Shown: positions 1 through 64,000 of the stretch, in pieces
Numbering within the stretch: the first letter of the stretch is position 1
How the letters are laid out: each line of letters starts with the position of its first letter
Source: [Clostridium] saccharolyticum WM1
GTDB taxonomy: Bacteria; Bacillota; Clostridia; Lachnospirales; Lachnospiraceae
Direction: 5' to 3'
NCBI RefSeq assembly: GCF_000144625.1
Contig: NC_014376.1
Location: 2,542,001-2,606,000 of the forward strand
DNA: 64,000 nt
The notes under the pieces: model-generated
What the model was told of the DNA's origin: nothing
Seen by the model: the letters and a program-made list of their open reading frames with translations, nothing else
The model's database searches: none
Made by a program: the position numbers and the translations under genes

Positions 1-1632
1 TTCCAGGTTTCTGACTCCGGCCTCTCTGGTGTAATGGTGAATGATCTTTTTAAGTGCTTCATCCGATACGGTCACCTGCTTTTCTTTCAGCCCGTTCTTG
101 TCCCGCTGCTTTCTTACTAGATAATTCTTTGCAATATGGAATTTTTCATTCTCCGTATAGCTATTTACTTCAATTACTTCCATACGGTCCAAAAGGGGCC
201 CAGGTATGGTCGTTGTCGTATTGGCCGTTGCAAGAAACAAAACATTGGATAAATCGATGGGAATCTCCACGTAGTGATCCCGGAATTTTACATTTTGCTC
301 ACTATCCAGCACTTCTAATAATGCGGAAGAGGTATCTCCTTTGTAATCCCTGCTCACCTTATCAATTTCATCAAGCAGCATCAGAGGATTGCTGACTCCG
401 GCCTGCCGCAAAGCTTCCACAATCCTGCCGGGCATGGCGCCCACATAGGTTTTCCGGTGCCCGCGGATCTCCGCTTCATCCCGGATTCCTCCCAGGCTGA
501 TTCTTACATATTCTTTGTTTAATGCCTTTGCCACCGACCTGGCAATAGAGGTCTTTCCTGTTCCGGGAGGCCCTACCAGACAAATAATGGGACTGGATCC
601 TTTTTTTGTAAGGACACGGACGGCCAGATATTCCAGAATTCTCTCCTTTACTTTTTCCAGGCCGTAATGATCCTCATTCAAAATCTCTTCTGCATGGATA
701 ATGCTGTTATTATCCCTGGAAAGCTTTTTCCAGGGAAGCTCCAGGACCGTCTCAAGGTACATACGCACCACATTGGCTTCCTGACTTCCTCCAGGCATTG
801 CCTTAAACCGTTCTATTTCCTTCTGGATCTTATCCCTGGTCTCCTTATCAGCCTTTAAAGCCTTCAGTCTCTTGAAATACTCGTCCGCATCGGACAGAGG
901 GTTGTCCTCTCCTAACTCCTCCCGGATTACCTTAAGCTGCTCCCTTAATATATAATCCTTCTGATTCTTGTCGATCCGCTCTTTTACGTGGGATTGTAAT
1001 TCCCGTTTTACCTTTGTTACCTCGATCTCCGTAATCATCTGCTTCATGACCAGAGCATACCGATCCTCCAGAAGAGCACTTTCAAGCACCTGCTGGCGCA
1101 CCCTGTAATCCCAGGAAAGCTGTACGGCGATCTGGTCCAAAAGCTCACCGAGATCTGCAAGAGCCATAAGATTGGGGAGCACTTCCTTCCCAATCCTGGG
1201 ATTTTCCTTGCCGTATTCCTCCAGCTTTTCCTGAATAATCTGTATCATAGCCTGTCTGGCGATATAATCCAGAGAGTCATCGGATTCTAAGGTTCTTTCC
1301 ACCTCTCCCACCAGCATAGGTTCTTCGCTGTCAAGAGCCAAAAGCTCCACCCGCTCCACACCTTCCACCATAACACGGATTACATTATTCGGCAGCTTTA
1401 CCAGCTGCTTGATCAGGGCCACTGTGCCGACCTGATATAAATCTTCAATTCCAGGGTCAGCCTCCTCAGAATTTCTCTGGGTAACCAGACACACCTTCTG
1501 ATCCCCTACCATCGCCTTCTCCACGGCTGCAATGGATTTTGTCCGGCTGATATCAAAATGCAGCATCATTTTGGGAAGAACAGTCATGCCTCGCAGGGCG
1601 ATAACTGGCATTGTGATTGTCTTATCCACCAT
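1..1632 (-). CDS. lon: ATP-dependent protease Lon, N-terminal 544 residues (3' end outside the window)
   Basis: Lon is a cytoplasmic AAA+ serine protease that degrades misfolded and regulatory proteins. The frame opens at ATG 1632, preceded by AAGGAGAGAAC, and stays open to the left edge. The visible part has the Lon substrate-binding domain (from MPVIALRG, roughly residues 8-200), a helical linker, and the AAA+ module with Walker A GPPGTGKTS near residue 352 and Walker B LMLLDEID near 417. The Ser-Lys protease dyad would lie beyond position 1. It follows clpX on the same strand, in the usual Firmicute order tig-clpP-clpX-lon. A terminator-like hairpin lies between clpX and lon, so its level may be set by read-through. 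Identity is secure; completeness cannot be judged. Confidence 0.97.
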   Translation of the reverse strand, partial: MVDKTITMPVIALRGMTVLPKMMLHFDISRTKSIAAVEKAMVGDQKVCLVTQRNSEEADPGIEDLYQVGTVALIKQLVKLPNNVIRVMVEGVERVELLALDSEEPMLVGEVERTLESDDSLDYIARQAMIQIIQEKLEEYGKENPRIGKEVLPNLMALADLGELLDQIAVQLSWDYRVRQQVLESALLEDRYALVMKQMITEIEVTKVKRELQSHVKERIDKNQKDYILREQLKVIREELGEDNPLSDADEYFKRLKALKADKETRDKIQKEIERFKAMPGGSQEANVVRMYLETVLELPWKKLSRDNNSIIHAEEILNEDHYGLEKVKERILEYLAVRVLTKKGSSPIICLVGPPGTGKTSIARSVAKALNKEYVRISLGGIRDEAEIRGHRKTYVGAMPGRIVEALRQAGVSNPLMLLDEIDKVSRDYKGDTSSALLEVLDSEQNVKFRDHYVEIPIDLSNVLFLATANTTTTIPGPLLDRMEVIEVNSYTENEKFHIAKNYLVRKQRDKNGLKEKQVTVSDEALKKIIHHYTREAGVRNLE

Positions 1633-1652
1633 TGTGTTCTCTCCTTTGCATT

Positions 1653-1692
1653 CAAAAAGGTGTTCCAGCAGATTTTCTCGCTGTAACACCTT
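1653..1692 (-). terminator. Intrinsic terminator / attenuator between clpX and lon
   Basis: On the minus strand AAGGTGTT (1692-1685) pairs with AACACCTT (1664-1657). An inner CAGC/GCTG stem extends the hairpin, and it is followed directly by TTTTTG. The lon ribosome-binding site starts only about 10 bases later, so no lon promoter fits between them. It either ends clpX transcripts partially or attenuates lon. Confidence 0.7.
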
Positions 1693-1710
1693 CCCGACTC
1701 ATGCAGGGAC

Positions 1711-3012
1711 CTATGCGATCTCGCCTGTCTTATCTTTTCTCAACTTCTGAGCCAGTGACTTTCTGGGGACTGCCGTGTCCCGATAGATCAACTCCGGCTC
1801 ACCCTTTTTATCTACAACATCTTTGGTAATCGTACAGATTCCAATACTGCTGTCAGATGGAATCTCGTACATCAACTCCATCATTACACTTTCCATAATG
1901 GAACGTAAACCTCTGGCACCGGTCTTTCGTTCTACTGCCAGTTCCGCAATCCGTTCTACCGCTTCTCTGGTCAGCTCAAGCTTAACGTCATCCAGTTCAA
2001 ACAATTTTTGATACTGTTTGACCAAGGCATTCTTTGGCTCCGTCAAAATCTTAACAAGAGCTTCTCTGTCCAGGAGTTCCAGGGATACGGTAATAGGCAC
2101 ACGGCCGATAAACTCCGGTATTAAACCAAATTTCACCAGATCCTGAGGAAGAGTCTTTTTCAGAAGATCATCAATATCCGTCTTGTTCTTATCTACGATT
2201 TCCGCATTAAAGCCAATGGAACCTGCACTTAAACGGCGCTCAATGATCTTTTCCAGACCGTCAAAGGCACCGCCGCAGATGAACAGGATATTGGTGGTGT
2301 TAATCTGCAAAAGCTCCTGATGAGGATGCTTTCTTCCTCCCTGAGGGGGAACACTGGCAACCGTACCTTCCAGGATCTTTAGCAAAGCCTGCTGTACGCC
2401 TTCCCCGGAAACATCTCTGGTAATGGATACATTCTCGGATTTCTTTGTGATTTTATCGATTTCATCGATGTAGATGATACCATATTCTGCCCTGCTGATG
2501 TCGTAATCAGCCGCCTGGATCAGCTTTAAAAGAATGTTTTCCACATCCTCTCCTACATATCCGGCTTCTGTCAGGGCGGTGGCATCTGCAATGGCAAACG
2601 GAACATTCAGAACCTTTGCCAGCGTCTGCGCCAGATAGGTTTTACCCGATCCGGTAGGACCCAACATCAGAATATTACTCTTTTGTACATCCACATCCAT
2701 TTTTTTTCTGGAAGTGATTCTCTTATAGTGGTTATAGACTGCTACAGACAATACCTTTTTTGCATTGTCCTGACCAATGACGTAATCGTCTAAAAATGCC
2801 TTGATTTCCTTTGGTTTCATCAGATTGATGTCGCCAAAATCAGGCCCTTCTTCCTCATGGCTGTCAAATTCTTCCTCCAATATCTCTGCACACAGATCAA
2901 TGCATTCGTCGCAGATATAGACATTGTTGGAACCGGCAATGAGTTTCTTTACCTGGTCCTGGGTTTTTCCGCAAAAAGAGCATCGGATCTTGTCGTCTGT
3001 TCTGACCGGCAT
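1711..3012 (-). CDS. clpX: ATP-dependent Clp protease ATP-binding subunit ClpX
   Basis: ClpX is the AAA+ unfoldase that recognises tagged substrates and feeds them to ClpP. The N-terminal zinc-binding domain has Cys11, Cys14, Cys34 and Cys37 ([13 protein letters not shown]). Walker A is GPTGSGKT and Walker B is IIYIDEID. The ClpP-docking IGF-type loop is present as SIGFNAE. Length is 433 residues, near the family norm of about 420-435. ATG 3012 is chosen because GAGG sits 7 bases upstream; the in-frame GTG at 3018 overlaps that site. It lies between clpP and lon and is transcribed with clpP. Confidence 0.97.
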
Positions 3013-3040
3013 ATACACACCTCATTCTTTCCTATCAATC

Positions 3041-3216
3041 ACCCTGCTTCCGGGCATAAAGGAATACCAAAATGGTATTTCCTGTCATTTGCCCTGCTGT
3101 CCGGGCACAGAGGGATACCCGCAGGGTATTTCCTGCCTACTGCCCTTGCCGTCCGGCTATAAGGCCACACCCTCAGGATATTTCCCTCAGGCGCCCTTAC
3201 GGTCCGGGCACAATGG
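3041..3216. repeat. Imperfect tandem repeat, about 51-bp period, 3.5 units, between clpX and clpP
   Basis: Units lie at 3041-3090, 3091-3141, 3142-3192 and a partial one at 3193-3216. Each begins GCCCT (ACCCT in the first), carries TCCGGGCA or a variant, and the first three contain a small hairpin of the type GGGATACC-GGTATTTCC. The array ends at the clpP stop codon, so it would be transcribed. Single related copies occur at 3839-3876 and near 18537-18560. Plus-strand open frames across it repeat the motif in protein form and look like artefacts. Confidence 0.8.
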
Positions 3217-3217
3217 T

Positions 3218-3805
3218 TTATCGGTCATGGCTGTAAATGATATCATCAATCAAACCATATGCTTTTGCTTCTTCCGCATTCATATAATTGTCACGCTCAG
3301 TATCGCGTTCAATCACCTCATAGGGCTGGCCTGTGTTTGCGGACAGGATTTCATTTAACCGTTTCTTTATTTTCAGTATATTCTCGGCTACGATCCGGAT
3401 CTCAGTAGCCTGGCCCTTCGCTCCGCCGGATGGCTGGTGAATCATAACTTCAGCATTGGGAAGCGCAAATCTTTTTCCCTTTGCGCCGCCTGCCAGCAAA
3501 AACGCTCCCATGCTGGCCGCCATTCCCATACAAACAGTGGAAACATCGCATTTAATGTAGTTCATGGTATCATAAATCGCCATGCCTGCAGTAACAGACC
3601 CACCGGGGCTGTTTATATAAAGGTTGATATCTTTATTGGGATCCTCAGCCTCTAAAAATAACAACTGAGCCACAACAAGGCTTGCTGACACATCTGACAC
3701 TTCTTCCCCAAGGAAAATGATCCTCTCCTTAAGAAGTCTGGAATAAATATCGTAAGAACGCTCGCCCTTACTGGTTGATTCAATGACATAAGGTACTAAA
3801 CTCAT
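3218..3805 (-). CDS. clpP: ATP-dependent Clp protease proteolytic subunit ClpP
   Basis: ClpP forms the tetradecameric serine-protease chamber that works with ClpX. The catalytic triad is visible as Ser98 (GMAASMGAF), His123 (VMIHQPSGG) and Asp172 (DTERDNYM). Length is 195 residues, the canonical size. The start at 3805 is preceded by AGGAGGAAGACAG. It sits between tig and clpX on the minus strand. The intergenic regions on both sides carry copies of the same short hairpin repeat, which is unusual for such a conserved block. Confidence 0.98.
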
Positions 3806-3838
3806 CTGTCTTCCTCCTGTCTGTTATTTCCTTTTCAT

Positions 3839-3876
3839 CGCCCAGGCTTTCCGGGCATAAAGGGGTATCCCTCAAC
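3839..3876. repeat. Single dispersed copy of the clpX-clpP intergenic repeat
   Basis: The clpP-tig gap contains GCCCAGGCTTTCCGGGCATA followed by AAGGGGTATCC, closely matching the start of the 51-bp unit at 3041. It shows that the unit is a dispersed family, not only a local duplication. Confidence 0.6.
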
Positions 3877-3978
3877 GTTTCGGGAAACAGCCCCAATCAT
3901 ACGGGTAAAAAGGAATACCTCATCAAAGCCGAATAGACTCCGGACAATCATGCCAGGAATCTATTCCGGTTAAACTTC

Positions 3979-5265
3979 TTAAACTAATTTTGCTTCAGCA
4001 ACCAGAAAATCTACTGCTTCCTGAACTGCCAGATCTTCCTTCATCTGCTGGAGGCCGTTCTCACCAAGAGATTCTCTCACCAGAGAGGCTTCCATCTTAT
4101 AAGTTTCTGCCATTCCTGCGATCTCTTTCTCAACCGCTTCATCAGAAGCAGTGATGTTCTCCGCCTTTACAACAGCTTCCAGTACCAGTCTTGTCTGGAT
4201 TCTCTTAAGTGCCTGAGGCTTCATCTGCTCCTTTAAGGATTCAAGAGTCATTCCTGTAAATTTCATGTACTGGTCAAGAGACAGGCCCTGGCTCTGCATT
4301 CTTCTTGCATAGTCATTGACCATGTTGTTTACCTGGCTGTCAATCATCGGCTCCGGTATCTCCATGGTGGCATTTTCAACAACTTTTTCTACCACACGGT
4401 CTTCGTTCTCTGTTGCTGCTGCTTTTTCTTTTCTTAAAGCAACCTTCTCGCTGATGTCTTTCTTGTATTCTTCTAATGTTTCAAATTCGGAAACTTCGCT
4501 TGCAAACTCATCGTTTAACTCAGGAAGCTCTTTTCTCTTAATCTCTTTTACTGTTACCTTAAATAATGCCGGCTTTCCTGCCAGTTCTGTCGCATGATAC
4601 TCATTGGGGAATGTTACGTTAACGTCGCATTCTTCGCCGATGTTTTTGCCGATCAGCTGCTCTTCAAAGGTATCAATGAAAGAATGGGATCCAATGGTAA
4701 GAGGATAATCTTCCCCCTTGCCGCCTTCAAATGTCTTTCCGTCTACAAAACCTTCAAAGTCGATGACTGTCTGATCGCCATCCTCTACAGATCTGTCCTC
4801 TACGGTAATAAGCCGGGAGTTCTGTTCCTGGACTCTCTTTAACTCAGCCTCAATGTCTTCCTCAGTCACTTCGGCAGATGCCTTGGTCACTTCAATTCCC
4901 TTATACTCGCCCAGAGTCACTTCCGGCTTAACAGCAACTGTCGCTGTATAGATCAGAGTCTTTCCCTTTTCTACCTGTACAATATCAATTTCAGGCCTGG
5001 ATACAATATCCAGTCCGCTTTCTTCTGCTGCACTGCCATAGGTTGCATCAAGAGCCTCATTTACTGCATCCTCATATAAAATGCCTGATCCATACATCTT
5101 CTCAACCATGGCCTGAGGAGCTTTCCCTTTTCTGAAACCAGGGATGTTGAATCTGCCCTTATTCTTATTGTAAGCTGCGGTAAGAGCCTTATCAAACTCC
5201 TCCGCCGACACTTCTACCGTTAATTTTGCCATGTTTTTTTCTAATTTTTCTACTTGTAAACTCAT
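3979..5265 (-). CDS. tig: Trigger factor (ribosome-associated chaperone / peptidyl-prolyl isomerase)
   Basis: Trigger factor binds at the ribosomal exit tunnel and helps nascent chains fold. The ribosome-binding signature FNIPGFRKGKAP is at about residues 39-50. A central FKBP-type PPIase domain follows (roughly 150-245, VEDGDQTVIDFEGFVDG), then a helical C-terminal chaperone domain. Length is 428 residues, typical for the family. The start at 5265 is preceded by AAGGAGGAACCCTTTA. It is the first gene of the tig-clpP-clpX-lon block. Confidence 0.97.
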   Translation of the reverse strand: MSLQVEKLEKNMAKLTVEVSAEEFDKALTAAYNKNKGRFNIPGFRKGKAPQAMVEKMYGSGILYEDAVNEALDATYGSAAEESGLDIVSRPEIDIVQVEKGKTLIYTATVAVKPEVTLGEYKGIEVTKASAEVTEEDIEAELKRVQEQNSRLITVEDRSVEDGDQTVIDFEGFVDGKTFEGGKGEDYPLTIGSHSFIDTFEEQLIGKNIGEECDVNVTFPNEYHATELAGKPALFKVTVKEIKRKELPELNDEFASEVSEFETLEEYKKDISEKVALRKEKAAATENEDRVVEKVVENATMEIPEPMIDSQVNNMVNDYARRMQSQGLSLDQYMKFTGMTLESLKEQMKPQALKRIQTRLVLEAVVKAENITASDEAVEKEIAGMAETYKMEASLVRESLGENGLQQMKEDLAVQEAVDFLVAEAKLV

Positions 5266-5328
5266 TAAAGGGTTCCTCCTTGAAATATATGTGAACCGCC
5301 AATTCGACAGGGCGTTACACTTCAGTTT

Positions 5329-5340
5329 ATCATTATAACA
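5329..5340 (-). promoter_or_regulatory. Probable tig promoter, extended -10
   Basis: Minus-strand TGTTATAAT (-10 at 5337-5332) is an extended -10 element about 67 bases upstream of the tig start. No convincing -35 is present at 17-18 bases. Confidence 0.45.
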
Positions 5341-5378
5341 TACTCGTCCTGTAAATTCCAGTACTATTTACGATTAAA

Positions 5379-8354
5379 TCAGGTTTTTCCTGAAAACTCC
5401 TGCATTCGTTTTACAATGTAAGGGTCAAGGGGCCTGATCTCCATCTGAGGTCTGGCAATATAGTATCCCTGGAACAGAGAAACCCCGCAATTCATAAGAA
5501 ATTCCAGCTCTTCCGGTGTTTCCACCCCCTCTGCCAGAACAATGATGCTGTTTTTCTCTGCGAAGTCCAAAAGGTTGTTTAAAATGATCTGGCGGTTCCG
5601 GTCTTCGTTGACCCGTTTTACCAGGTTGATATCCACCTTAATGATATCCGGTTTCATACGAAGCAGAATGGCTTCACTGTTATAGCCTGTCCCAAAATCA
5701 TCGACAGCGACCTGTCCCTTCCACTGTCTGGCTATATCGATCTTCTGCTCCATGAAATTATGACTTGCCGGTTCTCCTTCCGTCATTTCAATGACGATCC
5801 GGTGAAGAAGCTCACCGTAAAGTTCTAAAAGCTCCGCCTGTTCGTTTTCCGTTAAGCAGACACTGGCAATGGAATTGATAAACAGCTTTACATCCGGTCC
5901 CAACTGCCCGGCCTCAATTTCTGCCATAACAGCCTTAAGGCCTGCAAACCAGGTAAGAGCCTCCATCTGGGATAGCTTTGCCTGAGCCCTTGCCAGATTC
6001 AGTACCTCACTGATCCCCTTCATATTTGCAAAGTCGGGGCGCATCAGCAGCTCATAGCCGTAGATGGTTCCTTCCCTTGTTACGATTGGCTGAAAAGCAA
6101 AACGAACCTCTTTTCTATCCAGCATCCGGTTAAGCTCCTCACTGCCGGCAAGCATATAGGAGTTATGGGTATATTCGTTTAAATCAAACTCCTTAACGAT
6201 CCCTTTTACACTGTGCTTCACCATATACATGGCAAAATCAGCATAATTAAACAGGGTTTCAAATTCCAGGGCATCATCAGGATACCAGGAAAGTCCTCCT
6301 GAAACACGGATGGGGAACTGGTAACCCCCTTCTGTATTCAAAGCGAACTTCTGAATGTGCTTCATGAAATCCCTGACATTTTTTCTGATTTCTTCCTTAT
6401 CATCCGCTTCCAGATAGGTAACAAATTCATCTCCCGAATATCTGGCTATGATTCCTCCCCTTTCGGAAAAAAGTTTCAGGCAGTCAGCAAACAGAACGAT
6501 ATACCTGTCCCCTTCGTCGTGACCGTATGTATCGTTAATATATTTCAAATTATCCAGATCCCACATAATGAGTGCGGAGAGCTTTTTTTTCTGCTTTTTC
6601 ACAGCAGCCTCCACTTGTTCCCGAAACGCCCTCCGGTTATAAAGTTCTGTCAGCAGGTCATAATTCCGTTCACGCTCCAGCTTTTCCTTTTCCTCCACAT
6701 CAGCAGTCACATCGGAGCAGACACCCAGAATCGTTCCTTTTTTTGATCCATCCAGAATGAATTCCACCCACCGGGTTCCCTCCGGACCTTCCAGACACTG
6801 CAGGATCCGGTCTCCTTTGATTTTAATACCTGTAAAAGTCTTTTCCATGTACTTTTTGAACTTTTCCGTTTTTATATAACAATAGGGTTCTTCCATGCAG
6901 CCCCAGCCCAGCATTTCAAACAAAGACCGGCTGCAGAATACACGGTCAGCCTCCTCTTCAAATTCAAATACCCCAATCAGAACATTGGCATGCTCCAGGA
7001 TACTGGATATCTTTGAAGAGGCCCGTTCCACATCCCAGTTCAACTGTTCAATGGTTTCCGACAGCTCATCAATTTCTCTGATGCGGACTCTTTTCAGTGA
7101 AAGACCCCTGGTTCCTGATTTCCCTCTTAATTCCATGACCAGCCTGCGGATGGGCTCAGTCATAATTTTTCCTATGACAAAAGCGCCTAACAGGCTGAAT
7201 ACAAGGGGCACCAGCATGGAGCTGAAAAGCATCCGCCGAATGGCATTGTAAAATGAAAGCAGATCATTCTGGCGGGCCATACCTGCCAATACCCACTCTT
7301 CCCTTTCAAAGGGACTGTTATTGCCATAGACATCAAGGCTTCTTATGCTGGCGTACCACCTGGTGCCTTCTGAGGACTCCAGTTCGCTTATGCTTTCTTC
7401 CTCATTGTCCACATAATTGATCCTTGGAATTTCATTAAAATACTGGTTATACAAATAGCCGGAATATGCTACCGGGATAATGGTTTTCGTTTCCTTATTC
7501 CGGATTCCCAATAGCCAGCACTCTTCAAAGCTGCCGTTTGTCTGGTCATCACCCAGGATCTGTTCCAGTTGGTTTAAGGTCATCTCCAGACCATAGGCTC
7601 CCACAATGGTCCCATCACTAAGAATAATAGGAATGGTATAGGTTATAACCGGCATATCCCTGGGGCTTAAGCGGAACGGAGAACTTAAATAGGCGAATTT
7701 CATAGAATCAGCCGGTGCCGCCTGATACTGAACTGCCATAAGATATGGTTTTTTATAAAAAGCGGAGGCCTTTCCATCCTCGCTTTCCTGAAAACCAAGC
7801 TCCCAGAAAGAATCCAGCGGTATGTCATATTTTTCAGCTATGGATGGCAGTCCGCGTTCCATAAGAAGAGACGAATTATCCTTTAGATATCCCCCTGAGT
7901 TAGAATTTCTCACGTAAAAGCCCGCCTTCATTTCAGCCGGACTGTTTTTGGCCGCCGGGCCATTTAATACCATAAAAACTCCCGTTGCATGGCTCAAATG
8001 GAGCATTTCAATGGACTTTTCCATGATCTTATCAACGATTTTCCGATTCAGGTCATAATCTGTAAAAATGTCTTTTGACCGGCGTCTTTCTTCCTCCAGC
8101 ACCTGTTGAATCCCGGAAGTTATAAAATCGGAATTGTTAAACAGGACAACCCAATGATGTAATGTCTCCTTTTCCAGTCCCAGCCTTGTGTTTTCCGTAT
8201 TCTCGCTTAATATATGAATCTCATTATTTTTTAATTTAATAGAGACTCCGCCAAAAAACACCAGCCCTGCTATGACCACCGCCTGCAGGACCAGCAGGAT
8301 AAGCAATGGTCCCAGCAGCTGGGTGCGAATGGATTCACTTCTTTTGTTCTTCAT
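5379..8354 (-). CDS. Membrane sensor protein with Cache-type sensor, HAMP, PAS, GGDEF and EAL domains
   Basis: This 991-residue protein is predicted to make or break cyclic di-GMP in response to an extracellular cue. In order: TM helix near 15-40, large extracellular sensor (about 45-370, Cache-like), second TM near 375-395, HAMP, PAS-like segment, GGDEF domain with motif SGDEF in place of GGDEF, and a C-terminal EAL domain. In the EAL domain the first motif reads YELL, but DDFGTGYNS, KVD, EGVET and FQGY are intact, so phosphodiesterase activity is plausible. SGDEF may or may not support synthesis. ATG 8354 is chosen over GTG 8363 because AGGGTG lies 7 bases upstream. It follows a solute-binding lipoprotein by 44 bases in one operon. 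Confidence 0.9.
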   Translation of the reverse strand: MKNKRSESIRTQLLGPLLILLVLQAVVIAGLVFFGGVSIKLKNNEIHILSENTENTRLGLEKETLHHWVVLFNNSDFITSGIQQVLEEERRRSKDIFTDYDLNRKIVDKIMEKSIEMLHLSHATGVFMVLNGPAAKNSPAEMKAGFYVRNSNSGGYLKDNSSLLMERGLPSIAEKYDIPLDSFWELGFQESEDGKASAFYKKPYLMAVQYQAAPADSMKFAYLSSPFRLSPRDMPVITYTIPIILSDGTIVGAYGLEMTLNQLEQILGDDQTNGSFEECWLLGIRNKETKTIIPVAYSGYLYNQYFNEIPRINYVDNEEESISELESSEGTRWYASIRSLDVYGNNSPFEREEWVLAGMARQNDLLSFYNAIRRMLFSSMLVPLVFSLLGAFVIGKIMTEPIRRLVMELRGKSGTRGLSLKRVRIREIDELSETIEQLNWDVERASSKISSILEHANVLIGVFEFEEEADRVFCSRSLFEMLGWGCMEEPYCYIKTEKFKKYMEKTFTGIKIKGDRILQCLEGPEGTRWVEFILDGSKKGTILGVCSDVTADVEEKEKLERERNYDLLTELYNRRAFREQVEAAVKKQKKKLSALIMWDLDNLKYINDTYGHDEGDRYIVLFADCLKLFSERGGIIARYSGDEFVTYLEADDKEEIRKNVRDFMKHIQKFALNTEGGYQFPIRVSGGLSWYPDDALEFETLFNYADFAMYMVKHSVKGIVKEFDLNEYTHNSYMLAGSEELNRMLDRKEVRFAFQPIVTREGTIYGYELLMRPDFANMKGISEVLNLARAQAKLSQMEALTWFAGLKAVMAEIEAGQLGPDVKLFINSIASVCLTENEQAELLELYGELLHRIVIEMTEGEPASHNFMEQKIDIARQWKGQVAVDDFGTGYNSEAILLRMKPDIIKVDINLVKRVNEDRNRQIILNNLLDFAEKNSIIVLAEGVETPEELEFLMNCGVSLFQGYYIARPQMEIRPLDPYIVKRMQEFSGKT

Positions 8355-8398
8355 AAATTGCACCCTATCGAATCAAGGTTGAAAGGCATCTTTCACGC

Positions 8399-9844
8399 TT
8401 ACTCTCCCATCACCGTTTCCAACTGCCTTAATGTATCCTGATACCAGTTATCAAAATTCTCCTCTGTCACATAATTAGCAACCGCATTTTCTCTTTTAGC
8501 TCCCTGACTCATGAGAGTGCTTATCTGGCTGTAATCTTCCTTTGCCTTTAAAGCCATGGAAGAATTCAGCACTCCTCTGGCGCGGTCACCTCCTTTAAAC
8601 GGTTTTGAGGTATAAAGCCTGTACTGATTGGCTGTTTCAAGACCAATGAGAAGATTCTGTGACACTGCACTTCTCTCTCCTGCTTCCGTCAGGAATGGAG
8701 TCAGCAGCTCCTGGTTGCCGGCTGCCTTTTTCACAGGAAGATAACCGGAACCAACGGCAAATTCCATATTTTGTTCCACCGCTGTAAACCATTTTAAGAA
8801 AAGCGTTGCCGCATACTCCCGTTTTTCTTCCGATTTAAACACCATCATACCGGCCCCCTGCTGAACTGCACAGGGTACAGTTCCCTGAAAATTGGGAAGA
8901 GGATATAGCTTGCTTTCTATGGTATAGTTGGTCCCATCCTCCAGGGTCACTGAGTTGGGAAAATAGGCGATCCCGCTGGTGGCCCCCACAAAAGCCGCCA
9001 ACTGGCCTGTCTTCACATCATCGCTCCGGAATTTTCCATAAGAACCAAAATACCCGTTCACATAAGGGACATAAAAGTTATCCCAAAGTTTCCGTATGGT
9101 GGGCTTATGAAAATCCAGTACTGTTTTTCCGTCCTTTACCTTAAAAATTTCATGCCCCAGCTGAAAGCTTCCAATAATCATATAATTGGCAAAGGCATCC
9201 CTGCCAAAAAAGGCCTTTCCGTCATCAGGTGCCTCTGTCAGGCTGTCCGTCCATTTATAATAGGATTCTGCCACGCGGGTGATCCCTTCCCAAGTGGAAA
9301 GCGCCTCTTCCGTCTCTCCTGTTGCCGCTGCAAATTTATCCCAGTCCGTTTTGTTCACCGTCAGGATCTCCGTAGATTTTGCTATGGGGAATACCTTGAT
9401 AGCCCCGGTGCTGTCAAACCTGCCTTCTTCCATATAGGCATCCACATATTCCGATATTTCGTCTGAGGTCAGATAGTTGCTTAAATCCGCCGCCAGTCCC
9501 ATCTGATCCACTTCATATACCTTATCTACATAGGCCGAAAAAACGTCCGGCAAGGGCTCTGATCCAATCTTCTTCTCAATGCTTTCATTGACAAGAGCAC
9601 TTAATTCATCAATGTTTCCCTTATTAAACGCCTTGACAATGATCCCCTTTTCTCTTCCTTCGTTTTCATTGAACTGCTGCACCAGGCGGTCAAACTCCTC
9701 CTTCTGGACCCCATTATAATAATGCCAGATGGTAATGGTAACCGGATCCTTTTCTGACAATCCATATGGATTTTTCTTCTCACAGCCGGTAAGCAGACTG
9801 AAGAAAACAGCCGCCAGAACCGGCAATACCCACCTCTTTTTCAT
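8399..9844 (-). CDS. Extracellular solute-binding lipoprotein (ABC family 1 type)
   Basis: This 481-residue exported lipoprotein resembles carbohydrate-binding proteins of the CUT1 class. The signal peptide ends in lipobox LLTGC (about residues 17-21), and the mature part begins with the typical ITIWHYYNG motif. No ABC permease or ATPase lies in this operon. The next gene is the GGDEF-EAL sensor and the gene before it is the broken DJ-1 gene, 15 bases away. I infer that it may present ligand to the extracellular domain of the neighbouring c-di-GMP enzyme, or that it uses permeases encoded elsewhere. The start is supported by GCAGGTGAATGT before ATG 9844. Confidence 0.85.
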   Translation of the reverse strand: MKKRWVLPVLAAVFFSLLTGCEKKNPYGLSEKDPVTITIWHYYNGVQKEEFDRLVQQFNENEGREKGIIVKAFNKGNIDELSALVNESIEKKIGSEPLPDVFSAYVDKVYEVDQMGLAADLSNYLTSDEISEYVDAYMEEGRFDSTGAIKVFPIAKSTEILTVNKTDWDKFAAATGETEEALSTWEGITRVAESYYKWTDSLTEAPDDGKAFFGRDAFANYMIIGSFQLGHEIFKVKDGKTVLDFHKPTIRKLWDNFYVPYVNGYFGSYGKFRSDDVKTGQLAAFVGATSGIAYFPNSVTLEDGTNYTIESKLYPLPNFQGTVPCAVQQGAGMMVFKSEEKREYAATLFLKWFTAVEQNMEFAVGSGYLPVKKAAGNQELLTPFLTEAGERSAVSQNLLIGLETANQYRLYTSKPFKGGDRARGVLNSSMALKAKEDYSQISTLMSQGAKRENAVANYVTEENFDNWYQDTLRQLETVMGE

Positions 9845-9859
9845 ACATTCACCTGCCCA

Positions 9860-10420
9860 TTATACGGAAATATGGTCGTACTGGATTGCCTCCTTCATCT
9901 TACGCGCATGATCCCTGTCCGTCAGAAGTGCAAGAAGTTCAATTCCCATATCCAACGCATAACCCAGCCCCCTTGCCGTGGTTATGTTCCCGTCGGTAAC
10001 AACCCCCTGCTTTGTATACAATGCTCCCTTTAATTCCGGTTCAAACCCCGGATAGCAGGTCGCTTTTTTTCCGTCCAGAATGCCAAGGTTTCCCAAGATA
10101 CTTGGGGCCGCACAGATTGCCCCTATTCTCCTGTTCTCCCTATGGGCTTGCTTTAAGGACTTTAGCAGCCCCTCATGCGCTCCCAAATTTTTTGTTCCCG
10201 GCATCCCACCGGGAAGAAACAAAACATCGGCCTCCTTACAGTCCACCTCTGAAAACTCATAATCTGCCTGGATCTTTATATGGTGGGCACTTATTACATC
10301 CCGTTTTCCGGTAACGGAAACCAGAATTACGTCCTGACCTCCCCTTTTTTAAATGTCCACAACTGCCAGCAGCTCCACTTCTTCCGATCCGTCAGCTATA
10401 AACGCATATACTTTTCCCAT
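9860..10420 (-). pseudogene. DJ-1/PfpI family protein gene interrupted by an in-frame TAA at codon 24
   Basis: DJ-1/PfpI proteins are small cytoplasmic glutamine-amidotransferase-like enzymes or chaperones. Reading from ATG 10420 (AAGGAGAAGATTAAT upstream) gives MGKVYAFIADGSEEVELLAV, then VDI and a TAA stop at 10351-10349. The same frame then continues KRGGQDVILVSVTGKRDV through the nucleophile motif GAICAAPS to a stop at 9860. Without the TAA the product would be 186 residues, the normal family length. TTA (Leu) is expected there, so a single T-to-A change explains it. The remaining 128-codon open frame has only a GTG start without a good ribosome-binding site. This is either a real nonsense mutation or a sequencing error next to an A/T run. 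Confidence 0.85.
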
Positions 10421-10421
10421 A

Positions 10422-11486
10422 TTAATCTTCTCCTTTTAATGTTTGAAAGGTACTGATTGCAGTGACCTTGATATAATCCACCTGGTACCTAGTCTCCACA
10501 CTTTCCCCGTCAATCATTTTTTTTAAAGTATCGGCAGCCATCTGAGACTGTCCCTCATGATCATTTAATACAGTACCGGTCATTCTGCCTTCCTTAATAT
10601 ATGTTACCGTATCCTGAAGGGCATCCACCCCTACCAGGTAAATATCCTTTCCGGGTATACGGCCCGCCTCTTCCACAGCCTCCAGGGCACCGTTTGCCAT
10701 GGAATCATTGTTGCAGAAGAACACTTCAATGCGGTTTCCCCAGGAAGCAAGCGCCTGTTTGGCAAGCTTTTTCCCTTCATCCTTATTCCAGTTTCCATTG
10801 CCGGAAAACAGCTCTTCCGTCTTCATTCCTCCTTCTTCCAGGGCCTTAATGGAATATTCCGTCCGGTATTGGCTGTCCTCATTGCCTTTCTCTCCCATGA
10901 GCATAACATAAGACACCACACCATCGCCGTTAAAATCTCCTTTATTAAGTGTTTCCAGAATGATCTCTCCCTGATAGGTTCCTGCCTGCCTGGAATCTGT
11001 TCCAACACACGATACTGCCATTTGCTTTTCCCGCCACCGCTTCTGTTCCTCTTCCTTGGGCTCACGGTTTATAAAAACCAACGGGATCCCCGCCCTGCTG
11101 CAGGCATCTGCAAGCTCTTGTGCCGCCGGGATTTCTACCGGATTCACTATGATCCCGTCACAACCGTCTGAAATAAACTGATTCACCTGCTTGTCCTGCT
11201 CTTTCTGGTCACCTCCGGCATTGCGCATGATCACCTCTGCATGATATGTTTCTTCCAGATATTGCTTCAGCTCCTGACGATACAGCTTCATAAACGTATC
11301 GTCATAGCGGTATATGCTTACCCCGATCTTAGGGCCTGTCTCCTCAGGGACTCCTTCCGTTCCCGCTTCTGATGTAGCACTTTCCCCAACATCTTTTTTC
11401 TGCTCCATAGGAGCGCAGCCATAAAGCGGAAAAGCAGTCCAGACTATGAAAAAAAACAAAAAGATCCCTTTCCTTAACCGTTTCAT
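10422..11486 (-). CDS. Galactose-type periplasmic-binding lipoprotein, MglB paralogue
   Basis: This 354-residue exported sugar-binding lipoprotein has a signal peptide with a cysteine at LYGCAP. It then has the MglB-like core: IGVSIYRYDDTFM, INREP, a calcium-loop-like DFNGDGVVSYVML, and CNNDSMANGALEA. It is a clear paralogue of the MglB at 15093-16214. No transporter components follow; the downstream genes are the DJ-1 gene (its ATG is 1 base after this stop), a second binding protein and a GGDEF-EAL protein. This suggests a sensing or accessory role, or sharing of the MglA-MglC transporter. The start at 11486 has AGGAGATTAAAGAT upstream. Confidence 0.88.
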   Translation of the reverse strand: MKRLRKGIFLFFFIVWTAFPLYGCAPMEQKKDVGESATSEAGTEGVPEETGPKIGVSIYRYDDTFMKLYRQELKQYLEETYHAEVIMRNAGGDQKEQDKQVNQFISDGCDGIIVNPVEIPAAQELADACSRAGIPLVFINREPKEEEQKRWREKQMAVSCVGTDSRQAGTYQGEIILETLNKGDFNGDGVVSYVMLMGEKGNEDSQYRTEYSIKALEEGGMKTEELFSGNGNWNKDEGKKLAKQALASWGNRIEVFFCNNDSMANGALEAVEEAGRIPGKDIYLVGVDALQDTVTYIKEGRMTGTVLNDHEGQSQMAADTLKKMIDGESVETRYQVDYIKVTAISTFQTLKGED

Positions 11487-11512
11487 ATCTTTAATCTCCT
11501 GAATTTCACTGT

Positions 11513-11550
11513 TTTTCCCATATTAACACGTTTTTCCATATTTGTACACT
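11513..11550. promoter_or_regulatory. Two direct repeats upstream of the MglB-paralogue operon (possible operator)
   Basis: TTTTTCCCATATTAACACG is followed immediately by TTTTTCCATATTTGTACAC, a 19-base period. A related TTTTCCATATAAT lies at the mglB -35 region (16299-16311). The shared motif may bind a common regulator; this is inference. Confidence 0.4.
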
Positions 11551-11659
11551 AAGGAATCAAAGGGTAGCGTAAGTATATACAGTCAATTCAATCATTCAAG
11601 GCTCATCAATATTTTTCTTTCCATTTAGCCTCTACCTTCTACTTTATGTTCCTATGTGG

Positions 11660-11665
11660 TATACT
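11660..11665 (+). promoter_or_regulatory. Possible extended -10 promoter for the CYTH gene
   Basis: TGGTATACT gives a -10 TATACT preceded by TG, 43 bases upstream of the CYTH start. No clear -35 is present. Confidence 0.35.
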
Positions 11666-11707
11666 GTGCATATGCAAATGCAAAACATTGAATCAGGAGG
11701 AATTCCA

Positions 11708-12160
11708 ATGGAAATAGAACGCAAATATCTCATAACCCAGCCGCCGGCCGGTTACTCCAGCCATCCTTATCACTTCATAGAGCAGGGGTATCTCTCGACA
11801 GAGCCTGTCGTCCGTGTACGCAGAGAGGATGATGTCTTTTACCTTACCTACAAATCAAAAGGACTCTTAGAGCGGGAGGAATACAATCTCCCTTTGACCC
11901 GGGAATCCTATGAGCATCTGATTAAAAAAGCAGACGGACACATCCTGACAAAAAGAAGGTACCTGATCCCATTGGAAGACTCCGGCCATCTGACCATAGA
12001 ATTGGATGTATTTGAAGGCCGTTTTAAAGGGCTTGTATTGGCCGAAGTGGAATTTCCTGAGAGAGAGGAAGCAGAACGCTTCATCCCTCCCTCCTGGTTT
12101 GGAGAAGACGTAACCTTTTCAGGCGATTATCAGAACAGCAGGCTGAGCAGGCTGCCATAG
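11708..12160 (+). CDS. CYTH-domain protein (adenylate cyclase / thiamine triphosphatase fold)
   Basis: CYTH proteins form a triphosphate tunnel that binds or hydrolyses triphosphorylated substrates with a divalent metal. The N-terminal signature EIERKYL (ExExK) is at residues 2-8. Further charged tunnel strands are visible as VRVRRE, YLTYKSKG, TKRRY, IELDVFEG and LAEVEFP. Length is 150 residues, typical for bacterial single-domain members. ATG 11708 is preceded by AGGAGGAATTCCA; the upstream in-frame start at 11654 would add 18 residues before this signature. It stands alone on the plus strand between two minus-strand sugar loci. The substrate cannot be told from sequence. Confidence 0.9.
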   Translation: MEIERKYLITQPPAGYSSHPYHFIEQGYLSTEPVVRVRREDDVFYLTYKSKGLLEREEYNLPLTRESYEHLIKKADGHILTKRRYLIPLEDSGHLTIELDVFEGRFKGLVLAEVEFPEREEAERFIPPSWFGEDVTFSGDYQNSRLSRLP

Positions 12161-12175
12161 CTTTATGGATAAAGC

Positions 12176-12235
12176 GAGCCGCAGGAGTCCAAAGGATTCC
12201 TTTTATCCCGGACACTTACGGCTCACCTTTTTATT
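12176..12235 (+). terminator. Intrinsic terminator of the CYTH gene
   Basis: GAGCCG (12176-12181) pairs with CGGCTC (12219-12224), with an inner GTCC/GGAC stem. It is followed by ACCTTTTTATTTATTTT. Confidence 0.75.
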
Positions 12236-12275
12236 TATTTTCCTATTAAGTACAGATACGGTCTTTAATCAGGAA

Positions 12276-12334
12276 AGGAACCGGAACAAGGGCGGAATTA
12301 TACGAAAGAGTCCGCTGTCTATGCTCCGGTTCCT
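12276..12334. terminator. Bidirectional terminator hairpin between the CYTH gene and mglC
   Basis: AGGAACCGGA (12276-12285) pairs with TCCGGTTCCT (12325-12334), with an inner GGCGGA/TCCGCT stem. T-rich sequence follows on the plus strand, and a shorter TTCC run on the minus strand downstream of mglC. Confidence 0.7.
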
Positions 12335-12380
12335 TTTTCTAAAAACCCTGGCCAAAAGCCGTGGGCTATTTAGAAAGAAA

Positions 12381-13415
12381 CTACTTCTTTGCAATATACT
12401 TTCTGATGTCCAGAGCAATCGCAACTACAATAACGATTCCCTGCGCAATATACTGATAGTTGGTGTCAACGCCCAGATACTGCAGACAGGTTTTTAAAAT
12501 CTCGAATACCAGTACACCGATCAAAACACCGGATACCTTACCAATACCGCCGTTCACGGACACGCCTCCAATGGTACATGCCGCAATGGCTTCCAGCTCC
12601 CAGCCCATTCCCATATTAACAGAGGAACCGCCGGATTTTGCACCTACGAGGAATCCTCCCAATGCATAAAGAGCTGCCGCTGTCACATAGATAATGATTT
12701 TTGTTTTCTTTGTATTTACACCGGAAACTTCTGCTGCCTGCTCATTGCCGCCGATGGCGTACATATATTTGCCGTGAGGTGTCTTGTTATAAACAAACCA
12801 GATTATCAGCCCAATGGCAAGGGCGATTAAAAATAAGTAAGGAATCACTCCTAAAAGCCTGCCCTTTGCCACCTCTGTATAAGCCGCCCGGTAACCACCG
12901 ATAGGAGTTGCATTGGTATAAACAAGGCATACACCGTAAACGATCAGCTGCATACCCAGAGTTCCGATAAAGGCCGGAACCTGAAGAAAAGAAACCACCA
13001 TACCGTTGATCAGACCGAAAATGGCGCATACAGCGATACAAATTAGCAGTACTACGAATACCCACCAGATGCCGAAATCAGGAAGATTAGGGAAAAACTT
13101 ACCGCTGTACCCAGGCTTCTGAAGCAAAGTACCTGCAAGACAGGCAGAAAGACCAACCATACGTCCGGCAGAAAGGTCCGTACCTCTGGTTATCAGACAG
13201 CCAGATACGCCGCATGCAATGATAAAACGGGGTGCTACGTTTAAAGCAATGTTTTTCAAGTTATCAGGGGTACCAAAGGACGGCTGTTTAATTGCAGTAA
13301 AAATAGCCAGCATAATCAGTACAACGATGATTCCATTATTAATAAGAAAATCCTTCGCATTTATTTTTTTAGTTTGCATAGGTAAATCTTTTGCATTTAT
13401 TTTTTTTGCTGTCAT
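12381..13415 (-). CDS. mglC: Galactose/methylgalactoside-type ABC transporter permease MglC
   Basis: This 344-residue inner-membrane permease of the CUT2 (ribose/galactose) class has about ten hydrophobic segments. It carries family motifs RGTDLSAGRMVGLSA and YAIGGNEQAAEVSGVN and ends in KVSGVLIGVLVFEILK and DIRKYIAKK. The start at 13415 overlaps the mglA stop as ATGA, with AGGAGG 6 bases upstream. The first 23 codons contain a short tandem duplication: KKINAKDLP and KKINAKDFL, 13 codons apart, each preceded by a methionine region. The second ATG (13379) lies in the repeat but lacks a ribosome-binding site. It completes the mglB-mglA-mglC importer. Confidence 0.94.
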   Translation of the reverse strand: MTAKKINAKDLPMQTKKINAKDFLINNGIIVVLIMLAIFTAIKQPSFGTPDNLKNIALNVAPRFIIACGVSGCLITRGTDLSAGRMVGLSACLAGTLLQKPGYSGKFFPNLPDFGIWWVFVVLLICIAVCAIFGLINGMVVSFLQVPAFIGTLGMQLIVYGVCLVYTNATPIGGYRAAYTEVAKGRLLGVIPYLFLIALAIGLIIWFVYNKTPHGKYMYAIGGNEQAAEVSGVNTKKTKIIIYVTAAALYALGGFLVGAKSGGSSVNMGMGWELEAIAACTIGGVSVNGGIGKVSGVLIGVLVFEILKTCLQYLGVDTNYQYIAQGIVIVVAIALDIRKYIAKK

Positions 13416-14968
13416 GATTTAACCTCCTGTGTGAAATTTTCTGTTACCTTATCGTTTAGATCAAATTTAGTGGCAAATGCCATGATCTTTTCCTGGGTTG
13501 CCTCTTCATCTTCCAGTTCTCCGGTGATATGGCCATTGCACATAACGATAATCCGGTTTGACATGCCGATCAGCTCCGGCATTTCGGAAGAAATCATGAT
13601 AATTGATTTTCCCTGCTTAACAAGTTCAATCATGATCTGGTAAATCTCATATTTTGCCCCAACGTCAATCCCCCTGGTGGGTTCATCCATGATCAGGATA
13701 TCGGGGTTATTCGCCAGCCATCTGGCAATGATTACCTTTTGCTGGTTTCCTCCTGACAGGGATTGGATCAGGGTCCTGTCATTGGGTGTCTTAATACTCA
13801 GCTTTGCAATGCTGTCCTTTACTACCTGCCCCACCTTTCTGCTGTTGATGGTTCCGGCCTTGGTATAATTCCGGTAAGAGGCTATGGCCGTATTATCAGC
13901 TATGCTCAGACAGCCGAAAATACCGGTTCCTCTCCGGTCCTCAGTGATCATCCCTACGGAATCGGCAATGGCATCCTGCGGACGCTTGACAGTCACCTTT
14001 TTACCAAGGATCTCTATCTGCCCGCCGGCAATGTGGCGCATTCCAAAAATGGCTTCCATGAGTTCTGTTCTCTGGGCACCTACCAAGCCTCCGAATCCCA
14101 GTATCTCCCCCTTCTTTAATTCAAAGGAGCAATCCTGGAAGGAACGCTGATGGATGCTGCTTAAATGGCTTACTTTTAAAACCGTTTCCTCTGTCCGGTA
14201 ATCTTCCTTGGGCGGATATACATTGCTTAATTCCCGGCCTACCATCTGTTTTACGATTTCCTCATCGGAAATGTCCTTTACTTCCCAGGAGCCTACGTAG
14301 GTTCCATCCCGCATGATCGTAATGTCGTCGGCAATCTGCCGGATCTCAGCCATCTTATGGCTGATATATATCATGGAAACGCCCCGGGCTTTTAAATCCC
14401 TGACAATGCGAAACAGCGCCTCCACTTCATTATCAGTCAGCGATGAGGTCGGTTCATCCAAAATTACCAGCTTTGCATTCTGGCTCACTGCCTTTGCAAT
14501 TTCCACTGACTGCATTTGTCCGATTGATAGTGTCCCAAGTTTTGCCCTGGGATTAAAACTCATTTTTACATCTTTTAACCATTTTTCTGCTTCCAGGTTC
14601 ATGGTCTTATGATCAACTATTTTTAAAGGGCCTATTTTTATTAAGGGATATCTTCCAAGATACATATTTTCCGCAATGGAACGCGCCGGTACCGGCTGCA
14701 GCTCCTGATGCACCATGGCAAGCCCCTTGTGGAGGGCATCATCAGGATTTGCGATGCTTACATCTTTCCCGTCGATAAGAACCTTTCCTTCATCCATTTT
14801 ATAAATGCCGAAAAGACATTTCATAAGGGTCGATTTACCTGCTCCGTTTTCACCCATCAGGGCGTGAACGGTACCGGGACGTACTTTTAAGTTGATGCCA
14901 TCGAGCGCTTTAACGCCAGGGAAGGATTTGCTGACCCCTATCATTTCCAGTCTGTACTTCTCTGCCAT
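13412..14968 (-). CDS. mglA: Galactose/methylgalactoside-type ABC transporter ATP-binding protein MglA
   Basis: This 518-residue duplicated ATPase drives CUT2 sugar import. The first domain has Walker A GENGAGKST, signature LSIGQMQ and Walker B LVILDEPT. The second has a degenerate P-loop (GGLVGAQRTEL), as usual for this family, plus LSGGNQQKV and ILIMDEPTRG. ATG 14968 is chosen because AAAGGAGAAACGGG precedes it; the longer frame to 15064 has no such site. It overlaps mglC by 4 bases. It is separated from mglB by a terminator, so mglB is probably expressed more highly than mglA-mglC. Confidence 0.96.
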   Translation of the reverse strand: MAEKYRLEMIGVSKSFPGVKALDGINLKVRPGTVHALMGENGAGKSTLMKCLFGIYKMDEGKVLIDGKDVSIANPDDALHKGLAMVHQELQPVPARSIAENMYLGRYPLIKIGPLKIVDHKTMNLEAEKWLKDVKMSFNPRAKLGTLSIGQMQSVEIAKAVSQNAKLVILDEPTSSLTDNEVEALFRIVRDLKARGVSMIYISHKMAEIRQIADDITIMRDGTYVGSWEVKDISDEEIVKQMVGRELSNVYPPKEDYRTEETVLKVSHLSSIHQRSFQDCSFELKKGEILGFGGLVGAQRTELMEAIFGMRHIAGGQIEILGKKVTVKRPQDAIADSVGMITEDRRGTGIFGCLSIADNTAIASYRNYTKAGTINSRKVGQVVKDSIAKLSIKTPNDRTLIQSLSGGNQQKVIIARWLANNPDILIMDEPTRGIDVGAKYEIYQIMIELVKQGKSIIMISSEMPELIGMSNRIIVMCNGHITGELEDEEATQEKIMAFATKFDLNDKVTENFTQEVKS

Positions 14969-15039
14969 CCCGTTTCTCCTTTCCAATTGATTGCCTGTGT
15001 TCTTTGTGTTTCTAAAGCAATTTCCTTCGGATACCTTTA

Positions 15040-15070
15040 AAAATCGGGTGTGCCTTACCGACACACCCGT
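15040..15070 (-). terminator. Intrinsic terminator between mglB and mglA
   Basis: Minus-strand CGGGTGTG (15070-15063) pairs with CACACCCG (15053-15046), followed by ATTTTTAAA. A partial terminator after the binding-protein gene is a common way to set excess binding protein over transporter. Confidence 0.8.
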
Positions 15071-15092
15071 TTCTTTTACCGGCTGCTGGAAA

Positions 15093-16214
15093 TTATTTTA
15101 ACTTATCAAGAATTTCCTGAGCATTCTCCTTGGTAACTTTAATATAGTCTACCATATTTACATTTTCGACAGATTCACCCTTAATAAACTTAACAGCCAT
15201 ATCGCCTGCTGCATGAGCCTGTGAGAAGTGATCGTTGAATACGGTACCTGTCTGCTTGTCATCGAGAACATTCTGAACAGCCTCTGTCAGAGCATCAACA
15301 CCTACTAAATAGATGTCTTTGTTTACGGTACGTCCTGCTGCTTCGATTGCCTGAAGAGCACCAAGTGCCATAGCATCGTTATTGCAGAAGATTACTTCGA
15401 TCTGGTCGCCATACTGTGTTAAAGCATCCTGAGCGATCTGCTGAGCTTTTGCCTGATCCCAGTCACCGCGCTGCTTTAACAGTTCTTTCACCTGTGCTCC
15501 TGAATCAGTAAGAGCCTTAACAGAGAATTCTGTTCTGTACTGAGCATCTACGTTCTCAGGATCACCCTGGATCATGATATAGGAAACAACGCCGTCACCG
15601 TTAATATCACCCTTCGTGGAGGTTTCAAGAATTTCTTCCCCCTGATAGGTTCCGGACTGTCTTGCATCACAGCCTACATAAGTAGCGTTGATTTTGTCAT
15701 CTTTCCATCTCTGCTCTTCCTGAGTATCTGGTTCACGGTTAATGTAAACAACCGGGATTCCGGCTTCCTTACACATATCTGTGATTTCCGGAGCAGAAGA
15801 AGCCTGCACAAGGTTTAAAATCAATACATCGTATTTCTGAGTGATGAAGTTCTGGATCTGATTGGTCTGTTCTGCCTGATCACCCTTACCATCCTGGATA
15901 ACAACATTTTCTTTCTTAAAGCCTAAGTCTTCTGTCAGATAGCGCTGAAGCTCTGTCCGGTAAAGTGTCATAAAGTTATCATCAAATTTGTAAATTGAGA
16001 TACCGACTTTCTTATCCGCCACATCTCCGCCAACAGCATCTTTTACTGCATCTGCGGTGGTTTCTGCTGCGCTTGTATCCTCCTTCTTAGTCTCTGCTGT
16101 AGTTGCCTCTGTCGGGGCAGCTGTAGTCCCCTTGGAACCAGCTCCGCAGCCTGCCATGGAAAATACCATTGCTGACGCAAGACCTACTGCTAATGCTTTT
16201 TTGAGTAATCTCAT
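15093..16214 (-). CDS. mglB: Galactose/glucose-type substrate-binding lipoprotein MglB
   Basis: This 373-residue exported binding protein supplies the MglA-MglC importer. The signal peptide ends in MAGCG (lipobox), followed by a Thr/Ala/Glu-rich linker. The core has VGISIYKFDDNFM, INREP, a calcium-loop motif DINGDGVVSYIM as in galactose-binding protein, CNNDAMALGALQA and LVGVDALTEA. The start at 16214 has AAGGGAGGATTTATC upstream. The family binds galactose, glucose or methylgalactosides; the exact sugar cannot be fixed from sequence. Two membrane-anchored relatives are encoded upstream, beside a two-component system. Confidence 0.95.
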   Translation of the reverse strand: MRLLKKALAVGLASAMVFSMAGCGAGSKGTTAAPTEATTAETKKEDTSAAETTADAVKDAVGGDVADKKVGISIYKFDDNFMTLYRTELQRYLTEDLGFKKENVVIQDGKGDQAEQTNQIQNFITQKYDVLILNLVQASSAPEITDMCKEAGIPVVYINREPDTQEEQRWKDDKINATYVGCDARQSGTYQGEEILETSTKGDINGDGVVSYIMIQGDPENVDAQYRTEFSVKALTDSGAQVKELLKQRGDWDQAKAQQIAQDALTQYGDQIEVIFCNNDAMALGALQAIEAAGRTVNKDIYLVGVDALTEAVQNVLDDKQTGTVFNDHFSQAHAAGDMAVKFIKGESVENVNMVDYIKVTKENAQEILDKLK

Positions 16215-16276
16215 GATAAATCCTCCCTTATCATTATATTGTTATCGATTGGTGTTTTTACCTTACCGACATGCAC

Positions 16277-16305
16277 ATTATAGCTTTCTTTTGTGCAGTT
16301 TTCCA
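16277..16305 (-). promoter_or_regulatory. Probable mglB promoter
   Basis: Minus-strand -35 TGGAAA (16305-16300) and -10 TATAAT (16282-16277) are separated by 17 bases. This gives a leader of about 55 bases. The -35 is weak and overlaps an ATATGGAAAA motif also seen twice upstream of the MglB paralogue, which suggests an activator. Confidence 0.55.
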
Positions 16306-16497
16306 TATAATTTTTTTAGGATATGTATCGATTTTTTTAGATTCTTCAGTTTTTATCAAATAATTTCGATATTTTTACCCACTATGCACAACTATATTCC
16401 TTTATTCCCGAAAAGAACCGGGCCAGGTAAATATTCTTATATAATCATTTAACGGCTTTTACACGGGAAATAAACTCTGCAGCCTGCTGCAAAGTTC

Positions 16498-17520
16498 TTA
16501 ATGGGTTGTCAGGGCCTTCTGGCTGCACTCATAATACTTATCCCGGTCCAGTTTTACAATTTCCTGTACCTTTTGCCCAAGAGACTCTGCGGCGGCAATC
16601 TTAAAAATCACACTGGCATACTCCTGGCTGTCGCATTGCACCGTTCCAAACAACCTTCCCGTGCGCAGCCCTTCAAGACCCTGAGGTGTGCCGTCGATCC
16701 CTACAATCTTAACTGGTCTTAAGTCCCCTTTTCGATCCAGGGCATCGGCTGCTCCCAAGGCCATGTCATCATTGTTGCAGATTACCACTTCCACTTCATC
16801 CGGATACTCCAAAAGCCATTGCTCCATCCAGGCCGAAGCCTGGCTTCTGTCCCAATTAGCAATTCCTCCGGTGATCTTTTCTAATGGTACCCCGCCATCT
16901 TTTAAGGTCTGAATCGACCATTCCGTACGGATCAGGGAGTCCTGATGGCTGTTTTCTCCCTCCAAAAGGACATAGCTGACCTTTCCATCCCCATTTAAGT
17001 CAAGGGATGAGGAATCTTTTTTATAGGCATCCACCAGTATATTTCCCTGAAGAACCGCAGACTCTTTCGCATTTTCCCCAACATAGTAAAGCTTTTCCCA
17101 TCGCCTCATATCCTCCTCCACCGGTTCCCGGTTAAAGAACACCACCGGCAAGTCCGCATCCATTGCTTTACCGATAATATTGGATGCTACGGAACGATCC
17201 ACAATATTTACACAGATGGCATCATAGCCCAGAGAAATGAAACGGTCCACCTGACTGTTCTGAGTATTCTGATTCCCCTTGGCATCCACGATTTCCATGA
17301 CTACCTTAATTCCTGTTTCCTTCTCATACTCTTTGGCCTGTTCCTCAATATTTCCCCTGAGGGTATTGATAAAGGAATCGTCTCCGCGGTATAAAGTCAC
17401 TCCAATGCGAATGGATTTTTTTTCTTCCTTTCCGTCCTCCTTCCGGCTTTGATATAACACACCCCAAAGTGCCAGCAGCAGGATAACCGCAACTGCAAGA
17501 ATACCATATCGTTTCTTCAT
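16498..17520 (-). CDS. Membrane-anchored galactose-binding-protein-like sensor component
   Basis: This 340-residue MglB-like protein has an N-terminal hydrophobic helix (residues 5-22) and no lipobox cysteine, so it is probably tethered in the membrane. It keeps the MglB core: IGVTLYRGDDSFI, FFNREP, the calcium-loop-like DLNGDGKVSYVLL, and CNNDDMALGAADA. It lies 15 bases after a second anchored binding-like protein and behind a LytS-type kinase and a YesN-type regulator. By analogy with the XylFII-LytS-YesN xylose system of Clostridium beijerinckii, I infer that it signals sugar occupancy to the kinase rather than feeding a transporter. ATG 17520 is preceded by GGGGGATGGATT. Confidence 0.85.
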   Translation of the reverse strand: MKKRYGILAVAVILLLALWGVLYQSRKEDGKEEKKSIRIGVTLYRGDDSFINTLRGNIEEQAKEYEKETGIKVVMEIVDAKGNQNTQNSQVDRFISLGYDAICVNIVDRSVASNIIGKAMDADLPVVFFNREPVEEDMRRWEKLYYVGENAKESAVLQGNILVDAYKKDSSSLDLNGDGKVSYVLLEGENSHQDSLIRTEWSIQTLKDGGVPLEKITGGIANWDRSQASAWMEQWLLEYPDEVEVVICNNDDMALGAADALDRKGDLRPVKIVGIDGTPQGLEGLRTGRLFGTVQCDSQEYASVIFKIAAAESLGQKVQEIVKLDRDKYYECSQKALTTH

Positions 17521-17534
17521 AATCCATCCCCCAT

Positions 17535-18506
17535 CTAATCAATTGGATACAATATCCTTTCAAATTTGCTTTCCCGCAGATCCGATTTACGGATATAGTA
17601 AGAATCCAACACGATCTGCGTTCTTTGAAGCCCCCCATGAACCGCTTCCACGGCTTTTTCGATGCTCATATAGCCTGCATCAAACTGGTCGCTTGCAACC
17701 AGTCCTTTAATAATTTCATTGTCCAGCTCTTTTAAGAGCTTTGTCGTACTCCCGATCCCATAAAGCCCTTCCAAAAAATTGCCATAAACCGGACTTCCGG
17801 AAATAATATCGGCAGTCTCATCAAGACTCCTGGGATCAATGGCTGCAATGACCGCTTTTCCTCCTCCGGGATAAACCATGCCCTCAACGGTCTCCCGAAA
17901 GGTCCCTTCTGCCTTTTTCTCATAAAGCTTCATGGAAAATCCAGACTTTGACAAAGCAGATACCAACCCGTCATAGGCTTCCCGGTTATATCCGTAATCA
18001 AGGCCTTCCGTAAATATCCACACAGGCAGATCCGGGGAATTCTCCGCCGCAATCGCCTGTCCAAGCAAACGTCCCTCCTCTTCATAATCCGGAGATATGC
18101 CGCTTTTCACCTGTTCGTTGGGCGGCAAACTTCCCATGAAAACGGCAGGGCTGTTTAAAACCATATCATCCATTTTTTTTACACATTCCACCGGTTTTAC
18201 GGGAATCAGGACAATGGCCGACGCCCCGTCATTAATCTCCCTCTGAACCAGTTCGATCTGCTGATTGGCATCCCCTTTCTCATAGAGTGTAATAAAGCTG
18301 ACATCCACGTTATACTCCTCAGCCGCCTTATCCACACCCTTTCTGAAGTTTACGTAATAATCATCGGAAGTATCTCCAATGATGACGGAAACCGGATATA
18401 TTTCTGTTTTCTTCTCCTTGATGATTAAATCCGTGGAGGATAAAAGAAACAGGATCACAAGCACTCCCGCCAGCAGAGTCCACAACAATTTTTCCTGTTT
18501 TGTCAT
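17535..18506 (-). CDS. Membrane-anchored periplasmic-binding-protein-like sensor component
   Basis: This 323-residue protein has one N-terminal hydrophobic helix (about residues 8-27) and an extracytoplasmic periplasmic-binding-protein fold of the LacI/RbsB type (VSVIIGDTSDDYYVNFRKG at the start, EGLYGIGSTTKLLKELD later). There is no lipobox. It is diverged from MglB and lacks the calcium-loop motif. It sits between the kinase gene (26 bases before) and the MglB-like anchored protein (15 bases after). Two different binding-like subunits beside one kinase suggest a composite or dual-ligand sensor; this is inference. The start has AAAAGGGAAAATAGATT upstream. Confidence 0.8.
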   Translation of the reverse strand: MTKQEKLLWTLLAGVLVILFLLSSTDLIIKEKKTEIYPVSVIIGDTSDDYYVNFRKGVDKAAEEYNVDVSFITLYEKGDANQQIELVQREINDGASAIVLIPVKPVECVKKMDDMVLNSPAVFMGSLPPNEQVKSGISPDYEEEGRLLGQAIAAENSPDLPVWIFTEGLDYGYNREAYDGLVSALSKSGFSMKLYEKKAEGTFRETVEGMVYPGGGKAVIAAIDPRSLDETADIISGSPVYGNFLEGLYGIGSTTKLLKELDNEIIKGLVASDQFDAGYMSIEKAVEAVHGGLQRTQIVLDSYYIRKSDLRESKFERILYPID

Positions 18507-18531
18507 AATCTATTTTCCCTTTTCCCTTTTC

Positions 18532-20319
18532 TTACCCATGGTATCCGGGCATAAAGGTATTCTTTTCTATCATAGAACCATAGGGAACCGCCGGAAGGTG
18601 AATAAGGATCACAGTTCCTTCATCTGGCTCCGATTCAATGGTCAGGCCATACTTTTCCCCAAAATACAGCTTGATCCTTTCATTGACATTTTTAACACCA
18701 ATACCTGAACCCTTTTTGGAAGTGACATGAACCTGATCAGAAAACAAACCAGCCACTTGGTCTGCCGTCATTCCAAGGCCATTGTCCTTCACCACAAAGT
18801 AAAGGTCATCTCCTGTTTTCCAGACCTTTAGTATGATCTCTCCATCCCCATCCATAAACTCCATTCCATGATAAATAGCATTTTCCACAAGAGGCTGTAA
18901 AACCAGCTTTAAGCTTGCAAGTTCAAGACATTCCTCCGTTGCATCTATCTCATAAGTGAATTTGTTTTTAAAACGCATCTGCTGGATCATTAAATAATTC
19001 CTGACGTGCTCCAATTCGTCCTTAACCGTGATAATGCTCTTACCCTTGCTTAAGCTGATCCGGAAAAACCGGGCCAGGGCAGTGACTGCTTTGACTGCTT
19101 CTGCCTTTTGTTCGTTTTCTATCATCCACACAATGATATCAAGGGTATTATAGAGGAAATGGGGATTGATCTGGGACTGTAAGGTATCAAATTCCTGTTT
19201 TCTCTTGGCCTCATGCTCTGCCACTATGTCATCCATCAGGACCCGGATCTGTTTTGCCATGTTTTTAATGGAATTCCCCAGATGCTGGATTTCATAGGAA
19301 CCTCCGATGGATATAGGGGTTTCTAAATTTCCTTCCTCCAGGACTCCTACGGATTTTTCCAGCTCCTTAATGGGGTTGGTAATGCGGGAGGAAATATAGG
19401 AATTGATCAAGGCAAGTATAAACAGGATCAGGGTGATAAGGAATACAATAAAGAGCCTGGTCTTAATGGAGTTTAAGGAAACCACATTTTTAGGAGTTAC
19501 CCCAATGATCTTCCAACCGGTATAACCGATGGATTTTACTGTGATGATCCGGGTTTCCCCCTGGAATTCCTCCCGGTGGTTTCCATCCTTATAATCGGCG
19601 GCCACCAGATTGTTTTCCTGCATTCTGCCGGAATCAATGAGCTGGATCTTGGGATGGTACAGGATCTGGCCGTCATTGCTGATTAAATACACATATCCGC
19701 CCTTCCCTGTGGTTACTCCATCAAAAAGATGTTCCAGGCTGGAATAACTTAAATCCACCAGCAGTACCCCCTGGGTGGTAGAGGTACCCTCCGTCAGTTC
19801 CACGGCTCTTGATAAGGATATCACCCAGCGGTACTGGTTTTCATTGCTGTCAAAAACATACTGGACATGAGGATAGGAGAAATGTTGATTTTCTGTCTTT
19901 TCCAGCGCATTTATAAACCAGTTCTCCCTGGTTACATCAAGACCGCTTTTCAGTCTTGCGGCAGGGACTGATTCCACCATGGTGCCTGATTGTGTAAAAA
20001 GAGCAATGTTGTCCACGTTGTCCTTGTTGTTATCATACAGGAGCGTAATTTCGTTATTAATGGATTCCGAGGAAAGATCGGCATTTTTCACGGCTCCGTA
20101 ATACAGGGAATCCGACAGCTTCATGACCGTTAGTAAATAGGACTCCACAGACCTGGCTACCTGGTTGATGAGGCTTTGGTTTTCCTCCTGCACCATTTCC
20201 CCCACCTGAGTAGAAAGACGCTGGTATAAGGAAAAGGTGATCAAAAGGCTGGCTGCCAGAGCAGTCACGGTAAAATATACAAATATGGTATAACGAATGC
20301 TGATATTCTTTCTTTCCAT
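18532..20319 (-). CDS. LytS/YesM-type sensor histidine kinase of the mgl locus
   Basis: This 595-residue membrane kinase has TM helices near 10-35 and 290-310, with a Cache-type extracellular domain between them, followed by HAMP. The His_kinase region carries the phospho-acceptor motif INPHFLYNTLD. The ATPase domain has LQPLVENAIYHG, DNGLGMT, GSGIGVKNV and DEGTVILIHLP. Its start overlaps the regulator stop by one base (TAATG). The last residues (FMPGYHG) are encoded by a copy of the dispersed 51-bp-family repeat, so the repeat appears to have inserted at the 3' end of the gene. With the two anchored binding-like proteins it probably senses a sugar for mglBAC control. Confidence 0.92.
   Translation of the reverse strand: MERKNISIRYTIFVYFTVTALAASLLITFSLYQRLSTQVGEMVQEENQSLINQVARSVESYLLTVMKLSDSLYYGAVKNADLSSESINNEITLLYDNNKDNVDNIALFTQSGTMVESVPAARLKSGLDVTRENWFINALEKTENQHFSYPHVQYVFDSNENQYRWVISLSRAVELTEGTSTTQGVLLVDLSYSSLEHLFDGVTTGKGGYVYLISNDGQILYHPKIQLIDSGRMQENNLVAADYKDGNHREEFQGETRIITVKSIGYTGWKIIGVTPKNVVSLNSIKTRLFIVFLITLILFILALINSYISSRITNPIKELEKSVGVLEEGNLETPISIGGSYEIQHLGNSIKNMAKQIRVLMDDIVAEHEAKRKQEFDTLQSQINPHFLYNTLDIIVWMIENEQKAEAVKAVTALARFFRISLSKGKSIITVKDELEHVRNYLMIQQMRFKNKFTYEIDATEECLELASLKLVLQPLVENAIYHGMEFMDGDGEIILKVWKTGDDLYFVVKDNGLGMTADQVAGLFSDQVHVTSKKGSGIGVKNVNERIKLYFGEKYGLTIESEPDEGTVILIHLPAVPYGSMIEKNTFMPGYHG
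18535..18562. repeat. Repeat-family copy forming the 3' end of the kinase gene
   Basis: The sequence TATCCGGGCATAAAGGTATT matches the core of the clpX-clpP repeat unit. It covers the stop region of the kinase gene and encodes its last few residues. Confidence 0.5.
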
Positions 20320-21935
20320 TACCTGGCTCCGCGGAATTTAGTTGGTGATACTCCAAATTTTTTCTTAAATACATAACTAAAATAGTTCTGCTCCTGATAT
20401 CCTACCTTCGCTGCCACCACATAGGTCTTATCATCGGTTTTATTAAGCAGTTCCACCGCCTTGTTCAGCCGGACATCCGTCAGATATGCGATATAGGCCT
20501 GTCCGGTTTCCTTTTTGAACATGGTCGAAAAATAAGCCGGGCTCATGTGAAGGTGGCGGCATATCATCTCTACAGAAAGATCCGGATTTTGATAGTGGTC
20601 CATAATATACTGCTTTGCTTCCTGGATCACCTGGCGGGTGGTGATATCACGCTCCTGATTAATAGACTGGTTCATCTTTCCTGCAATTTTAAAAAGCCAC
20701 TGGCCGAATTCTTCTTTTTTCTTAATTTTATGAAAAATTTCCATGTCCTTCAGCTCCCCGCCCATGATATCCTCAAGAGCCAGGTCATACTGCTGCATCA
20801 TCTGCAGGACACTGTTTAGAACCCCGAACATATAAACCTGCTGCTGGCGGTAATGCACCTTTGCATATTCCATCTTTTCTATGATCCTGGTGACTGCTGC
20901 TTCGATTTTTTCATCGGGGCCAAACTTTATGGCCGAGATTAAATCAGCCTCAGTAATGCTGTCAAATTCCAGCTTTCCCACTCCCACCGGTTCCATATCA
21001 TTGATGTAAATGGTAGTCCCCCTTCCGGCTATGGCTTTATAGCCCAGGGCATCAATGGAGGACTGGTATGCCTCCCGGAAACCGGAAAGCTCCCGGAAGC
21101 TTTTTCCGATGCCCATGGTAACAAGGACCTCCAGAATCCTCTTTGTTTCCTTGCAGATATCTCCCAGCACATCAATCAGCCCTGTGGTGGAGTTGTCATC
21201 ATCAAGAGCTACAATCACTACCATCTCCGCCTCTGAAACAGACTGGAAAAGGGCAAACCGGCAGTACCCCTCCAGCTTCTCTCGTACAATCTGCATGACG
21301 GAAATAGGAATCAGTTCTTTCTCATTATGAAGGGAAAGGGTTTCTCTCACATCTCCTTTTTCTACATCTATGGCAACAATGATTAATTTTCTGGCACCCA
21401 TGACAGGCACCCCATACTCCTTAAGCTTTTGTTCCACCATTTCCTCCGGAAGATTTTTGTGCACCAGGTCATTAAAAAACTGCTCCCTGATGATGGGAAG
21501 GCTTTTCCGGTAATTTTCCCGAAGTCGGCTTAAATTCCTTTTTTCTTCTATTTCCATATCAAGATTCCCCTTGATCCTTTTTAATATGGATGTCAGTTCT
21601 TCCACGTTAACCGGCTTTAAGATGTACTCTGTCACATTCAGCTTAATCGCTCTTTGGGCGTATTCAAAATCATCATAGCCGGAAAAGATCACCACCTTCA
21701 TGGATGGATACCGCTGCCGTACTTTTTCGGCAAGGGCCAGGCCATCCATATAAGGCATCCGAATGTCCGTCAAAACCACGTCGGGTTCCAAAACCTCAAT
21801 CTTTTCCATGGCATCTTCCCCATTTTCCGCATCGCCCACCACCCGGAATCCGGCCGACTGCCATTCGATTTTCTTTATGATGCTTTTACGCACTTCCTCT
21901 TCGTCATCTACTAAAATTATGCTGTATAAATCCAT
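20319..21935 (-). CDS. YesN/AraC-type response regulator of the mgl locus
   Basis: This 538-residue regulator has an N-terminal receiver with acidic pair Asp10-Asp11 and phospho-acceptor Asp57 (VVLTDIRMP). A long central region follows, and then a C-terminal AraC-type double helix-turn-helix (about 440-538, LSVEMICRHLHMSPAYFSTMF and VGYQEQNYFSYVFKKKFGVSP). It is the first gene of the run regulator-kinase-anchored sensors-mglBAC. The expected target is the mglB promoter. ATG 21935 is preceded by AAAAGGGGAAGAACAGC. Confidence 0.93.
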   Translation of the reverse strand: MDLYSIILVDDEEEVRKSIIKKIEWQSAGFRVVGDAENGEDAMEKIEVLEPDVVLTDIRMPYMDGLALAEKVRQRYPSMKVVIFSGYDDFEYAQRAIKLNVTEYILKPVNVEELTSILKRIKGNLDMEIEEKRNLSRLRENYRKSLPIIREQFFNDLVHKNLPEEMVEQKLKEYGVPVMGARKLIIVAIDVEKGDVRETLSLHNEKELIPISVMQIVREKLEGYCRFALFQSVSEAEMVVIVALDDDNSTTGLIDVLGDICKETKRILEVLVTMGIGKSFRELSGFREAYQSSIDALGYKAIAGRGTTIYINDMEPVGVGKLEFDSITEADLISAIKFGPDEKIEAAVTRIIEKMEYAKVHYRQQQVYMFGVLNSVLQMMQQYDLALEDIMGGELKDMEIFHKIKKKEEFGQWLFKIAGKMNQSINQERDITTRQVIQEAKQYIMDHYQNPDLSVEMICRHLHMSPAYFSTMFKKETGQAYIAYLTDVRLNKAVELLNKTDDKTYVVAAKVGYQEQNYFSYVFKKKFGVSPTKFRGAR

Positions 21936-22001
21936 GCTGTTCTTCCCCTTTTATAAATCTCTTTGGGTATGCCTATACGCCCAAATAAGCAAGCAACCAG
22001 G

Positions 22002-22649
22002 TCACGGCTGCTGTATCTGATAAAGCAGCGCATTTACGATTGCCGCCGCCACATTGCTTCCTCCCTTTCTTCCCTTTGCCACAATAAAAGGAATGTCAGG
22101 AAGAGACATGATCAATTCTTTTGACTGGACCACATTGACAAACCCTACCGGAACACCGATGATCAGCCTGGGGCATATTATCCCCTCCTTTATTAGTTCA
22201 TAAAGGCGAACAAGGGCAGTAGGGGCGTTACCCACTGCAAAAATACAGTCCTCCGATAACTTGGCCGCCTTATCCATGCTGGCATAAGCCCGGGTGGTAT
22301 GGTGAAGCATTGCATATTCCGCCACATCCTCATCGGACATAAAGCAGCTGATGCTGCAGCCGTTGCGTTTGAGGGCTTTTTTATTGATTCCTGCCATTCC
22401 CATGTTGGTATCCGTAATGATCCGGACGCCTTCTTTTAATGCCTTAATCCCTTCCAGCACGGCGTGGGGAGAAAATATTAAATTGTCCGCATAGTCAAAA
22501 TCAGCAGTGGTGTGGATCACCCGCTTGATTACGGGTTCGTATTCTGGGTTAAGGACTTTTCCCCCAAGCTCCATGGTTATCAGCTCAAAACTTCTCTTTT
22601 CTATTTCCTCGGGCAGTACCCGCTCCAGCGCTAATTCTTTGCTTTTCAT
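22002..22649 (-). CDS. cbiC: Precorrin-8X (cobalt-precorrin-8) methylmutase CbiC
   Basis: CbiC moves a methyl group from C-11 to C-12 to form the cobyrinate skeleton in cobalamin synthesis. The catalytic histidine lies in the motif VIHTTADFDYADNL. Later family motifs are ITDTNMGMAGI, FAVGNAPTAL, GVPVGFVN and AKGRKGGSNVAAAIVNALL. Length is 215 residues, normal. The start at 22649 has AAAGGAAGTACAA upstream. It is the last gene of the first cob operon, 329 bases after cbiP. That gap holds the structured repeat element and the tandem array, so co-transcription would carry them between the two genes. Confidence 0.95.
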   Translation of the reverse strand: MKSKELALERVLPEEIEKRSFELITMELGGKVLNPEYEPVIKRVIHTTADFDYADNLIFSPHAVLEGIKALKEGVRIITDTNMGMAGINKKALKRNGCSISCFMSDEDVAEYAMLHHTTRAYASMDKAAKLSEDCIFAVGNAPTALVRLYELIKEGIICPRLIIGVPVGFVNVVQSKELIMSLPDIPFIVAKGRKGGSNVAAAIVNALLYQIQQP

Positions 22650-22704
22650 TTGTACTTCCTTTCATTTGTTTGTTGGGAGGGGTGGTTCTTGGTAGTGATT
22701 TTGG

Positions 22705-22872
22705 GGAGGTTTTCGTCCGCAGTGGTGCTGGTAAAACCGGAGGTTTTCGTCCGCAGTGGTACTGACAAAACCGGAGGTTTTCGTCCGCAGTGGTACTGGT
22801 AAAACCGGAGTTTTCGTCCGCAGTGGTGCTGGTAAAACCGGAGTTTTCGTCCGCAGTGGAGCTGACAAAACC
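22705..22872. repeat. Tandem array of five 33-34-bp units between cbiP and cbiC
   Basis: Units start at 22705, 22739, 22773, 22807 and 22840. Each reads GGAGGTTTTCGTCCGCAGTG (one G missing in the last two), then G-T/A-R-CTG-RY and AAAACC. In each unit the ends can pair (GGTTTT with AAAACC), so the transcript would be a string of similar hairpins. Variation is concentrated at a few positions. There are no spacers. The fifth unit continues into the 126-bp structured element, of which the unit looks like an amplified end. Short minus-strand open frames run through it in two frames, but they have no independent support. Confidence 0.92.
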
Positions 22873-22976
22873 GGAGGTTTTGCCAGCTCACGGGCATTCG
22901 CCCTATGAAATAGGCCATGAAAAGATTTTCTTATGTGCGGGCACAACGAAAATCTTCTCCTGTCCTATTTCTCACT
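22851..22976 (-). repeat. 126-bp structured repeat element, copy 1, directly after the cbiP stop
   Basis: Together with 33693-33818 this forms a pair of closely similar copies. Read on the minus strand, the ends pair (GCAGTG with CACTGC). Inside are GAAATAGG/CCTATTTC enclosing AGATTTTC/GAAAATCT, then the tetraloop hairpin GGGC-GAAT-GCCC, then a 14-bp stem GAGCTGGCAAAACC with a TCC loop. It begins within a few bases of the cbiP stop codon and so lies in the cbiP 3' leader region. It merges with the tandem array. Confidence 0.88.
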
Positions 22977-22978
22977 GC

Positions 22979-24502
22979 TCATTGCTTTCTGAACATTATC
23001 CCATAAATCTGGTCCATGTCAAGGCTGGTCCTTAATTGGGCGGCAAGACGGTCATATTGTTCTTCTTTGTATTCCTGATAGTTAAATCCGTCATCCAGTT
23101 CCATGGATATCCCCTTTTTTTCTGCAAGGGACTTTACAATGGTCATTGCAATCCCTTCTTTATCAAAGAAGCCGTGGATATAGGTGCCGTAAACATTTCC
23201 CCTTTGGCAGCCATCCATTTTTGCCAGGCGGGAGCCTGACTGGCTTTCCATAACATAGGCAAGAGGCGGTACGGATCTGGTGGTTTCTCCCATGTGGATC
23301 TCATAGCCTTCCACCTCCATGCCTGACAGTTCCTCAAAGATTCCTCCTACAGAGGAACAGGAGCCGGACACTCTTGTCCTGGTCTTTTCCTTTCCAAATA
23401 CCGTACGGACCGGCAGAAGTCCCATGCCCCGTACGGATGAGACGGCCGTTTCCGATTCCACCTGGAAGGGGTCAGATATGCTTTCTCCAAGCATCTGGAA
23501 GCCTCCGCAGATGCCGAATATGGGGATTTCCCTGGCTTTAAGCTTTAAGATGGCCGCCTCCAGGCCGCTTTCTCTCAGCCAAAGTAAGTCTTCCACAGTA
23601 TTCTTGCTTCCAGGTAAAATGGCCATATCCGGATTTCCCAGATCAGATACACGGTCCACATACCGCAGGCACACCCTTGGGATTGATGAAAAGACCTGGA
23701 AATCCGTGAAATTGGATATTCTGGGCATCCGGATGACAGCGATCTCAACAGCAGTCCGGTCCGTTCTGGCCGTTCCTGCCAGATGATTTCCAAGGCTGTC
23801 CTCATCTTCTAAATCCACATCCATATAGGGAACCACACCAGCCACCGGAATGGAAAGCTGCTTTTCGATCATGTCCAGCCCCGGTTCCAGAATGGTTTTG
23901 TCTCCTCGGAATTTGTTAACGATCAAACCTTTTATTAAGGCTTTTTCATCAGGCTCCAAAAGCATCACGGTTCCGTAAAGCTGTGCAAACACGCCTCCCC
24001 GGTCAATGTCGCCCACCAAAAGTACGGGAGCATCCGCCATTTTTGCCATTCCCATATTTACGATATCATCCTGCTTTAAATTGATCTCCGCCGGGCTGCC
24101 GGCTCCTTCTATGACGATGATATCGTATTCCTGGGAAAGCTTATGAAATGCCCGTTCAATCTCCGGCACCAATGTTTTCTTGTATGCAAAATACTCTCTG
24201 GCTAGCATATTTCCTATGGATATGCCATTTACAATTACCTGGGCCCCCATGTCATTGGTTGGCTTTAACAGGATGGGGTTCATGGCTGCCTCCGGCTTTA
24301 CTCCCGCCGCTTCCGCCTGGACCGCCTGGGCCCGTCCCATTTCCAGCCCTTCCTCCGTAATATAGGAATTCAAAGCCATATTCTGGGATTTGAAAGGGGC
24401 CACCCGGTAGCCATCCTGCTTGAAGATCCGGCATAATCCGGCCGCAATCAGGCTTTTTCCTGCATTGGACATGGTCCCCTGTATCATAATCGTCTTTGCC
24501 AT
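22979..24502 (-). CDS. cbiP: Cobyric acid synthase CbiP/CobQ
   Basis: This 507-residue cytoplasmic enzyme amidates four carboxylates of adenosyl-cobyrinic diamide using glutamine and ATP. The N-terminal ATP-binding domain starts [15 protein letters not shown]. The C-terminal class-I glutamine amidotransferase domain has nucleophile motif [12 protein letters not shown] and the catalytic histidine region [10 protein letters not shown]. The length matches the family. Its ATG lies 4 bases after the cobD stop. It is the fifth gene of the cobS operon, and its stop codon is followed at once by the 126-bp element. Confidence 0.96.
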
Positions 24503-24506
24503 TTGG

Positions 24507-25595
24507 TTATTTCCCTTCTGTCACTATGGATTTCAATATAGAAAGAAATGCTTCATTTTCCTTCCGCTGCTTGACGCAGATGCGGTAATAGGTATGGTCA
24601 AGCCCTCTGTAGTTGAAACAGGAACGTATGAGTACTTTCCTGTCCAGAAGCTGTTTATAAAGAAGCTTTTCCCGGATAAGGGCTTTTGGCCTTAAATCCT
24701 TAAAAAAGATATAATTGGCCATGGAGTCAAAAACCTGAAAACCAAGATCAGAAAGGGCTGATTTTAAATACTCCCGTTCACAGCTGATTAACTGTCTTGT
24801 TTTCTCCACGTATGATCTTTCTTTAAGAGCCGCCTCTCCTGCCGCCTGGGCTATGCTTGAGACGCTCCAGGGCTGGCGTATAAGATTCATTTGGTCCAAA
24901 ACCTCTTTTTGGCTGCATATTCCATAACCCAGGCGCAGCCCGGCCATGGCGTAGAGCTTTGTAAATGCTTTTAAAAGAAACACGTTCTCATAACCGCCGC
25001 GGCCTATGAGATCAAGAACCGAATACTGTTCCGGTTCCTGCAGGAATTCATTAAAGCATTCGTCCACCACGCAAAAGATCCCATGATCCCTGCAATATTC
25101 CAGAATCTCTGCCATGCCTTCCTTGTTCACAGCAAAGCCGGTTGGATTGTTGGGGTTGCATAAAAACAGCATCTGAAAATCCAGCCCGCTTTTTTCCAGC
25201 CAGTTTTTCAGTTCCTTTTCCCTTAGCTGAAACCCGTTTTCCTTCTTTAGGTCAAAATACGCCACGTTACAGGAGGACGCTTTAAGGGCCTGTTCGTATT
25301 CCAGAAAAGAAGGGGCAATCAGCAGAGCGTTTTTCGGTTTCAATGCCTGAACGATTTGAAAAATCAGATCCGCTGCCCCATTTCCGCAAATGAGGTACTC
25401 CGGAGGAATGCCGTGAAATCCGGAAAGCTCTTTGCGAAGTTTCATGGATCGGCTGTCCGGGTAACAGGCGCACTGATCTGCTGCTTTATAAACAGCCTCT
25501 TTAACTCCCCTGGGAAGTCCAAGGGGACTTAAATTGGCAGAATAGTCCATTATCACGTTATTCGTATAAATATCACCGCCATGCTGGTATTCCAT
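24507..25595 (-). CDS. cobD: Threonine-phosphate decarboxylase-type PLP aminotransferase CobD
   Basis: CobD makes (R)-1-amino-2-propanol phosphate, the linker between the corrin ring and the nucleotide loop. The 362-residue fold-type I PLP enzyme has HGGDIY and [10 protein letters not shown] near the N terminus. The substrate and cofactor motif CNPNNPTG is present, with the PLP lysine in [20 protein letters not shown] and a C-terminal arginine motif YYRICVK. A histidinol-phosphate aminotransferase role is possible from sequence alone, but its place between cbiB and cbiP favours CobD. ATG 25595 follows CAGGAGAAAAATGAT. Confidence 0.92.
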
Positions 25596-25624
25596 ATCAT
25601 TTTTCTCCTGGTCAATAATTGTGA

Positions 25625-26620
25625 TTAAAAAACTATAATAAACAGCAGAAATACGGGGAACAGCCCTATCAGATAGGTAACGGTCATTAAGTGATTTGCC
25701 CTTAGGATGTCCTTGTATTCTACCGGCCTAACCGGATCTCCAATGGTGGGCTTTTCATATAGCTTTCCAAAATAATAAGCATTTCCTGCAAGCTGGATCT
25801 GCAATGCTCCTGCACAGACCGCTTCTGTCTGGGCTGAATTGGGACTTTTGTGGTTGAACCGGTCCCTTTTAAACATCTTCAGGCCGTTCCTGCCGCTGTA
25901 TGGGTTTCCTTTTCTCTTGATTCCATACAAAAACTGACACACATACCCTGCTCCTATCATAAGGGCCGCAGATAACCGGGCCGGTATGAAATTACAGATA
26001 TCATCAAGCCTGGCCGCTGCCCGCCCAAACCAGAGGTACCGTTCATTTTTATAGCCTACCATGGAATCCATGGTATTTACCGCCTTATACAAAAACACTC
26101 CCACACCTCCAAAAAGAGCCATGCAGAGCAGAGGGGCTATGATTCCATCTGAAGTGTTTTCCGCCACGGTTTCCACCGCCGCCTTTGTAATGCCCTCTTC
26201 TGATAAGTCTTTTGTATCACGGCCTACAATCATGGATACGGCCGCTCTGGCCCCTTCCACATCTCCATTTAAGAACGCCTTATAGACCTTCATGCTTTCC
26301 TCCCGCAGGGAACGCCATGCCATCATCTGGCCGCACATCACGCTTTCTATGAGAAATCCGGCATAGGGGGAAAGATAATAAGCAGTCCATAGGATTGTCC
26401 CGGATAGGGCGCCTGTGACCAATAGCACAAGAATCACCAGCCATAAACCGGCTCTCCTTTCCCCTGTTTCTCCTTTAGGAAATCTTTTCCTGAGCTTTTT
26501 CTCCAGCCAGCTTATAAGCGAGCCCATCCCGCAGACCGGATGCCAAAGGAAACGGGGATCTCCAAAGCATAAATCCAGAAAGCATCCTGCCAGCACTGCT
26601 GCTAAATGTAGTCTTATCAT
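25625..26620 (-). CDS. cbiB: Adenosylcobinamide-phosphate synthase CbiB
   Basis: CbiB is an integral membrane enzyme that joins aminopropanol phosphate to adenosylcobyric acid. The 331-residue product has family motifs FGDPRFLWHPVCGMG, AVETVAENTSDGIIAPL and YKAVNTMDSMVGY, with several hydrophobic segments and a FNHKSPNSAQTEAV motif. ATG 26620 is chosen because AGGA lies 8 bases upstream and the family start pattern follows. The longer frame begins with a TTG inside the preceding gene. It belongs to the cobS operon. Confidence 0.95.
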   Translation of the reverse strand: MIRLHLAAVLAGCFLDLCFGDPRFLWHPVCGMGSLISWLEKKLRKRFPKGETGERRAGLWLVILVLLVTGALSGTILWTAYYLSPYAGFLIESVMCGQMMAWRSLREESMKVYKAFLNGDVEGARAAVSMIVGRDTKDLSEEGITKAAVETVAENTSDGIIAPLLCMALFGGVGVFLYKAVNTMDSMVGYKNERYLWFGRAAARLDDICNFIPARLSAALMIGAGYVCQFLYGIKRKGNPYSGRNGLKMFKRDRFNHKSPNSAQTEAVCAGALQIQLAGNAYYFGKLYEKPTIGDPVRPVEYKDILRANHLMTVTYLIGLFPVFLLFIIVF

Positions 26621-26642
26621 GTTCCATTTCCTGACCTTTTGT

Positions 26643-27065
26643 CTATTTAATCCGAGATGCAATTCCGCATACCATGCGGTAAACCTCTTCTGAGGTCCGG
26701 GCTAACCCTACAGACGCCCTTCCCGACACTTCTCTCCATTCCCTTTCTCCAGGATCCATGGGCACGATGCCGCAGCCCAGTTCATTGGAGGTAATAATAA
26801 CATGGGGGTTTTGCTGCCGGACCGCTGAAAGAAAGTCATCAACGCTTTTTCCTTCTTTTAAAAGCCGCCTTATATACTCATGAAGACCATGGATGATCCG
26901 GCATTTCATGGCAGCTTCAAAGCTGTCCCTGGAGCCTTCTGCAATCTCATACTCTTCCCTTTTTTCATTATAACACGCTGGTGAATCAAGGGGATACGCT
27001 TTCTTTGCCAGCTCCACGGCAAAGGCCAGCTTTCCCTGCCACGCTCCGCCTACAATCAATATCAT
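26643..27065 (-). CDS. Short, degenerate CobU-like protein (adenosylcobinamide kinase family)
   Basis: CobU phosphorylates adenosylcobinamide and transfers GMP to it. This 140-residue relative is much shorter than the usual 180-190. The P-loop reads GGAWQGKLA instead of GGSGSGKSE, so the Ser/Thr after the lysine is lost. The segment that carries the guanylylated histidine in full-length enzymes is not recognisable. The C-terminal half is well kept: IITSNELGCGIVPMD, REVSGRASVGLA and YRMVCGIASRIK. A canonical CobU is encoded at 59115-59693. This copy may be a pseudo-enzyme or retain only part of the activity. It sits between cobS and cbiB with a good ribosome-binding site (GAGGAAACC). Confidence 0.85.
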   Translation of the reverse strand: MILIVGGAWQGKLAFAVELAKKAYPLDSPACYNEKREEYEIAEGSRDSFEAAMKCRIIHGLHEYIRRLLKEGKSVDDFLSAVRQQNPHVIITSNELGCGIVPMDPGEREWREVSGRASVGLARTSEEVYRMVCGIASRIK

Positions 27066-27083
27066 GGTTTCCTCTCCCCTCTT

Positions 27084-27851
27084 TTACAGTGGCACCAGAT
27101 GGGATACAGCAGCCAGTCCTGCCACAAGGGCCAGCTCGCATATCTGAAGAAAATATCCCGCCAGATCGCCGGTAATCCCTCCAAACTCCCGCTTTGCCAT
27201 GGCATAATAATACCAATAAATCAGAAGAGAGATCAAAAGGGTTGCAACAGCAGGCATCATTCCGCCCACATACCAGATTCCCCACTCCGCCGCTGCCAGA
27301 TACAAAACCATCACAACAGCCACAGCCCTCTTTTGGGCGGCCCCGGAAAAGGAGGCTGCAAGCCCGCTTTCCTTTGCCATGGGAAATGTGACAACGGACA
27401 GGCCGCTTAAGGCCCTTGTAATTACAAAGGTTATGCAAAAGACCGGTACCATGGACGGTCGCATTTCCAAAAAAGCGGTCAGATAGAGAACCAGGTATAC
27501 ACCGCAGCCGATGATGGCAAACGCACCTGTATGAGGATCCTTTAATATCTCAAGCTTTTTCTTCCTGTCCTTATGAGAAGACCTGGCATCCACCACATCC
27601 AAAAATCCATCCATATGGATGCCTCCTGTAACCAGGATCGGAATTACCACAGGAAGAATCTGTCCGAAATGGCGAAAACCAAGAGCATTGCAGCCAAGAA
27701 CGACTGAAACGTTCAGCAGGCCGATGACTGCTCCGATAAGGGGAAAGAAACACATCACATATTTCATCCGCTCCTTTGTCCATTCCAGTTGGGGCATTGG
27801 AACACGGGAGTACATGGAAAACGCAATAACCAGGCTGCCAAAAAGATTCAT
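27084..27851 (-). CDS. cobS: Adenosylcobinamide-GDP ribazoletransferase (cobalamin synthase) CobS
   Basis: CobS is a membrane enzyme that joins GDP-cobinamide to alpha-ribazole in the last steps of cobalamin synthesis. The 255-residue product has the metal-binding motif GGIHMDGFLDVVDA (about residues 56-69), LKDPHTGAFAIIG and several hydrophobic helices. ATG 27851 is chosen for its strong AGGAGGTGGATT site; the upstream start at 27887 lacks one. It is the first gene of the first cob operon, and a good promoter lies about 50 bases upstream. Confidence 0.95.
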   Translation of the reverse strand: MNLFGSLVIAFSMYSRVPMPQLEWTKERMKYVMCFFPLIGAVIGLLNVSVVLGCNALGFRHFGQILPVVIPILVTGGIHMDGFLDVVDARSSHKDRKKKLEILKDPHTGAFAIIGCGVYLVLYLTAFLEMRPSMVPVFCITFVITRALSGLSVVTFPMAKESGLAASFSGAAQKRAVAVVMVLYLAAAEWGIWYVGGMMPAVATLLISLLIYWYYYAMAKREFGGITGDLAGYFLQICELALVAGLAAVSHLVPL

Positions 27852-27904
27852 AATCCACCTCCTCACGATGCTTAAACCAGGCAGCACGCCCGGTATTTAA
27901 AATT

Positions 27905-27933
27905 ATCATAACACAGATAATGGAAAATGTCAT
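27905..27933 (-). promoter_or_regulatory. Promoter of the first cobalamin operon (cobS)
   Basis: Minus-strand -35 ATGACA (27933-27928) and -10 TATGAT (27910-27905) are exactly 17 bases apart. The predicted leader before cobS is only about 47 bases, too short for a cobalamin riboswitch, and no B12-box-like sequence is visible. Confidence 0.7.
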
Positions 27934-27990
27934 TTCCATTCAGAAGTCCTTTCACCAGAAACAGCCAAAGAAACTGAGGCGTGTTCATAC

Positions 27991-28035
27991 AGAAATAGCC
28001 ATCCCCCGCGCAAAATCCGGGGAACGGCTATTTCT
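27991..28035. terminator. Strong palindrome after the isomerase gene
   Basis: AGAAATAGCC (27991-28000) pairs with GGCTATTTCT (28026-28035), with an inner CCCC/GGGG stem. The T-rich stretch after it is weak on both strands. It probably ends or stabilises the transcript of the 28096-33521 operon. Confidence 0.6.
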
Positions 28036-28095
28036 GCCTATCTGTGTCATTCTCTTTCAAATATTTTTTCAGCTTATCAATTCCAACCTTTGGTG

Positions 28096-29046
28096 TTATT
28101 CGATCTTAATCAGTTCCGGCAGTCTTTCACCCGGCAATACTCCGGTATGATGTTTTTCTCTTTCTTCCCGGTACATACCGGTAAGTTCCTCCCCGGCTTC
28201 ATATGCTTTCTTTAAGAACTTATCAACATTCTCATCGTTGCACGTTAATTCCAGAGTCAGGGGCAGCTCATACTCTGTCCGGGCAAGGGCTGACATGACC
28301 TCCTGCCAAATGATATTGCCTTCCCCCGGTACCTGGTGGAAATCCGCAGAACCGCTGTTGTCATGAATATGGACCGCATACAGGCGGTCCTGGTACCGAT
28401 GAATGATATCGGTCATTTTCCTGCCCCAAACCATGTTGGCATGCCCTGTGTCCAGGCAAAAACCAATGAACTGCGGCGGATACTTTTCAAGAAGTCTGTC
28501 CAGCTGATCCAGCTCATACCGTTCCGGTACATCAAATAAGTTCTCAATACAAATGCGTACTCCTTTTTGGATACAGTAAGGCTGCAGTTCATCGAAAGAC
28601 CGGTATACCTGCTGATAAAAATGCTCCTCTGTTTCCGGCTTCTCCCAAATTGTGAAATGAGGAACATACAGATGAAGAACGATCTCCTTTGCACCCATGC
28701 AACCTGCCAGATCGACTCGGTTTTTAATCAATTCCACCCCTGCTTTTCTGTTATACTCCACCTCAGAGGTATAATCCTTGCGGTAATGTCCGTCAATCAT
28801 GTTTGTATTCCGCCTGGAACCCTTGGAGGCATGAAGAGCTTTTGCTCTCAGTCCATATTGATCCATCCATTCTCTGATCTGCTGCATCTCATAGGAGGAA
28901 TACATATAATCCCCATCCCATTCAAAGCACCAGTGAATATGGGTAAAACCTGCCTGTGCAATTTTATATAATATTTCTCCGATTTTTTCAATTTGGGGAA
29001 ATTCTCCCGCAAAATCTGTTGCAATTGCCAGTTGTAAGGTGCTCAT
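28096..29046 (-). CDS. Sugar phosphate isomerase/epimerase family TIM-barrel protein (xylose-isomerase-like)
   Basis: This 316-residue cytoplasmic protein belongs to the AP-endonuclease-2 / xylose-isomerase-like superfamily. Likely metal ligands appear in order: ICIENLFDVPERYE (Glu), FCLDTGHANMVWG (Asp, His), VHIHDNSGSADFHQVPG (His) and LTLELTC (Glu). The substrate is unknown; keto-sugar isomerisation or epimerisation is usual in this family. It is the last gene of an operon with a CUT1 ABC transporter and an OPA-type exchanger, so it probably processes the imported sugar. The start has AAAGGAGAGAAT upstream. Confidence 0.85.
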   Translation of the reverse strand: MSTLQLAIATDFAGEFPQIEKIGEILYKIAQAGFTHIHWCFEWDGDYMYSSYEMQQIREWMDQYGLRAKALHASKGSRRNTNMIDGHYRKDYTSEVEYNRKAGVELIKNRVDLAGCMGAKEIVLHLYVPHFTIWEKPETEEHFYQQVYRSFDELQPYCIQKGVRICIENLFDVPERYELDQLDRLLEKYPPQFIGFCLDTGHANMVWGRKMTDIIHRYQDRLYAVHIHDNSGSADFHQVPGEGNIIWQEVMSALARTEYELPLTLELTCNDENVDKFLKKAYEAGEELTGMYREEREKHHTGVLPGERLPELIKIE

Positions 29047-29080
29047 ATTCTCTCCTTTCCATTGCCCATACGGCGCAAAA

Positions 29081-30334
29081 TCATCCGTTTCTTTCTTTTC
29101 TTACAAATAATAAGCAGAGAAGTCCTGCCAAAACCGTCACCGCCAGCCATACGTATATGGTTGCCTGCCAGCCCCGGTACTCTACCATAAGACCAATGGT
29201 AAAAGTCGAAATTGCCGTTCCTAAATATGCCATCGCATTGAGGAAGCCGGATACTCCGGACACACGTCCCTGCCGCAGGAAGCGCAATGGATAAATATTG
29301 ACCACCAGCGTATTCACTGCCATCATGGATGCCGTAATCATCGCCAGGAAACAGGCCGTTATGACCGGCGAAAGCCTTCCCAGCCTGCATAACAGAAGCA
29401 GCCCTGCCGTTGCCCATGCGAAAAAGAAACATACGGATAATCCGATCCTCTCTCCTGTCTTTTGGTAGACAAATCTGGCCAGATATGCCCCCGATAAATT
29501 GATGACCGGCAATATGGAGGTCAGCAAAACAGAAAAGGAAGCGGCGATTCCGAACGACTCACTGATATAGGTGGGAACCCAGGAAGTCACCCCATCCTTT
29601 AACATGCCATGCACCATAATGGGTATGAAAAGTGTCAAAATGCCGGAAGTTACCATTAGTTCTCCAAAAGAGGCAGGAACCTGTTCCTCCTGTCTGCAGG
29701 TTTCTTTTATTTCCTGTTCTTCCAAGGCGGTCTCGCCATGGCGGCAAATATCCCAAAAGCCCATACTCCACAAAAAAGAAGCGGCTGCCAGCAGGACTGC
29801 TGCCATAATGAATACTCCGGGCCAGGCTGTAACAGCCAGCACCCCCGCAGACAGTAAATAGGAAATCAGGGTCCCTACGATCTGAGATGAAACAATATTC
29901 ACACTGCAGTTTACCCTGTCTTCGCCATGAAGCATTTCCGCAAATATGCGGATAATTGGAGCCCATATCATTGCCTGAAAATATCCGTTGGCCCCCCAGG
30001 CCAAAGCCATCCATGAGGCGCTATGGCTTAAACCCATGGCAATATTGGAAAGCCCGGAGCAAAACAGCCCAACAAATATCATCCCCCTGGGATTAATCCT
30101 GTCACCCAGAAACCCGTTGATCATCTGCCCCGTTCCATAGGCAAAGAAATAAGCCATACTGATAAAGCCTGCCTGGGAAGCAGTCAGGATATGCTCTGAG
30201 ATGATTTCAGCCATAGCAGAAGAATAATTCAGCCTTCCAATATATGATACACAATATACAAGCCAGCATAACAGGAATAGTCTTTTGACATAGACTCTAT
30301 CCCTGATTCTACACAATACCTTTGCTTTCTTCAT
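29081..30334 (-). CDS. MFS transporter of the organophosphate:phosphate antiporter (GlpT/UhpT-like) family
   Basis: This 417-residue protein has 12 predicted membrane helices. OPA-like motifs are YIGRLNYSSAMAEI in helix 1, FFAYGTGQMINGFLGDRINPR after helix 2, and GVTSWVPTYISESFGIA later. The family exchanges phosphorylated sugars or glycerol phosphate for phosphate. It lies between the ABC permeases and the isomerase and is paralogous to the MFS gene at 44536-45804. ATG 30334 fits AAGGAG 5 bases upstream; the in-frame GTG at 30340 overlaps that region. Its presence next to an ABC importer suggests movement of a phosphorylated or anionic sugar; the substrate is unknown. Confidence 0.85.
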   Translation of the reverse strand: MKKAKVLCRIRDRVYVKRLFLLCWLVYCVSYIGRLNYSSAMAEIISEHILTASQAGFISMAYFFAYGTGQMINGFLGDRINPRGMIFVGLFCSGLSNIAMGLSHSASWMALAWGANGYFQAMIWAPIIRIFAEMLHGEDRVNCSVNIVSSQIVGTLISYLLSAGVLAVTAWPGVFIMAAVLLAAASFLWSMGFWDICRHGETALEEQEIKETCRQEEQVPASFGELMVTSGILTLFIPIMVHGMLKDGVTSWVPTYISESFGIAASFSVLLTSILPVINLSGAYLARFVYQKTGERIGLSVCFFFAWATAGLLLLCRLGRLSPVITACFLAMITASMMAVNTLVVNIYPLRFLRQGRVSGVSGFLNAMAYLGTAISTFTIGLMVEYRGWQATIYVWLAVTVLAGLLCLLFVRKERNG

Positions 30335-30360
30335 CTCCACTCCTTCATTCCTGTCAGCTT

Positions 30361-31191
30361 CTAGCCCTTTACCGCACCATTGGTCAAGCCGCCGATGATC
30401 TTTTTCTGCATGAATACATAAAATACCATAACCGGCAGCATGGACAGGAGGAAAGCCGCAAAAATCATGGGGTAATTAATGGCATGTGTCATCTTGAAGT
30501 TATACTGGAATAAGGTAAGGGTCCAAAAATCCGGTGACTTATTTAAGGTCAGCAGCGGCAGGAGGAAGTCATTCCAGTACCAAAGCCCGTTTTTGATCAA
30601 TACCGTCGCCGTCATGGGACTGAGAAGAGGAAATACGATATGGAGGTAAATGTTCCAGGTAGACGCACCGTCAATATAGGCCGCTTCTTCCAGTTCCATG
30701 GGAATGCCCTGTATAAAGGCCACATAGAGGAAAACACCTTCACAGACAGCGCTTGATATGTATACAATAATCAATCCGGGGATATTCAGCATATTCATCA
30801 CCGACATAACCTTAACTAAGGGAAGCATTTTTACCGTAAAAGGTACGAAAATGCCTGCAAGTAAAAAGAAATAGAGATACTTATAATATCTTTTTTCCCT
30901 CATGCTTCTGGCAATTGCATAGGAGACCATGGGAATCACGGCGATTGTTCCAATGGAAGCGAACAACGTAATTGCCAGGGTGTTTAGGACGGTCCTAGGA
31001 TAACCGGAATCCGTTATAATGGCATAAAAATTATTAAAATTAAAACGCTTTGGCAAAGCAAAAAAGCTCTGGCTTAATTCCTGAGGCGTTTTCATGGAAG
31101 TTATTAAGGTTAAATATACCGGATATGCGATCATAATAACACCTATGATCAGGAAGAGGTATAGTGCCGTACTTTTCAATTTATGACTCAT
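30361..31191 (-). CDS. CUT1 carbohydrate ABC transporter permease (MalG-like)
   Basis: This 276-residue inner-membrane permease has six predicted helices and the EAA loop EEAAYIDGASTWNIYLHIVFP that docks the ATPase. The C-terminal GGLTNGAVKG is typical of MalG/LacG-type permeases. Its start overlaps the MalF-like stop as ATGA. The ATPase is not encoded in the locus; CUT1 systems of this group usually share an MsmX-type ATPase from elsewhere. Confidence 0.93.
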   Translation of the reverse strand: MSHKLKSTALYLFLIIGVIMIAYPVYLTLITSMKTPQELSQSFFALPKRFNFNNFYAIITDSGYPRTVLNTLAITLFASIGTIAVIPMVSYAIARSMREKRYYKYLYFFLLAGIFVPFTVKMLPLVKVMSVMNMLNIPGLIIVYISSAVCEGVFLYVAFIQGIPMELEEAAYIDGASTWNIYLHIVFPLLSPMTATVLIKNGLWYWNDFLLPLLTLNKSPDFWTLTLFQYNFKMTHAINYPMIFAAFLLSMLPVMVFYVFMQKKIIGGLTNGAVKG

Positions 31192-32084
31192 CCCTCTTCC
31201 TCCTGATAAACACTTTTTTTATTACTGAACGTTATCTGTATAAATGAAATGGAACAGATTATTACGGTCACAACTACGGCTTCTGCGATGCCCAGGGAGA
31301 AATTAACCTCCTTAAAGCCATGGTTATAGATCAGCAGCGCCGTACTTTCCGTCGAACCGCCGGGTCCTCCGCCTGTTAAGGCAACAATATAATCATATAT
31401 TGTCAAACCATCCTTGATTACTAATACCATAACTACGGTAAGCACAGGAAGCAGGAAGGGAAAGGTAATAAATTTGAATACATCCCATTTTCCGGCACCG
31501 TCCAGGGCTGCTGATTCCACAAGCTCCTGAGGAACATTCTGTAAGCCTGCCATTAACAATACCGTGGGGATTGCAATCCCCTGCCATACATTGGTGATCA
31601 GGACCGCATAAATTGCTGTTTTAGAACCGGACAGCAGGCTTTTGCTCAGCCATTCCACATGAAACAGCTGCCCGATCTGGGGCAGAACCTGGAAAAACAC
31701 CTCATTAAAAATAAGACCTACCGTCAGCATGCTGACAACCGCCGGAAAAAAGTACGCTCCCCGAAAGAAATCCTTTGCCTTGATTTTGCTGTTTAAGATA
31801 AGAGCCATGATCAGGCTGAGACCAACGATGCTTACAACTAACAGAACCGTATATTTGAAGTTAAACCGAATTGCATTCTGAAAACGGCTGCTGAGCAGCA
31901 CCCTGACATAATTTTTCATACCAATAAACTGATAATCACTGGTCAATCCGTTCCAGTCGGTCAGGCTGTAATAAATCCCCGCACCGACCGGATAGATAAA
32001 AAAGAGAATGTATAACACCGTTGCCGGAACAGAAAAAGCAAACATCGCTATATTTCTTTCTGTTATCCTTTTTCTTTTCTTCAT
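31188..32084 (-). CDS. CUT1 carbohydrate ABC transporter permease (MalF-like)
   Basis: This 298-residue inner-membrane permease has the LFFIYPVGAGIYYSLTDWNG start typical of UgpA/LacF-type proteins. The EAA loop is ESAALDGAGKWDVFKFITFP, and GGPGGSTESTALLIYNHGF follows. It pairs with the permease that overlaps its stop. It follows the binding-protein gene after a terminator-like hairpin, so it is probably expressed at a lower level. ATG 32084 is preceded by AGAAGGATCT. Confidence 0.93.
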   Translation of the reverse strand: MKKRKRITERNIAMFAFSVPATVLYILFFIYPVGAGIYYSLTDWNGLTSDYQFIGMKNYVRVLLSSRFQNAIRFNFKYTVLLVVSIVGLSLIMALILNSKIKAKDFFRGAYFFPAVVSMLTVGLIFNEVFFQVLPQIGQLFHVEWLSKSLLSGSKTAIYAVLITNVWQGIAIPTVLLMAGLQNVPQELVESAALDGAGKWDVFKFITFPFLLPVLTVVMVLVIKDGLTIYDYIVALTGGGPGGSTESTALLIYNHGFKEVNFSLGIAEAVVVTVIICSISFIQITFSNKKSVYQEEEG

Positions 32085-32101
32085 AGATCCTTCTACCTTT
32101 C

Positions 32102-32142
32102 TAAAAATGGCTACTGTAAGTACCTCGTTGCAATAGCCATTT
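32102..32142 (-). terminator. Intrinsic terminator between binding-protein and permease genes
   Basis: Minus-strand AAATGGCTA (32142-32134) pairs with TAGCCATTT (32113-32105), followed by TTAG. Just upstream, ATAAATAAAATGGCT is present twice in tandem, giving an alternative 5' arm and hence a possible alternative fold. Confidence 0.6.
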
Positions 32143-32207
32143 TATTTATAGCCATTTTATTTATGGCAGGCAGCCGCCTGACGGTACGGCTCCCCTATTG
32201 TCTTCTG

Positions 32208-33521
32208 TTATTGGGCTCCATATTTTTCTTTACAGATCCGATCCGTTTCTTTCATAAAATTATCCGTATTCTTATCTGAAATGAGCTTCTGCACATACAC
32301 CGACCATTCAGAGCGCCAGCCTGACGGCCAGAAATTGACCATGGTCAGGAAGGTATTTCCGCTGTCAATGACTTCCTTGATGCCCTTTAAGGGTTCAATA
32401 TGATAATTTACACCATCAATTACCGGAGGGGTTCCTTCTTCATCAGCTACCATCTGATAGATCTCTGGTCTTGATAAAAATTCAATGAAGGCTTTTGCCT
32501 CTTCCTGATGAGGCGTTTTGCTGGAAATGCCGTACGCAATATCCACGTTAATGGGAATCTTATAATCATCGCTTACAGGACTGGGGTAAGGAATTAAGGT
32601 AAAGTCCAATTCAGGGTTGTTTTGCTGGATCACCATATATTTGGCCGTTATCGCAACAAACATCGGAGTCTTCCCGTTGGCAAAATCAGCAACACACTGC
32701 TCAATGCCATAAGACAGGGTGTCTCCTGCATATTCCCTGGTTTTAAGCAATGCCTGTGCAAGTTCTCTGAAGTATGGCTTATCCCCATCGCCAAAGGAAG
32801 CTTCGGTGGTCCCTACATTCTCTGTGTCTATGTAAACATCATTTTTAATAATGCCGACGATTCGCTCTCCCTCCTGCGCCAAATAGCCCGGATCTTTATC
32901 TACAAAGGTAAAGGGCGTAATTCCTTTTGCCTGGAAAGCTTCACATACCTCCATCAATTCACTCCAGGTAGTTGGCAATTCCAGACCAGCTTCTTTATAT
33001 AAGGTCCTGTTGCAATAAATTCCAAATGAATTCATAGCAAAAGGCATAGCATAGATCTTACCGTTCCAGGTAGAAAATTCCAGAGCGCTGTCCGACGCTC
33101 TGTGAAGCCACTCTTCATTGGTCAGCTCTGTATATACTCCATCATCCATCATGGTATGATAGGCTGTTTCAGCCGGATATACGGACATGATATCAGGAAC
33201 ATCCCCGGTTGACACCCTGGTGAACAACACCGTCTCCGCATCCGCAGGTGCTGTCTGTTTTATTACCACATTGGGATTCTCCTCTTCAAACCTTTCTATT
33301 ACTTTATTAAAAACCGCTTCCCCTTCCACCTTGCAATTAAAAAATTCCAGCTCTACTTTCCCATCGGCAGAAGCCCCCTTCCCATTTCCCCCATTGGAAC
33401 CGGCAGCTCCTTTTGTTTCCATACTGTTTTGCTCAGCCGTCTGAGCAGCCAGACCACAGCCTGCTAAGGATAATGCTAAAAGTGTAATTCCCAACCCAAC
33501 CCCCAAAACTTTCTTTTTCAT
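32208..33521 (-). CDS. CUT1 extracellular sugar-binding lipoprotein
   Basis: This 437-residue exported protein has a signal peptide with lipobox SLAGCG. A Gly/Ser/Asn-rich linker follows, then a family-1 binding-protein core (VELEFFNCKVEGEAVFNKVI, GDVPDIMSVYPAE, LYKEAGLELPTTWSELMEV). ATG 33521 is used because AGGAGGTTTCTT lies immediately upstream; the longer frame would begin with TTG inside that site. It supplies the two CUT1 permeases downstream. The divergent kinase/regulator pair at 33860-37053 is its probable controller. Confidence 0.93.
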   Translation of the reverse strand: MKKKVLGVGLGITLLALSLAGCGLAAQTAEQNSMETKGAAGSNGGNGKGASADGKVELEFFNCKVEGEAVFNKVIERFEEENPNVVIKQTAPADAETVLFTRVSTGDVPDIMSVYPAETAYHTMMDDGVYTELTNEEWLHRASDSALEFSTWNGKIYAMPFAMNSFGIYCNRTLYKEAGLELPTTWSELMEVCEAFQAKGITPFTFVDKDPGYLAQEGERIVGIIKNDVYIDTENVGTTEASFGDGDKPYFRELAQALLKTREYAGDTLSYGIEQCVADFANGKTPMFVAITAKYMVIQQNNPELDFTLIPYPSPVSDDYKIPINVDIAYGISSKTPHQEEAKAFIEFLSRPEIYQMVADEEGTPPVIDGVNYHIEPLKGIKEVIDSGNTFLTMVNFWPSGWRSEWSVYVQKLISDKNTDNFMKETDRICKEKYGAQ

Positions 33522-33565
33522 AAGAAACCTCCTTTTCAATTACTGGTGTTCTAGTTCGTATGCTC

Positions 33566-33571
33566 ATTATA
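33566..33571 (-). promoter_or_regulatory. Probable -10 of the binding-protein operon
   Basis: Minus-strand TATAAT (33571-33566) is about 45 bases upstream of the start at 33521, with no good -35. This fits activator control. A CAAGCGTTTGG stretch near the -35 position resembles half of a catabolite site but is too poor to call. Confidence 0.4.
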
Positions 33572-33667
33572 AGCGATTCCTGCCCCAAACGCTTGCCATA
33601 TCTTCTGATCTTATTGCCATTTCTTCACATTCTTTAAAGTGTGATCGTTTCCCCTGCTTTTGTATGG

Positions 33668-33673
33668 TATAAT
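33668..33673 (+). promoter_or_regulatory. Extended -10 promoter of the plus-strand kinase gene
   Basis: TGGTATAAT is an extended -10 with no strong -35. Initiation near 33680 would give a leader of about 180 bases that contains the whole 126-bp structured element, ahead of the kinase start at 33860. Confidence 0.55.
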
Positions 33674-33692
33674 GTCCACGAAAGCAACGGGT

Positions 33693-33818
33693 AGTGCGAA
33701 ACGGGACAGAAGAAGATTTTCGTTGTGCCCGCACATAAGAAAATCTTATCATGGCCTGTTTCATAGGGCGAATGCCCTGAGCTGGTAAAACCTCCGGTTT
33801 TACCAGCTCGCACTGCGG
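33693..33818 (+). repeat. 126-bp structured repeat element, copy 2, in the kinase leader
   Basis: It is the inverted counterpart of 22851-22976, roughly 85-90 percent identical by eye. Read on the plus strand, GTAGTGCG pairs with CGCACTGC at the ends. GAAACGGG pairs with CCTGTTTC, AGATTTTC with GAAAATCT, and GAGCTGGTAAAACC with its complement around a TCC loop. Several differences from copy 1 preserve pairing. The rest of the 338-base divergent gap holds the two promoters and nothing else I can identify. Confidence 0.88.
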
Positions 33819-33859
33819 CCCCCTCAGAATACCAATCAAAGAAAGGACCCTCCACCATA

Positions 33860-35497
33860 ATGAAAAATTCAGACTTTCACCTTTCTTCCCCCAAAATGAA
33901 CAGGCAGCTGAGGCTGATGCTCATTCTGGAAACCATCGTACTCCTGGGTGCATACATCATGATCACCGGCACGTACCAAAATCTGGAGCGGCATAAGACT
34001 GATGAGGCGATAAGGCAGCTGAACGGTAACTTAATGACCAACATCCAGCATACCGCCAATGCCCTGGACACACTCTCCAAATCCTTAATCAGCAGTGATA
34101 CCTACGAGGTGTCCCCCTCTCTATGGAGCTATTTAAAATCCCCTGCCAGGCAAAAAGAAAATCCAGGGAGGGTGGATGGATTGTTCATTGAGAAATATTA
34201 TCAGCTGACCATCTTATTCCCCCAGTTAAATTGCCTCTTCCTTTACCGTCCGGAAGGGAATTTAATGACCTTTAAATACAACGACCAAAAATACCACCTT
34301 TTAAAGGAATTACCTGAAAGCAACTGGGTCACCGTCTTAAAAGAAAATCGGGGGGCCTTATCCTTTGTCACCCAAAAAGAAGCAGAGGACTTAGGATACC
34401 AGGTGAACAACCAACTGTTATTTGCCGGACGGGTGTTAAATAATATCAGCGCTTCCAAACCGGTTGCCATCATTTTAGCCGGCATTAACATTTCTGATCT
34501 CCAGTACGATTTTAAATGCAATAAATTATTTGATTCCCAGCAGTTTGCCTGCTTTGATATCAACAAAAAGCTGTTATTTTCTTCTGATGGGTTTGAAGCT
34601 ATTCCCTGGGAGGATATACAATCACCAAAAGCCGGAGATCCATATGCCTATTACTTGATTTCCAACGACAATCATACATTATTCAGCGTCATCGCCACGG
34701 ATAAAAAAGATATCACCCAGTCCTCATCCTTCTTGCGCCCTGTTTTCCTGGTGATCATCCTGGTCATTTTCCTGTCCAATCTGCTGCTGTCCTGGATGAT
34801 CACCAAGAGAGTCATAAAATCCTACGGTGAAATGACAAAGCAGGTATATCAGAAAAGCCTGGCAGAAAAGGATCTAAATCTGCAGATGCTGCGCTCTCAG
34901 ATCAATCCTCATTTTTTATACAATACCCTGGACCGGATGCGGATGGCTTCTCTCAACGCCAACTACCCATATCTGGCAACCATGTGCGAACTGCTGGCAA
35001 AGATTCTCCGCTTTGGCGTCTCTGAGTCTAATAAGCTGGTGACCGTAGAAGAAGAACATGCTCATTTGGAGGAATACATCCGTTTAATCCGTATAAGCTA
35101 CCCCAATGTGTCCATCAGCACCAGCCTGGATCCTGAAATTCTCTCCTTCCGGATGCTGAAACTGCTGCTGCAGCCTTTGGTGGAAAACAGCATTAATCAC
35201 GGAATTATTGATGATGCTGCCAATGGCTCCATACAAATATGGGGATATGAAAAAGACAGCAATTTGATCTTCACCGTTTCTGACAATGGAAACGGAATGG
35301 ATGAAGAACACCTGGCCCTGCTGCGGGATTACTTAGAAGACAAGAATACCGCGTTTCACAGCATCGGATTAAAGAATATCAAAAAAAGAATACAGCTCTA
35401 TTACGGAAAAGAGTATGATTTATTCATTGACAGCCGGCTTCATCAGGGCACAACCGTGACCATTAAAATTCCGGTTATCAAAGAGTCAATTGTTTGA
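33860..35497 (+). CDS. LytS/YesM-type sensor histidine kinase
   Basis: This 545-residue membrane kinase has TM helices near residues 17-36 and 290-312 around an extracellular sensor domain. The His_kinase motif is INPHFLYNTLDRM. The ATPase domain has LQPLVENSINHG, DNGNGMD, SIGLKNIKKRI and HQGTTVTIKIP. It is followed 23 bases later by an AraC-type regulator and is divergent from the CUT1 operon. It most likely senses that sugar. Its ATG is preceded by AAGGA at a rather long spacing of about 12 bases, and its leader contains the 126-bp element. Confidence 0.92.
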   Translation: MKNSDFHLSSPKMNRQLRLMLILETIVLLGAYIMITGTYQNLERHKTDEAIRQLNGNLMTNIQHTANALDTLSKSLISSDTYEVSPSLWSYLKSPARQKENPGRVDGLFIEKYYQLTILFPQLNCLFLYRPEGNLMTFKYNDQKYHLLKELPESNWVTVLKENRGALSFVTQKEAEDLGYQVNNQLLFAGRVLNNISASKPVAIILAGINISDLQYDFKCNKLFDSQQFACFDINKKLLFSSDGFEAIPWEDIQSPKAGDPYAYYLISNDNHTLFSVIATDKKDITQSSSFLRPVFLVIILVIFLSNLLLSWMITKRVIKSYGEMTKQVYQKSLAEKDLNLQMLRSQINPHFLYNTLDRMRMASLNANYPYLATMCELLAKILRFGVSESNKLVTVEEEHAHLEEYIRLIRISYPNVSISTSLDPEILSFRMLKLLLQPLVENSINHGIIDDAANGSIQIWGYEKDSNLIFTVSDNGNGMDEEHLALLRDYLEDKNTAFHSIGLKNIKKRIQLYYGKEYDLFIDSRLHQGTTVTIKIPVIKESIV

Positions 35498-35520
35498 ACA
35501 GAAAGTGAGAGGAGGCGCTT

Positions 35521-37053
35521 ATGACAAGCAACTATATATTAATCGCAGATGATGATCCGGATATTCTGGAAGGCCTTGCCCATGCCGTAGAAAAGGAATT
35601 TGAAAACAAGTTAAACGTATTAAGCTGCAAGAACGGGGCCATCGCGGTCGATATCTTAAGATGTAATACCATTGATATCTTGATTACCGATATTAAGATG
35701 CCGGTTATGAACGGAATTGAATTGCTGGGCTTTATCAAGCAGCATCACATCACCTGCAAAAGCGTTGTCCTAAGCAGTTATGACGACTTTAACCTTGCAA
35801 GAGATGCCCTTCGTCTTGGTGCAGTTGATTATCTTTTAAAGCCCATTGATTTCCCGGTGTTGAATCAGCTCCTGTACCGGCTGCTGGCCCAGGTCATGAC
35901 AGAGCAAAGCGGCTTGGGCGGACGTAATTATCCCATTAACATGCAGCAGTTGCTGGAATCCTATTTACAGAAGCCCATACAAAAAACTGCTCATATGCTT
36001 GCATTTGAAGAAAAGTATACCCTGACCCCCGACTCTGCCTGTATCGTGGGCTGCATTAAGCTGAATGCCGTTTATTCCGGTAAGCTTTTTCAGCTTCAGG
36101 AAGGTCTGCGTGAAGACCTTTACCACTGCCTGTACCGGTCCCATATCCAATACCGAACCATTATAACAGGGGAAATGGCCTCCTGTTTTGTATTTATGCT
36201 GTTTCCTGATACAGATATCCCCGACTGCTTTGACAGCCTCCTTTCCTATGGGGAGCATCTGTCCGGCCAGGGTTATAAGTTTCAATTCAGCAATCAATAT
36301 ATCACCTTCCGCCAATGCTCCAATGGGTTTAAAGATTGTCTCGACTGGTTTGAATCGGGCTATTACGACCTCCCCCATAACCCTGCTTATGATGGTTATT
36401 CTATTAAGGATATTTCCGAATTCATCCATCAGGCAACAAATTCCCTGGCCGTTTATGATATGAAGAACACCCTCCATCATCTCCGCCTTTTCTTTGCTGT
36501 CAGCAATTATTTAAAGCCACCGGTGAAGGAGACAAAAAAGACGCTGAATCATTTTATTTATGCACTGATTCGGCTGAATCCAAAATATATCGAGCCGGTC
36601 AGCGGGCTGAAATTCAGCGAACATGATCTGTTCGGCCAAATCGAGAATGCCCCTTCCTTTTCGATTCTGGAAAAGGAATTATACGGTTCCTTAAATCACC
36701 TGGTGGAGGTTGTGCTGCACTCCCTGCCTAATAAGGAAGACTGCATTATTGAAAAGGCAAAATCCTACATTGATAAGAATTACAATGAATGCATCAGCCT
36801 GGAAGAGGTAGCCGCCCATGTTTACATGAACAAAAGCTATTTTTCCTCCTTTTTTAAGAGCAAGGCCGGTCTCACCTACCGTGATTATCTACGTAATTGC
36901 CGCATTGAAAAGTCCATCCGTCTCATTGCTGACAACAATATGAAAATTTACGAAATCGCTCAGGCGGTGGGTTATAATGATTCCGCACACTTTATCCGTG
37001 CTTTTAAGGAAGTGACCGGAAAAAGTCCTGGGGATTATAAAGCTTCCTCATAA
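35521..37053 (+). CDS. YesN/AraC-type response regulator
   Basis: This 510-residue regulator has a receiver domain (acidic residues 10-12, phospho-acceptor Asp57 in ILITDIKMP). A long middle region follows, and then a C-terminal AraC DNA-binding domain (ISLEEVAAHVYMNKSYFSSFF, VGYNDSAHFIRAFKEVTGKSP). Its start has GAGAGGAGGCGCTT upstream. Its last 50 bases overlap the 3' end of the convergent MATE gene, so the two coding regions share DNA. The probable target is the divergent binding-protein promoter near 33571. Confidence 0.93.
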   Translation: MTSNYILIADDDPDILEGLAHAVEKEFENKLNVLSCKNGAIAVDILRCNTIDILITDIKMPVMNGIELLGFIKQHHITCKSVVLSSYDDFNLARDALRLGAVDYLLKPIDFPVLNQLLYRLLAQVMTEQSGLGGRNYPINMQQLLESYLQKPIQKTAHMLAFEEKYTLTPDSACIVGCIKLNAVYSGKLFQLQEGLREDLYHCLYRSHIQYRTIITGEMASCFVFMLFPDTDIPDCFDSLLSYGEHLSGQGYKFQFSNQYITFRQCSNGFKDCLDWFESGYYDLPHNPAYDGYSIKDISEFIHQATNSLAVYDMKNTLHHLRLFFAVSNYLKPPVKETKKTLNHFIYALIRLNPKYIEPVSGLKFSEHDLFGQIENAPSFSILEKELYGSLNHLVEVVLHSLPNKEDCIIEKAKSYIDKNYNECISLEEVAAHVYMNKSYFSSFFKSKAGLTYRDYLRNCRIEKSIRLIADNNMKIYEIAQAVGYNDSAHFIRAFKEVTGKSPGDYKASS

Positions 37054-38359
37054 GCAACTGTACTTTTTTCCAAAACATCAATATTACGCAAAGGACATTC
37101 ACCAATCCTTCTGTTATAACAAATGACAGCCAAACCCCTGTCATTTCCCAGATCCGGCTTAAAAGGAGCACCATGGGTACAAGAACAATACAGCCCCGTG
37201 CCACGGAAACAAGAAAGGCAAGCATTCCCCGCTCGGCAGCACTTAAATACATGCTTATAATAATATTGATTCCTGCAAAGAAAAACCCGATAAAATAAAT
37301 CTTAAGCCCTTCCCTGGCGAGCAATGCAATTACGGCATTCTGATCACTATTGAATACCTTGATCATCTGATCTGAGCAGAAAAATACCAGAGAATAAATG
37401 ACTGATGCTACAGCCAAAGAGGTGGCAACTGCATAACGGAGCAGTTTCTTAATCATCACACCGTTCCCTGAGCCATAGGCTTTGCTGACCAGCGGCTGTA
37501 TCCCCTGGGCAATTCCTGTAAAAACCGAAATCCCTACCAGTGCAATATTGGCCACAATTCCATAGGATGCAATACCCAGATTTCCCTCCAGGCCCAGGAT
37601 AACCAGATTAAAGGTGATCAAAACAATGGCAGAGGACACCTCCGTAATCAATGCAGACAGACCCAGACCCAGGATATCCCGTACAGTTTTCAGCTGAATT
37701 CTGCTTCGAATCCACCCAAGGCCGCTTTTCCCCCCTAAAAAGTGCAGGGATAAAACCCCAAGACTGATGACGGGGGCCAGACCGGTGGCAAAAGCGGCAC
37801 CAAACATCCCCATTCCCATGGGAAACATAAATACATAATCCAGAATAATGTTGGAAAAGCTCCCTGTCAGCATTGCAATCATGGACAATTTAGGATTATT
37901 GTCATTCCTCACAAATGCCAGCATAACATTATTGAGGATAAAAATCGGTGCAAAGGAAAGTATGGTACTTAAATATTTCCTGGTCAGCGGTAAAGTGGCT
38001 GCATCCGCCCCCAATATTACAGCCAGAGAATCGGTACCCAGTATTCCTGTTATTACAAATAATATTCCGGCAACGGCCCCAAGCTTTAGGCTGGAGGTAA
38101 AAACGGAATTGATTTGTTTCCCCTCATTCTGGTATTTTAAAATGCTGTACCGGGTAGCGCCTCCCATGCCGATCATCAGTCCGGTGCCATGGATCAGACT
38201 GTAAATCCCAATGGAAAAATTCAGCGCCGCCAGGCCTGCAGCGCCCAGTGCCTTTGATACAAAAAAGGTATCCGCCAGTATATAGCAGGAGAGTCCTATC
38301 ATTCCAAGAATATTAAGGCTTACATATTTGACATAGCTTTTTAAAACAGATTGTACCAT
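37004..38359 (-). CDS. MATE family efflux transporter
   Basis: This 451-residue protein has about 12 predicted membrane helices and the two-half repeat of MATE exporters, which use sodium or proton gradients to expel drugs or metabolites. Visible segments include LADTFFVSKALGAAGLAALNF in helix 1-2 and GIAQGIQPLVSKAYGSGN in the second half. The start at 38359 follows ATAAGGAGGATAAGAAAG. The 3' end overlaps the convergent response regulator by 50 bases. Its leader has a consensus promoter and a terminator just before the ribosome-binding site, so expression is probably induced by relieving termination. Confidence 0.92.
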   Translation of the reverse strand: MVQSVLKSYVKYVSLNILGMIGLSCYILADTFFVSKALGAAGLAALNFSIGIYSLIHGTGLMIGMGGATRYSILKYQNEGKQINSVFTSSLKLGAVAGILFVITGILGTDSLAVILGADAATLPLTRKYLSTILSFAPIFILNNVMLAFVRNDNNPKLSMIAMLTGSFSNIILDYVFMFPMGMGMFGAAFATGLAPVISLGVLSLHFLGGKSGLGWIRSRIQLKTVRDILGLGLSALITEVSSAIVLITFNLVILGLEGNLGIASYGIVANIALVGISVFTGIAQGIQPLVSKAYGSGNGVMIKKLLRYAVATSLAVASVIYSLVFFCSDQMIKVFNSDQNAVIALLAREGLKIYFIGFFFAGINIIISMYLSAAERGMLAFLVSVARGCIVLVPMVLLLSRIWEMTGVWLSFVITEGLVNVLCVILMFWKKVQLLMRKLYNPQDFFRSLP

Positions 38360-38380
38360 CTTTCTTATCCTCCTTATAAC

Positions 38381-38441
38381 ATAAAAAAGGTGTTCTTAAA
38401 ATATTCCTTCTACGACCTAACGGAATACTTCAGAACACCTT
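38381..38441 (-). terminator. Attenuator-type terminator in the MATE gene leader
   Basis: Minus-strand AAGGTGTTCT (38441-38432) pairs with AGAACACCTT (38396-38387), and the stem continues with GTATTCC/GGAATAT. It is followed by TTTTTTAT. The MATE ribosome-binding site follows within about 10 bases. A second hairpin, CTTTGCC-ACCG-GGTAAAG (38465-38448), lies just upstream. Confidence 0.75.
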
Positions 38442-38493
38442 AAAATTCTTTACCCGGTGGCAAAGAACAGGTTTATTTATAAAAGCCAAAGCT

Positions 38494-38522
38494 ATCATAA
38501 TACAGTATGGGCAGTTTGTCAA
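38494..38522 (-). promoter_or_regulatory. MATE gene promoter
   Basis: Minus-strand TTGACA (38522-38517) and TATGAT (38499-38494) with a 17-base spacer are near-consensus sigma-A elements. Predicted start near 38487 gives a leader of about 128 bases. Confidence 0.8.
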
Positions 38523-38571
38523 TCTTCAGTGATTTTAACCTTCACGATAAAATTGCTTGTCATTTCTTACA

Positions 38572-38712
38572 TTACTTATCCTTTTTATCCAGAAGGTTTT
38601 TCTCAATCCACTGAAATCCCATGATAAGCAGTGTGATAATTATGATAACTACAAATATACTGAGCATTCCCTTCCACATAATACCCAGTGACAAAAGAAA
38701 TTTATCTAACAT
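38572..38712 (-). CDS. Small single-helix membrane protein, probable gamma-subunit-like partner of OadB
   Basis: This 46-residue frame starts at ATG 38712 with AAGGAGCCAGCT upstream. It has a short N-terminal amphipathic part (MLDKFLLSLGIMWKG) and one hydrophobic helix (MLSIFVVIIIITLLIMGF), with a charged tail ending LLDKKDK. Gamma subunits of sodium-pumping decarboxylases are small one-helix membrane proteins with this layout and lie beside the beta subunit. It is 49 bases downstream of the oadB-type gene. The assignment rests on position and topology only. Confidence 0.7.
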   Translation of the reverse strand: MLDKFLLSLGIMWKGMLSIFVVIIIITLLIMGFQWIEKNLLDKKDK

Positions 38713-38761
38713 AGCTGGCTCCTTTCTATCCGTCAGCAGAGATTCCGTCAACGGATCCCGT

Positions 38762-39898
38762 TCATAATAAGGTGGTCAAAAGGTTCAAGACAATTCCCCC
38801 TGCCAAAACAGAGGCAATCTGCCCGGAAACATTTGCCCCGATCGCATGCATCAGCAGATGATTGGTAGGGTCTTCCTTAATGGACATCTTCTGTACAACA
38901 CGGGCTGACATGGGGAAAGCGGATATACCGGCTGCGCCGATCATGGGGTTGATTTTGTTTTTACGGAATAGATTAATAAACTTGGCAAACATCACTCCTC
39001 CTATGGTATCGAATACAAAAGCAAAAAGACCAAGGACAAGAATCACAAGGGTCTGCCAGGTCACAAAAGCTTCAGCTCTCATACTGAAGGAAATGGTAAT
39101 CCCCAGCAGCAGAGTAATCAGATTGGCAAGTATATTCTGTGCCGCATCGGATAAGCTGTGCAGAACCCCGCATTCTCTTAATAAGTTTCCAAACATCAGA
39201 AAGCCTACCAGAGAAACAGACTGGGGGGCAACAAATCCTGCAATCATGGAAACTGCGATGGGAAAAAGAATCCGGATCCTTTTGGACACTGATACGGGAT
39301 TGTAAGGCATTCGGATCTGGCGTTCCTTTTTGGTGGTGACCAGCTTAATGGCAAAAGGCTGGACCAGAGGAACCAGGGCCATGTAGGAATAAGCCGCCAC
39401 CGCAATTGGTCCGATGTAGTTTGACTTAAGGATCTGAGAAACCAGTATGGAGGTGGGTCCGTCAGCTGCACCGATAATCCCAATGGAAGCTGCATCAGAA
39501 AGTTCAAAACCAAGCAATACCGCTACAGATATGGTTAGAAAGATACCAAATTGGGCTGCCGCACCGAACAGCATCATAATGGGATTGGACAAAAGGGGGC
39601 CAAAATCAATCATGGCTCCAATACCGATAAAAAGGAGGAGAGGCAGCGCTTCCGAGGCTTCGATCCCTGATTCAAACAGCCACTGAATAATCCCATGGGT
39701 ATTGCCTATGCCGGGGAGGATCTGATCCACCACACCTGACATGGGAAGGTTGACCAGGATTGCTCCGAATCCCATGGGGAGAAGGAGGGAAGGCTCGTAC
39801 CCCTTGTTAACCGCAAGATAGATCAGTAAAAACCCTACGAAATACATGACTAACTGAGGAATTGTAATAGAAGTAATACCTGACAATAAAAAATCCAT
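38762..39898 (-). CDS. oadB: Sodium ion-translocating decarboxylase beta subunit (OadB/GcdB/MmdB type)
   Basis: This 378-residue integral membrane subunit couples decarboxylation of a carboxybiotin carrier to sodium export. The conserved sodium/proton-site motif GIIGAADGPTSI is present, as are GIGAMIDFGPLL near the N terminus and IGAAGISAFPMSARVVQ in the C-terminal part. No carboxyltransferase (alpha) or biotin-carrier subunit lies nearby, so it must partner with proteins encoded elsewhere. The acid (oxaloacetate, methylmalonyl-CoA, glutaconyl-CoA) cannot be told. ATG 39898 is preceded by AGGGAGATAAAAA, and a structured leader lies upstream. Confidence 0.92.
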   Translation of the reverse strand: MDFLLSGITSITIPQLVMYFVGFLLIYLAVNKGYEPSLLLPMGFGAILVNLPMSGVVDQILPGIGNTHGIIQWLFESGIEASEALPLLLFIGIGAMIDFGPLLSNPIMMLFGAAAQFGIFLTISVAVLLGFELSDAASIGIIGAADGPTSILVSQILKSNYIGPIAVAAYSYMALVPLVQPFAIKLVTTKKERQIRMPYNPVSVSKRIRILFPIAVSMIAGFVAPQSVSLVGFLMFGNLLRECGVLHSLSDAAQNILANLITLLLGITISFSMRAEAFVTWQTLVILVLGLFAFVFDTIGGVMFAKFINLFRKNKINPMIGAAGISAFPMSARVVQKMSIKEDPTNHLLMHAIGANVSGQIASVLAGGIVLNLLTTLL

Positions 39899-39962
39899 TT
39901 TTTATCTCCCTTCACCTATACGATCTTTTCCTGCCGTCAAAAACCTCCCGGGCAATCAAAAT

Positions 39963-40035
39963 AGACAAGACCTGTTCCTAACCAGGACACAGGCCTTGTC
40001 TTTTCAAATAAAACCGGAACCTGACAGTTCCGGTT
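39963..40035 (-). promoter_or_regulatory. Two hairpins in the oadB leader
   Basis: AACCGGAAC/GTTCCGGTT (40035-40012 on the minus strand, followed by TTATTTG) and AGACAAG/CTTGTCT with an inner CCTG/CAGG stem (40001-39963, followed by ATTTTGATT) lie between a promoter near 40117-40145 and the oadB start. The first may also end hydF transcripts. The rest of the 315-base gap shows nothing else. Confidence 0.55.
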
Positions 40036-40116
40036 ATTGATCTCACTGCTTGCCAATAAAATTAAGGCTTTTTCAGTTACCTCATGATGACTGTCCCTCT
40101 ATATCTGGCTATCATT

Positions 40117-40145
40117 AACATATCATAAGCATATCCGCAAGTCAA
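40117..40145 (-). promoter_or_regulatory. Promoter upstream of oadB
   Basis: Minus-strand TTGACT (40145-40140) and TATGTT (40122-40117) are 17 bases apart. The predicted leader to oadB is about 210 bases. Confidence 0.6.
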
Positions 40146-40213
40146 CAGGAACAAACATATTTATACAATCCATTAACATTTGTATGATACCGGCAAACCA
40201 AAGGCATAACTTA

Positions 40214-41410
40214 TCAGGGCAGCAGCTCTTTCAGATGAGGGAATACCTTTAGGCTCCTTTTCAAAATACCCTTCATAGAAGCGATGGCTGTTCCATAATT
40301 GGTAAAGGGCACCCCGGCATCTGCCGCACACTTTCTCCGGTATTCCATTTCCCGTTCATTCAGCATGCATCCGCCGCAATGAATGATCAGCTTATAGTCC
40401 GACAAATCTTCCGGAAATTCCCGGCCGGAGGATGTCTCTATCACAAGCTCCTTTCCCGTATGCTGCCGAAGCCAGCGGGGAAGCTTTACGGTACCAATAT
40501 CATCGCACTGCCGGTGGTGGGTACAGCCTTCGGAAATCAGGATCTTGTCCCCATCTTTCAAATCTCCTATGACCGCCACTCCCTTTACCGCATCCCCTAA
40601 AAAGCCCTTATATCTGGCCATAAGGATGGAGAAGGATGTGAGAAGGATCTCTTCCGGCGTATCCTTACTTACCTGCTCAAAGGCCTGACTGTCTGTAATA
40701 ACAAGGGCAGGCCTGGCTCCCAGCCTTTCCAAGGTTCCCTTTAATTCTGTTTCACGCACTGCCACTGATACGGCACCTGCTTCCAGAATATCCCGGATCG
40801 CCTGCTGCTGGGGCAGGATCAGGCGTCCCTTTGGCGCAGCCTTGTCAATGGGAATCACCAAAACCACCAGGTCATAAGGATTCAGCAGATCCCCTACGAT
40901 CCTCATTTTTGTATCTCCGGTATTTACAAGGCCTCCGATCCGTTCCTTTAACTCCTGAATAAACAGTCCTTCCGACGCACTGACGGAAAGTCCGTCCTCA
41001 TAGGTCTGTTCCCCGGTAAGGTCGCACTTATTATAAGCAACCACATAAGGAATCTTCTTTTCCTGAAACAAATGGATCAGTTCCTCATCGGTTTTTGTCT
41101 TACCTGCGGCCCCATCTACCACCAAAACCGCACAGTCGGACCGGTTTAATATCTGTTTTGTTTTCCTTACCCGCATCTCTCCCAAAGCGCCTTCATCATC
41201 AAAGCCCGGCGTATCGATGATGACCACCGGTCCCATGGGAAGAAGCTCCATGGATTTATAAACAGGATCTGTGGTCGTTCCCTTCACCTCTGACACGACG
41301 GACAGCTCCTGCCCGGTCACTGCATTGACAACGCTTGATTTCCCCGCATTGCGCCGGCCGAAAAATCCAATGTGTACCCGCTCGGAGGATGGTGTTTCAT
41401 TAAGTCCCAT
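40214..41410 (-). CDS. hydF: [FeFe]-hydrogenase H-cluster maturation GTPase HydF
   Basis: HydF is the scaffold on which the two-iron subcluster is built before transfer to the hydrogenase. The N-terminal GTPase domain has P-loop GRRNAGKSS, DTPGFDDEG and NKCD. The C-terminal iron-sulfur domain carries EGCTHHRQCDDIG and IHCGGCM, giving the conserved cysteines. Length is 398 residues, typical. ATG 41410 is chosen because AGAGGTG sits 7 bases upstream; the in-frame GTG at 41419 overlaps that site. It follows hydG and a TM1266-type gene. Confidence 0.96.
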   Translation of the reverse strand: MGLNETPSSERVHIGFFGRRNAGKSSVVNAVTGQELSVVSEVKGTTTDPVYKSMELLPMGPVVIIDTPGFDDEGALGEMRVRKTKQILNRSDCAVLVVDGAAGKTKTDEELIHLFQEKKIPYVVAYNKCDLTGEQTYEDGLSVSASEGLFIQELKERIGGLVNTGDTKMRIVGDLLNPYDLVVLVIPIDKAAPKGRLILPQQQAIRDILEAGAVSVAVRETELKGTLERLGARPALVITDSQAFEQVSKDTPEEILLTSFSILMARYKGFLGDAVKGVAVIGDLKDGDKILISEGCTHHRQCDDIGTVKLPRWLRQHTGKELVIETSSGREFPEDLSDYKLIIHCGGCMLNEREMEYRRKCAADAGVPFTNYGTAIASMKGILKRSLKVFPHLKELLP

Positions 41411-41452
41411 GGCGATCACCTCTTTTACTGTTAATTACTGCGATGGCAGCGA

Positions 41453-41480
41453 GCCCAAGTCAGGCTTGTCAGACTTGGGC
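41453..41480. repeat. Intercistronic hairpin between hydG and hydF
   Basis: GCCCAAGTC (41453-41461) pairs with GACTTGGGC (41472-41480), a 9-bp stem without a T-run. It may set mRNA stability or processing between the two genes. Confidence 0.5.
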
Positions 41481-41494
41481 AACTGTCAGCAGGG

Positions 41495-42910
41495 TCAGAA
41501 ACGGAAATCCCTGATCCCTTGTTCTATCTTTTCTAAATGGTCCTTACAAATCAGGCGGACCTTCTCCTTTGGAATGTGGTTTAATTCCGCCGCAATCAGG
41601 GCTTCGCCGATTTTTGTTGTATCCTCTGAAGCATAATCCATCAAATATTCCTTTAAGGTCATCAGGGCATTAGGCTGACAGCAATTCTGGATCTGACCGC
41701 TTTTGCAAAGACTCATAAACCGGTCTCCTGTACGCCCTTCCCGGTAGCAGGCCGTGCAGAAAGAGGGAATATAGCCCATATCCATGAGCCAGTGAACTAC
41801 TTCATCCAGAGAACGCTGATCCGAAACGTCAAATTGTTCCGTATCCGTAGGTCGTATTTCCTCCTGATAGCCGCCTACGCTGGTTCTGGAACCTCCGCTG
41901 ATCTGGGATACGCCCAGGCGGATCACCTTTTCTCTTACCTTCTGGCTTTCCCTGGTGGAAACGATCATTCCCGTATAAGGGACTGAAATCCGGATCAGAG
42001 CGCAGAGCTTGGCAAATATTTCATCATCAATTCCATTGTCAAAGGCATTGGGATCAATATCATCGGCTCTCTTGATGCGGGGAACGCTGATGGTATGAGG
42101 TCCTACACCATGAACCGCTTCCAGATGCTCCGCATGCATTAGAAGTCCTGCAAATTCATACTGGTACAGCTCTAATCCGAAGAGAACACCCAGGCCTACG
42201 TCATCAATGCCGCCTTCCATTGCCCGGTCCATTGCCTCGGTGTGGTAAGCATAGTTGTGCTTGGGGCCTGTTGGGTGGAGCTTTTCATAGCTTTCCTTGT
42301 GATAGGTCTCCTGAAAGAGAATATAGGTTCCGATCTCCGCTTCTTTCAGCTTCCGGTAATTCTCTACCGTGGTCGCGGCAATGTTGATATTGACCCGGCG
42401 GATGGCGCCGTTTTTATGCTTGATGGAATATATGGTTTTAATACAATCCAGGATATATTCAATGGGATTGTTTACAGGATCCTCTCCTGCTTCAATGGCA
42501 AGCCTTTTATGCCCCATGTCCTGAAGAGCGATGACTTCTTTTTCCACCTCATCAAGAGTCAGCTTTTTCCTGGCGATATGTTTGTTTTTTAAATGATAGG
42601 GACAGTAGGTACAGCCATTTACACAGTAGTTGGATAGATAAAGAGGGGCAAACATGACGATGCGGCTTCCATAGAAATCCTTTTTGATCTGTTCTGCCAG
42701 ATCGTAGATTTCCTGGATTTTTTCCGGAATGTCACAGGCCAGTAAGACAGAGGCCTCCCGATGGGTCAGGCCTTTTGCCAGCCTTGCCTTGGCAATGATC
42801 TGATCGATCAGCTCAGTATTTGATTTGTTTCTTTCCGCGTAGTCAAGCGTATCAAGAATTTCTTCATGGGAAATAAATTCTTCCGCTTTTAGGGATTTCG
42901 GATCATACAT
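41495..42910 (-). CDS. hydG: [FeFe]-hydrogenase maturase HydG (tyrosine lyase, radical SAM)
   Basis: HydG splits tyrosine to p-cresol, CO and cyanide, which become ligands of the H-cluster. The radical-SAM motif is NYCVNGCTYCPYH (CX3CX2C). The C-terminal auxiliary cluster motif has FCTACYREGRTGDRF and IQNCCQPNA. Length is 471 residues, normal for HydG and longer than ThiH. The start has AAAGGAAGTAACACT upstream. HydE is not in this window. It is co-directional with the TM1266-type gene before it and hydF after it. Confidence 0.97.
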   Translation of the reverse strand: MYDPKSLKAEEFISHEEILDTLDYAERNKSNTELIDQIIAKARLAKGLTHREASVLLACDIPEKIQEIYDLAEQIKKDFYGSRIVMFAPLYLSNYCVNGCTYCPYHLKNKHIARKKLTLDEVEKEVIALQDMGHKRLAIEAGEDPVNNPIEYILDCIKTIYSIKHKNGAIRRVNINIAATTVENYRKLKEAEIGTYILFQETYHKESYEKLHPTGPKHNYAYHTEAMDRAMEGGIDDVGLGVLFGLELYQYEFAGLLMHAEHLEAVHGVGPHTISVPRIKRADDIDPNAFDNGIDDEIFAKLCALIRISVPYTGMIVSTRESQKVREKVIRLGVSQISGGSRTSVGGYQEEIRPTDTEQFDVSDQRSLDEVVHWLMDMGYIPSFCTACYREGRTGDRFMSLCKSGQIQNCCQPNALMTLKEYLMDYASEDTTKIGEALIAAELNHIPKEKVRLICKDHLEKIEQGIRDFRF

Positions 42911-42994
42911 AGTGTTACTTCCTTTCTTTTGGGTCAGCTTCTGCTTCTCCGTCAGTTAAATTTTCTTAAGGGCTTGCCTTTTAAAACAGCTTTG

Positions 42995-43246
42995 TTATGC
43001 CTGTTTTCCCTGATAGGCAGTTTTGGAACTGATACCTTTTAATTTTCCGATCTTACCGGTCAGGGCGGAAATAATGCTCTGGGGTGCATCCACTGCAATG
43101 CTGATGATGCTCACCTGTTTTTTAGGGTAAGGGATTCCCATTCGGCCAATGATATGCTGCCGGTACTCATGAAGAATGTCATTGAGTAATTCTACGGATT
43201 CTTCCTCTTCTACCACAATACCGATTACTGCAATTCTGGTTTCCAT
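42995..43246 (-). CDS. TM1266-family protein (putative iron-only hydrogenase system regulator)
   Basis: This 83-residue protein has an ACT/NikR-like ferredoxin fold pattern: ETRIAVIGIVVEE, RMGIPYPKKQVSIISIAVDAP and TGKIGKLKGISSKTAY. Members of this family are found next to hydE, hydF or hydG and are thought to regulate hydrogenase genes; direct function is not established here. Three ATGs stand in a row. The third (43246) gives the usual METRIAV start and sits 6-7 bases after GGAGGA. It is the first gene of the maturation operon, behind an attenuator-like leader. Confidence 0.88.
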   Translation of the reverse strand: METRIAVIGIVVEEEESVELLNDILHEYRQHIIGRMGIPYPKKQVSIISIAVDAPQSIISALTGKIGKLKGISSKTAYQGKQA

Positions 43247-43290
43247 CATCATTCCTCCGTAAATTTTATTCTGGATCCTGCTTGATAAAG

Positions 43291-43316
43291 CAAAAAACCG
43301 CGCCATAAAGGCGCGG
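43291..43316 (-). terminator. Strong intrinsic terminator in the leader of the hydrogenase-maturation operon
   Basis: Minus-strand CCGCGCC (43316-43310), loop TTTAT and GGCGCGG (43304-43298) are followed by TTTTTTG. It lies about 45 bases before the first start codon and about 70 bases after the predicted transcription start. Read-through is therefore needed for expression. Confidence 0.85.
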
Positions 43317-43393
43317 CAAAATAAACAATTTCTCAGGTGCCGAACCTTCTACCTCAAACCGGATTTTTGGTATCAGGATGCTGCTATGAGGAC

Positions 43394-43422
43394 AGCATAT
43401 CATATTTGAGATTTTTTTTCAA
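43394..43422 (-). promoter_or_regulatory. Promoter of the hydrogenase-maturation operon
   Basis: Minus-strand TTGAAA (43422-43417) and TATGCT (43399-43394) are 17 bases apart. Predicted start near 43387. Confidence 0.7.
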
Positions 43423-43503
43423 TTACCCCCACTTATAAAATATTTTTTATGAGAACCGGCCGGTGGCTTTGCAGGACCATGTTTGCTGCCTGATGGGCGA
43501 AAC

Positions 43504-43543
43504 TAGCTCCATGAACGGTTTACTTAACCTTCATGGAGCCAGC
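43504..43543 (-). terminator. Hairpin terminator after the PHP/MFS operon
   Basis: Minus-strand GCTCCATGAA (43539-43530) pairs with TTCATGGAGC (43515-43506), followed by TAGTTTCG. It starts right after the stop codon at 43545. Confidence 0.6.
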
Positions 43544-43544
43544 T

Positions 43545-44516
43545 TTATTCCATATCAGAAAGAAAATAGGCATTGCTGTTGGCAAAAAGTCCCTTCTCAT
43601 CCTTACACTCAACCCGGATATACATTTCATTTCCATGAAGAGGAAACCTTGCTTCCGTAAGGGATTCTCCCTGCCCATTGGCTCTGCGGCAGGTTCTTCC
43701 CATATCCGTGATCCCGCAGATGGCCTGGACCGGCCCGGTCTTAACCACCAGATTCCTGCCCTCCACATAAAGCTCCTTTATCTCCGGTCCCATGGAGCTG
43801 TAGAAATGGCCGTTTACCAATCCGTTCACTACGGAACCATAGCTTAGGCGATCTGCTTTTATCATGGTAAAGCCACCAAAAGAATCGCATAGAGGATGAT
43901 CAAAGGGATAGCTGTTATGATTGTCATCCGTTGCCAGGCACCACAGATGGTTGCCTAAACGGAGCATTTCATCATAGGACTGGGGATGATAGCCATACAG
44001 CCCGTCATGCTCGCATCCATGATTGTAGATCTCCATGGCAAAAAGCCCCTGTAAGCCTTTATAATCTTCATAATTCTGCATGGACCAGTAAGGATGGTTA
44101 TAGCAGGAAAGAAATCCCAGCCCCTTCATCTCCTCCAGATACTTATTGATGCCGTCAAAATCCCCGTACCTGCATTCCGGGCATATCCCCTGCTCCTTTT
44201 TGGCTCTTTTAAATCCGGGATTTGTATCGTACAGATTTATATGGTATGTTTTGTCCTTTGGACCAAGTCTGTCCGGGCTGGTCTCATTAATATCCACCTC
44301 AACGGCCGCAAGGGCCAGGAATCCCTCATCATTTAATTCCTCATGATTTCGGTAGATCCTGTGATCCGTAAATGCCACGATCTCATACCCACGCTTCTTA
44401 TAGTTCTCCTTAGCCTCTTCCGGAGTCATTCTTCCGTCTGATACCACTGTATGGCTATGAAGGTTTGCTTTGTAAAACCTTCCATTCCCAGGTAATAAAT
44501 AAATTCTGTTTTCCAT
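43545..44516 (-). CDS. PHP-domain phosphoesterase-like protein, metal ligands intact
   Basis: This 323-residue cytoplasmic protein has the PHP metal-binding motifs NLHSHTVVSDG (His20, His22), FTDH (Asp51, His52), YNHPYW and ATDDNHN. PHP proteins hydrolyse phosphoesters with two or three metals. ATG 44516 follows GGGAGGAAAACAGG; the longer frame to 44609 lies inside the MFS gene. It is the last gene of the set PHP-MFS-PHP and is a close paralogue of the degenerate protein at 45833-46852. A role in dephosphorylating an imported phosphosugar or polyol is plausible given the OPA-type transporter beside it, but unproven. Confidence 0.85.
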   Translation of the reverse strand: MENRIYLLPGNGRFYKANLHSHTVVSDGRMTPEEAKENYKKRGYEIVAFTDHRIYRNHEELNDEGFLALAAVEVDINETSPDRLGPKDKTYHINLYDTNPGFKRAKKEQGICPECRYGDFDGINKYLEEMKGLGFLSCYNHPYWSMQNYEDYKGLQGLFAMEIYNHGCEHDGLYGYHPQSYDEMLRLGNHLWCLATDDNHNSYPFDHPLCDSFGGFTMIKADRLSYGSVVNGLVNGHFYSSMGPEIKELYVEGRNLVVKTGPVQAICGITDMGRTCRRANGQGESLTEARFPLHGNEMYIRVECKDEKGLFANSNAYFLSDME

Positions 44517-44535
44517 CCTGTTTTCCTCCCATTCC

Positions 44536-45804
44536 TTAAATACCATATTGGAGAAACCGCTTCCACCGGGCGATTCCGGCCGTGCATACCCATGCTCCCA
44601 AAACGGCAATGATAATCCAGATCAAAATAGTGGCATCCCAGCCCAGCCATTCAGACAGCACTCCGATTCCATAGGCAGAGACCGCTCCTCCCGCATAAGC
44701 AGAGGAATTTAAAATCCCTGAGGCAGTGGAGGATTTCCCGTAAGGTGCGAAATATAGGGGTACCATGCTGACTAGCATGGTGTTCACCGCCATCATTGCC
44801 GTTGTCGCCATGCCGAATAATAACAGCACGACCAATACGGACCCGCCTTGATAAAGCCGCAATAGTACCAGCGCTCCAGCGCATAGAGCAAAGAACGATG
44901 CAGATGTGGTAATCTCGCTTTTAAAAACCTTCCGGTTGGCTATGGATGCCATATATACACCGCTTAAGTTAAAAACCGGTATGATGGTGGTACTGATAAT
45001 GGAAATTACGGATTCCATATGATACTCTTCCCGGATATAAGTTGGAATCCAGGTAGTCACCCCATCCTTTAATACCCCCTGGAACATCAGCCCAAAGCAA
45101 AAGAATATCATTCCGGAACCTAAAACCAGGTTCCGCATGGAAACATCCGCCTGTTTTTTCTCTTGTGAAACAAATACCGGTTCTTCTAAAATCCCGTTTT
45201 CTTCTACATCACGCATGATTTTATGACTGCCCAAATACCAGATTACACTGATCGCTGTCAAGCACAGAGCGGAAAAGAAAAAAACCGTTCTCCAGTGGAA
45301 TTTCCATATAAGGAGGGCAGTCAGCCCATAGGCTGCAAAAGTGCCGATTGGAACACTGCTGTTGATGTTGACGCAGAATTTTTTCTGGCTGCCTGCCGGG
45401 ATCCAGTCGGAAAATAGTTTAATGATAGGGGACCAGATCAGGGACTGGAGCAGTCCATTGATGCACCATACCGCCGCCATCTGCCGGACGGATGATGACA
45501 AACCCATAGCTCCATTGCAGATTCCAGAACCAAGTACCCCTATCAATATCATTTTATAAGGCTTTTTTCGGTCTCCCAGTATCCCGCTGAAAAGCTGACC
45601 AAGTCCATAGGAAAAAAAGAATGCGGTTCCTATAAGGCCTGCCGCTCCTTTTTCATATCCTTCTGCCCTGATGATTTCCGTTAAGGAAGCGGAGTAATTC
45701 AGCCGCCCAAGATATGTGGAAAAATAAGCCGCCCAGCATAGCCAGAACAGCATGGTTTGATTTTTCTCTGACCGGATCTTTTTTTGCTGTACGATTCTGT
45801 CCAA
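44536..45804 (-). CDS. MFS transporter of the organophosphate:phosphate antiporter family
   Basis: This 422-residue, 12-helix transporter is related to the one at 29081-30334. It shares TYLGRLNYSASLTEI, FFFSYGLGQLFSGILGDRKKP and GVTTWIPTYIREEY. The OPA family exchanges organophosphates for phosphate. The start is a TTG at 45804, supported by AGGAGG 6 bases upstream and no ATG in range. It lies between two PHP-domain genes; together they look like an uptake-and-dephosphorylation module attached to the glycan locus. Confidence 0.85.
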   Translation of the reverse strand: MDRIVQQKKIRSEKNQTMLFWLCWAAYFSTYLGRLNYSASLTEIIRAEGYEKGAAGLIGTAFFFSYGLGQLFSGILGDRKKPYKMILIGVLGSGICNGAMGLSSSVRQMAAVWCINGLLQSLIWSPIIKLFSDWIPAGSQKKFCVNINSSVPIGTFAAYGLTALLIWKFHWRTVFFFSALCLTAISVIWYLGSHKIMRDVEENGILEEPVFVSQEKKQADVSMRNLVLGSGMIFFCFGLMFQGVLKDGVTTWIPTYIREEYHMESVISIISTTIIPVFNLSGVYMASIANRKVFKSEITTSASFFALCAGALVLLRLYQGGSVLVVLLLFGMATTAMMAVNTMLVSMVPLYFAPYGKSSTASGILNSSAYAGGAVSAYGIGVLSEWLGWDATILIWIIIAVLGAWVCTAGIARWKRFLQYGI

Positions 45805-45832
45805 ATTTTGCCTCCTAATGAATCAAGCATAT

Positions 45833-46852
45833 TCAGGTAATGCCCGGTGAAACGGGGCACACTGTCTTTGTGATAAATTCCAAGGGCAGATCCTTCAGAA
45901 AATATGCGTTGGAATTTGCATAAAGCCCATTTTCACTGCGGCAGACCACCCGGATATATCCCTCTCTTCCTGTTAAGGGAAATCTGGCCTCTTCCAATCG
46001 TTCACCTGGAACGGCTGCCTTTATATGGCAGTTTCTGCTTTCTGTTGCTACATAAATTTTTTCCACCGGGCTGGTCTTTACCACCAGGTCCAGGCCCTCT
46101 ATATAGAGGGAAAGTATCTCAGGTCCCATAGAGCTGTAGAAATCCCCCTGTTTTAAGGCCTGCATCACTGCTGAATATGTAAGCTCCTTTGCTTTGACCT
46201 TAATAAAACCACCGAAAGAATCACAGAGGGGATGCCCCATTGGATATTCATTCCGGTTGCCATCTGAAGCCAGACAATAAATTTTCTTTCCCTGCCGCAG
46301 CATTTCATCATAAGCCTGCGGATTGTAACCATTCAGCGCTTCTATGTCGCTGCTGTAATCATAGATCCCCATGGCAAAAAGTCCATCAAGCCCTGTATAT
46401 TCCCCGAATTTTAGCATGGACCGGTATGGATGGCTGCAGCATGCAAGAAAACCTAGTTGACTCATCTTCTTTATGGAAACGTTAATCCCGGCTAAACCCT
46501 GATCCCAAGCTTCCCGTCCGCAGATTTCTGCCTTTACCTCCTGCATCTTTTGGGGGTCTGCATCATAAAAATTCATGGAAAAGGTTCCTTTTCCGGTTTC
46601 ATTCCCGTCCCCAATACCTCCCCTACTCTCAACCCCAAAGCCTGCAAGGGCCAGGAAATTCTTTGTAGTCAGTTCCCCATGAGGGCAATACTTCCCCTGA
46701 TCTACATAGGCTACGATCTGGTATCCCCTCTTTCCATATTCTTCTTTTACCTGTTCTGGCGTCAGTTTTCCGTCTGAAACCGTTGTATGGCAGACCATAT
46801 TCGCTTTATAAAAAGCCCCCTCCTTGGGTAGGAGATAAATCCGTTCCTCCAT
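45833..46852 (-). CDS. Degenerate PHP-domain paralogue lacking metal ligands
   Basis: This 339-residue protein aligns end to end with the PHP protein at 43545-44516: IYLLP, FYKAN, TVSDG, HPLCDSFGGF, YSSMGPEI and LYANSNAYFL are shared. The metal motifs have changed: HSH is VCH, TDH is VDQ, YNHP is CSHP, and DDNH is DGNR. Several PHP ligands are therefore missing and hydrolysis is unlikely. It may be a pseudo-enzyme, a binding protein or a regulatory partner of its active paralogue. It is the first gene after the binding-protein terminator, with its own open frame intact and no sign of decay. Confidence 0.8.
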   Translation of the reverse strand: MEERIYLLPKEGAFYKANMVCHTTVSDGKLTPEQVKEEYGKRGYQIVAYVDQGKYCPHGELTTKNFLALAGFGVESRGGIGDGNETGKGTFSMNFYDADPQKMQEVKAEICGREAWDQGLAGINVSIKKMSQLGFLACCSHPYRSMLKFGEYTGLDGLFAMGIYDYSSDIEALNGYNPQAYDEMLRQGKKIYCLASDGNRNEYPMGHPLCDSFGGFIKVKAKELTYSAVMQALKQGDFYSSMGPEILSLYIEGLDLVVKTSPVEKIYVATESRNCHIKAAVPGERLEEARFPLTGREGYIRVVCRSENGLYANSNAYFLKDLPLEFITKTVCPVSPGIT

Positions 46853-46887
46853 TTGTCTTTCCCTTTCCTGCCGCTTATTTGCCTCAT

Positions 46888-46925
46888 TTAAAAAGCGCTG
46901 CCAAATGCCATAGCAGCGCTTTTTT
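46888..46925 (-). terminator. Intrinsic terminator after the glycan binding-protein gene
   Basis: Minus-strand AGCGCTGC (46920-46913) pairs with GCAGCGCT (46901-46894), followed by TTTTAAA. It sits 5-10 bases after the stop at 46930 and before the PHP-MFS-PHP genes. Confidence 0.8.
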
Positions 46926-46929
46926 ATGA

Positions 46930-48312
46930 TTACTGTGCTTCTTTTATTGCTTCATTTGCTCTGTCCTGAATGGATTTCATGGTGTCTTCCAGTGATTTCT
47001 GTCCCTGGCCGTATAGCTGGCCTTCCTCGGTGTAAATCTGTCCAATGGTTGTATCCGCAGTACCCATGATCTTTTCACCCAAGTAAGCTCTGCTGTTGTC
47101 AAACCAGCCTGCCATAAAATCTTCTACTGTTAAGTTGTCATCTTTGAATTTTGGAAGCAGGCTGCTTTCAATATAAGCCTTTGCTTCATCCTCTGTTAAG
47201 ATCTTGGCAGGAACACGTCCGTAACCTAAGGTATATTTGTTTTCACAAATGGTTCTGATCGCCTCAAACGCCGCAGCCTTATTCTTAGAGGTCTTAGGGA
47301 TCCCATAGCAGTTTGTAATGGTCAGAGAAGACGCCTCGGAGCCTTCCGGATAAGGCATTGGAAGAATTCCCAGTTCCCAGTCTCTTGGGTATTTCACCTT
47401 GTCTGATAAGGCGCTTGCCACCCAGCCGCCGTAAACGTACATTCCGATGTTTCCATTTACCATAAAGGAGTTGTATGGATATGTACCGGAAGCCAGATCC
47501 AGGCAGTTTGGCTGGATTTTCAGCTCATTCCCCAGACTGAAGAACCATTTCATTGCATCTGCATAGGCAGGATCATCGAAATTAGCGGAACCGTCTTCCT
47601 TGTAAGGGGAGGCACCCTTTTGTGTTGCCAGCATGTAATTGCATGCAACGTCATCGCTCATAAATGAGCCCCAGACATTTTTCTCTGGATTGTTCAATTT
47701 TTTAGCAGTTTCAACATATTTTTCCCATGTCCAGCCTTCTGCAGTTGGATATGGAATGTTTGCTTCATCAAAAATCTTCTTGTTGTAATAGGTGAGCCAA
47801 ATGTCTTTTTCTGCTGGAATTGCATATGTCTGATTATCAAATTTTACCGTCTGGCCGCCATACACCGTATCCATATCATAATTTTCTGCTTTTGCAAGCT
47901 CATCCATCGGCTCTAATACAGCAGCTTTGTAGAATTCTTCTAATTGAAGCGGGGTTCTGTTTACAATATCCATTTCTTCCCCAGCCATCAAGCTTACAAG
48001 TACCTTGTCCATTTCTCCCGCTTTTGAGGTAGGGGTAATGAAAAATTCAACATTAATACCTGTTTTTTCTTTAATCAGTTCGATCATTTCTTTTGTTTCC
48101 GTTGCTGTTGCAGCGTTATCTGTCAATGCCCACTTTACGGTTACGCCGTCATATGGCTTTCCGCTGTCCGCTTTTTGCGCAGTTTCGGTTGCTGCTTTGC
48201 TGTCCCCATTGGATTTCGTTTCATCGGTTTGGCTGCATCCGGCTGTACTTAAAACCATTGCTGCAGCCAAGCTGAAAGCAGCACCCCGTTTGAATGCACT
48301 TCTTAATTTCAT
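46930..48312 (-). CDS. Extracellular sugar-binding lipoprotein of the glycan-use locus
   Basis: This 460-residue exported protein has a signal peptide ending in lipobox STAGCS. A Ser/Thr/Lys-rich linker follows, and then a family-1 binding-protein core (VTVKWALTDN, KTGINVEFFITP, WTWEKYVETAKKL, YGIPKTSKNKAAAFEAI). It should feed the two CUT1 permeases at 53405-55175, though it is encoded after the enzymes. It has its own likely promoter and an upstream direct repeat. A terminator follows the gene. The start has AAAGGAGGGTAACAGAA upstream. Confidence 0.93.
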   Translation of the reverse strand: MKLRSAFKRGAAFSLAAAMVLSTAGCSQTDETKSNGDSKAATETAQKADSGKPYDGVTVKWALTDNAATATETKEMIELIKEKTGINVEFFITPTSKAGEMDKVLVSLMAGEEMDIVNRTPLQLEEFYKAAVLEPMDELAKAENYDMDTVYGGQTVKFDNQTYAIPAEKDIWLTYYNKKIFDEANIPYPTAEGWTWEKYVETAKKLNNPEKNVWGSFMSDDVACNYMLATQKGASPYKEDGSANFDDPAYADAMKWFFSLGNELKIQPNCLDLASGTYPYNSFMVNGNIGMYVYGGWVASALSDKVKYPRDWELGILPMPYPEGSEASSLTITNCYGIPKTSKNKAAAFEAIRTICENKYTLGYGRVPAKILTEDEAKAYIESSLLPKFKDDNLTVEDFMAGWFDNSRAYLGEKIMGTADTTIGQIYTEEGQLYGQGQKSLEDTMKSIQDRANEAIKEAQ

Positions 48313-48342
48313 TTCTGTTACCCTCCTTTTGTTTATAATCCC

Positions 48343-48348
48343 ATTATA
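48343..48348 (-). promoter_or_regulatory. -10 element of the glycan binding-protein gene
   Basis: Minus-strand TATAAT (48348-48343) with a poor -35 lies about 30 bases before the start. Predicted transcription start near 48336. Confidence 0.5.
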
Positions 48349-48396
48349 GCTGACATTTTATCTGGTTTATATAGGTTGTATTTTAACTTTATGTGT

Positions 48397-48428
48397 TATT
48401 TTTATCATTCCATGGGTATTTTTATCAT
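48397..48428. promoter_or_regulatory. Direct repeat with 20-base period, probable AraC-type operator
   Basis: TATTTTTATCAT occurs at 48397-48408 and again at 48417-48428, about two helical turns apart. It covers about -60 to -92 relative to the predicted start of the binding-protein transcript. This is the layout expected for an AraC-type activator such as the regulator at 57194-58831. Confidence 0.55.
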
Positions 48429-48438
48429 AAAATCGTTT

Positions 48439-49854
48439 TTATAATTCATAGATACCAATAAACGAAAGAGTGGGCTCTATCCTTGAGTCTACTATCTGTA
48501 TCACCAGTGTATCGGTTTCGATCTGGGGAAATCGTGCGATTTTCTTATAACCAACAGTAGTTCCCTGATATATTTTTTTAAGCTTTCCATGATTGATGGA
48601 TAAAATTTCAAAAGCCTCAATTCTCTGGCTTTTTAGTATGTTTTCTTTTAAAATCACTGCCGAAATCTTTTGAGGAGAATTCCAGGAAATCTTAAATTCT
48701 GCCTTAGGGCCGTTTCCATGATAGTAAGTATCATAGTCATCCGTTTGTATACCATGAACAGCCATCCATTCATTAACTCCTTTGACCACAATTTCCGATT
48801 GTTCCGCCAAGTTTCTGCCGTATCTTTTTTGTATTTCCAAGCCCAGCTCTTTTAGCCTTTTTACGTCTTCCTTATGAAGCAGTCCTTTGGGCATGGGAGG
48901 GATATTTAAAAGCAGGGTAGCATTTCCTCCTACGGATTTTTCGTAAATATCCATCAGATTTTCCAAAGACCGAACCTTATCATCCTCTTCCGGATGGTAA
49001 AACCAGCCCGGCCTTATGGATACATCTACCTCTGCAGGATACCAGATTCCATGCTGTTCCTGAGCCAATCGTTCTCTGCTTCCTAAATCCTCTTCCGTAC
49101 TGCTTATAATCCTCTGCCGGAAAGAAGGGTCATCACTATGCTGGCTGAAAGCAGCCACCCGCTCTGGGAAAGATAAAGCTGCCGGAACAACACTCCATTC
49201 GCTGGTACGTGTATCACCTGCCTCATTGCCGCACCAGCGGACATCCGGCCCGCTGACGGATATGCAGGCATTTGGCATATATTTTCGCACTGTGTCATAA
49301 TAACGCTGCCAGTCATAGACCTGCTTTTTACCATTAGGGCCTTCCCCGCAGGCGCCGTCAAACCATACACTGAAAATATCTCCATATCCGGTCAGAAGTT
49401 CAATCAGCTGTGATACGAAATAATCATCATATGGTTTCCCCTGTCCATAGGTTTTCTGATTCCGATCCCAGGGAGAAAGATAAATACCAAATTTCAGACC
49501 CGCTTTTTTACAGGCATTCGCTACTTCTTTTACAATATCCCCTTTTCCATTCTCATAAGGGCTGTACTTTACAGAATGTTTTGTGTATTTACTGGGCCAT
49601 AAGCAAAATCCGTCATGGTGCTTACAGGTAAGGATTGCTCCTTTCATCCCTGCTGCTTTAACAGCCTGTACCCATTGATATGCATCCATTTGATCAGGAT
49701 TAAATATCTCCGGTGATTCTGTTCCATATCCCCATTCCGTGCCGGTAAACGTATTTACTGTAAAATGAAAAAATGCATAAAATTCTGTCATCTGCAGCAT
49801 TACCTGCCTGTCAGACGGAACGATTTTAATAAGTCTCTCATCATTAAGTTTCAT
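48439..49854 (-). CDS. GH29 alpha-L-fucosidase
   Basis: This 471-residue enzyme, without a signal peptide, should release fucose from oligosaccharides inside the cell. The GH29 catalytic domain has FYAFFHFTVNTFTGTEWG, TCKHHDGFCLWPSKYT, GLKFGIYLSPWDRN and the nucleophile motif SVWFDGACG (Asp166 by family position). A C-terminal beta-rich region (about 370-471) resembles the domain following GH29 barrels. ATG 49854 fits the alignment; AGAGAG is a weak ribosome-binding site. It follows the GH88 gene by 14 bases. Linkage preference cannot be read from sequence. Confidence 0.9.
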   Translation of the reverse strand: MKLNDERLIKIVPSDRQVMLQMTEFYAFFHFTVNTFTGTEWGYGTESPEIFNPDQMDAYQWVQAVKAAGMKGAILTCKHHDGFCLWPSKYTKHSVKYSPYENGKGDIVKEVANACKKAGLKFGIYLSPWDRNQKTYGQGKPYDDYFVSQLIELLTGYGDIFSVWFDGACGEGPNGKKQVYDWQRYYDTVRKYMPNACISVSGPDVRWCGNEAGDTRTSEWSVVPAALSFPERVAAFSQHSDDPSFRQRIISSTEEDLGSRERLAQEQHGIWYPAEVDVSIRPGWFYHPEEDDKVRSLENLMDIYEKSVGGNATLLLNIPPMPKGLLHKEDVKRLKELGLEIQKRYGRNLAEQSEIVVKGVNEWMAVHGIQTDDYDTYYHGNGPKAEFKISWNSPQKISAVILKENILKSQRIEAFEILSINHGKLKKIYQGTTVGYKKIARFPQIETDTLVIQIVDSRIEPTLSFIGIYEL

Positions 49855-49868
49855 TTTTACTCTCTTTT

Positions 49869-51050
49869 CTACCAGTATACTTCCCACTGACCGGTCATCC
49901 GTACTAGCGCTTCTGTATAAAAGTAATCCCCCCACTGGGTACATTCATCGACGCCACAATCCGTTACCGTGTTATATGGAGAACTTTTTGCATACGTGGA
50001 ATGAAGTAAAATTCCGTTGGTGTTATCCCAGGTACGGTATAAACAATGCTGTGTCAATGCCTTTAACAAACGTTTTGCCTGCAGCAAAATATTTTTTGCT
50101 TCATCCGGTTCCAGGAACTTTGCCATCTCAAGCATTCCGCAGACTGCGATTGCCCCGGATGAAGAGTCTCTTGGTTCTGTACTGCCATCTGAAAAATCAA
50201 AATCCCAGTAAGGTACCAAATCCTTTGGTAAATGCTCCAGAAAACAGGCTGTAATCTTTCTAAAGTGTTCCATGTACACTGGGTCAGGGCAATATTTATA
50301 AGCGATTGCCGAGCCATAGATTCCCCATGCCTGGCCCCTGGCCCAAATGGACCCGTCTCTATGCCCTTGTGCCGTTGCTCCGCCAACCGGATTTCCTGTC
50401 TCCGGATCAAAATAATAGGTATGATATGTAGAGGAATCTTCACGGACTACATATTTCATGCAGGTTCGAATATGGCGAAGTGCTGCTTCCCGGTATTTGA
50501 GTTCCTTTGTTTCCTTTGATGCCCAAAATAACAGCGGCATATTCAAAAGACAATCAATAATCAGCCGGTATTCCTTAGGATCACCCAGTTTTCCCCATGC
50601 CTGAAAGAATTCTCCTTTATCCTGAAACCGTCCCATCAGGTTGTCTGCTGCCATCAAGGCAGTTTCTTTTGCCAGCTTGTCGCCGGTAAGTTTATAGGCT
50701 GCCACACAGGAGGGTGTGTATAAAAATCCCATATCATGATGATCCACTACAATTCTATGGATCAGGCGGTCCCGGAAGCCTGGTACTTTATAAAGGGCGG
50801 CCTCCTTAAAAACCGCCTCCTTTGTCTGTTCATATGCCAGCCATAGCTGTCCGGTCCAAAATCCATTGGTCCAGTCATTGTTTTCTGAAGCAGAATATAT
50901 CTGATCATTGCTGCTCGCTGCCGGGAAACGATCATAAAATTTTGAAATATTATTTCTGATTTGGGCAACCACATGGTTTAGCGCACTGCGTACTTCGGCT
51001 AATGTAATTGCCTCATAAGTTTCAAGTGTTTCCTTTGTCTGCATAATCAT
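49869..51050 (-). CDS. GH88-type unsaturated glucuronyl hydrolase
   Basis: This 393-residue cytoplasmic enzyme has an alpha6/alpha6 barrel pattern with NDWTNGFWTGQLWLAYE, DHHDMGFLY (Asp106), IIDCLLNMPLLFWA (Asp166), RDGSIWARGQAWGIYG and DSSSGAIA. The two aspartates correspond to the active-site pair of unsaturated glucuronyl hydrolases. The family removes a 4,5-unsaturated uronic acid left by polysaccharide lyases. No lyase is encoded here. ATG 51050 and ATG 51044 are both possible starts. It lies between GH112 and GH29 genes in one transcript, pointing to a mixed host-type or plant-type glycan. Confidence 0.88.
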   Translation of the reverse strand: MIMQTKETLETYEAITLAEVRSALNHVVAQIRNNISKFYDRFPAASSNDQIYSASENNDWTNGFWTGQLWLAYEQTKEAVFKEAALYKVPGFRDRLIHRIVVDHHDMGFLYTPSCVAAYKLTGDKLAKETALMAADNLMGRFQDKGEFFQAWGKLGDPKEYRLIIDCLLNMPLLFWASKETKELKYREAALRHIRTCMKYVVREDSSTYHTYYFDPETGNPVGGATAQGHRDGSIWARGQAWGIYGSAIAYKYCPDPVYMEHFRKITACFLEHLPKDLVPYWDFDFSDGSTEPRDSSSGAIAVCGMLEMAKFLEPDEAKNILLQAKRLLKALTQHCLYRTWDNTNGILLHSTYAKSSPYNTVTDCGVDECTQWGDYFYTEALVRMTGQWEVYW

Positions 51051-51110
51051 GGGCCCTTTCTAATTTTTTAAGCTTGAAAAAAGATTCTTTCAATCTTAAT
51101 TTGGAAACAA

Positions 51111-51134
51111 TGCTCCCCGGGAAAACGGGGAGCA
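51111..51134. terminator. Hairpin after the GH112 gene
   Basis: TGCTCCCCG (51111-51119) pairs with CGGGGAGCA (51126-51134). On the minus strand it is followed by TTGTTTCC, a weak T-run, so it may be a partial terminator or a stabilising stem. Confidence 0.55.
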
Positions 51135-51169
51135 ACTGGATAACAAGCGTATTCTCCTGAGCCATCAGA

Positions 51170-53338
51170 TTACAAAAATGAAAACCACAAAATATCATTT
51201 GCCTTTAACTTCATGGAACATTCTTTGCCGTTTCCGTCATAAATCACGGTTTCCTGAGGCTCATACGTGTTGTTTACAATACAATACTTGCCTGTGGCCG
51301 GATAATAATTGACTTCAATATTATAATTGCTGCTATACCATTTCTTCATCTCCTGCTCCAAGCCTGCTGCCCAGAAGATTGCCCGGTAAAGCATTCTGGA
51401 GTTTTCAAAGGAATAAGGGATTCCGCTGATATATACGCTTCTTCCTTCTCCGAACCGGTTGACGGCCATCTGGACATCCTCCCCGTCCCTTTTTAAGATT
51501 TCAGCTTCAGACAGAGCGTAGATATTCTTCATCCCCTCCCCGAAATCAATGGTTTCAGAGGAGTCCTCTGTAATAAAATGGCTGTGCTCTTCCCAGTTGT
51601 ATTTATCGGTTGACATAGAAAAACCCACTTCTTTGTTAACGCCCAGCACATTTGCCAGAGTAAAATACCTGCCCTGATATTCGCAGGCCGATGGTTCACC
51701 CACTCCGATCAATCCGCCTCCCTGGGCCACAAAGGCCTTTACGGCACTGCTGACCTTTGGTTCGGTCCAATAGGAGCCCCCGCTGGGAGCCGTGTAGGCG
51801 TCGCCCACATTTATGACTACCTTGCATTTCTTTAATACATCCGGATCTGCGATCACATCTTCAAAGCTGATGAATTCCACGTCAAAAGGCATTCCGCTTA
51901 AGGCTTCCAGCACTCCGGCATAGGAATAGGTCTGCTTATAATCAATGGCATGAGCGACCATGTGGGTTCCCCAGGAACGGATCTTTCCCCAGGAATTCAG
52001 CACTCCCACCTTGAAATGACTGTACGGGCTTTGTCCTCCCACATTTTCATAAAGAAGGCGGAATTCATTACAGACTTCCTCAATGTACTGGATAAATTCC
52101 GGAAATTCCAGGGCTAACTTTAAATAACCGCCGTAGCCGATCCGGTCAACCGGTTTTCTTAAGATGGCACGCCTTGCGGTCACCCAGTTTACCTTTGCTT
52201 CCTTTATGGGATCGCCCCCTTCGTGGAACACATCGGGGAAGAAGTAAGGCAGAAAACGGCCTTCCGTATATTTTACTCCCGGAATATCGGAAATCAGACG
52301 AAGAGTGGTTCCATTCCCCACACTTCCCACTACCGCATCCAGTCCAACCTGTTTAAAATATTCTCCAAACGGTTCCGTACCGATCCAGTGGTCTCCCAAA
52401 AACATCATGGCTTCCTTGCCGTGCTCGTGGCAGATATCCACAAGAACCTTCATAAGCCTGGAAACCTCCCTCTGCTGGAATTCCTGGAAATCACGGAACT
52501 CCTTAGAGGGCACCCGGTTGGTGTTGTTATGGTATCCCTGGTCAATGATATATTCCGGGCGGAAGGGGTAACCCACCTCTTTTTCAAACTGTTCTAAAAT
52601 ATAGGGGCTGACACTGGCGCTGTATCCAAACCAGTCGACAAATTTCTCTTTTGCATATTCATTAAATACAAGGGTGAACTGATGAAAGAATGTAGTAAAA
52701 CGCACCACATTACTGTCCGGATTTTCTTCCATCCAGCGGTTTAACTTTTCGATCACGTACTTCCGGGTCTTTGGCTGGCGCACATCAAAGGTGATCTGAT
52801 GTTCCACATCCTGCCAGTCGTTGGTAATGAAATTATACATATGGACCGGATCCCAGATTATGAAGGCCAGAAAGCTTACGGTATAATCGTGATAACGCTT
52901 GGGAAGGGAAATGACGACCTCCTGGGTGCTTTCCTCATATTCCCATTCATTGGCTGCCAGAGGTTCCCCTGTGGTGCGGTCCACCACCTCCCACCAGCGC
53001 TTGATGTCATGAATGGTATTAGGCTTTAACTGCTCCTTGTATAAATGCTTCATCAAAGGAATGCGAAGCCCGCCCTCATCCATTGCCGTATAAAATTCCG
53101 TCATCAAATATACCTGCTGGACTTCATCCGGGTTGGCCATAGCCCAATCGTTGTCCTTTCTGGTGGTATAATAGGTGGAGTAGATTTTAACGGGCATTTT
53201 CTTTAGCTCCTTTGGCATATCTGTCCCATCACAATCCCGCAGGGCATCGGCCCCCCACCGCCTGGCAATCTCCTTTGTCTCCTGTATCATATCCACATCC
53301 GTGGGAACAGTGACTCTTCCGGTAAGTTTTCTTTCCAT
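51170..53338 (-). CDS. GH112 galactosyl-N-acetylhexosamine / galactosyl-rhamnose phosphorylase
   Basis: GH112 enzymes split beta-galactosides of N-acetylhexosamine (lacto-N-biose, galacto-N-biose) or of L-rhamnose with phosphate, giving galactose-1-phosphate. The 722-residue product matches the family length. It opens GRVTVPTDVDMIQETKEI and has YYTTRKDNDWAMANPDEVQQ, VVRFTTFFHQFTLVFNE, WFGYSASVSPYILEQFE and FLGDHWIGTEPFGEYF in the barrel. A reductase-like fold with VINVGDAYTAPSGGSYW follows. ATG 53338 follows AAGGGGATATAAG. Which of the three GH112 specificities applies cannot be decided by eye. GH29 beside it fits a mucin- or milk-type substrate; GH88 fits uronic-acid-containing glycans. Confidence 0.92.
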   Translation of the reverse strand: MERKLTGRVTVPTDVDMIQETKEIARRWGADALRDCDGTDMPKELKKMPVKIYSTYYTTRKDNDWAMANPDEVQQVYLMTEFYTAMDEGGLRIPLMKHLYKEQLKPNTIHDIKRWWEVVDRTTGEPLAANEWEYEESTQEVVISLPKRYHDYTVSFLAFIIWDPVHMYNFITNDWQDVEHQITFDVRQPKTRKYVIEKLNRWMEENPDSNVVRFTTFFHQFTLVFNEYAKEKFVDWFGYSASVSPYILEQFEKEVGYPFRPEYIIDQGYHNNTNRVPSKEFRDFQEFQQREVSRLMKVLVDICHEHGKEAMMFLGDHWIGTEPFGEYFKQVGLDAVVGSVGNGTTLRLISDIPGVKYTEGRFLPYFFPDVFHEGGDPIKEAKVNWVTARRAILRKPVDRIGYGGYLKLALEFPEFIQYIEEVCNEFRLLYENVGGQSPYSHFKVGVLNSWGKIRSWGTHMVAHAIDYKQTYSYAGVLEALSGMPFDVEFISFEDVIADPDVLKKCKVVINVGDAYTAPSGGSYWTEPKVSSAVKAFVAQGGGLIGVGEPSACEYQGRYFTLANVLGVNKEVGFSMSTDKYNWEEHSHFITEDSSETIDFGEGMKNIYALSEAEILKRDGEDVQMAVNRFGEGRSVYISGIPYSFENSRMLYRAIFWAAGLEQEMKKWYSSNYNIEVNYYPATGKYCIVNNTYEPQETVIYDGNGKECSMKLKANDILWFSFL

Positions 53339-53404
53339 CTTATATCCCCTTTCTATTTCATCTTTTTTCATTTCAAAGGCATATATGCCCCTTATATTTC
53401 ATGA

Positions 53405-54238
53405 TCAGCCCTTCACACCGGAGGAAGCAACACCTTCGATGAAAAACTTCTGGCAGAACAGGAAGGCAATCAGAATGGGCAGCAATACAGCCGTTGCCGC
53501 AGCCATCTGACTTCCGTAATCCTGGATTAAGCCGGAGGAAAAGAGCTTCACTCCAACGGACAGCATCTGCTTATCCATGGTTGATATGTACAGATACGGA
53601 CCCATGTAATCGTTCCAGGACCAGGTAAAGGAAAACAGGGCCATGGTTGCAATGGCCGGTTTGGCCAATGGGAAAATAATTTTCCAATAAATACGGAAAT
53701 GGCCGCAGCCATCAATTTTTGCCGCTTCACTTAAGGAGTCCGGAATGGAAACGAAGGACTGACGAAGCAGGAATACAAAATACACATCAACACAGCTTGG
53801 CAGGATTAAGGACCACATGGTATCCAGGATGTGCAGATTTTTAAAGATCATATATCTGGGTATGATCATAATATCGCTGGGGATCATCATGGCTGACAGC
53901 AGAACAAGAAAGATTGCGTCTTTTCCCTTAAATTTGATTCTTGCAAAACCATATGCCGTAAAGCTTACAAAAAATATCTTAATCACAATGGTAAGAGCCG
54001 TCATGATTACGGTATTGAAATACCATTTCTGGAAGTTATAAATGCCGTTTGTGAATAATGCCTCAAAGTTCATCAGGGTGGGGTTTTCCGGAATCAAATG
54101 CCATGGAAATTTCATAACTTCTCCGCTGACCTTAAAGGAAGAGGAGATCATGAACAGGAACGGAAAATTAGATGCCAGCCCAATCAACAGGATAAAAACC
54201 GTAAGTGCTATCTTAAAACTTTTCTTTTTGCTTGTCAT
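53405..54238 (-). CDS. CUT1 carbohydrate ABC transporter permease (MalG-like)
   Basis: This 277-residue permease has six predicted helices and the EAA loop SEAAKIDGCGHFRIYWKIIFP. The C-terminal FIEGVASSGVKG is typical of the MalG-like half. It follows its partner permease by 13 bases and precedes the GH112 gene. It is the importer half for the glycan handled by GH112, GH88 and GH29. The ATPase is not encoded here. The start has AGGGAGGAATGATCA upstream. Confidence 0.93.
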   Translation of the reverse strand: MTSKKKSFKIALTVFILLIGLASNFPFLFMISSSFKVSGEVMKFPWHLIPENPTLMNFEALFTNGIYNFQKWYFNTVIMTALTIVIKIFFVSFTAYGFARIKFKGKDAIFLVLLSAMMIPSDIMIIPRYMIFKNLHILDTMWSLILPSCVDVYFVFLLRQSFVSIPDSLSEAAKIDGCGHFRIYWKIIFPLAKPAIATMALFSFTWSWNDYMGPYLYISTMDKQMLSVGVKLFSSGLIQDYGSQMAAATAVLLPILIAFLFCQKFFIEGVASSGVKG

Positions 54239-54251
54239 TGATCATTCCTCC

Positions 54252-55175
54252 CTAATAATTAACCCATTTTTTCTGTCCGCGCCATTGGATAAGCGTTACG
54301 ATCATGACCAGTACGAACATGATGAAAGCCATTGCACTTGCCAGACTTGTTTCATATTTTGTAAATGCAGTACGGACAATATTTACGGACATAACGGTGG
54401 TTGCCTGTCCCGGACCTCCCTCAGTAAGGGCCTGTATGCAGGTAAAGTTCTGGAAGGAACCGATAATGGAGCTGATTACCAGGAAAAAGGTGGTGGGAGA
54501 AATCATTGGTATGATGATATTGCGGATCCGCTGCCATTTTGTTGCCCCGTCAATCTGCGCCGCTTCCAGCAGCTCAGAGGGCACCTCCTGCAGCGCTCCA
54601 AGATAGACCACCATGTTAAGGCCAACGCCTTTCCATACGGAAATCATAGCTACCGTGGGAAGAGCCAGCTTTAAGTTCAGTAAAAGCAGCGGCGGGTCAA
54701 ACCCCATATTTCTTAAGGCCACGATTATGGGACTGTTATTTCCAAGCAGCACCTTAAAAATTACAGCCACAGCCACCATATTGGATACGTAAGGCATAAA
54801 TACCAGGGAACGCATGGCTTTTTTCATATAGACCCCGTTGTTCAGCATAAATGCCAATGCAAATCCAAGAATCATAATAAGGGGTACATATACCAGGGAA
54901 TATTGAAAGGTTCTTATGAGAGAACCCATGATCTCCTTGTTGGTGAATACTTTTATAAAGTTTTGAAATCCTACAAATTTAAGGTTGTCCAGCCTGGTAA
55001 TATATTTCATGTTTAAAAATGACATCACAATTGCAATAACAAAAGGAATGCCTGTGAAAACAGTGAAAAAAATCAGGTAGGGCGAAATAAACAGCCACCC
55101 ATACCTGTTTTCCTTTTTCTGGGCTATGGATGTTTTTTCTTTTGTTTTTAATACTGGTGTTTTTCCCTTGTTCAT
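54252..55175 (-). CDS. CUT1 carbohydrate ABC transporter permease (MalF-like)
   Basis: This 307-residue permease has a positively charged N terminus and six predicted helices (LFISPYLIFFTVFTGIPFVI first). The EAA loop is LEAAQIDGATKWQRIRNIIIP, and GGPGQATTVMSVNIVRTAF follows. It heads the metabolic part of the glycan operon, 118 bases after the kinase gene. The start has GGAGGCAGGCCC upstream. A TAGAAT box on the minus strand in that gap could be a -10, so the permeases may have their own promoter. Confidence 0.93.
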   Translation of the reverse strand: MNKGKTPVLKTKEKTSIAQKKENRYGWLFISPYLIFFTVFTGIPFVIAIVMSFLNMKYITRLDNLKFVGFQNFIKVFTNKEIMGSLIRTFQYSLVYVPLIMILGFALAFMLNNGVYMKKAMRSLVFMPYVSNMVAVAVIFKVLLGNNSPIIVALRNMGFDPPLLLLNLKLALPTVAMISVWKGVGLNMVVYLGALQEVPSELLEAAQIDGATKWQRIRNIIIPMISPTTFFLVISSIIGSFQNFTCIQALTEGGPGQATTVMSVNIVRTAFTKYETSLASAMAFIMFVLVMIVTLIQWRGQKKWVNY

Positions 55176-55293
55176 GGGCCTGCCTCCGATTTTTATTTTA
55201 GAAAGAAAGGCTCTTTGGAATATCTCCTTTCTCTTACTTCTATTCTAACGGATTTTTTCCCGATAAACATAGGCCGATTTTTGTATTTGTTGG

Positions 55294-57207
55294 TTATTTT
55301 CGCTTTTTCCCGTTTAAAGCAGTGGACTTACTTGATTCGCTCATATTGCCGTGTTCATCCATGTCTTCCCGGGTAATTCTGGGAATCCTTATGACGGTCA
55401 GGGTTCCTGTATCCTTTTTGCTGAAGATGGAAACTGCCCGGTCCACACCAAAATACAGCTTGATTCTGGCTTCAATGCTGTGCAGCCCGATGCCGGTGCT
55501 TCGTCTGTTCTGCTCTTCCTCATCCTTACTGGTTTTCCCAAAACGGATCTGATCCCGGACTTCCTTTAATTTCTCCCTGTCCATGCCGCGGCCATTATCC
55601 ATGATTTTTATCATGACCCACCCTCCTTTTTCCTTCACCGTAAGACGGATCATCATGGGATGCTTTAAGCCTGTCATTCCATACAGGAAGGAGTTTTCCA
55701 CTGCGGGCTGCAAAATTATTTTTAAGGAATACAGTTCATGGATCTGCCGCATATCTGTCATAAGATCGAATTCAAAATCTTCCTTATAACGGTTTTTCTG
55801 GATCTTTACGTAAGCCATAAGATGCTCGATCTCATGTTCCATTGGAACGATCACCTGTCCCCCGCTTATGGATAAACGGTACATCCGCCCAAGGGATGCG
55901 GCCGTCCGCCCAATGTCCGGCCGTCCTGCCTCATTGGACATCCACACAATGTTTTCCAGGGTATTATAAAGAAAATGGGGATTAATCTGGCTCATGAGCA
56001 CTTCCAGCTCCAGCTCCTTTTTCTTCCTGTCGGACTGCAGGCCTTCAATAATGTGGGTATTGATCCGTTCCAGCATGGAATTGTAATAACGGATCATATC
56101 TCCCACTTCATTTTTCTGCTTTACCTCAACATAGGCATTTAGGTTTCCTCCATACACCTCCTTCATGGAGGCATTCAGCTTCCCAATGGGATCCATGAAG
56201 CTTTTATACAAATAAAAGATCATCAAGGTACATAGGCCCACACACGCCACCATGACCAGGAAGATCCTGTAGTACAACACATCCACTTCCTTTGTCACTG
56301 ATTTTACCGGGACCACCATGACGATCTTCCAGTCATTGACGTCAGAGGACTTTACCTGGATCATCTGATTTCCCAAAGCCTCCCAACCTTCGTTTAAATC
56401 TCCTGTCTGTTCCAGGATCACTGCCTTTAGCTTCTCTGAAAGCTCTCCTGACTCCACCGCCTTTTCATTGCTTGAAGAAATCAGACTTCCATTCTCTGAG
56501 ATTACATAAATATCCCCGGGAATGGATTCTGCCAGTTCCCTGTACTGTTCATATATATCCTGCTCTTTTAAGGCAAAAAGCTGTACATACTCATATCTGG
56601 CCTTTTCCCAGGAGTAGATCCTCCGGATGCCCATGACAGCCTTTCTTTCCCTGACCTTTGCAGGCCGGTCGCTGAGAAGGAAATTGTCCTGGAGGGAAAA
56701 CCAGCGGAATTTCATCAAAAGATCCGGATCTTCTATGTTCATGGCCCTCAGTCTCCTGATTACCTCTTCTGTGTCGTTATTTGGATCCAGAAAATTGAAT
56801 AATTCGCCCTTATAGGTGTATATGGCGCTGATCCTCTCCCGCTGGTTTAAAATATCATAAGCTCCGAATATGTTGCTGTAAATCTTGACAATGTCAAGCT
56901 TTTTATACAACTGTTCCTGAGGAGAATATTCCTTTTCAATGTATTTTTTCAGCTGGTCATTGGCCGCAAAATTGTCGGAAACACTGTAAATGTCCTGAAG
57001 CTTGGCATCGATTTTATTGGCAATATCTGTGATCCGGCTCTGGGTCGTGCGCATATACTCCTGCTTCATGACCTTTCGTGTATGCCAGAACAGTGTGGTG
57101 ATGATCACCATGACAGGGATCAGCACCTGCAGAATTCCATACAGCATTCTGCGCTTTAATCCGATATTCCTTTTCTTTGCCTGCCCTTTTTTCTTATTCA
57201 TTGTCAT
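55294..57207 (-). CDS. LytS/YesM-type sensor histidine kinase of the glycan locus
   Basis: This 637-residue membrane kinase has TM helices near residues 20-40 and 310-335 around an extracellular sensor, then HAMP. The His_kinase motif is INPHFLYNTLENIVWM. The ATPase domain has LQPAVENSFLYG, DNGRGMD, STGIGLHSI and DTGTLTVIRIP. It starts inside the regulator gene (overlap 14 bases, ATGACAATGAATAA), which indicates translational coupling. The second ATG at 57201 is an equally possible start. It probably senses the glycan imported by the adjacent CUT1 system. Confidence 0.92.
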   Translation of the reverse strand: MTMNKKKGQAKKRNIGLKRRMLYGILQVLIPVMVIITTLFWHTRKVMKQEYMRTTQSRITDIANKIDAKLQDIYSVSDNFAANDQLKKYIEKEYSPQEQLYKKLDIVKIYSNIFGAYDILNQRERISAIYTYKGELFNFLDPNNDTEEVIRRLRAMNIEDPDLLMKFRWFSLQDNFLLSDRPAKVRERKAVMGIRRIYSWEKARYEYVQLFALKEQDIYEQYRELAESIPGDIYVISENGSLISSSNEKAVESGELSEKLKAVILEQTGDLNEGWEALGNQMIQVKSSDVNDWKIVMVVPVKSVTKEVDVLYYRIFLVMVACVGLCTLMIFYLYKSFMDPIGKLNASMKEVYGGNLNAYVEVKQKNEVGDMIRYYNSMLERINTHIIEGLQSDRKKKELELEVLMSQINPHFLYNTLENIVWMSNEAGRPDIGRTAASLGRMYRLSISGGQVIVPMEHEIEHLMAYVKIQKNRYKEDFEFDLMTDMRQIHELYSLKIILQPAVENSFLYGMTGLKHPMMIRLTVKEKGGWVMIKIMDNGRGMDREKLKEVRDQIRFGKTSKDEEEQNRRSTGIGLHSIEARIKLYFGVDRAVSIFSKKDTGTLTVIRIPRITREDMDEHGNMSESSKSTALNGKKRK

Positions 57208-58831
57208 TGTCTTTTTCCCCGCTTCCGCCTTCCGGCTGAAGGATGTTCCGGTACTCTTTCGGACTTATCCCATACTTTTTCTTAAACAGCTTAATGTAGT
57301 TGGATACGTCTGCCCAGCCCAATTCCTGGGATATTTCATAGATCTTCCGCCCAGGGTCTGCAAGAAGCTCCCTGCTCTTTTCCAGCCTCTTTGTAATGAT
57401 GTAATCACTGAAGTTGCAGCCGAATTCATTTTTAAAAATTTTGGAAATATAGGCGGAATTCTTATGCACCTTTGCCCCTACATATTCCAGAGATATCTGG
57501 TTGGAATCATATTCCTCGTCAACGATCTCCTTAATTTTCTGGGCAAGGCTGCTCTGGCTCCTCCATTCTCCCCTCATGCCCGCCATTTCTCTGGATACCT
57601 CCCGCAGGATCCGGGATAGAAATTCCTTCTTCTCCTTCAGGCTTTTTAAGGAATAAATGCCGGTATAGGTACAATCCAGCTTTTTCATCACCTTCTCCAG
57701 CCGGACACCGTAGCGGAGCAAGGCCCTTGATAGATTGAACAGCAGTTCTAGGCCTAGGCGGTTGATATAATCATAATCCAGAATCATCTTTCCCTTAAAT
57801 TCAGAAAAAATGCCATCCAAAATATCCTCCGCCTTATTTTCCTCCTGTTCCATAATTTCCTTTAAAATCTGGCCCGTATCAAAGGAAACTGCGTAATAAT
57901 CAAAATCTGCCTCCTGTATTTCCTTATAAGTCATAACCAGGTTCTTGCCTTCGCTGTATATCTTCTGACTGACACAGCATTTGGCCTGTTCATAGCATTG
58001 GGGCAGCATCTGGAAATCTGTATAAAAGTTGCTGATACCGGCATAAATGGATATGCCGCTTTCTCCTAAAACTGACTCTGCCATCTGCTTTGCATAGGAA
58101 TACAGCTCCTCTTCCAGGGGTTCCACTCCAGTACTTAAGATGCCGGTTATTTTCTCCTCGAAGTTCCAGATATAGGTACCGTTAATTCCATCCTTTGAGG
58201 CCCTTTCATTCAGTATCTTCTCTACCTTCATCTGGTCCTGGTAAAAGGCGTTCTTATCTTTCGTACCTGGGACTTCCAGATGGATCATCACCACTCCGTA
58301 CCATTTTTCCCCCTGGCGGAAGAATTCTTCCTCCATCTCTTCCTCATGATAACCGTAACCCTTGATCAGGGCATTGTATTTCCTTCTAAGCTTTAAGCTT
58401 TTGCTCTCTTCATAGGATGACTTTAATTCTCTTTCCTCTAATTCCTTTTTCCCTTCCTCATCAAGGCGCTCTTTTATTTTCCGGAAGGTCACCTCAAATT
58501 CATCAAGGTCCGTAGGCTTTAAGAGATATTCCATGACCCGGTTTTTAATGGACATCTGCAAATATTCAAAATCATTATATCCGCTTAAAATGATGATCTT
58601 GATTTCCGGATAATGCTGGTTTAAATGCTGCATCAGTTCTACTCCATCCATTTCCGGCATCCGGATATCGGAAAGCACCACATGTGGCTTGTCCTTTTTT
58701 ATCTGTTCCAGCGCTTCTATTCCATTGCTGCAGACGCCGCTTATGACAAACCCCCATTTTTCCCATTCAATGCTGTTTGCGATCCCATATGCGATCGATT
58801 TTTCATCCTCAACCACCAACAGTTTATACAT
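57194..58831 (-). CDS. YesN/AraC-type response regulator of the glycan locus
   Basis: This 545-residue regulator has a receiver (Asp9, phospho-acceptor Asp55 in VVLSDIRMP), a long middle part, and a C-terminal AraC DNA-binding domain (ISLEYVGAKVHKNSAYISKIF, LGWADVSNYIKLFKKKYGISP). It is the first gene of the locus, with a promoter 15-50 bases upstream and a GGAGGTAAGAG ribosome-binding site. A direct repeat with a 20-base period at 48397-48428 is a candidate target. Confidence 0.93.
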   Translation of the reverse strand: MYKLLVVEDEKSIAYGIANSIEWEKWGFVISGVCSNGIEALEQIKKDKPHVVLSDIRMPEMDGVELMQHLNQHYPEIKIIILSGYNDFEYLQMSIKNRVMEYLLKPTDLDEFEVTFRKIKERLDEEGKKELEERELKSSYEESKSLKLRRKYNALIKGYGYHEEEMEEEFFRQGEKWYGVVMIHLEVPGTKDKNAFYQDQMKVEKILNERASKDGINGTYIWNFEEKITGILSTGVEPLEEELYSYAKQMAESVLGESGISIYAGISNFYTDFQMLPQCYEQAKCCVSQKIYSEGKNLVMTYKEIQEADFDYYAVSFDTGQILKEIMEQEENKAEDILDGIFSEFKGKMILDYDYINRLGLELLFNLSRALLRYGVRLEKVMKKLDCTYTGIYSLKSLKEKKEFLSRILREVSREMAGMRGEWRSQSSLAQKIKEIVDEEYDSNQISLEYVGAKVHKNSAYISKIFKNEFGCNFSDYIITKRLEKSRELLADPGRKIYEISQELGWADVSNYIKLFKKKYGISPKEYRNILQPEGGSGEKDNDNE

Positions 58832-58852
58832 CTCTTACCTCCATCCCGCCAT

Positions 58853-58882
58853 ATTATATAACAAACTCCCTTATCTACTCAA
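58853..58882 (-). promoter_or_regulatory. Promoter of the glycan-locus regulator/kinase genes
   Basis: Minus-strand TTGAGT (58882-58877) and TATAAT (58858-58853) are 18 bases apart, giving a short leader of about 15 bases. Confidence 0.6.
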
Positions 58883-59003
58883 GCCTCTTTTCTATTTGCA
58901 TGCCGAATCAAAAGCTTTATGCGCTCTAGGCCCGTCTGATGCCTTTGTGTCCGCTGGAATGAAATAGATAATGCAGACTTAGAAAGGGCTTTTACACGCA
59001 GGG

Positions 59004-59109
59004 AAGGCGTCCTAAAAACAATTCTCTCCTGCAAAGTCCATGTGGAAAACCTGCATGATCAATGCCTGCTGCAACGCTTGGAGTCGAATGTTATTTTTAA
59101 GACGCCCTT
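59004..59109. repeat. Inverted repeat enclosing about 75 bases after cobU; possible structured RNA
   Basis: GGCGTC and TAAAAA (59006-59018) pair with TTTTTA and GACGCC (59094-59106), a 12-bp stem with one mismatch. Inside are TCCATGTGGA, GCAT-GATCA-ATGC and CTCC/GGAG pairings. No T-run follows on either strand. It lies between the end of the second cob operon and the glycan-locus promoter. Confidence 0.5.
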
Positions 59110-59114
59110 TTATC

Positions 59115-59693
59115 CTACATCCTGTATCTTTCATGGAGATCTCCGGCCTTTTTCACGGTAACCGGGATTCCTGCCACCACTTCTATTACTGCATGGGAAA
59201 TCTCTGCAATTCTCCGGTTGATTTCCCCAAGTGCCTTCCGGTAGGCCCTGGTTTCCTGGTTGTAGCTGTCCCCATCGGAAAAAACCTCATTTGTCACAAT
59301 GAATAAATGCCCGGCCGTTTCTTCTATTTTCCTGACCCCTGTCAGGATCTCCTCCACGGCCAAGGCCCCCTCCAAAGGCCGGGTCTCTCCTTCTTCTCCC
59401 AAGCCAAAAAGCTCATTAGAAACCAGATTGGACATGCATTCTAAAAGAACTGTTGACGGCTGGATTCTGCTGATGTCCAGTTTAAGCCCCTTAAGACCCC
59501 GGTAGCATTCGACGGTTTCAAACTGCTTTTTAGCTCTCATCTGTCTGTGCCGCTCGATCCTGCGTCTGCATTCCTCATCCCAGGGTTTCATGGTGGCAAT
59601 GTAGATCCGTCTTCCCTCTCCCAGGCTCATAACCAGGCTTTCCGCATATTCTGATTTTCCGCTTCCGCTTCCTCCCACAATCAAAGTGATCAT
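59115..59693 (-). CDS. cobU: Adenosylcobinamide kinase / adenosylcobinamide-phosphate guanylyltransferase CobU
   Basis: This 192-residue cytoplasmic enzyme phosphorylates adenosylcobinamide and attaches GMP. The P-loop is GGSGSGKSEYAE, followed by YIATMKPWDEECRRRIERHR, which includes the histidine region that carries GMP. LLECMSNLVSNELFG and IVTNEVFSDGDSY follow. It is full length and looks functional, unlike the short paralogue at 26643-27065. Its ATG overlaps the cobT stop as ATGA. It is the last gene of the second cob operon. Confidence 0.95.
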   Translation of the reverse strand: MITLIVGGSGSGKSEYAESLVMSLGEGRRIYIATMKPWDEECRRRIERHRQMRAKKQFETVECYRGLKGLKLDISRIQPSTVLLECMSNLVSNELFGLGEEGETRPLEGALAVEEILTGVRKIEETAGHLFIVTNEVFSDGDSYNQETRAYRKALGEINRRIAEISHAVIEVVAGIPVTVKKAGDLHERYRM

Positions 59694-60772
59694 GATCCGC
59701 CTCCCATTGGTTTATATGCTTCAATCTTTATTTCTTCAAAGGAGCTCATCTTTGTATAAACACTGACAGCCATGTCAAGAAGGGGAATCGCAGACACTGC
59801 CCCTGTTCCCTCACCCAGACACATGCCTGCCTGTATGAGAGGTGCCAGCTCCAGCTGGTCAAGGAGCAGCCTGCCTGCAGGCTCTGCGGACACATGGGAA
59901 GCCAGCATATAGTTGCGGCAGCCCGGATAAATCCGGTCCGCCGCAAGGGCTGCCGCTGCCGAAATAAACCCGTCCACCAGCACCGGTATCCGGTAAATGG
60001 CTCCGCCTAAAAACACGCCTGTAAGCCCTGCCAGATCAAAGCCTCCCACGCAGGCAAGAACATCTATGGTATCCCGGCATGCCGGACCATATGTATCCAC
60101 TGCCTTCTTAATGACTCCAAGCTTTCTCCTTAAGCCCTCATCATTTAATCCAGCCCCTCTTCCTGTCAGAACTTCCGGTGCTTTCTTTAACAGTAAGGAA
60201 GCAACTGCGCTGCTGGTGGTGGTATTTCCGATTCCCATTTCTCCGGTTGCAATCAGATGATAGCCTGCTTCCGCCAGTTCCTTGACCAGTCTGATACCTG
60301 TTTCTATGGACTGCACTGCCTCTTCCCGCTTCATGGCAGGCTCCCTGTGGAAATTTTTCGTTCCGTAAGCGGTCTTTCTGGTAATCAGGGGATGTCGAAC
60401 ACCGGAAACCAAATCCCTGGCAACCCCTATATCCACAGGAAATACCTCCACTCCGGCCCGGTCCGCCATGATGCAGACGCAGCTTTCTCCTTTTGTCATG
60501 TTCTCCGCTACAAGGGCTGTTACCTCCCTGCCGGTCTGGGTGACCCCTTCCTCCACGATCCCATTGTCCGAACACAGGATGACAAGCGCCCGCTTGTCCA
60601 GCTCCACCCTTGAAGTTTCCATGATTCCTGCCATCTTTACTATGTCATTTTCCAGGACACCTAAGCTGTTAAGCGGCTTTGCCACCTGTGACCACCGTTT
60701 GCGGGCCATCTCCATGGAGACAGCCTCAAGAGGCCGTATCTGTAACAGATATTCCCTAAGTTCTTCATTCAT
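59690..60772 (-). CDS. cobT: Nicotinate-nucleotide--dimethylbenzimidazole phosphoribosyltransferase CobT
   Basis: CobT makes alpha-ribazole phosphate, the lower-ligand nucleotide that CobS attaches. The 360-residue protein has LNSLGVLEND near the N terminus, then ICSDNG-type VILCSDNGIVEEGVTQ, GEMGIGNTTTSSAVAS, GGFDLAGLTGVFLGGA and the catalytic glutamate motif CLGEGTGAVSAIPLLD. Length and motif order are normal. It lies 29 bases after cbiA and overlaps cobU. The cobU-cobT-cobS functions are thus split between the two operons in this window. Confidence 0.96.
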   Translation of the reverse strand: MNEELREYLLQIRPLEAVSMEMARKRWSQVAKPLNSLGVLENDIVKMAGIMETSRVELDKRALVILCSDNGIVEEGVTQTGREVTALVAENMTKGESCVCIMADRAGVEVFPVDIGVARDLVSGVRHPLITRKTAYGTKNFHREPAMKREEAVQSIETGIRLVKELAEAGYHLIATGEMGIGNTTTSSAVASLLLKKAPEVLTGRGAGLNDEGLRRKLGVIKKAVDTYGPACRDTIDVLACVGGFDLAGLTGVFLGGAIYRIPVLVDGFISAAAALAADRIYPGCRNYMLASHVSAEPAGRLLLDQLELAPLIQAGMCLGEGTGAVSAIPLLDMAVSVYTKMSSFEEIKIEAYKPMGGGS

Positions 60773-60801
60773 CCTTTAAAACCTTTCCAAGCCAAAGTTT
60801 T

Positions 60802-62193
60802 TTAGTTCTCTTCTGCCTTCCTTACCCTCCTGCATGCTTCCACAAAACGCTTTGGCAGGACAGGGTTGGAGGGATAATAAAAATGGGGGAAGCCTGCCAG
60901 CAGATTCCCTTCTCCATGAACGCATTCCCAGCGTTTTCCTCCTCCTGGTTTTATTGCCACCATACAGGCTCCGTTATCCGTACTTTCCCAATAGTGGAAC
61001 TCATGCCCCCGGATGGATTCTCCTTTTTTAAAAAATAAGGTATCCTCTTTGGAAAATACCTCAATATAGCCAAACCGCTGCAGCCGTGACCCTGGAACTG
61101 CCTTTCCATGTATGATGCCTGCCATGGAAAAGGTTTCATGATCCTTTGTCTCCAGTTCCTCATGCAGGTAGAGGAAGCCTCCGCACTCGGCCAGTAAGGG
61201 AAGGGAATGTTCTGAAGCCCTTCTTATCTCCCGGAGCATGGATTCATTCTCCGACAGCTCCCTGCCATAAAGCTCCGGATAACCTCCGCCAAGCAAAAGG
61301 CCGCTGATGCCGGAAGGAAGCCTCTTATCCCGGATAGGGCTAAAGGGAATAAGCCTTGCCCCCATTTCTTCAAGAAGCTTTAAATTTTCCTGATAGTAAA
61401 AGGAAAAGGCTTCATCCAGGGCCATTCCTATAAGCACTTCCTCCCCCCTGACCATGGGGAAATCCAGTTTTTTTAAAATTTTTTTCGAAAGTGGCAGCGG
61501 ATTTACATCCTGAGCCAGTTTCAAAAGCCCGTCTACATCAATGGTGGTTTCCAGCTTCATGGCCAGACTTTGAAGCTTGTCTTTCAGGCCTTTTAATTCT
61601 CCCGGAAGCACCAGGCCTAAGTGACGGCTGCCAAAAGCCCCTTCCTCGCATTCCGGAAAAAATCCGTAAACGTGCACTCCCAATTCTTCCATCACAGGCG
61701 TCAGCCGGTCTGCCATAAGCTGGGATGTCCGGTTTAAGATCACGCCTTTTATATGGCTGTTTTCCTTGTATTCTAAAAAACCTTTCACTACCGGAGCCAG
61801 GGACAGGCTGGCTCCTTTGCAGTCCAGAATAAGGACGACCGGCGTATCCAGGACGCATGCCACCTCATAAGAGCTGGCATGCGTGGTATCTCCCCCCACT
61901 CCGTCATAATACCCCATGACGCCTTCGATGACGGAGATACCGGCTTCCCATGCCTGGTCTGTAAACTGCTCCCTGACCCTCTCATTATCCAGGAAAAAAG
62001 TATCAAGATTTCCTCCGTCAATGCCAAGCACCTGTTTATGAAACATGGGATCAATGTAATCCGGACCGCACTTAAAGGACCGGCAGGACAGCTTTCTTAA
62101 CTGAAATGCATTTAAGAGACCGCAGGTCAGCATGGTCTTCCCGCTTCCGCTTTTAGGGGCCGCAAGCATCAGTCTGGGATAAGAATTATTCAA
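60802..62193 (-). CDS. cbiA: Cobyrinic acid a,c-diamide synthase CbiA
   Basis: CbiA amidates the a and c carboxylates of cobyrinate using glutamine and ATP. The N-terminal ATP-binding domain begins LMLAAPKSGSGKTMLTCGLL. The C-terminal glutamine amidotransferase domain has LLAECGGFLYL (nucleophile Cys) and HEFHYWES. Length is 463 residues. The start is a TTG at 62193, 7 bases after AAAAGGAGG. The frame extends to another TTG at 62217, but that would place the start before the ribosome-binding site. The start overlaps the cbiT stop by 8 bases. Confidence 0.94.
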   Translation of the reverse strand: MNNSYPRLMLAAPKSGSGKTMLTCGLLNAFQLRKLSCRSFKCGPDYIDPMFHKQVLGIDGGNLDTFFLDNERVREQFTDQAWEAGISVIEGVMGYYDGVGGDTTHASSYEVACVLDTPVVLILDCKGASLSLAPVVKGFLEYKENSHIKGVILNRTSQLMADRLTPVMEELGVHVYGFFPECEEGAFGSRHLGLVLPGELKGLKDKLQSLAMKLETTIDVDGLLKLAQDVNPLPLSKKILKKLDFPMVRGEEVLIGMALDEAFSFYYQENLKLLEEMGARLIPFSPIRDKRLPSGISGLLLGGGYPELYGRELSENESMLREIRRASEHSLPLLAECGGFLYLHEELETKDHETFSMAGIIHGKAVPGSRLQRFGYIEVFSKEDTLFFKKGESIRGHEFHYWESTDNGACMVAIKPGGGKRWECVHGEGNLLAGFPHFYYPSNPVLPKRFVEACRRVRKAEEN

Positions 62194-62758
62194 ATATATT
62201 CCTCCTTTTCCCTCCAAAGGAGACTACATAAACAGGATTTTGTCCCATCATTAGATGATAGTCTCCCGCTTTCCTTCCTTTGGATATTTGAACCTGGACG
62301 ATTTCAGCCGTGACGGAATGACCCTTTAACCAGGAGACAACTTCAGCCAGAGATTCCAGAGCTATTGTATTGATTACGATTCTGGCCTCGGGATTCTTTT
62401 TTAAAACCAGGGAAAGCACCTTATCCATGGAACCGGAGGTTCCCCCGATAAATACGTGGGAAGGAGCTTCAAGAGAGGACAATGCTTCAGGGGCTTCCCC
62501 TTCAACGATTTCCATGCATTCTGCTGCAAATTTTTCCTTATTGGCCCTCATAAGAGCTATTGCTTCCGACTTCTTTTCAATGGCGTAGACCCTGCCCCCG
62601 GCAAGATACCGGGAGGCTTCTATGGACACTGAGCCGGTTCCGGCTCCTATGTCATACAGGACTGAATCCTGATCCAGTTCCAGTTTTGATAGGGACACGG
62701 CCCGGACTTCGCTTTTCGTCATGGGCACTTCTCCACGGATAAACAGTTCATCTCTCAT
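62186..62758 (-). CDS. cbiT: Cobalt-precorrin-6B C15-methyltransferase (decarboxylating) CbiT
   Basis: CbiT uses SAM to methylate C-15 and decarboxylate the C-12 acetate of the corrin ring. The 190-residue Rossmann-type protein has RDELFIRGEVPMTKSEVRA at the start, typical of CbiT, and the SAM-binding motif YDIGAGTGSVSIEAS. VFIGGTSGSMDKVL follows. The start at 62758 follows CAGGAGGCAATTT and overlaps the end of the cbiJ-cbiE gene by 11 bases. CbiT and CbiE are often fused as CobL; here CbiE is fused to CbiJ instead. Confidence 0.95.
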   Translation of the reverse strand: MRDELFIRGEVPMTKSEVRAVSLSKLELDQDSVLYDIGAGTGSVSIEASRYLAGGRVYAIEKKSEAIALMRANKEKFAAECMEIVEGEAPEALSSLEAPSHVFIGGTSGSMDKVLSLVLKKNPEARIVINTIALESLAEVVSWLKGHSVTAEIVQVQISKGRKAGDYHLMMGQNPVYVVSFGGKRRNIFE

Positions 62759-64000
62759 AAATTGCCTCCTGATCAGCCAGACAGCCTTGTCTTTCCATCA
62801 ATACAGCCGACAGCAGATCAAATTTCTGACCCACCAGCTCATCCGGCGTTCCGGTGGTTATCCGTTCATCCGGATAGGAAAGCCGTTCTCCTACGGACAG
62901 CCTTACTTGGCAAAGCCCATGATCCATAAGGGTAGTGCACAGGCTGGTTACCGTATTCGTTCCATCCAGCAAAGCAAATACCCTGGAATGAAGACCCAGC
63001 TCCGTGATTATATCACAGGTCCTGCCATGCAGGCTTACAAGTCTTACATCCTCCCAGCCGGTTTTCAGTCTGGAGCATAAATAGGAAACCGATGATATTC
63101 CCGGTATAATCTCCGTTTCATACTTCTGGCCCTTCAGTTCCCCTGCCAGTGATTCCGCCATCTTTTTTGCGCCGCTGTAAAAGCCTGTATCACCGGAATA
63201 CAGGATCCCGATCCTGTTAAACTCCTGATGCTCCTCAAGCCAGGGAAGGATATCCCTGCTGGTGTAAAAGGGTTTCTTTACGGCATGGGGAATTCGTGAA
63301 GAAATACCGGAGAGCATCCGCTCTGCGCCAAAAACCACATCGCATTTTTCCAGTTCCCTCCAGGCCCTGATGGTCATCTGATCCTCTCCGCCCATTCCGG
63401 TTCCTATTAAAAATACCTTTCTTCTTTCAGGCTGCCGCAGTCCGGGAAAGGCCGGCTGGAGGTCGCCCCGTTCTTTCGAAAGGGCTAAAAGCTTCTTTGC
63501 TTTTAAGACCGTGATTCCTTCTTCCTTTGCCGGACGCCCGATGACAATTGACATGATTCCGCATTCCGCTGCTGCTTCCATCTTTTCCGGAAAGCCGCCT
63601 GCACTTCCGGCCTCCTTTGTCACAAGACACCGAATTCCATACTGCCTAATCATGGCCCGGTTCATTTCCGAGGTAAAAGGGCCCTGCATGGCAATTAAGT
63701 TCTTTCCCTTAAATCCCATCTGCTCACAGGCGGAGATTACGGACAGGGTGGGGAGCACTCTGGCATACACCCGTTCTTCCCAGGAATCAAGACCGGTGAA
63801 TGCAGATAGCTCCTTGCTCCCCGTTGTGACTAAAATGTTTCCAGGTATACTGTGTAAGGCCAGAACAGCTTCCTTGAGATCACCGACCCACAGGATATTT
63901 CCCGCCTTTTGATCCACCGGTCCCGGTCCCTGGGAAGACTCCCTTATGACCCTCTTTAAGGAGACTCCTGTCCGTTCACAAGCGAAGCGTATGTTCTCAC
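62748..64000 (-). CDS. cbiE: Cobalt-precorrin-6A reductase / precorrin methyltransferase fusion CbiJ-CbiE, 5' end outside the window
   Basis: The frame is open to the right edge without a stop. The first codons visible read NIRFACERTGVSLKRVIRES, the CbiJ/CobK pattern. The first in-frame start-like codon inside the window (GTG 63917) is therefore not the real start. CbiJ reduces cobalt-precorrin-6A; its part runs to about 63430 (LVTTGSKELSAFTGLDSW, RVLPTLSVI, ITKEAGSAGGFPEK-like region). The C-terminal part is CbiE, the C-5 methyltransferase (VFLIGTGMGGEDQMTIRAW, FGAERMLSGI, YSGDTGFYSGA, PGISSVSYLCSRL). The stop lies inside the cbiT start region. A two-domain fusion of this kind is known in clostridia. 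Confidence 0.9.
   Translation of the reverse strand, partial: ENIRFACERTGVSLKRVIRESSQGPGPVDQKAGNILWVGDLKEAVLALHSIPGNILVTTGSKELSAFTGLDSWEERVYARVLPTLSVISACEQMGFKGKNLIAMQGPFTSEMNRAMIRQYGIRCLVTKEAGSAGGFPEKMEAAAECGIMSIVIGRPAKEEGITVLKAKKLLALSKERGDLQPAFPGLRQPERRKVFLIGTGMGGEDQMTIRAWRELEKCDVVFGAERMLSGISSRIPHAVKKPFYTSRDILPWLEEHQEFNRIGILYSGDTGFYSGAKKMAESLAGELKGQKYETEIIPGISSVSYLCSRLKTGWEDVRLVSLHGRTCDIITELGLHSRVFALLDGTNTVTSLCTTLMDHGLCQVRLSVGERLSYPDERITTGTPDELVGQKFDLLSAVLMERQGCLADQEAIYER

Follow-up and report, generated by a model that had tools for sequence, protein, structure and literature searches.

A fold-dependent repeat of Lachnospiraceae, apparently mobile and placed in the transcript sense at promoters and stop codons

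The window analysed here, a 64-kb stretch of the [Clostridium] saccharolyticum WM1 genome, carries two copies of a dispersed repeat of about 146 bp which, judging by empty orthologous sites at cbiP, a sensor kinase gene, groEL and trpS, is mobile. The explanation towards which we lean, with modest confidence, is a non-autonomous mobile element whose ends and fold together form the mobile unit, and which sits in the sense of the host transcript, perhaps with an effect in cis on that transcript. The initial annotation had located two copies of 126 bp (22851-22976, minus strand, and 33693-33818, plus strand); both are found there, with 91% identity over the 126 bp (mean column identity of 92% in a pairwise alignment). 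The family alignment widened the limits of the element (Table 1) by a conserved 5' leader of about 15-17 nt and a few 3' bases, giving a unit with five helices and a consensus start nCRCGnaaGCAATGAGC. The cbiP stop codon falls within the leader of copy 1, and the 3' part of the same copy (some of P5, the P1 3' strand and the tail) is the unit of a tandem array.

Table 1. Features of the two repeat copies and their surroundings, in window coordinates
Feature	Position	Strand	Basis
Copy 1, at the cbiP 3' end	22848..22993	-	covariance model match, 159.5 bits; copy among the model-building set
Copy 2, promoter on one side, sensor kinase gene on the other	33676..33821	+	covariance model match, 138.8 bits; copy among the model-building set
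GATAAT immediately 5' of copy 1, within cbiP coding sequence	22995..23000	-	sequence; also in the nearest empty site (G001)
-10 box TATAAT, fixed offset -8 from copy 2	33668..33673	+	sequence, offset statistics
Copy 2 P1 5' strand GTAGTGC	33691..33697	+	
Copy 2 helix P2, tip = P3	33698..33762	+	
Copy 2 conserved apical module CGTTGTGCCCGCACATAAG	33721..33739	+	sequence, conservation
Copy 2 helix P4 GGGC-GAAT-GCCC	33766..33777	+	
Copy 2 variable hairpin P5	33779..33809	+	
Copy 2 P1 3' strand GCACTGC	33810..33816	+	
Copy 1 P1 5' strand GCAGTG	22973..22978	-	
Copy 1 helix P2, tip = P3	22907..22971	-	
Copy 1 apical module	22930-22948	-	
Copy 1 helix P4	22892..22903	-	
Copy 1 variable hairpin P5	22859..22889	-	
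Copy 1 P1 3' strand CACTGC	22853..22858	-	
Tandem array, 34-bp unit, 5.3 copies	22705..22881		Tandem Repeats Finder
cbiP	22979..24502	-	ORF; Pfam GATase_3 + CbiA
Sensor histidine kinase gene, 3' of copy 2	33860..35497	+	ORF; Pfam His_kinase + HATPase_c

The evidence for mobility comes from comparing orthologous sites. Of 23 relatives, 6 carry the element at the cbiP site and 17 have this site empty; at groEL, 5 of 13 sites are filled, 1 holds a remnant and 7 are empty; at trpS, 3 of 10 are filled (own genome counted) and 7 empty; and both relatives bearing the kinase gene, among 13 searched, have an empty site there, with a native TATAAT. At trpS and at the kinase gene the promoters belong to the host and exist without the element. 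Comparing empty with filled sites of cbiP, the kinase gene and trpS by eye, we saw no target duplication, and the very ends of the element form no terminal inverted repeat, the P1 strands being internal to them. The alike flanks of some copies had raised a duplicated target, TATGGTATAAT, which finds no support at trpS, where a GATAATAC sequence is already present 3' of the site in empty genomes. Once inserted, the element is better conserved than its 3' flank at orthologous loci (87% against 65%, the element being higher in 83 of 102 species pairs), although not better than its 5' flank (85%; higher in only 55 of 102 pairs), and this counts against passive insertion. In genome G008 the groEL copy has been lost.

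The repeat occupies 16 strong, dispersed places in the source genome, and the covariance model search for further copies proposed by the initial annotation hit 129 of 396 sampled Lachnospiraceae genomes (118 of 317 genera) and 2 of 38 genomes from the rest of the order. Within one genus the number varies from 0 to about 40 matches per genome. The annotation's remark that this was not a known riboswitch agrees with Rfam 15, which gave no match at gathering score in the window or in 20 copy-bearing loci, and at E values up to 10 only three matches, to snoRNAs or microRNAs, of chance level. Searches of the open-access literature turned up no description of the repeat. We describe a family without an Rfam entry. 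Two possible sources found no support: a phage (CGTTGTGCYYGCACATAAG had 0 matches among viral contigs) and a single-copy parent RNA 5' of a dnaD-like gene (over 43 loci compared, the murC, dnaD and dnaI references matched their own-genome locus only).

The placement of the element follows a sharp, testable rule. The transcript-sense position noticed for the two window copies holds more strongly than two copies could show: at 24 of 63 loci the element starts where the preceding gene has its stop codon, and in 24 of 24 it lies in sense. At most of the remaining loci (32 of 39) it begins right after a host -10 box, the spacing being the same in the majority. Over all 144 copies, the stop-codon class is in sense in 66 of 66, and a -10 box precedes 67 of the 78 copies outside stop codons, and 56 of these have the -10 word at offset -8, against 6.5% in the background. 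An extended -10 is present at 24 of the 32 promoter-class loci and a -35 (at most 2 mismatches) at 13, against a background of 11%. The targets at stop codons are degenerate, 18 of 24 having no -10-like word; this counts against the mobile reading, and the target rule alone is thus insufficient to account for the placement. The flanking genes are mixed and belong to no common pathway; the downstream gene is co-directional with the element at 50 of the 62 loci having a call. Terminator-like T runs precede some copies (L131, L142).

The helices that had been named in the initial annotation are found. Folded as RNA, copy 1 reaches -68.0 kcal/mol (z = -8.35) and copy 2 -68.8 kcal/mol (z = -8.62), values that none of 200 shuffles equalled. 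The reverse strands fold well too (z = -8.05 and -6.19), so that folding by itself cannot name the strand. The compensatory differences extend far past these two copies: in a set of one copy per locus (62 loci), whose alignment leans towards the covariance model because it was fitted to it, all but 4 of the 52 base pairs (48) have changed on both sides at least once, and 685 cells changed on both sides of a pair, compared with a mean of 182 in shuffles and a maximum of 135 with slid partners. At 14 orthologous loci, 97 of 728 pair positions were compensated, versus 7.0 for random partners (maximum of 22 in 300 trials). The family combines conserved loops and covarying helices around a multi-helix junction.

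The intermediates of such changes can help to tell selection on RNA from exchange of DNA, since the former would favour G-U pairs over A-C and the latter would leave them at parity. Within Lacrimispora the two are at parity in cells (68:69; 50:39 by events at the 14 fixed loci), while 6S RNA, our control in that genus, gives 94 G-U against 2 A-C cells, although its nine informative events (7:2) do not suffice to make the contrast significant. The G-U intermediates exceed the A-C ones in the other genera (34 against 15) and in the mixed alignment A5 (131 against 80), as RNA selection predicts, and this counts against the mobile reading. Among the 144 copies, the apex is inverted in L176 and symmetric in L179. 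Such tips, together with the parity in Lacrimispora, indicate that hairpin exchange at the DNA level contributes, and compensatory change alone is therefore no proof of RNA selection. Of the two readings initially offered, the mobile repeat is upheld by the empty sites at four loci, and the step from compensatory change to selection on RNA structure is not secured. RNA function does not seem to be all that maintains the hairpins; events of DNA copying seem to have a part in it. This is a caution for RNA discovery, since strong covariation in multi-copy hairpins may stem partly from DNA template switching, which can be exposed by inverted tips and by how G-U intermediates compare in number with A-C ones.

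How might such an element move? Elements of the IS200/IS605 group insert in a fixed orientation beside a short target, without duplicating it. Their subterminal secondary structures are reported to be recognised on single-stranded DNA (PMC6006769). For the present repeat, an enzyme acting in trans might recognise the folded single DNA strand and insert it next to a short target ending in T, in non-template DNA exposed as a single strand by transcription; such a model would explain the orientation, why -10 boxes are favoured and why no target duplication is visible. In the transcript the inserted element would then stand at the head of an untranslated stretch, its fold being kept by template switching between hairpin arms and by some purifying selection, and any effect on the host would be local, protecting the 5' end of the transcript or the region right behind the stop codon. 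In favour of the mobile reading count the empty sites, the placement, the pairing kept at 14 loci and the exchange at the DNA level.

What counts against it is that no mobilising enzyme was found. Y1 transposase (Y1_Tnp) is matched 19 times in the genome, and the match to a transposon end that the initial annotation had envisaged was sought in its multi-copy IS200-like element, the sole one compared; seven near-identical copies of it were compared, their ends are unlike those of our element, and it was rejected as the mobiliser. No autonomous relative, in which such ends would flank a gene, was identified from 144 distinct leader matches (373 sequences searched). Sixteen of these matches have no apical motif as written. 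Judged by eye, 14 of them are copies that have diverged, decayed or had the tip inverted, one (L252) is the remnant at groEL, and the last (L298) resembles a chance match. For L054 and L142 the nearest 3'-end motif is 538 and 903 bases distant.

Somewhat unlikely, in our estimation, is a cis-acting RNA element of mobile origin, later domesticated, which would fold at the head of an untranslated stretch (at the 5' end or right after the stop codon) and there shield the RNA against nucleases or against Rho, or offer its apical module to a protein. This reading is compatible with a mobile origin, and the sense position at transcript starts and stop codons, the pairing retained at orthologous loci, the conservation above the 3' flank, the conserved loops with covarying helices and the G-U excess in other genera all speak for it. 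The parity of intermediates in Lacrimispora, the tolerated inverted and symmetrised tips, the groEL loss in G008 and the T runs before some copies speak against it. If it were true, mobile DNA would have rewired the ends of transcripts at dozens of places in the genome, including those of housekeeping genes. The -10 boxes at a fixed offset, with their extended -10 and -35 elements, would also suit a putative family of paralogous small RNAs, either transcribed from promoters of their own or processed out of 3' untranslated regions; this is improbable, for the trpS and kinase promoters are native, inspection by eye shows no T run of an intrinsic terminator at the 3' end of the element, and the downstream genes are mostly co-directional, as for leaders. 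More improbable still is a site acting as DNA (a cruciform or a protein-binding palindrome) kept for chromosome or supercoiling functions, with no role as RNA: strand-symmetric intermediates in Lacrimispora, folding of both strands and hairpin exchanges would fit, but the strict orientation at stop codons is unexpected for a strand-neutral site. A riboswitch class, suggested by the multi-helix junction, the conserved loops and the 39 loci away from stop codons, is scarcely credible and was set aside on context, given the 24 loci at which the element follows a gene rather than standing between a promoter and its gene, the mixed neighbours, the variable copy number and the Rfam result.

Returning to the mobile reading, the element resembles several known systems in part. 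REP/BIME and REPIN sequences are likewise extragenic DNA hairpins in many copies, and a Y1-type enzyme, the RAYT or TnpA-REP, is believed to move them in trans (PMC3116915, PMC2817692 and PMC8266576); REPs are described as 20-40 bp palindromes, most in GTAG- or CGTC-tagged families (PMC3733652). With about 146 bp and five helices, our element departs from the palindrome and tag so described, and it is set apart by its sense position at transcript starts and stop codons; comparison with the multi-copy IS200-like ends revealed no matching transposase. Unlike IS200/IS605 it has no coding gene. Like MITEs it is short, non-autonomous and multi-copy, but the terminal inverted repeat and target-site duplication of these are missing at the sites compared by eye. 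MRSC-65-2, a candidate mobile or repeat motif that is also structured and multi-copy and may act as DNA, is reported from diverse phyla with a UYCCGG repeat (PMC11109978); by this description our element, found in Lachnospiraceae and in 2 of 38 other genomes of the order in a search confined to that order, differs from this one named motif.

One might speculate further, and we hold this to be rather unlikely, that the repeat is a bacterial counterpart of SINEs: a mobile, fold-dependent element in sense at the first untranslated base of the transcript (transcription start or stop codon), spreading an RNA module with an apical recognition motif common to two otherwise different repeat families into a genus-wide post-transcriptional network, DNA hairpin exchange repairing the fold. 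The second of these families carries the same apical module, with inverted ends and 8-bp duplications at 3 of 55 loci.

The two copies of the element in the window (see table) are 91% identical and fold stably (z = -8.35 and -8.62), in agreement with the initial annotation of two alike, folding copies. The 126-bp length given there proved too short, as an alignment of 15 copies from the host genome (one contig, 4,662,871 bases) yields a longer unit of about 146 bp. In these copies a leader, commonly YCACGAAAGCAATGA, precedes the closing helix P1, and the order from 5' to 3' is leader, P1 5' strand, the long P2 carrying P3 at its tip, then P4, P5, P1 3' strand and GGACT. Across 62 loci, the best-conserved parts are the leader with the P1 5' strand, the apical module (GTtGTGCtYGCACRtAAg), ATAGGGCGAAtGCCCG and the GCACtGC end; the sequences of P2 and P5 are variable. 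Rfam 15 gave no match to the element in the window or in 20 loci with copies, consistent with the earlier remark that it was not recognised as a known riboswitch.

Coordinates of the element copies and derived arrays in [Clostridium] saccharolyticum WM1
Feature	Coordinates	Strand	Observation
Copy 1	window 22848-22993	minus	3' end of cbiP
Copy 2	window 33676-33821	plus	before sensor kinase gene
34-bp repeat, 5.3 units	window 22705-22881		between cbiP and cbiC; unit derived from copy 1 (3' part)
Nine-unit tandem array (L041, L055-L062)	G000:C1:4100128-4101392 (own genome)		element units of ~140 bp

A covariance model built from 14 copies, with the odd copy at trpS omitted, scored 16 places in the host genome at 78 bits or more (all 14 used for training, the omitted one and a new one), along with weaker matches and partial antisense ones. 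Among the 16 is the leading unit of the tandem array at 4.10 Mb, and eight further units come after it; the orthologous array in the related genome G009 (L187) has about three, so unit number differs between species. Matches were found in 41 of 99 genomes, namely 24 of 25 in the genus Lacrimispora (own included), 15 of 36 other family members and 2 of 38 from elsewhere in the order. A family-wide draw of 396 genomes from 317 genera gave matches (E <= 1e-4) in 129 of the genomes and 118 of the genera, counts that are lower bounds because of strict filters. Copy number within the genus is uneven: matches number 26-40 in six relatives (partial antisense hits counted), 6 in G001 and 0-3 in each of the remaining 17.

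Filled and empty orthologous sites at cbiP, groEL, the sensor kinase gene and trpS indicate that the element has moved, as the mobile-repeat reading initially offered would have it. At the cbiP end, the 23 relatives that have the gene divide into six with the element and 17 without. The sequence of the nearest empty genome runs ATCTATGGGATAATG followed by GGCATAAAGG, the filled ones ATCTATGGGATAATG followed by TTCACGAAAGC and onward, and the last codons of cbiP are replaced by the element, which supplies a new stop. Behind groEL (named from C-terminal sequence, without a model), 5 of 13 relatives are filled, 7 are empty and one, G008, carries a remnant (L252) consisting of the leader and first P1 strand only, as from internal deletion. 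The sensor kinase gene occurs in 2 of 13 relatives, in either case behind a native TATAAT promoter and with no element. At trpS (L363-L372), three of 10 genomes (own included) are filled; the seven empty sites have TTGACA and TACAAT, then a leader and ribosome-binding site, whereas the -10 box ahead of the element is TATAAT. No target duplication was visible by eye at cbiP, the kinase gene or trpS. Many copies are old: flank matching of the best 19-20 stretches fetched from each of four relatives gives 26 shared loci; the cbiP copy was found in all five species of the flank comparison, the kinase copy in its own genome only.

Sixty-six of 144 copies begin between -40 and +10 relative to the upstream gene's stop codon, by simple ORF calls and with a cut picked after the distances were seen, and all 66 lie in the sense of that gene. 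A -10 word (no more than one mismatch, up to 14 bases away) precedes 67 of the remaining 78, exactly at -8 in 56 (background 6.5%). Taking 63 loci as independent, the sense orientation claimed from the window holds in 24 of 24 stop-codon loci, and the interval from -40 to +10 around the end of the element contains 0 of 12 convergent downstream genes. The -10 word is present in 32 of the 39 other loci and absent in L052, L093, L131, L138, L142, L149 and L162, two of which (L131 and L142) sit, by eye, behind terminator-like T runs. Of these 32, 24 have an extended -10 and 13 a -35 word (at most two mismatches; background 11%). From the usual spacing between -10 box and start, transcription should begin near element position 5-6. 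The upstream gene's stop codon often falls within the leader. The neighbours are mixed (30 proteins scanned): transketolase, pyruvate kinase, trigger factor with xpt, ribosomal L17, a MetH-like protein with trpS, mannitol PTS, MurD with an FtsW/SpoVE-like protein and, below curated cut-offs, choline-binding-like and subtilase-like proteins.

Pairing is maintained. With one copy per locus (62 loci), 92.7% of cells hold standard pairs (shuffled, 70.4%; slid partners, at most 45.7%), 48 of 52 pairs changed on both sides and the covariation score is 0.571 versus 0.160, in an alignment that was fitted to the model and hence is biased towards structure. Among 14 loci represented by a single copy in each of 3-5 species (any locus with several copies in a species was left out), at least two Watson-Crick states occur at 97 of 728 pair positions, against 5-11 with slid partners and a mean of 7.0, at most 22, with random partners (300 trials).

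The compensatory changes initially described extend to the wider family; selection on RNA, one of the two causes then proposed, fits less well in Lacrimispora. Orthologous elements are 87% identical (60-nt 3' flank 65%, shuffled flank 49%), but the 5' flank, coding or promoter, reaches 85% and the element is higher in 55 of 102 pairs, so it is not clearly better conserved than this 5' flank. RNA selection predicts an excess of G-U over A-C intermediates, and DNA exchange parity. In Lacrimispora the ratio is 68:69 in cells, 50:39 in events (p = 0.29) and 53:50 over 34 independent loci, with P2 alone tilted to G-U (29:17, p = 0.10). For the 6S RNAs of 16 Lacrimispora genomes it is 94:2 in cells and only 7:2 in events, so that the contrast is significant in cells, not in events. 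The Lacrimispora intermediates, as read from these alignments, do not look like those of RNA selection. Opposing figures, with G-U ahead, come from 28 loci of other genera (34:15) and the mixed alignment A5 (131:80). Two apices are direct signs of DNA exchange: that of L176 is inverted, perfectly matching the reverse complement, and upright in its orthologues, and in L179 the asymmetric loop is exchanged for a perfect palindrome, unlike in its orthologue L156. Five more copies flagged by the same screen appear degraded or diverged. Hairpin template switching can produce compensatory changes without RNA selection. The survival of the apical asymmetric loop in most copies despite exchange suggests that something recognises it.

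The same apical module is common to a second family with differing ends. Its exact 21-mer occurs in 77 stretches of named genomes, in 55 of them within a different repeat beginning GTTACTATTCAC (L269, L277, L320 and 52 more among L262-L338), for which 17 loci gave no Rfam match. Three of the 55 are complete (95-97 bp), and their inverted ends and identical 8-bp target duplications mark them as MITEs. Thirteen of the 55 adjoin the preceding gene, all in sense; among the 40 others that have a gene upstream, that gene lies on the opposite strand in 34.

We favour the reading of our element as a non-autonomous, single-strand-type mobile element, given that insertion is oriented and beside a short target, with no duplication visible, that the hairpins keep a conserved asymmetric loop, and that the non-template strand is opened by transcription at its sites. 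A putative enzyme would insert it, in one orientation, beside the short target on that opened strand. As the stop-codon targets are degenerate, targeting may need to be complemented by selection for transcription as the first untranslated stretch. A putative cis role in transcript stability or termination is a natural companion hypothesis. No description of the element appeared in the open-access literature searched (e.g. PMC8040213, PMC11109978, PMC8632094). Structured mobile repeats are already known; what sets this one apart as a variant is its rule of placement, its fold of several helices and the module that it shares with a second family. Separately, L031-L038 hold several near-identical copies of a 784-bp IS200-like element, some of whose left flanks resemble terminator hairpins with T runs.
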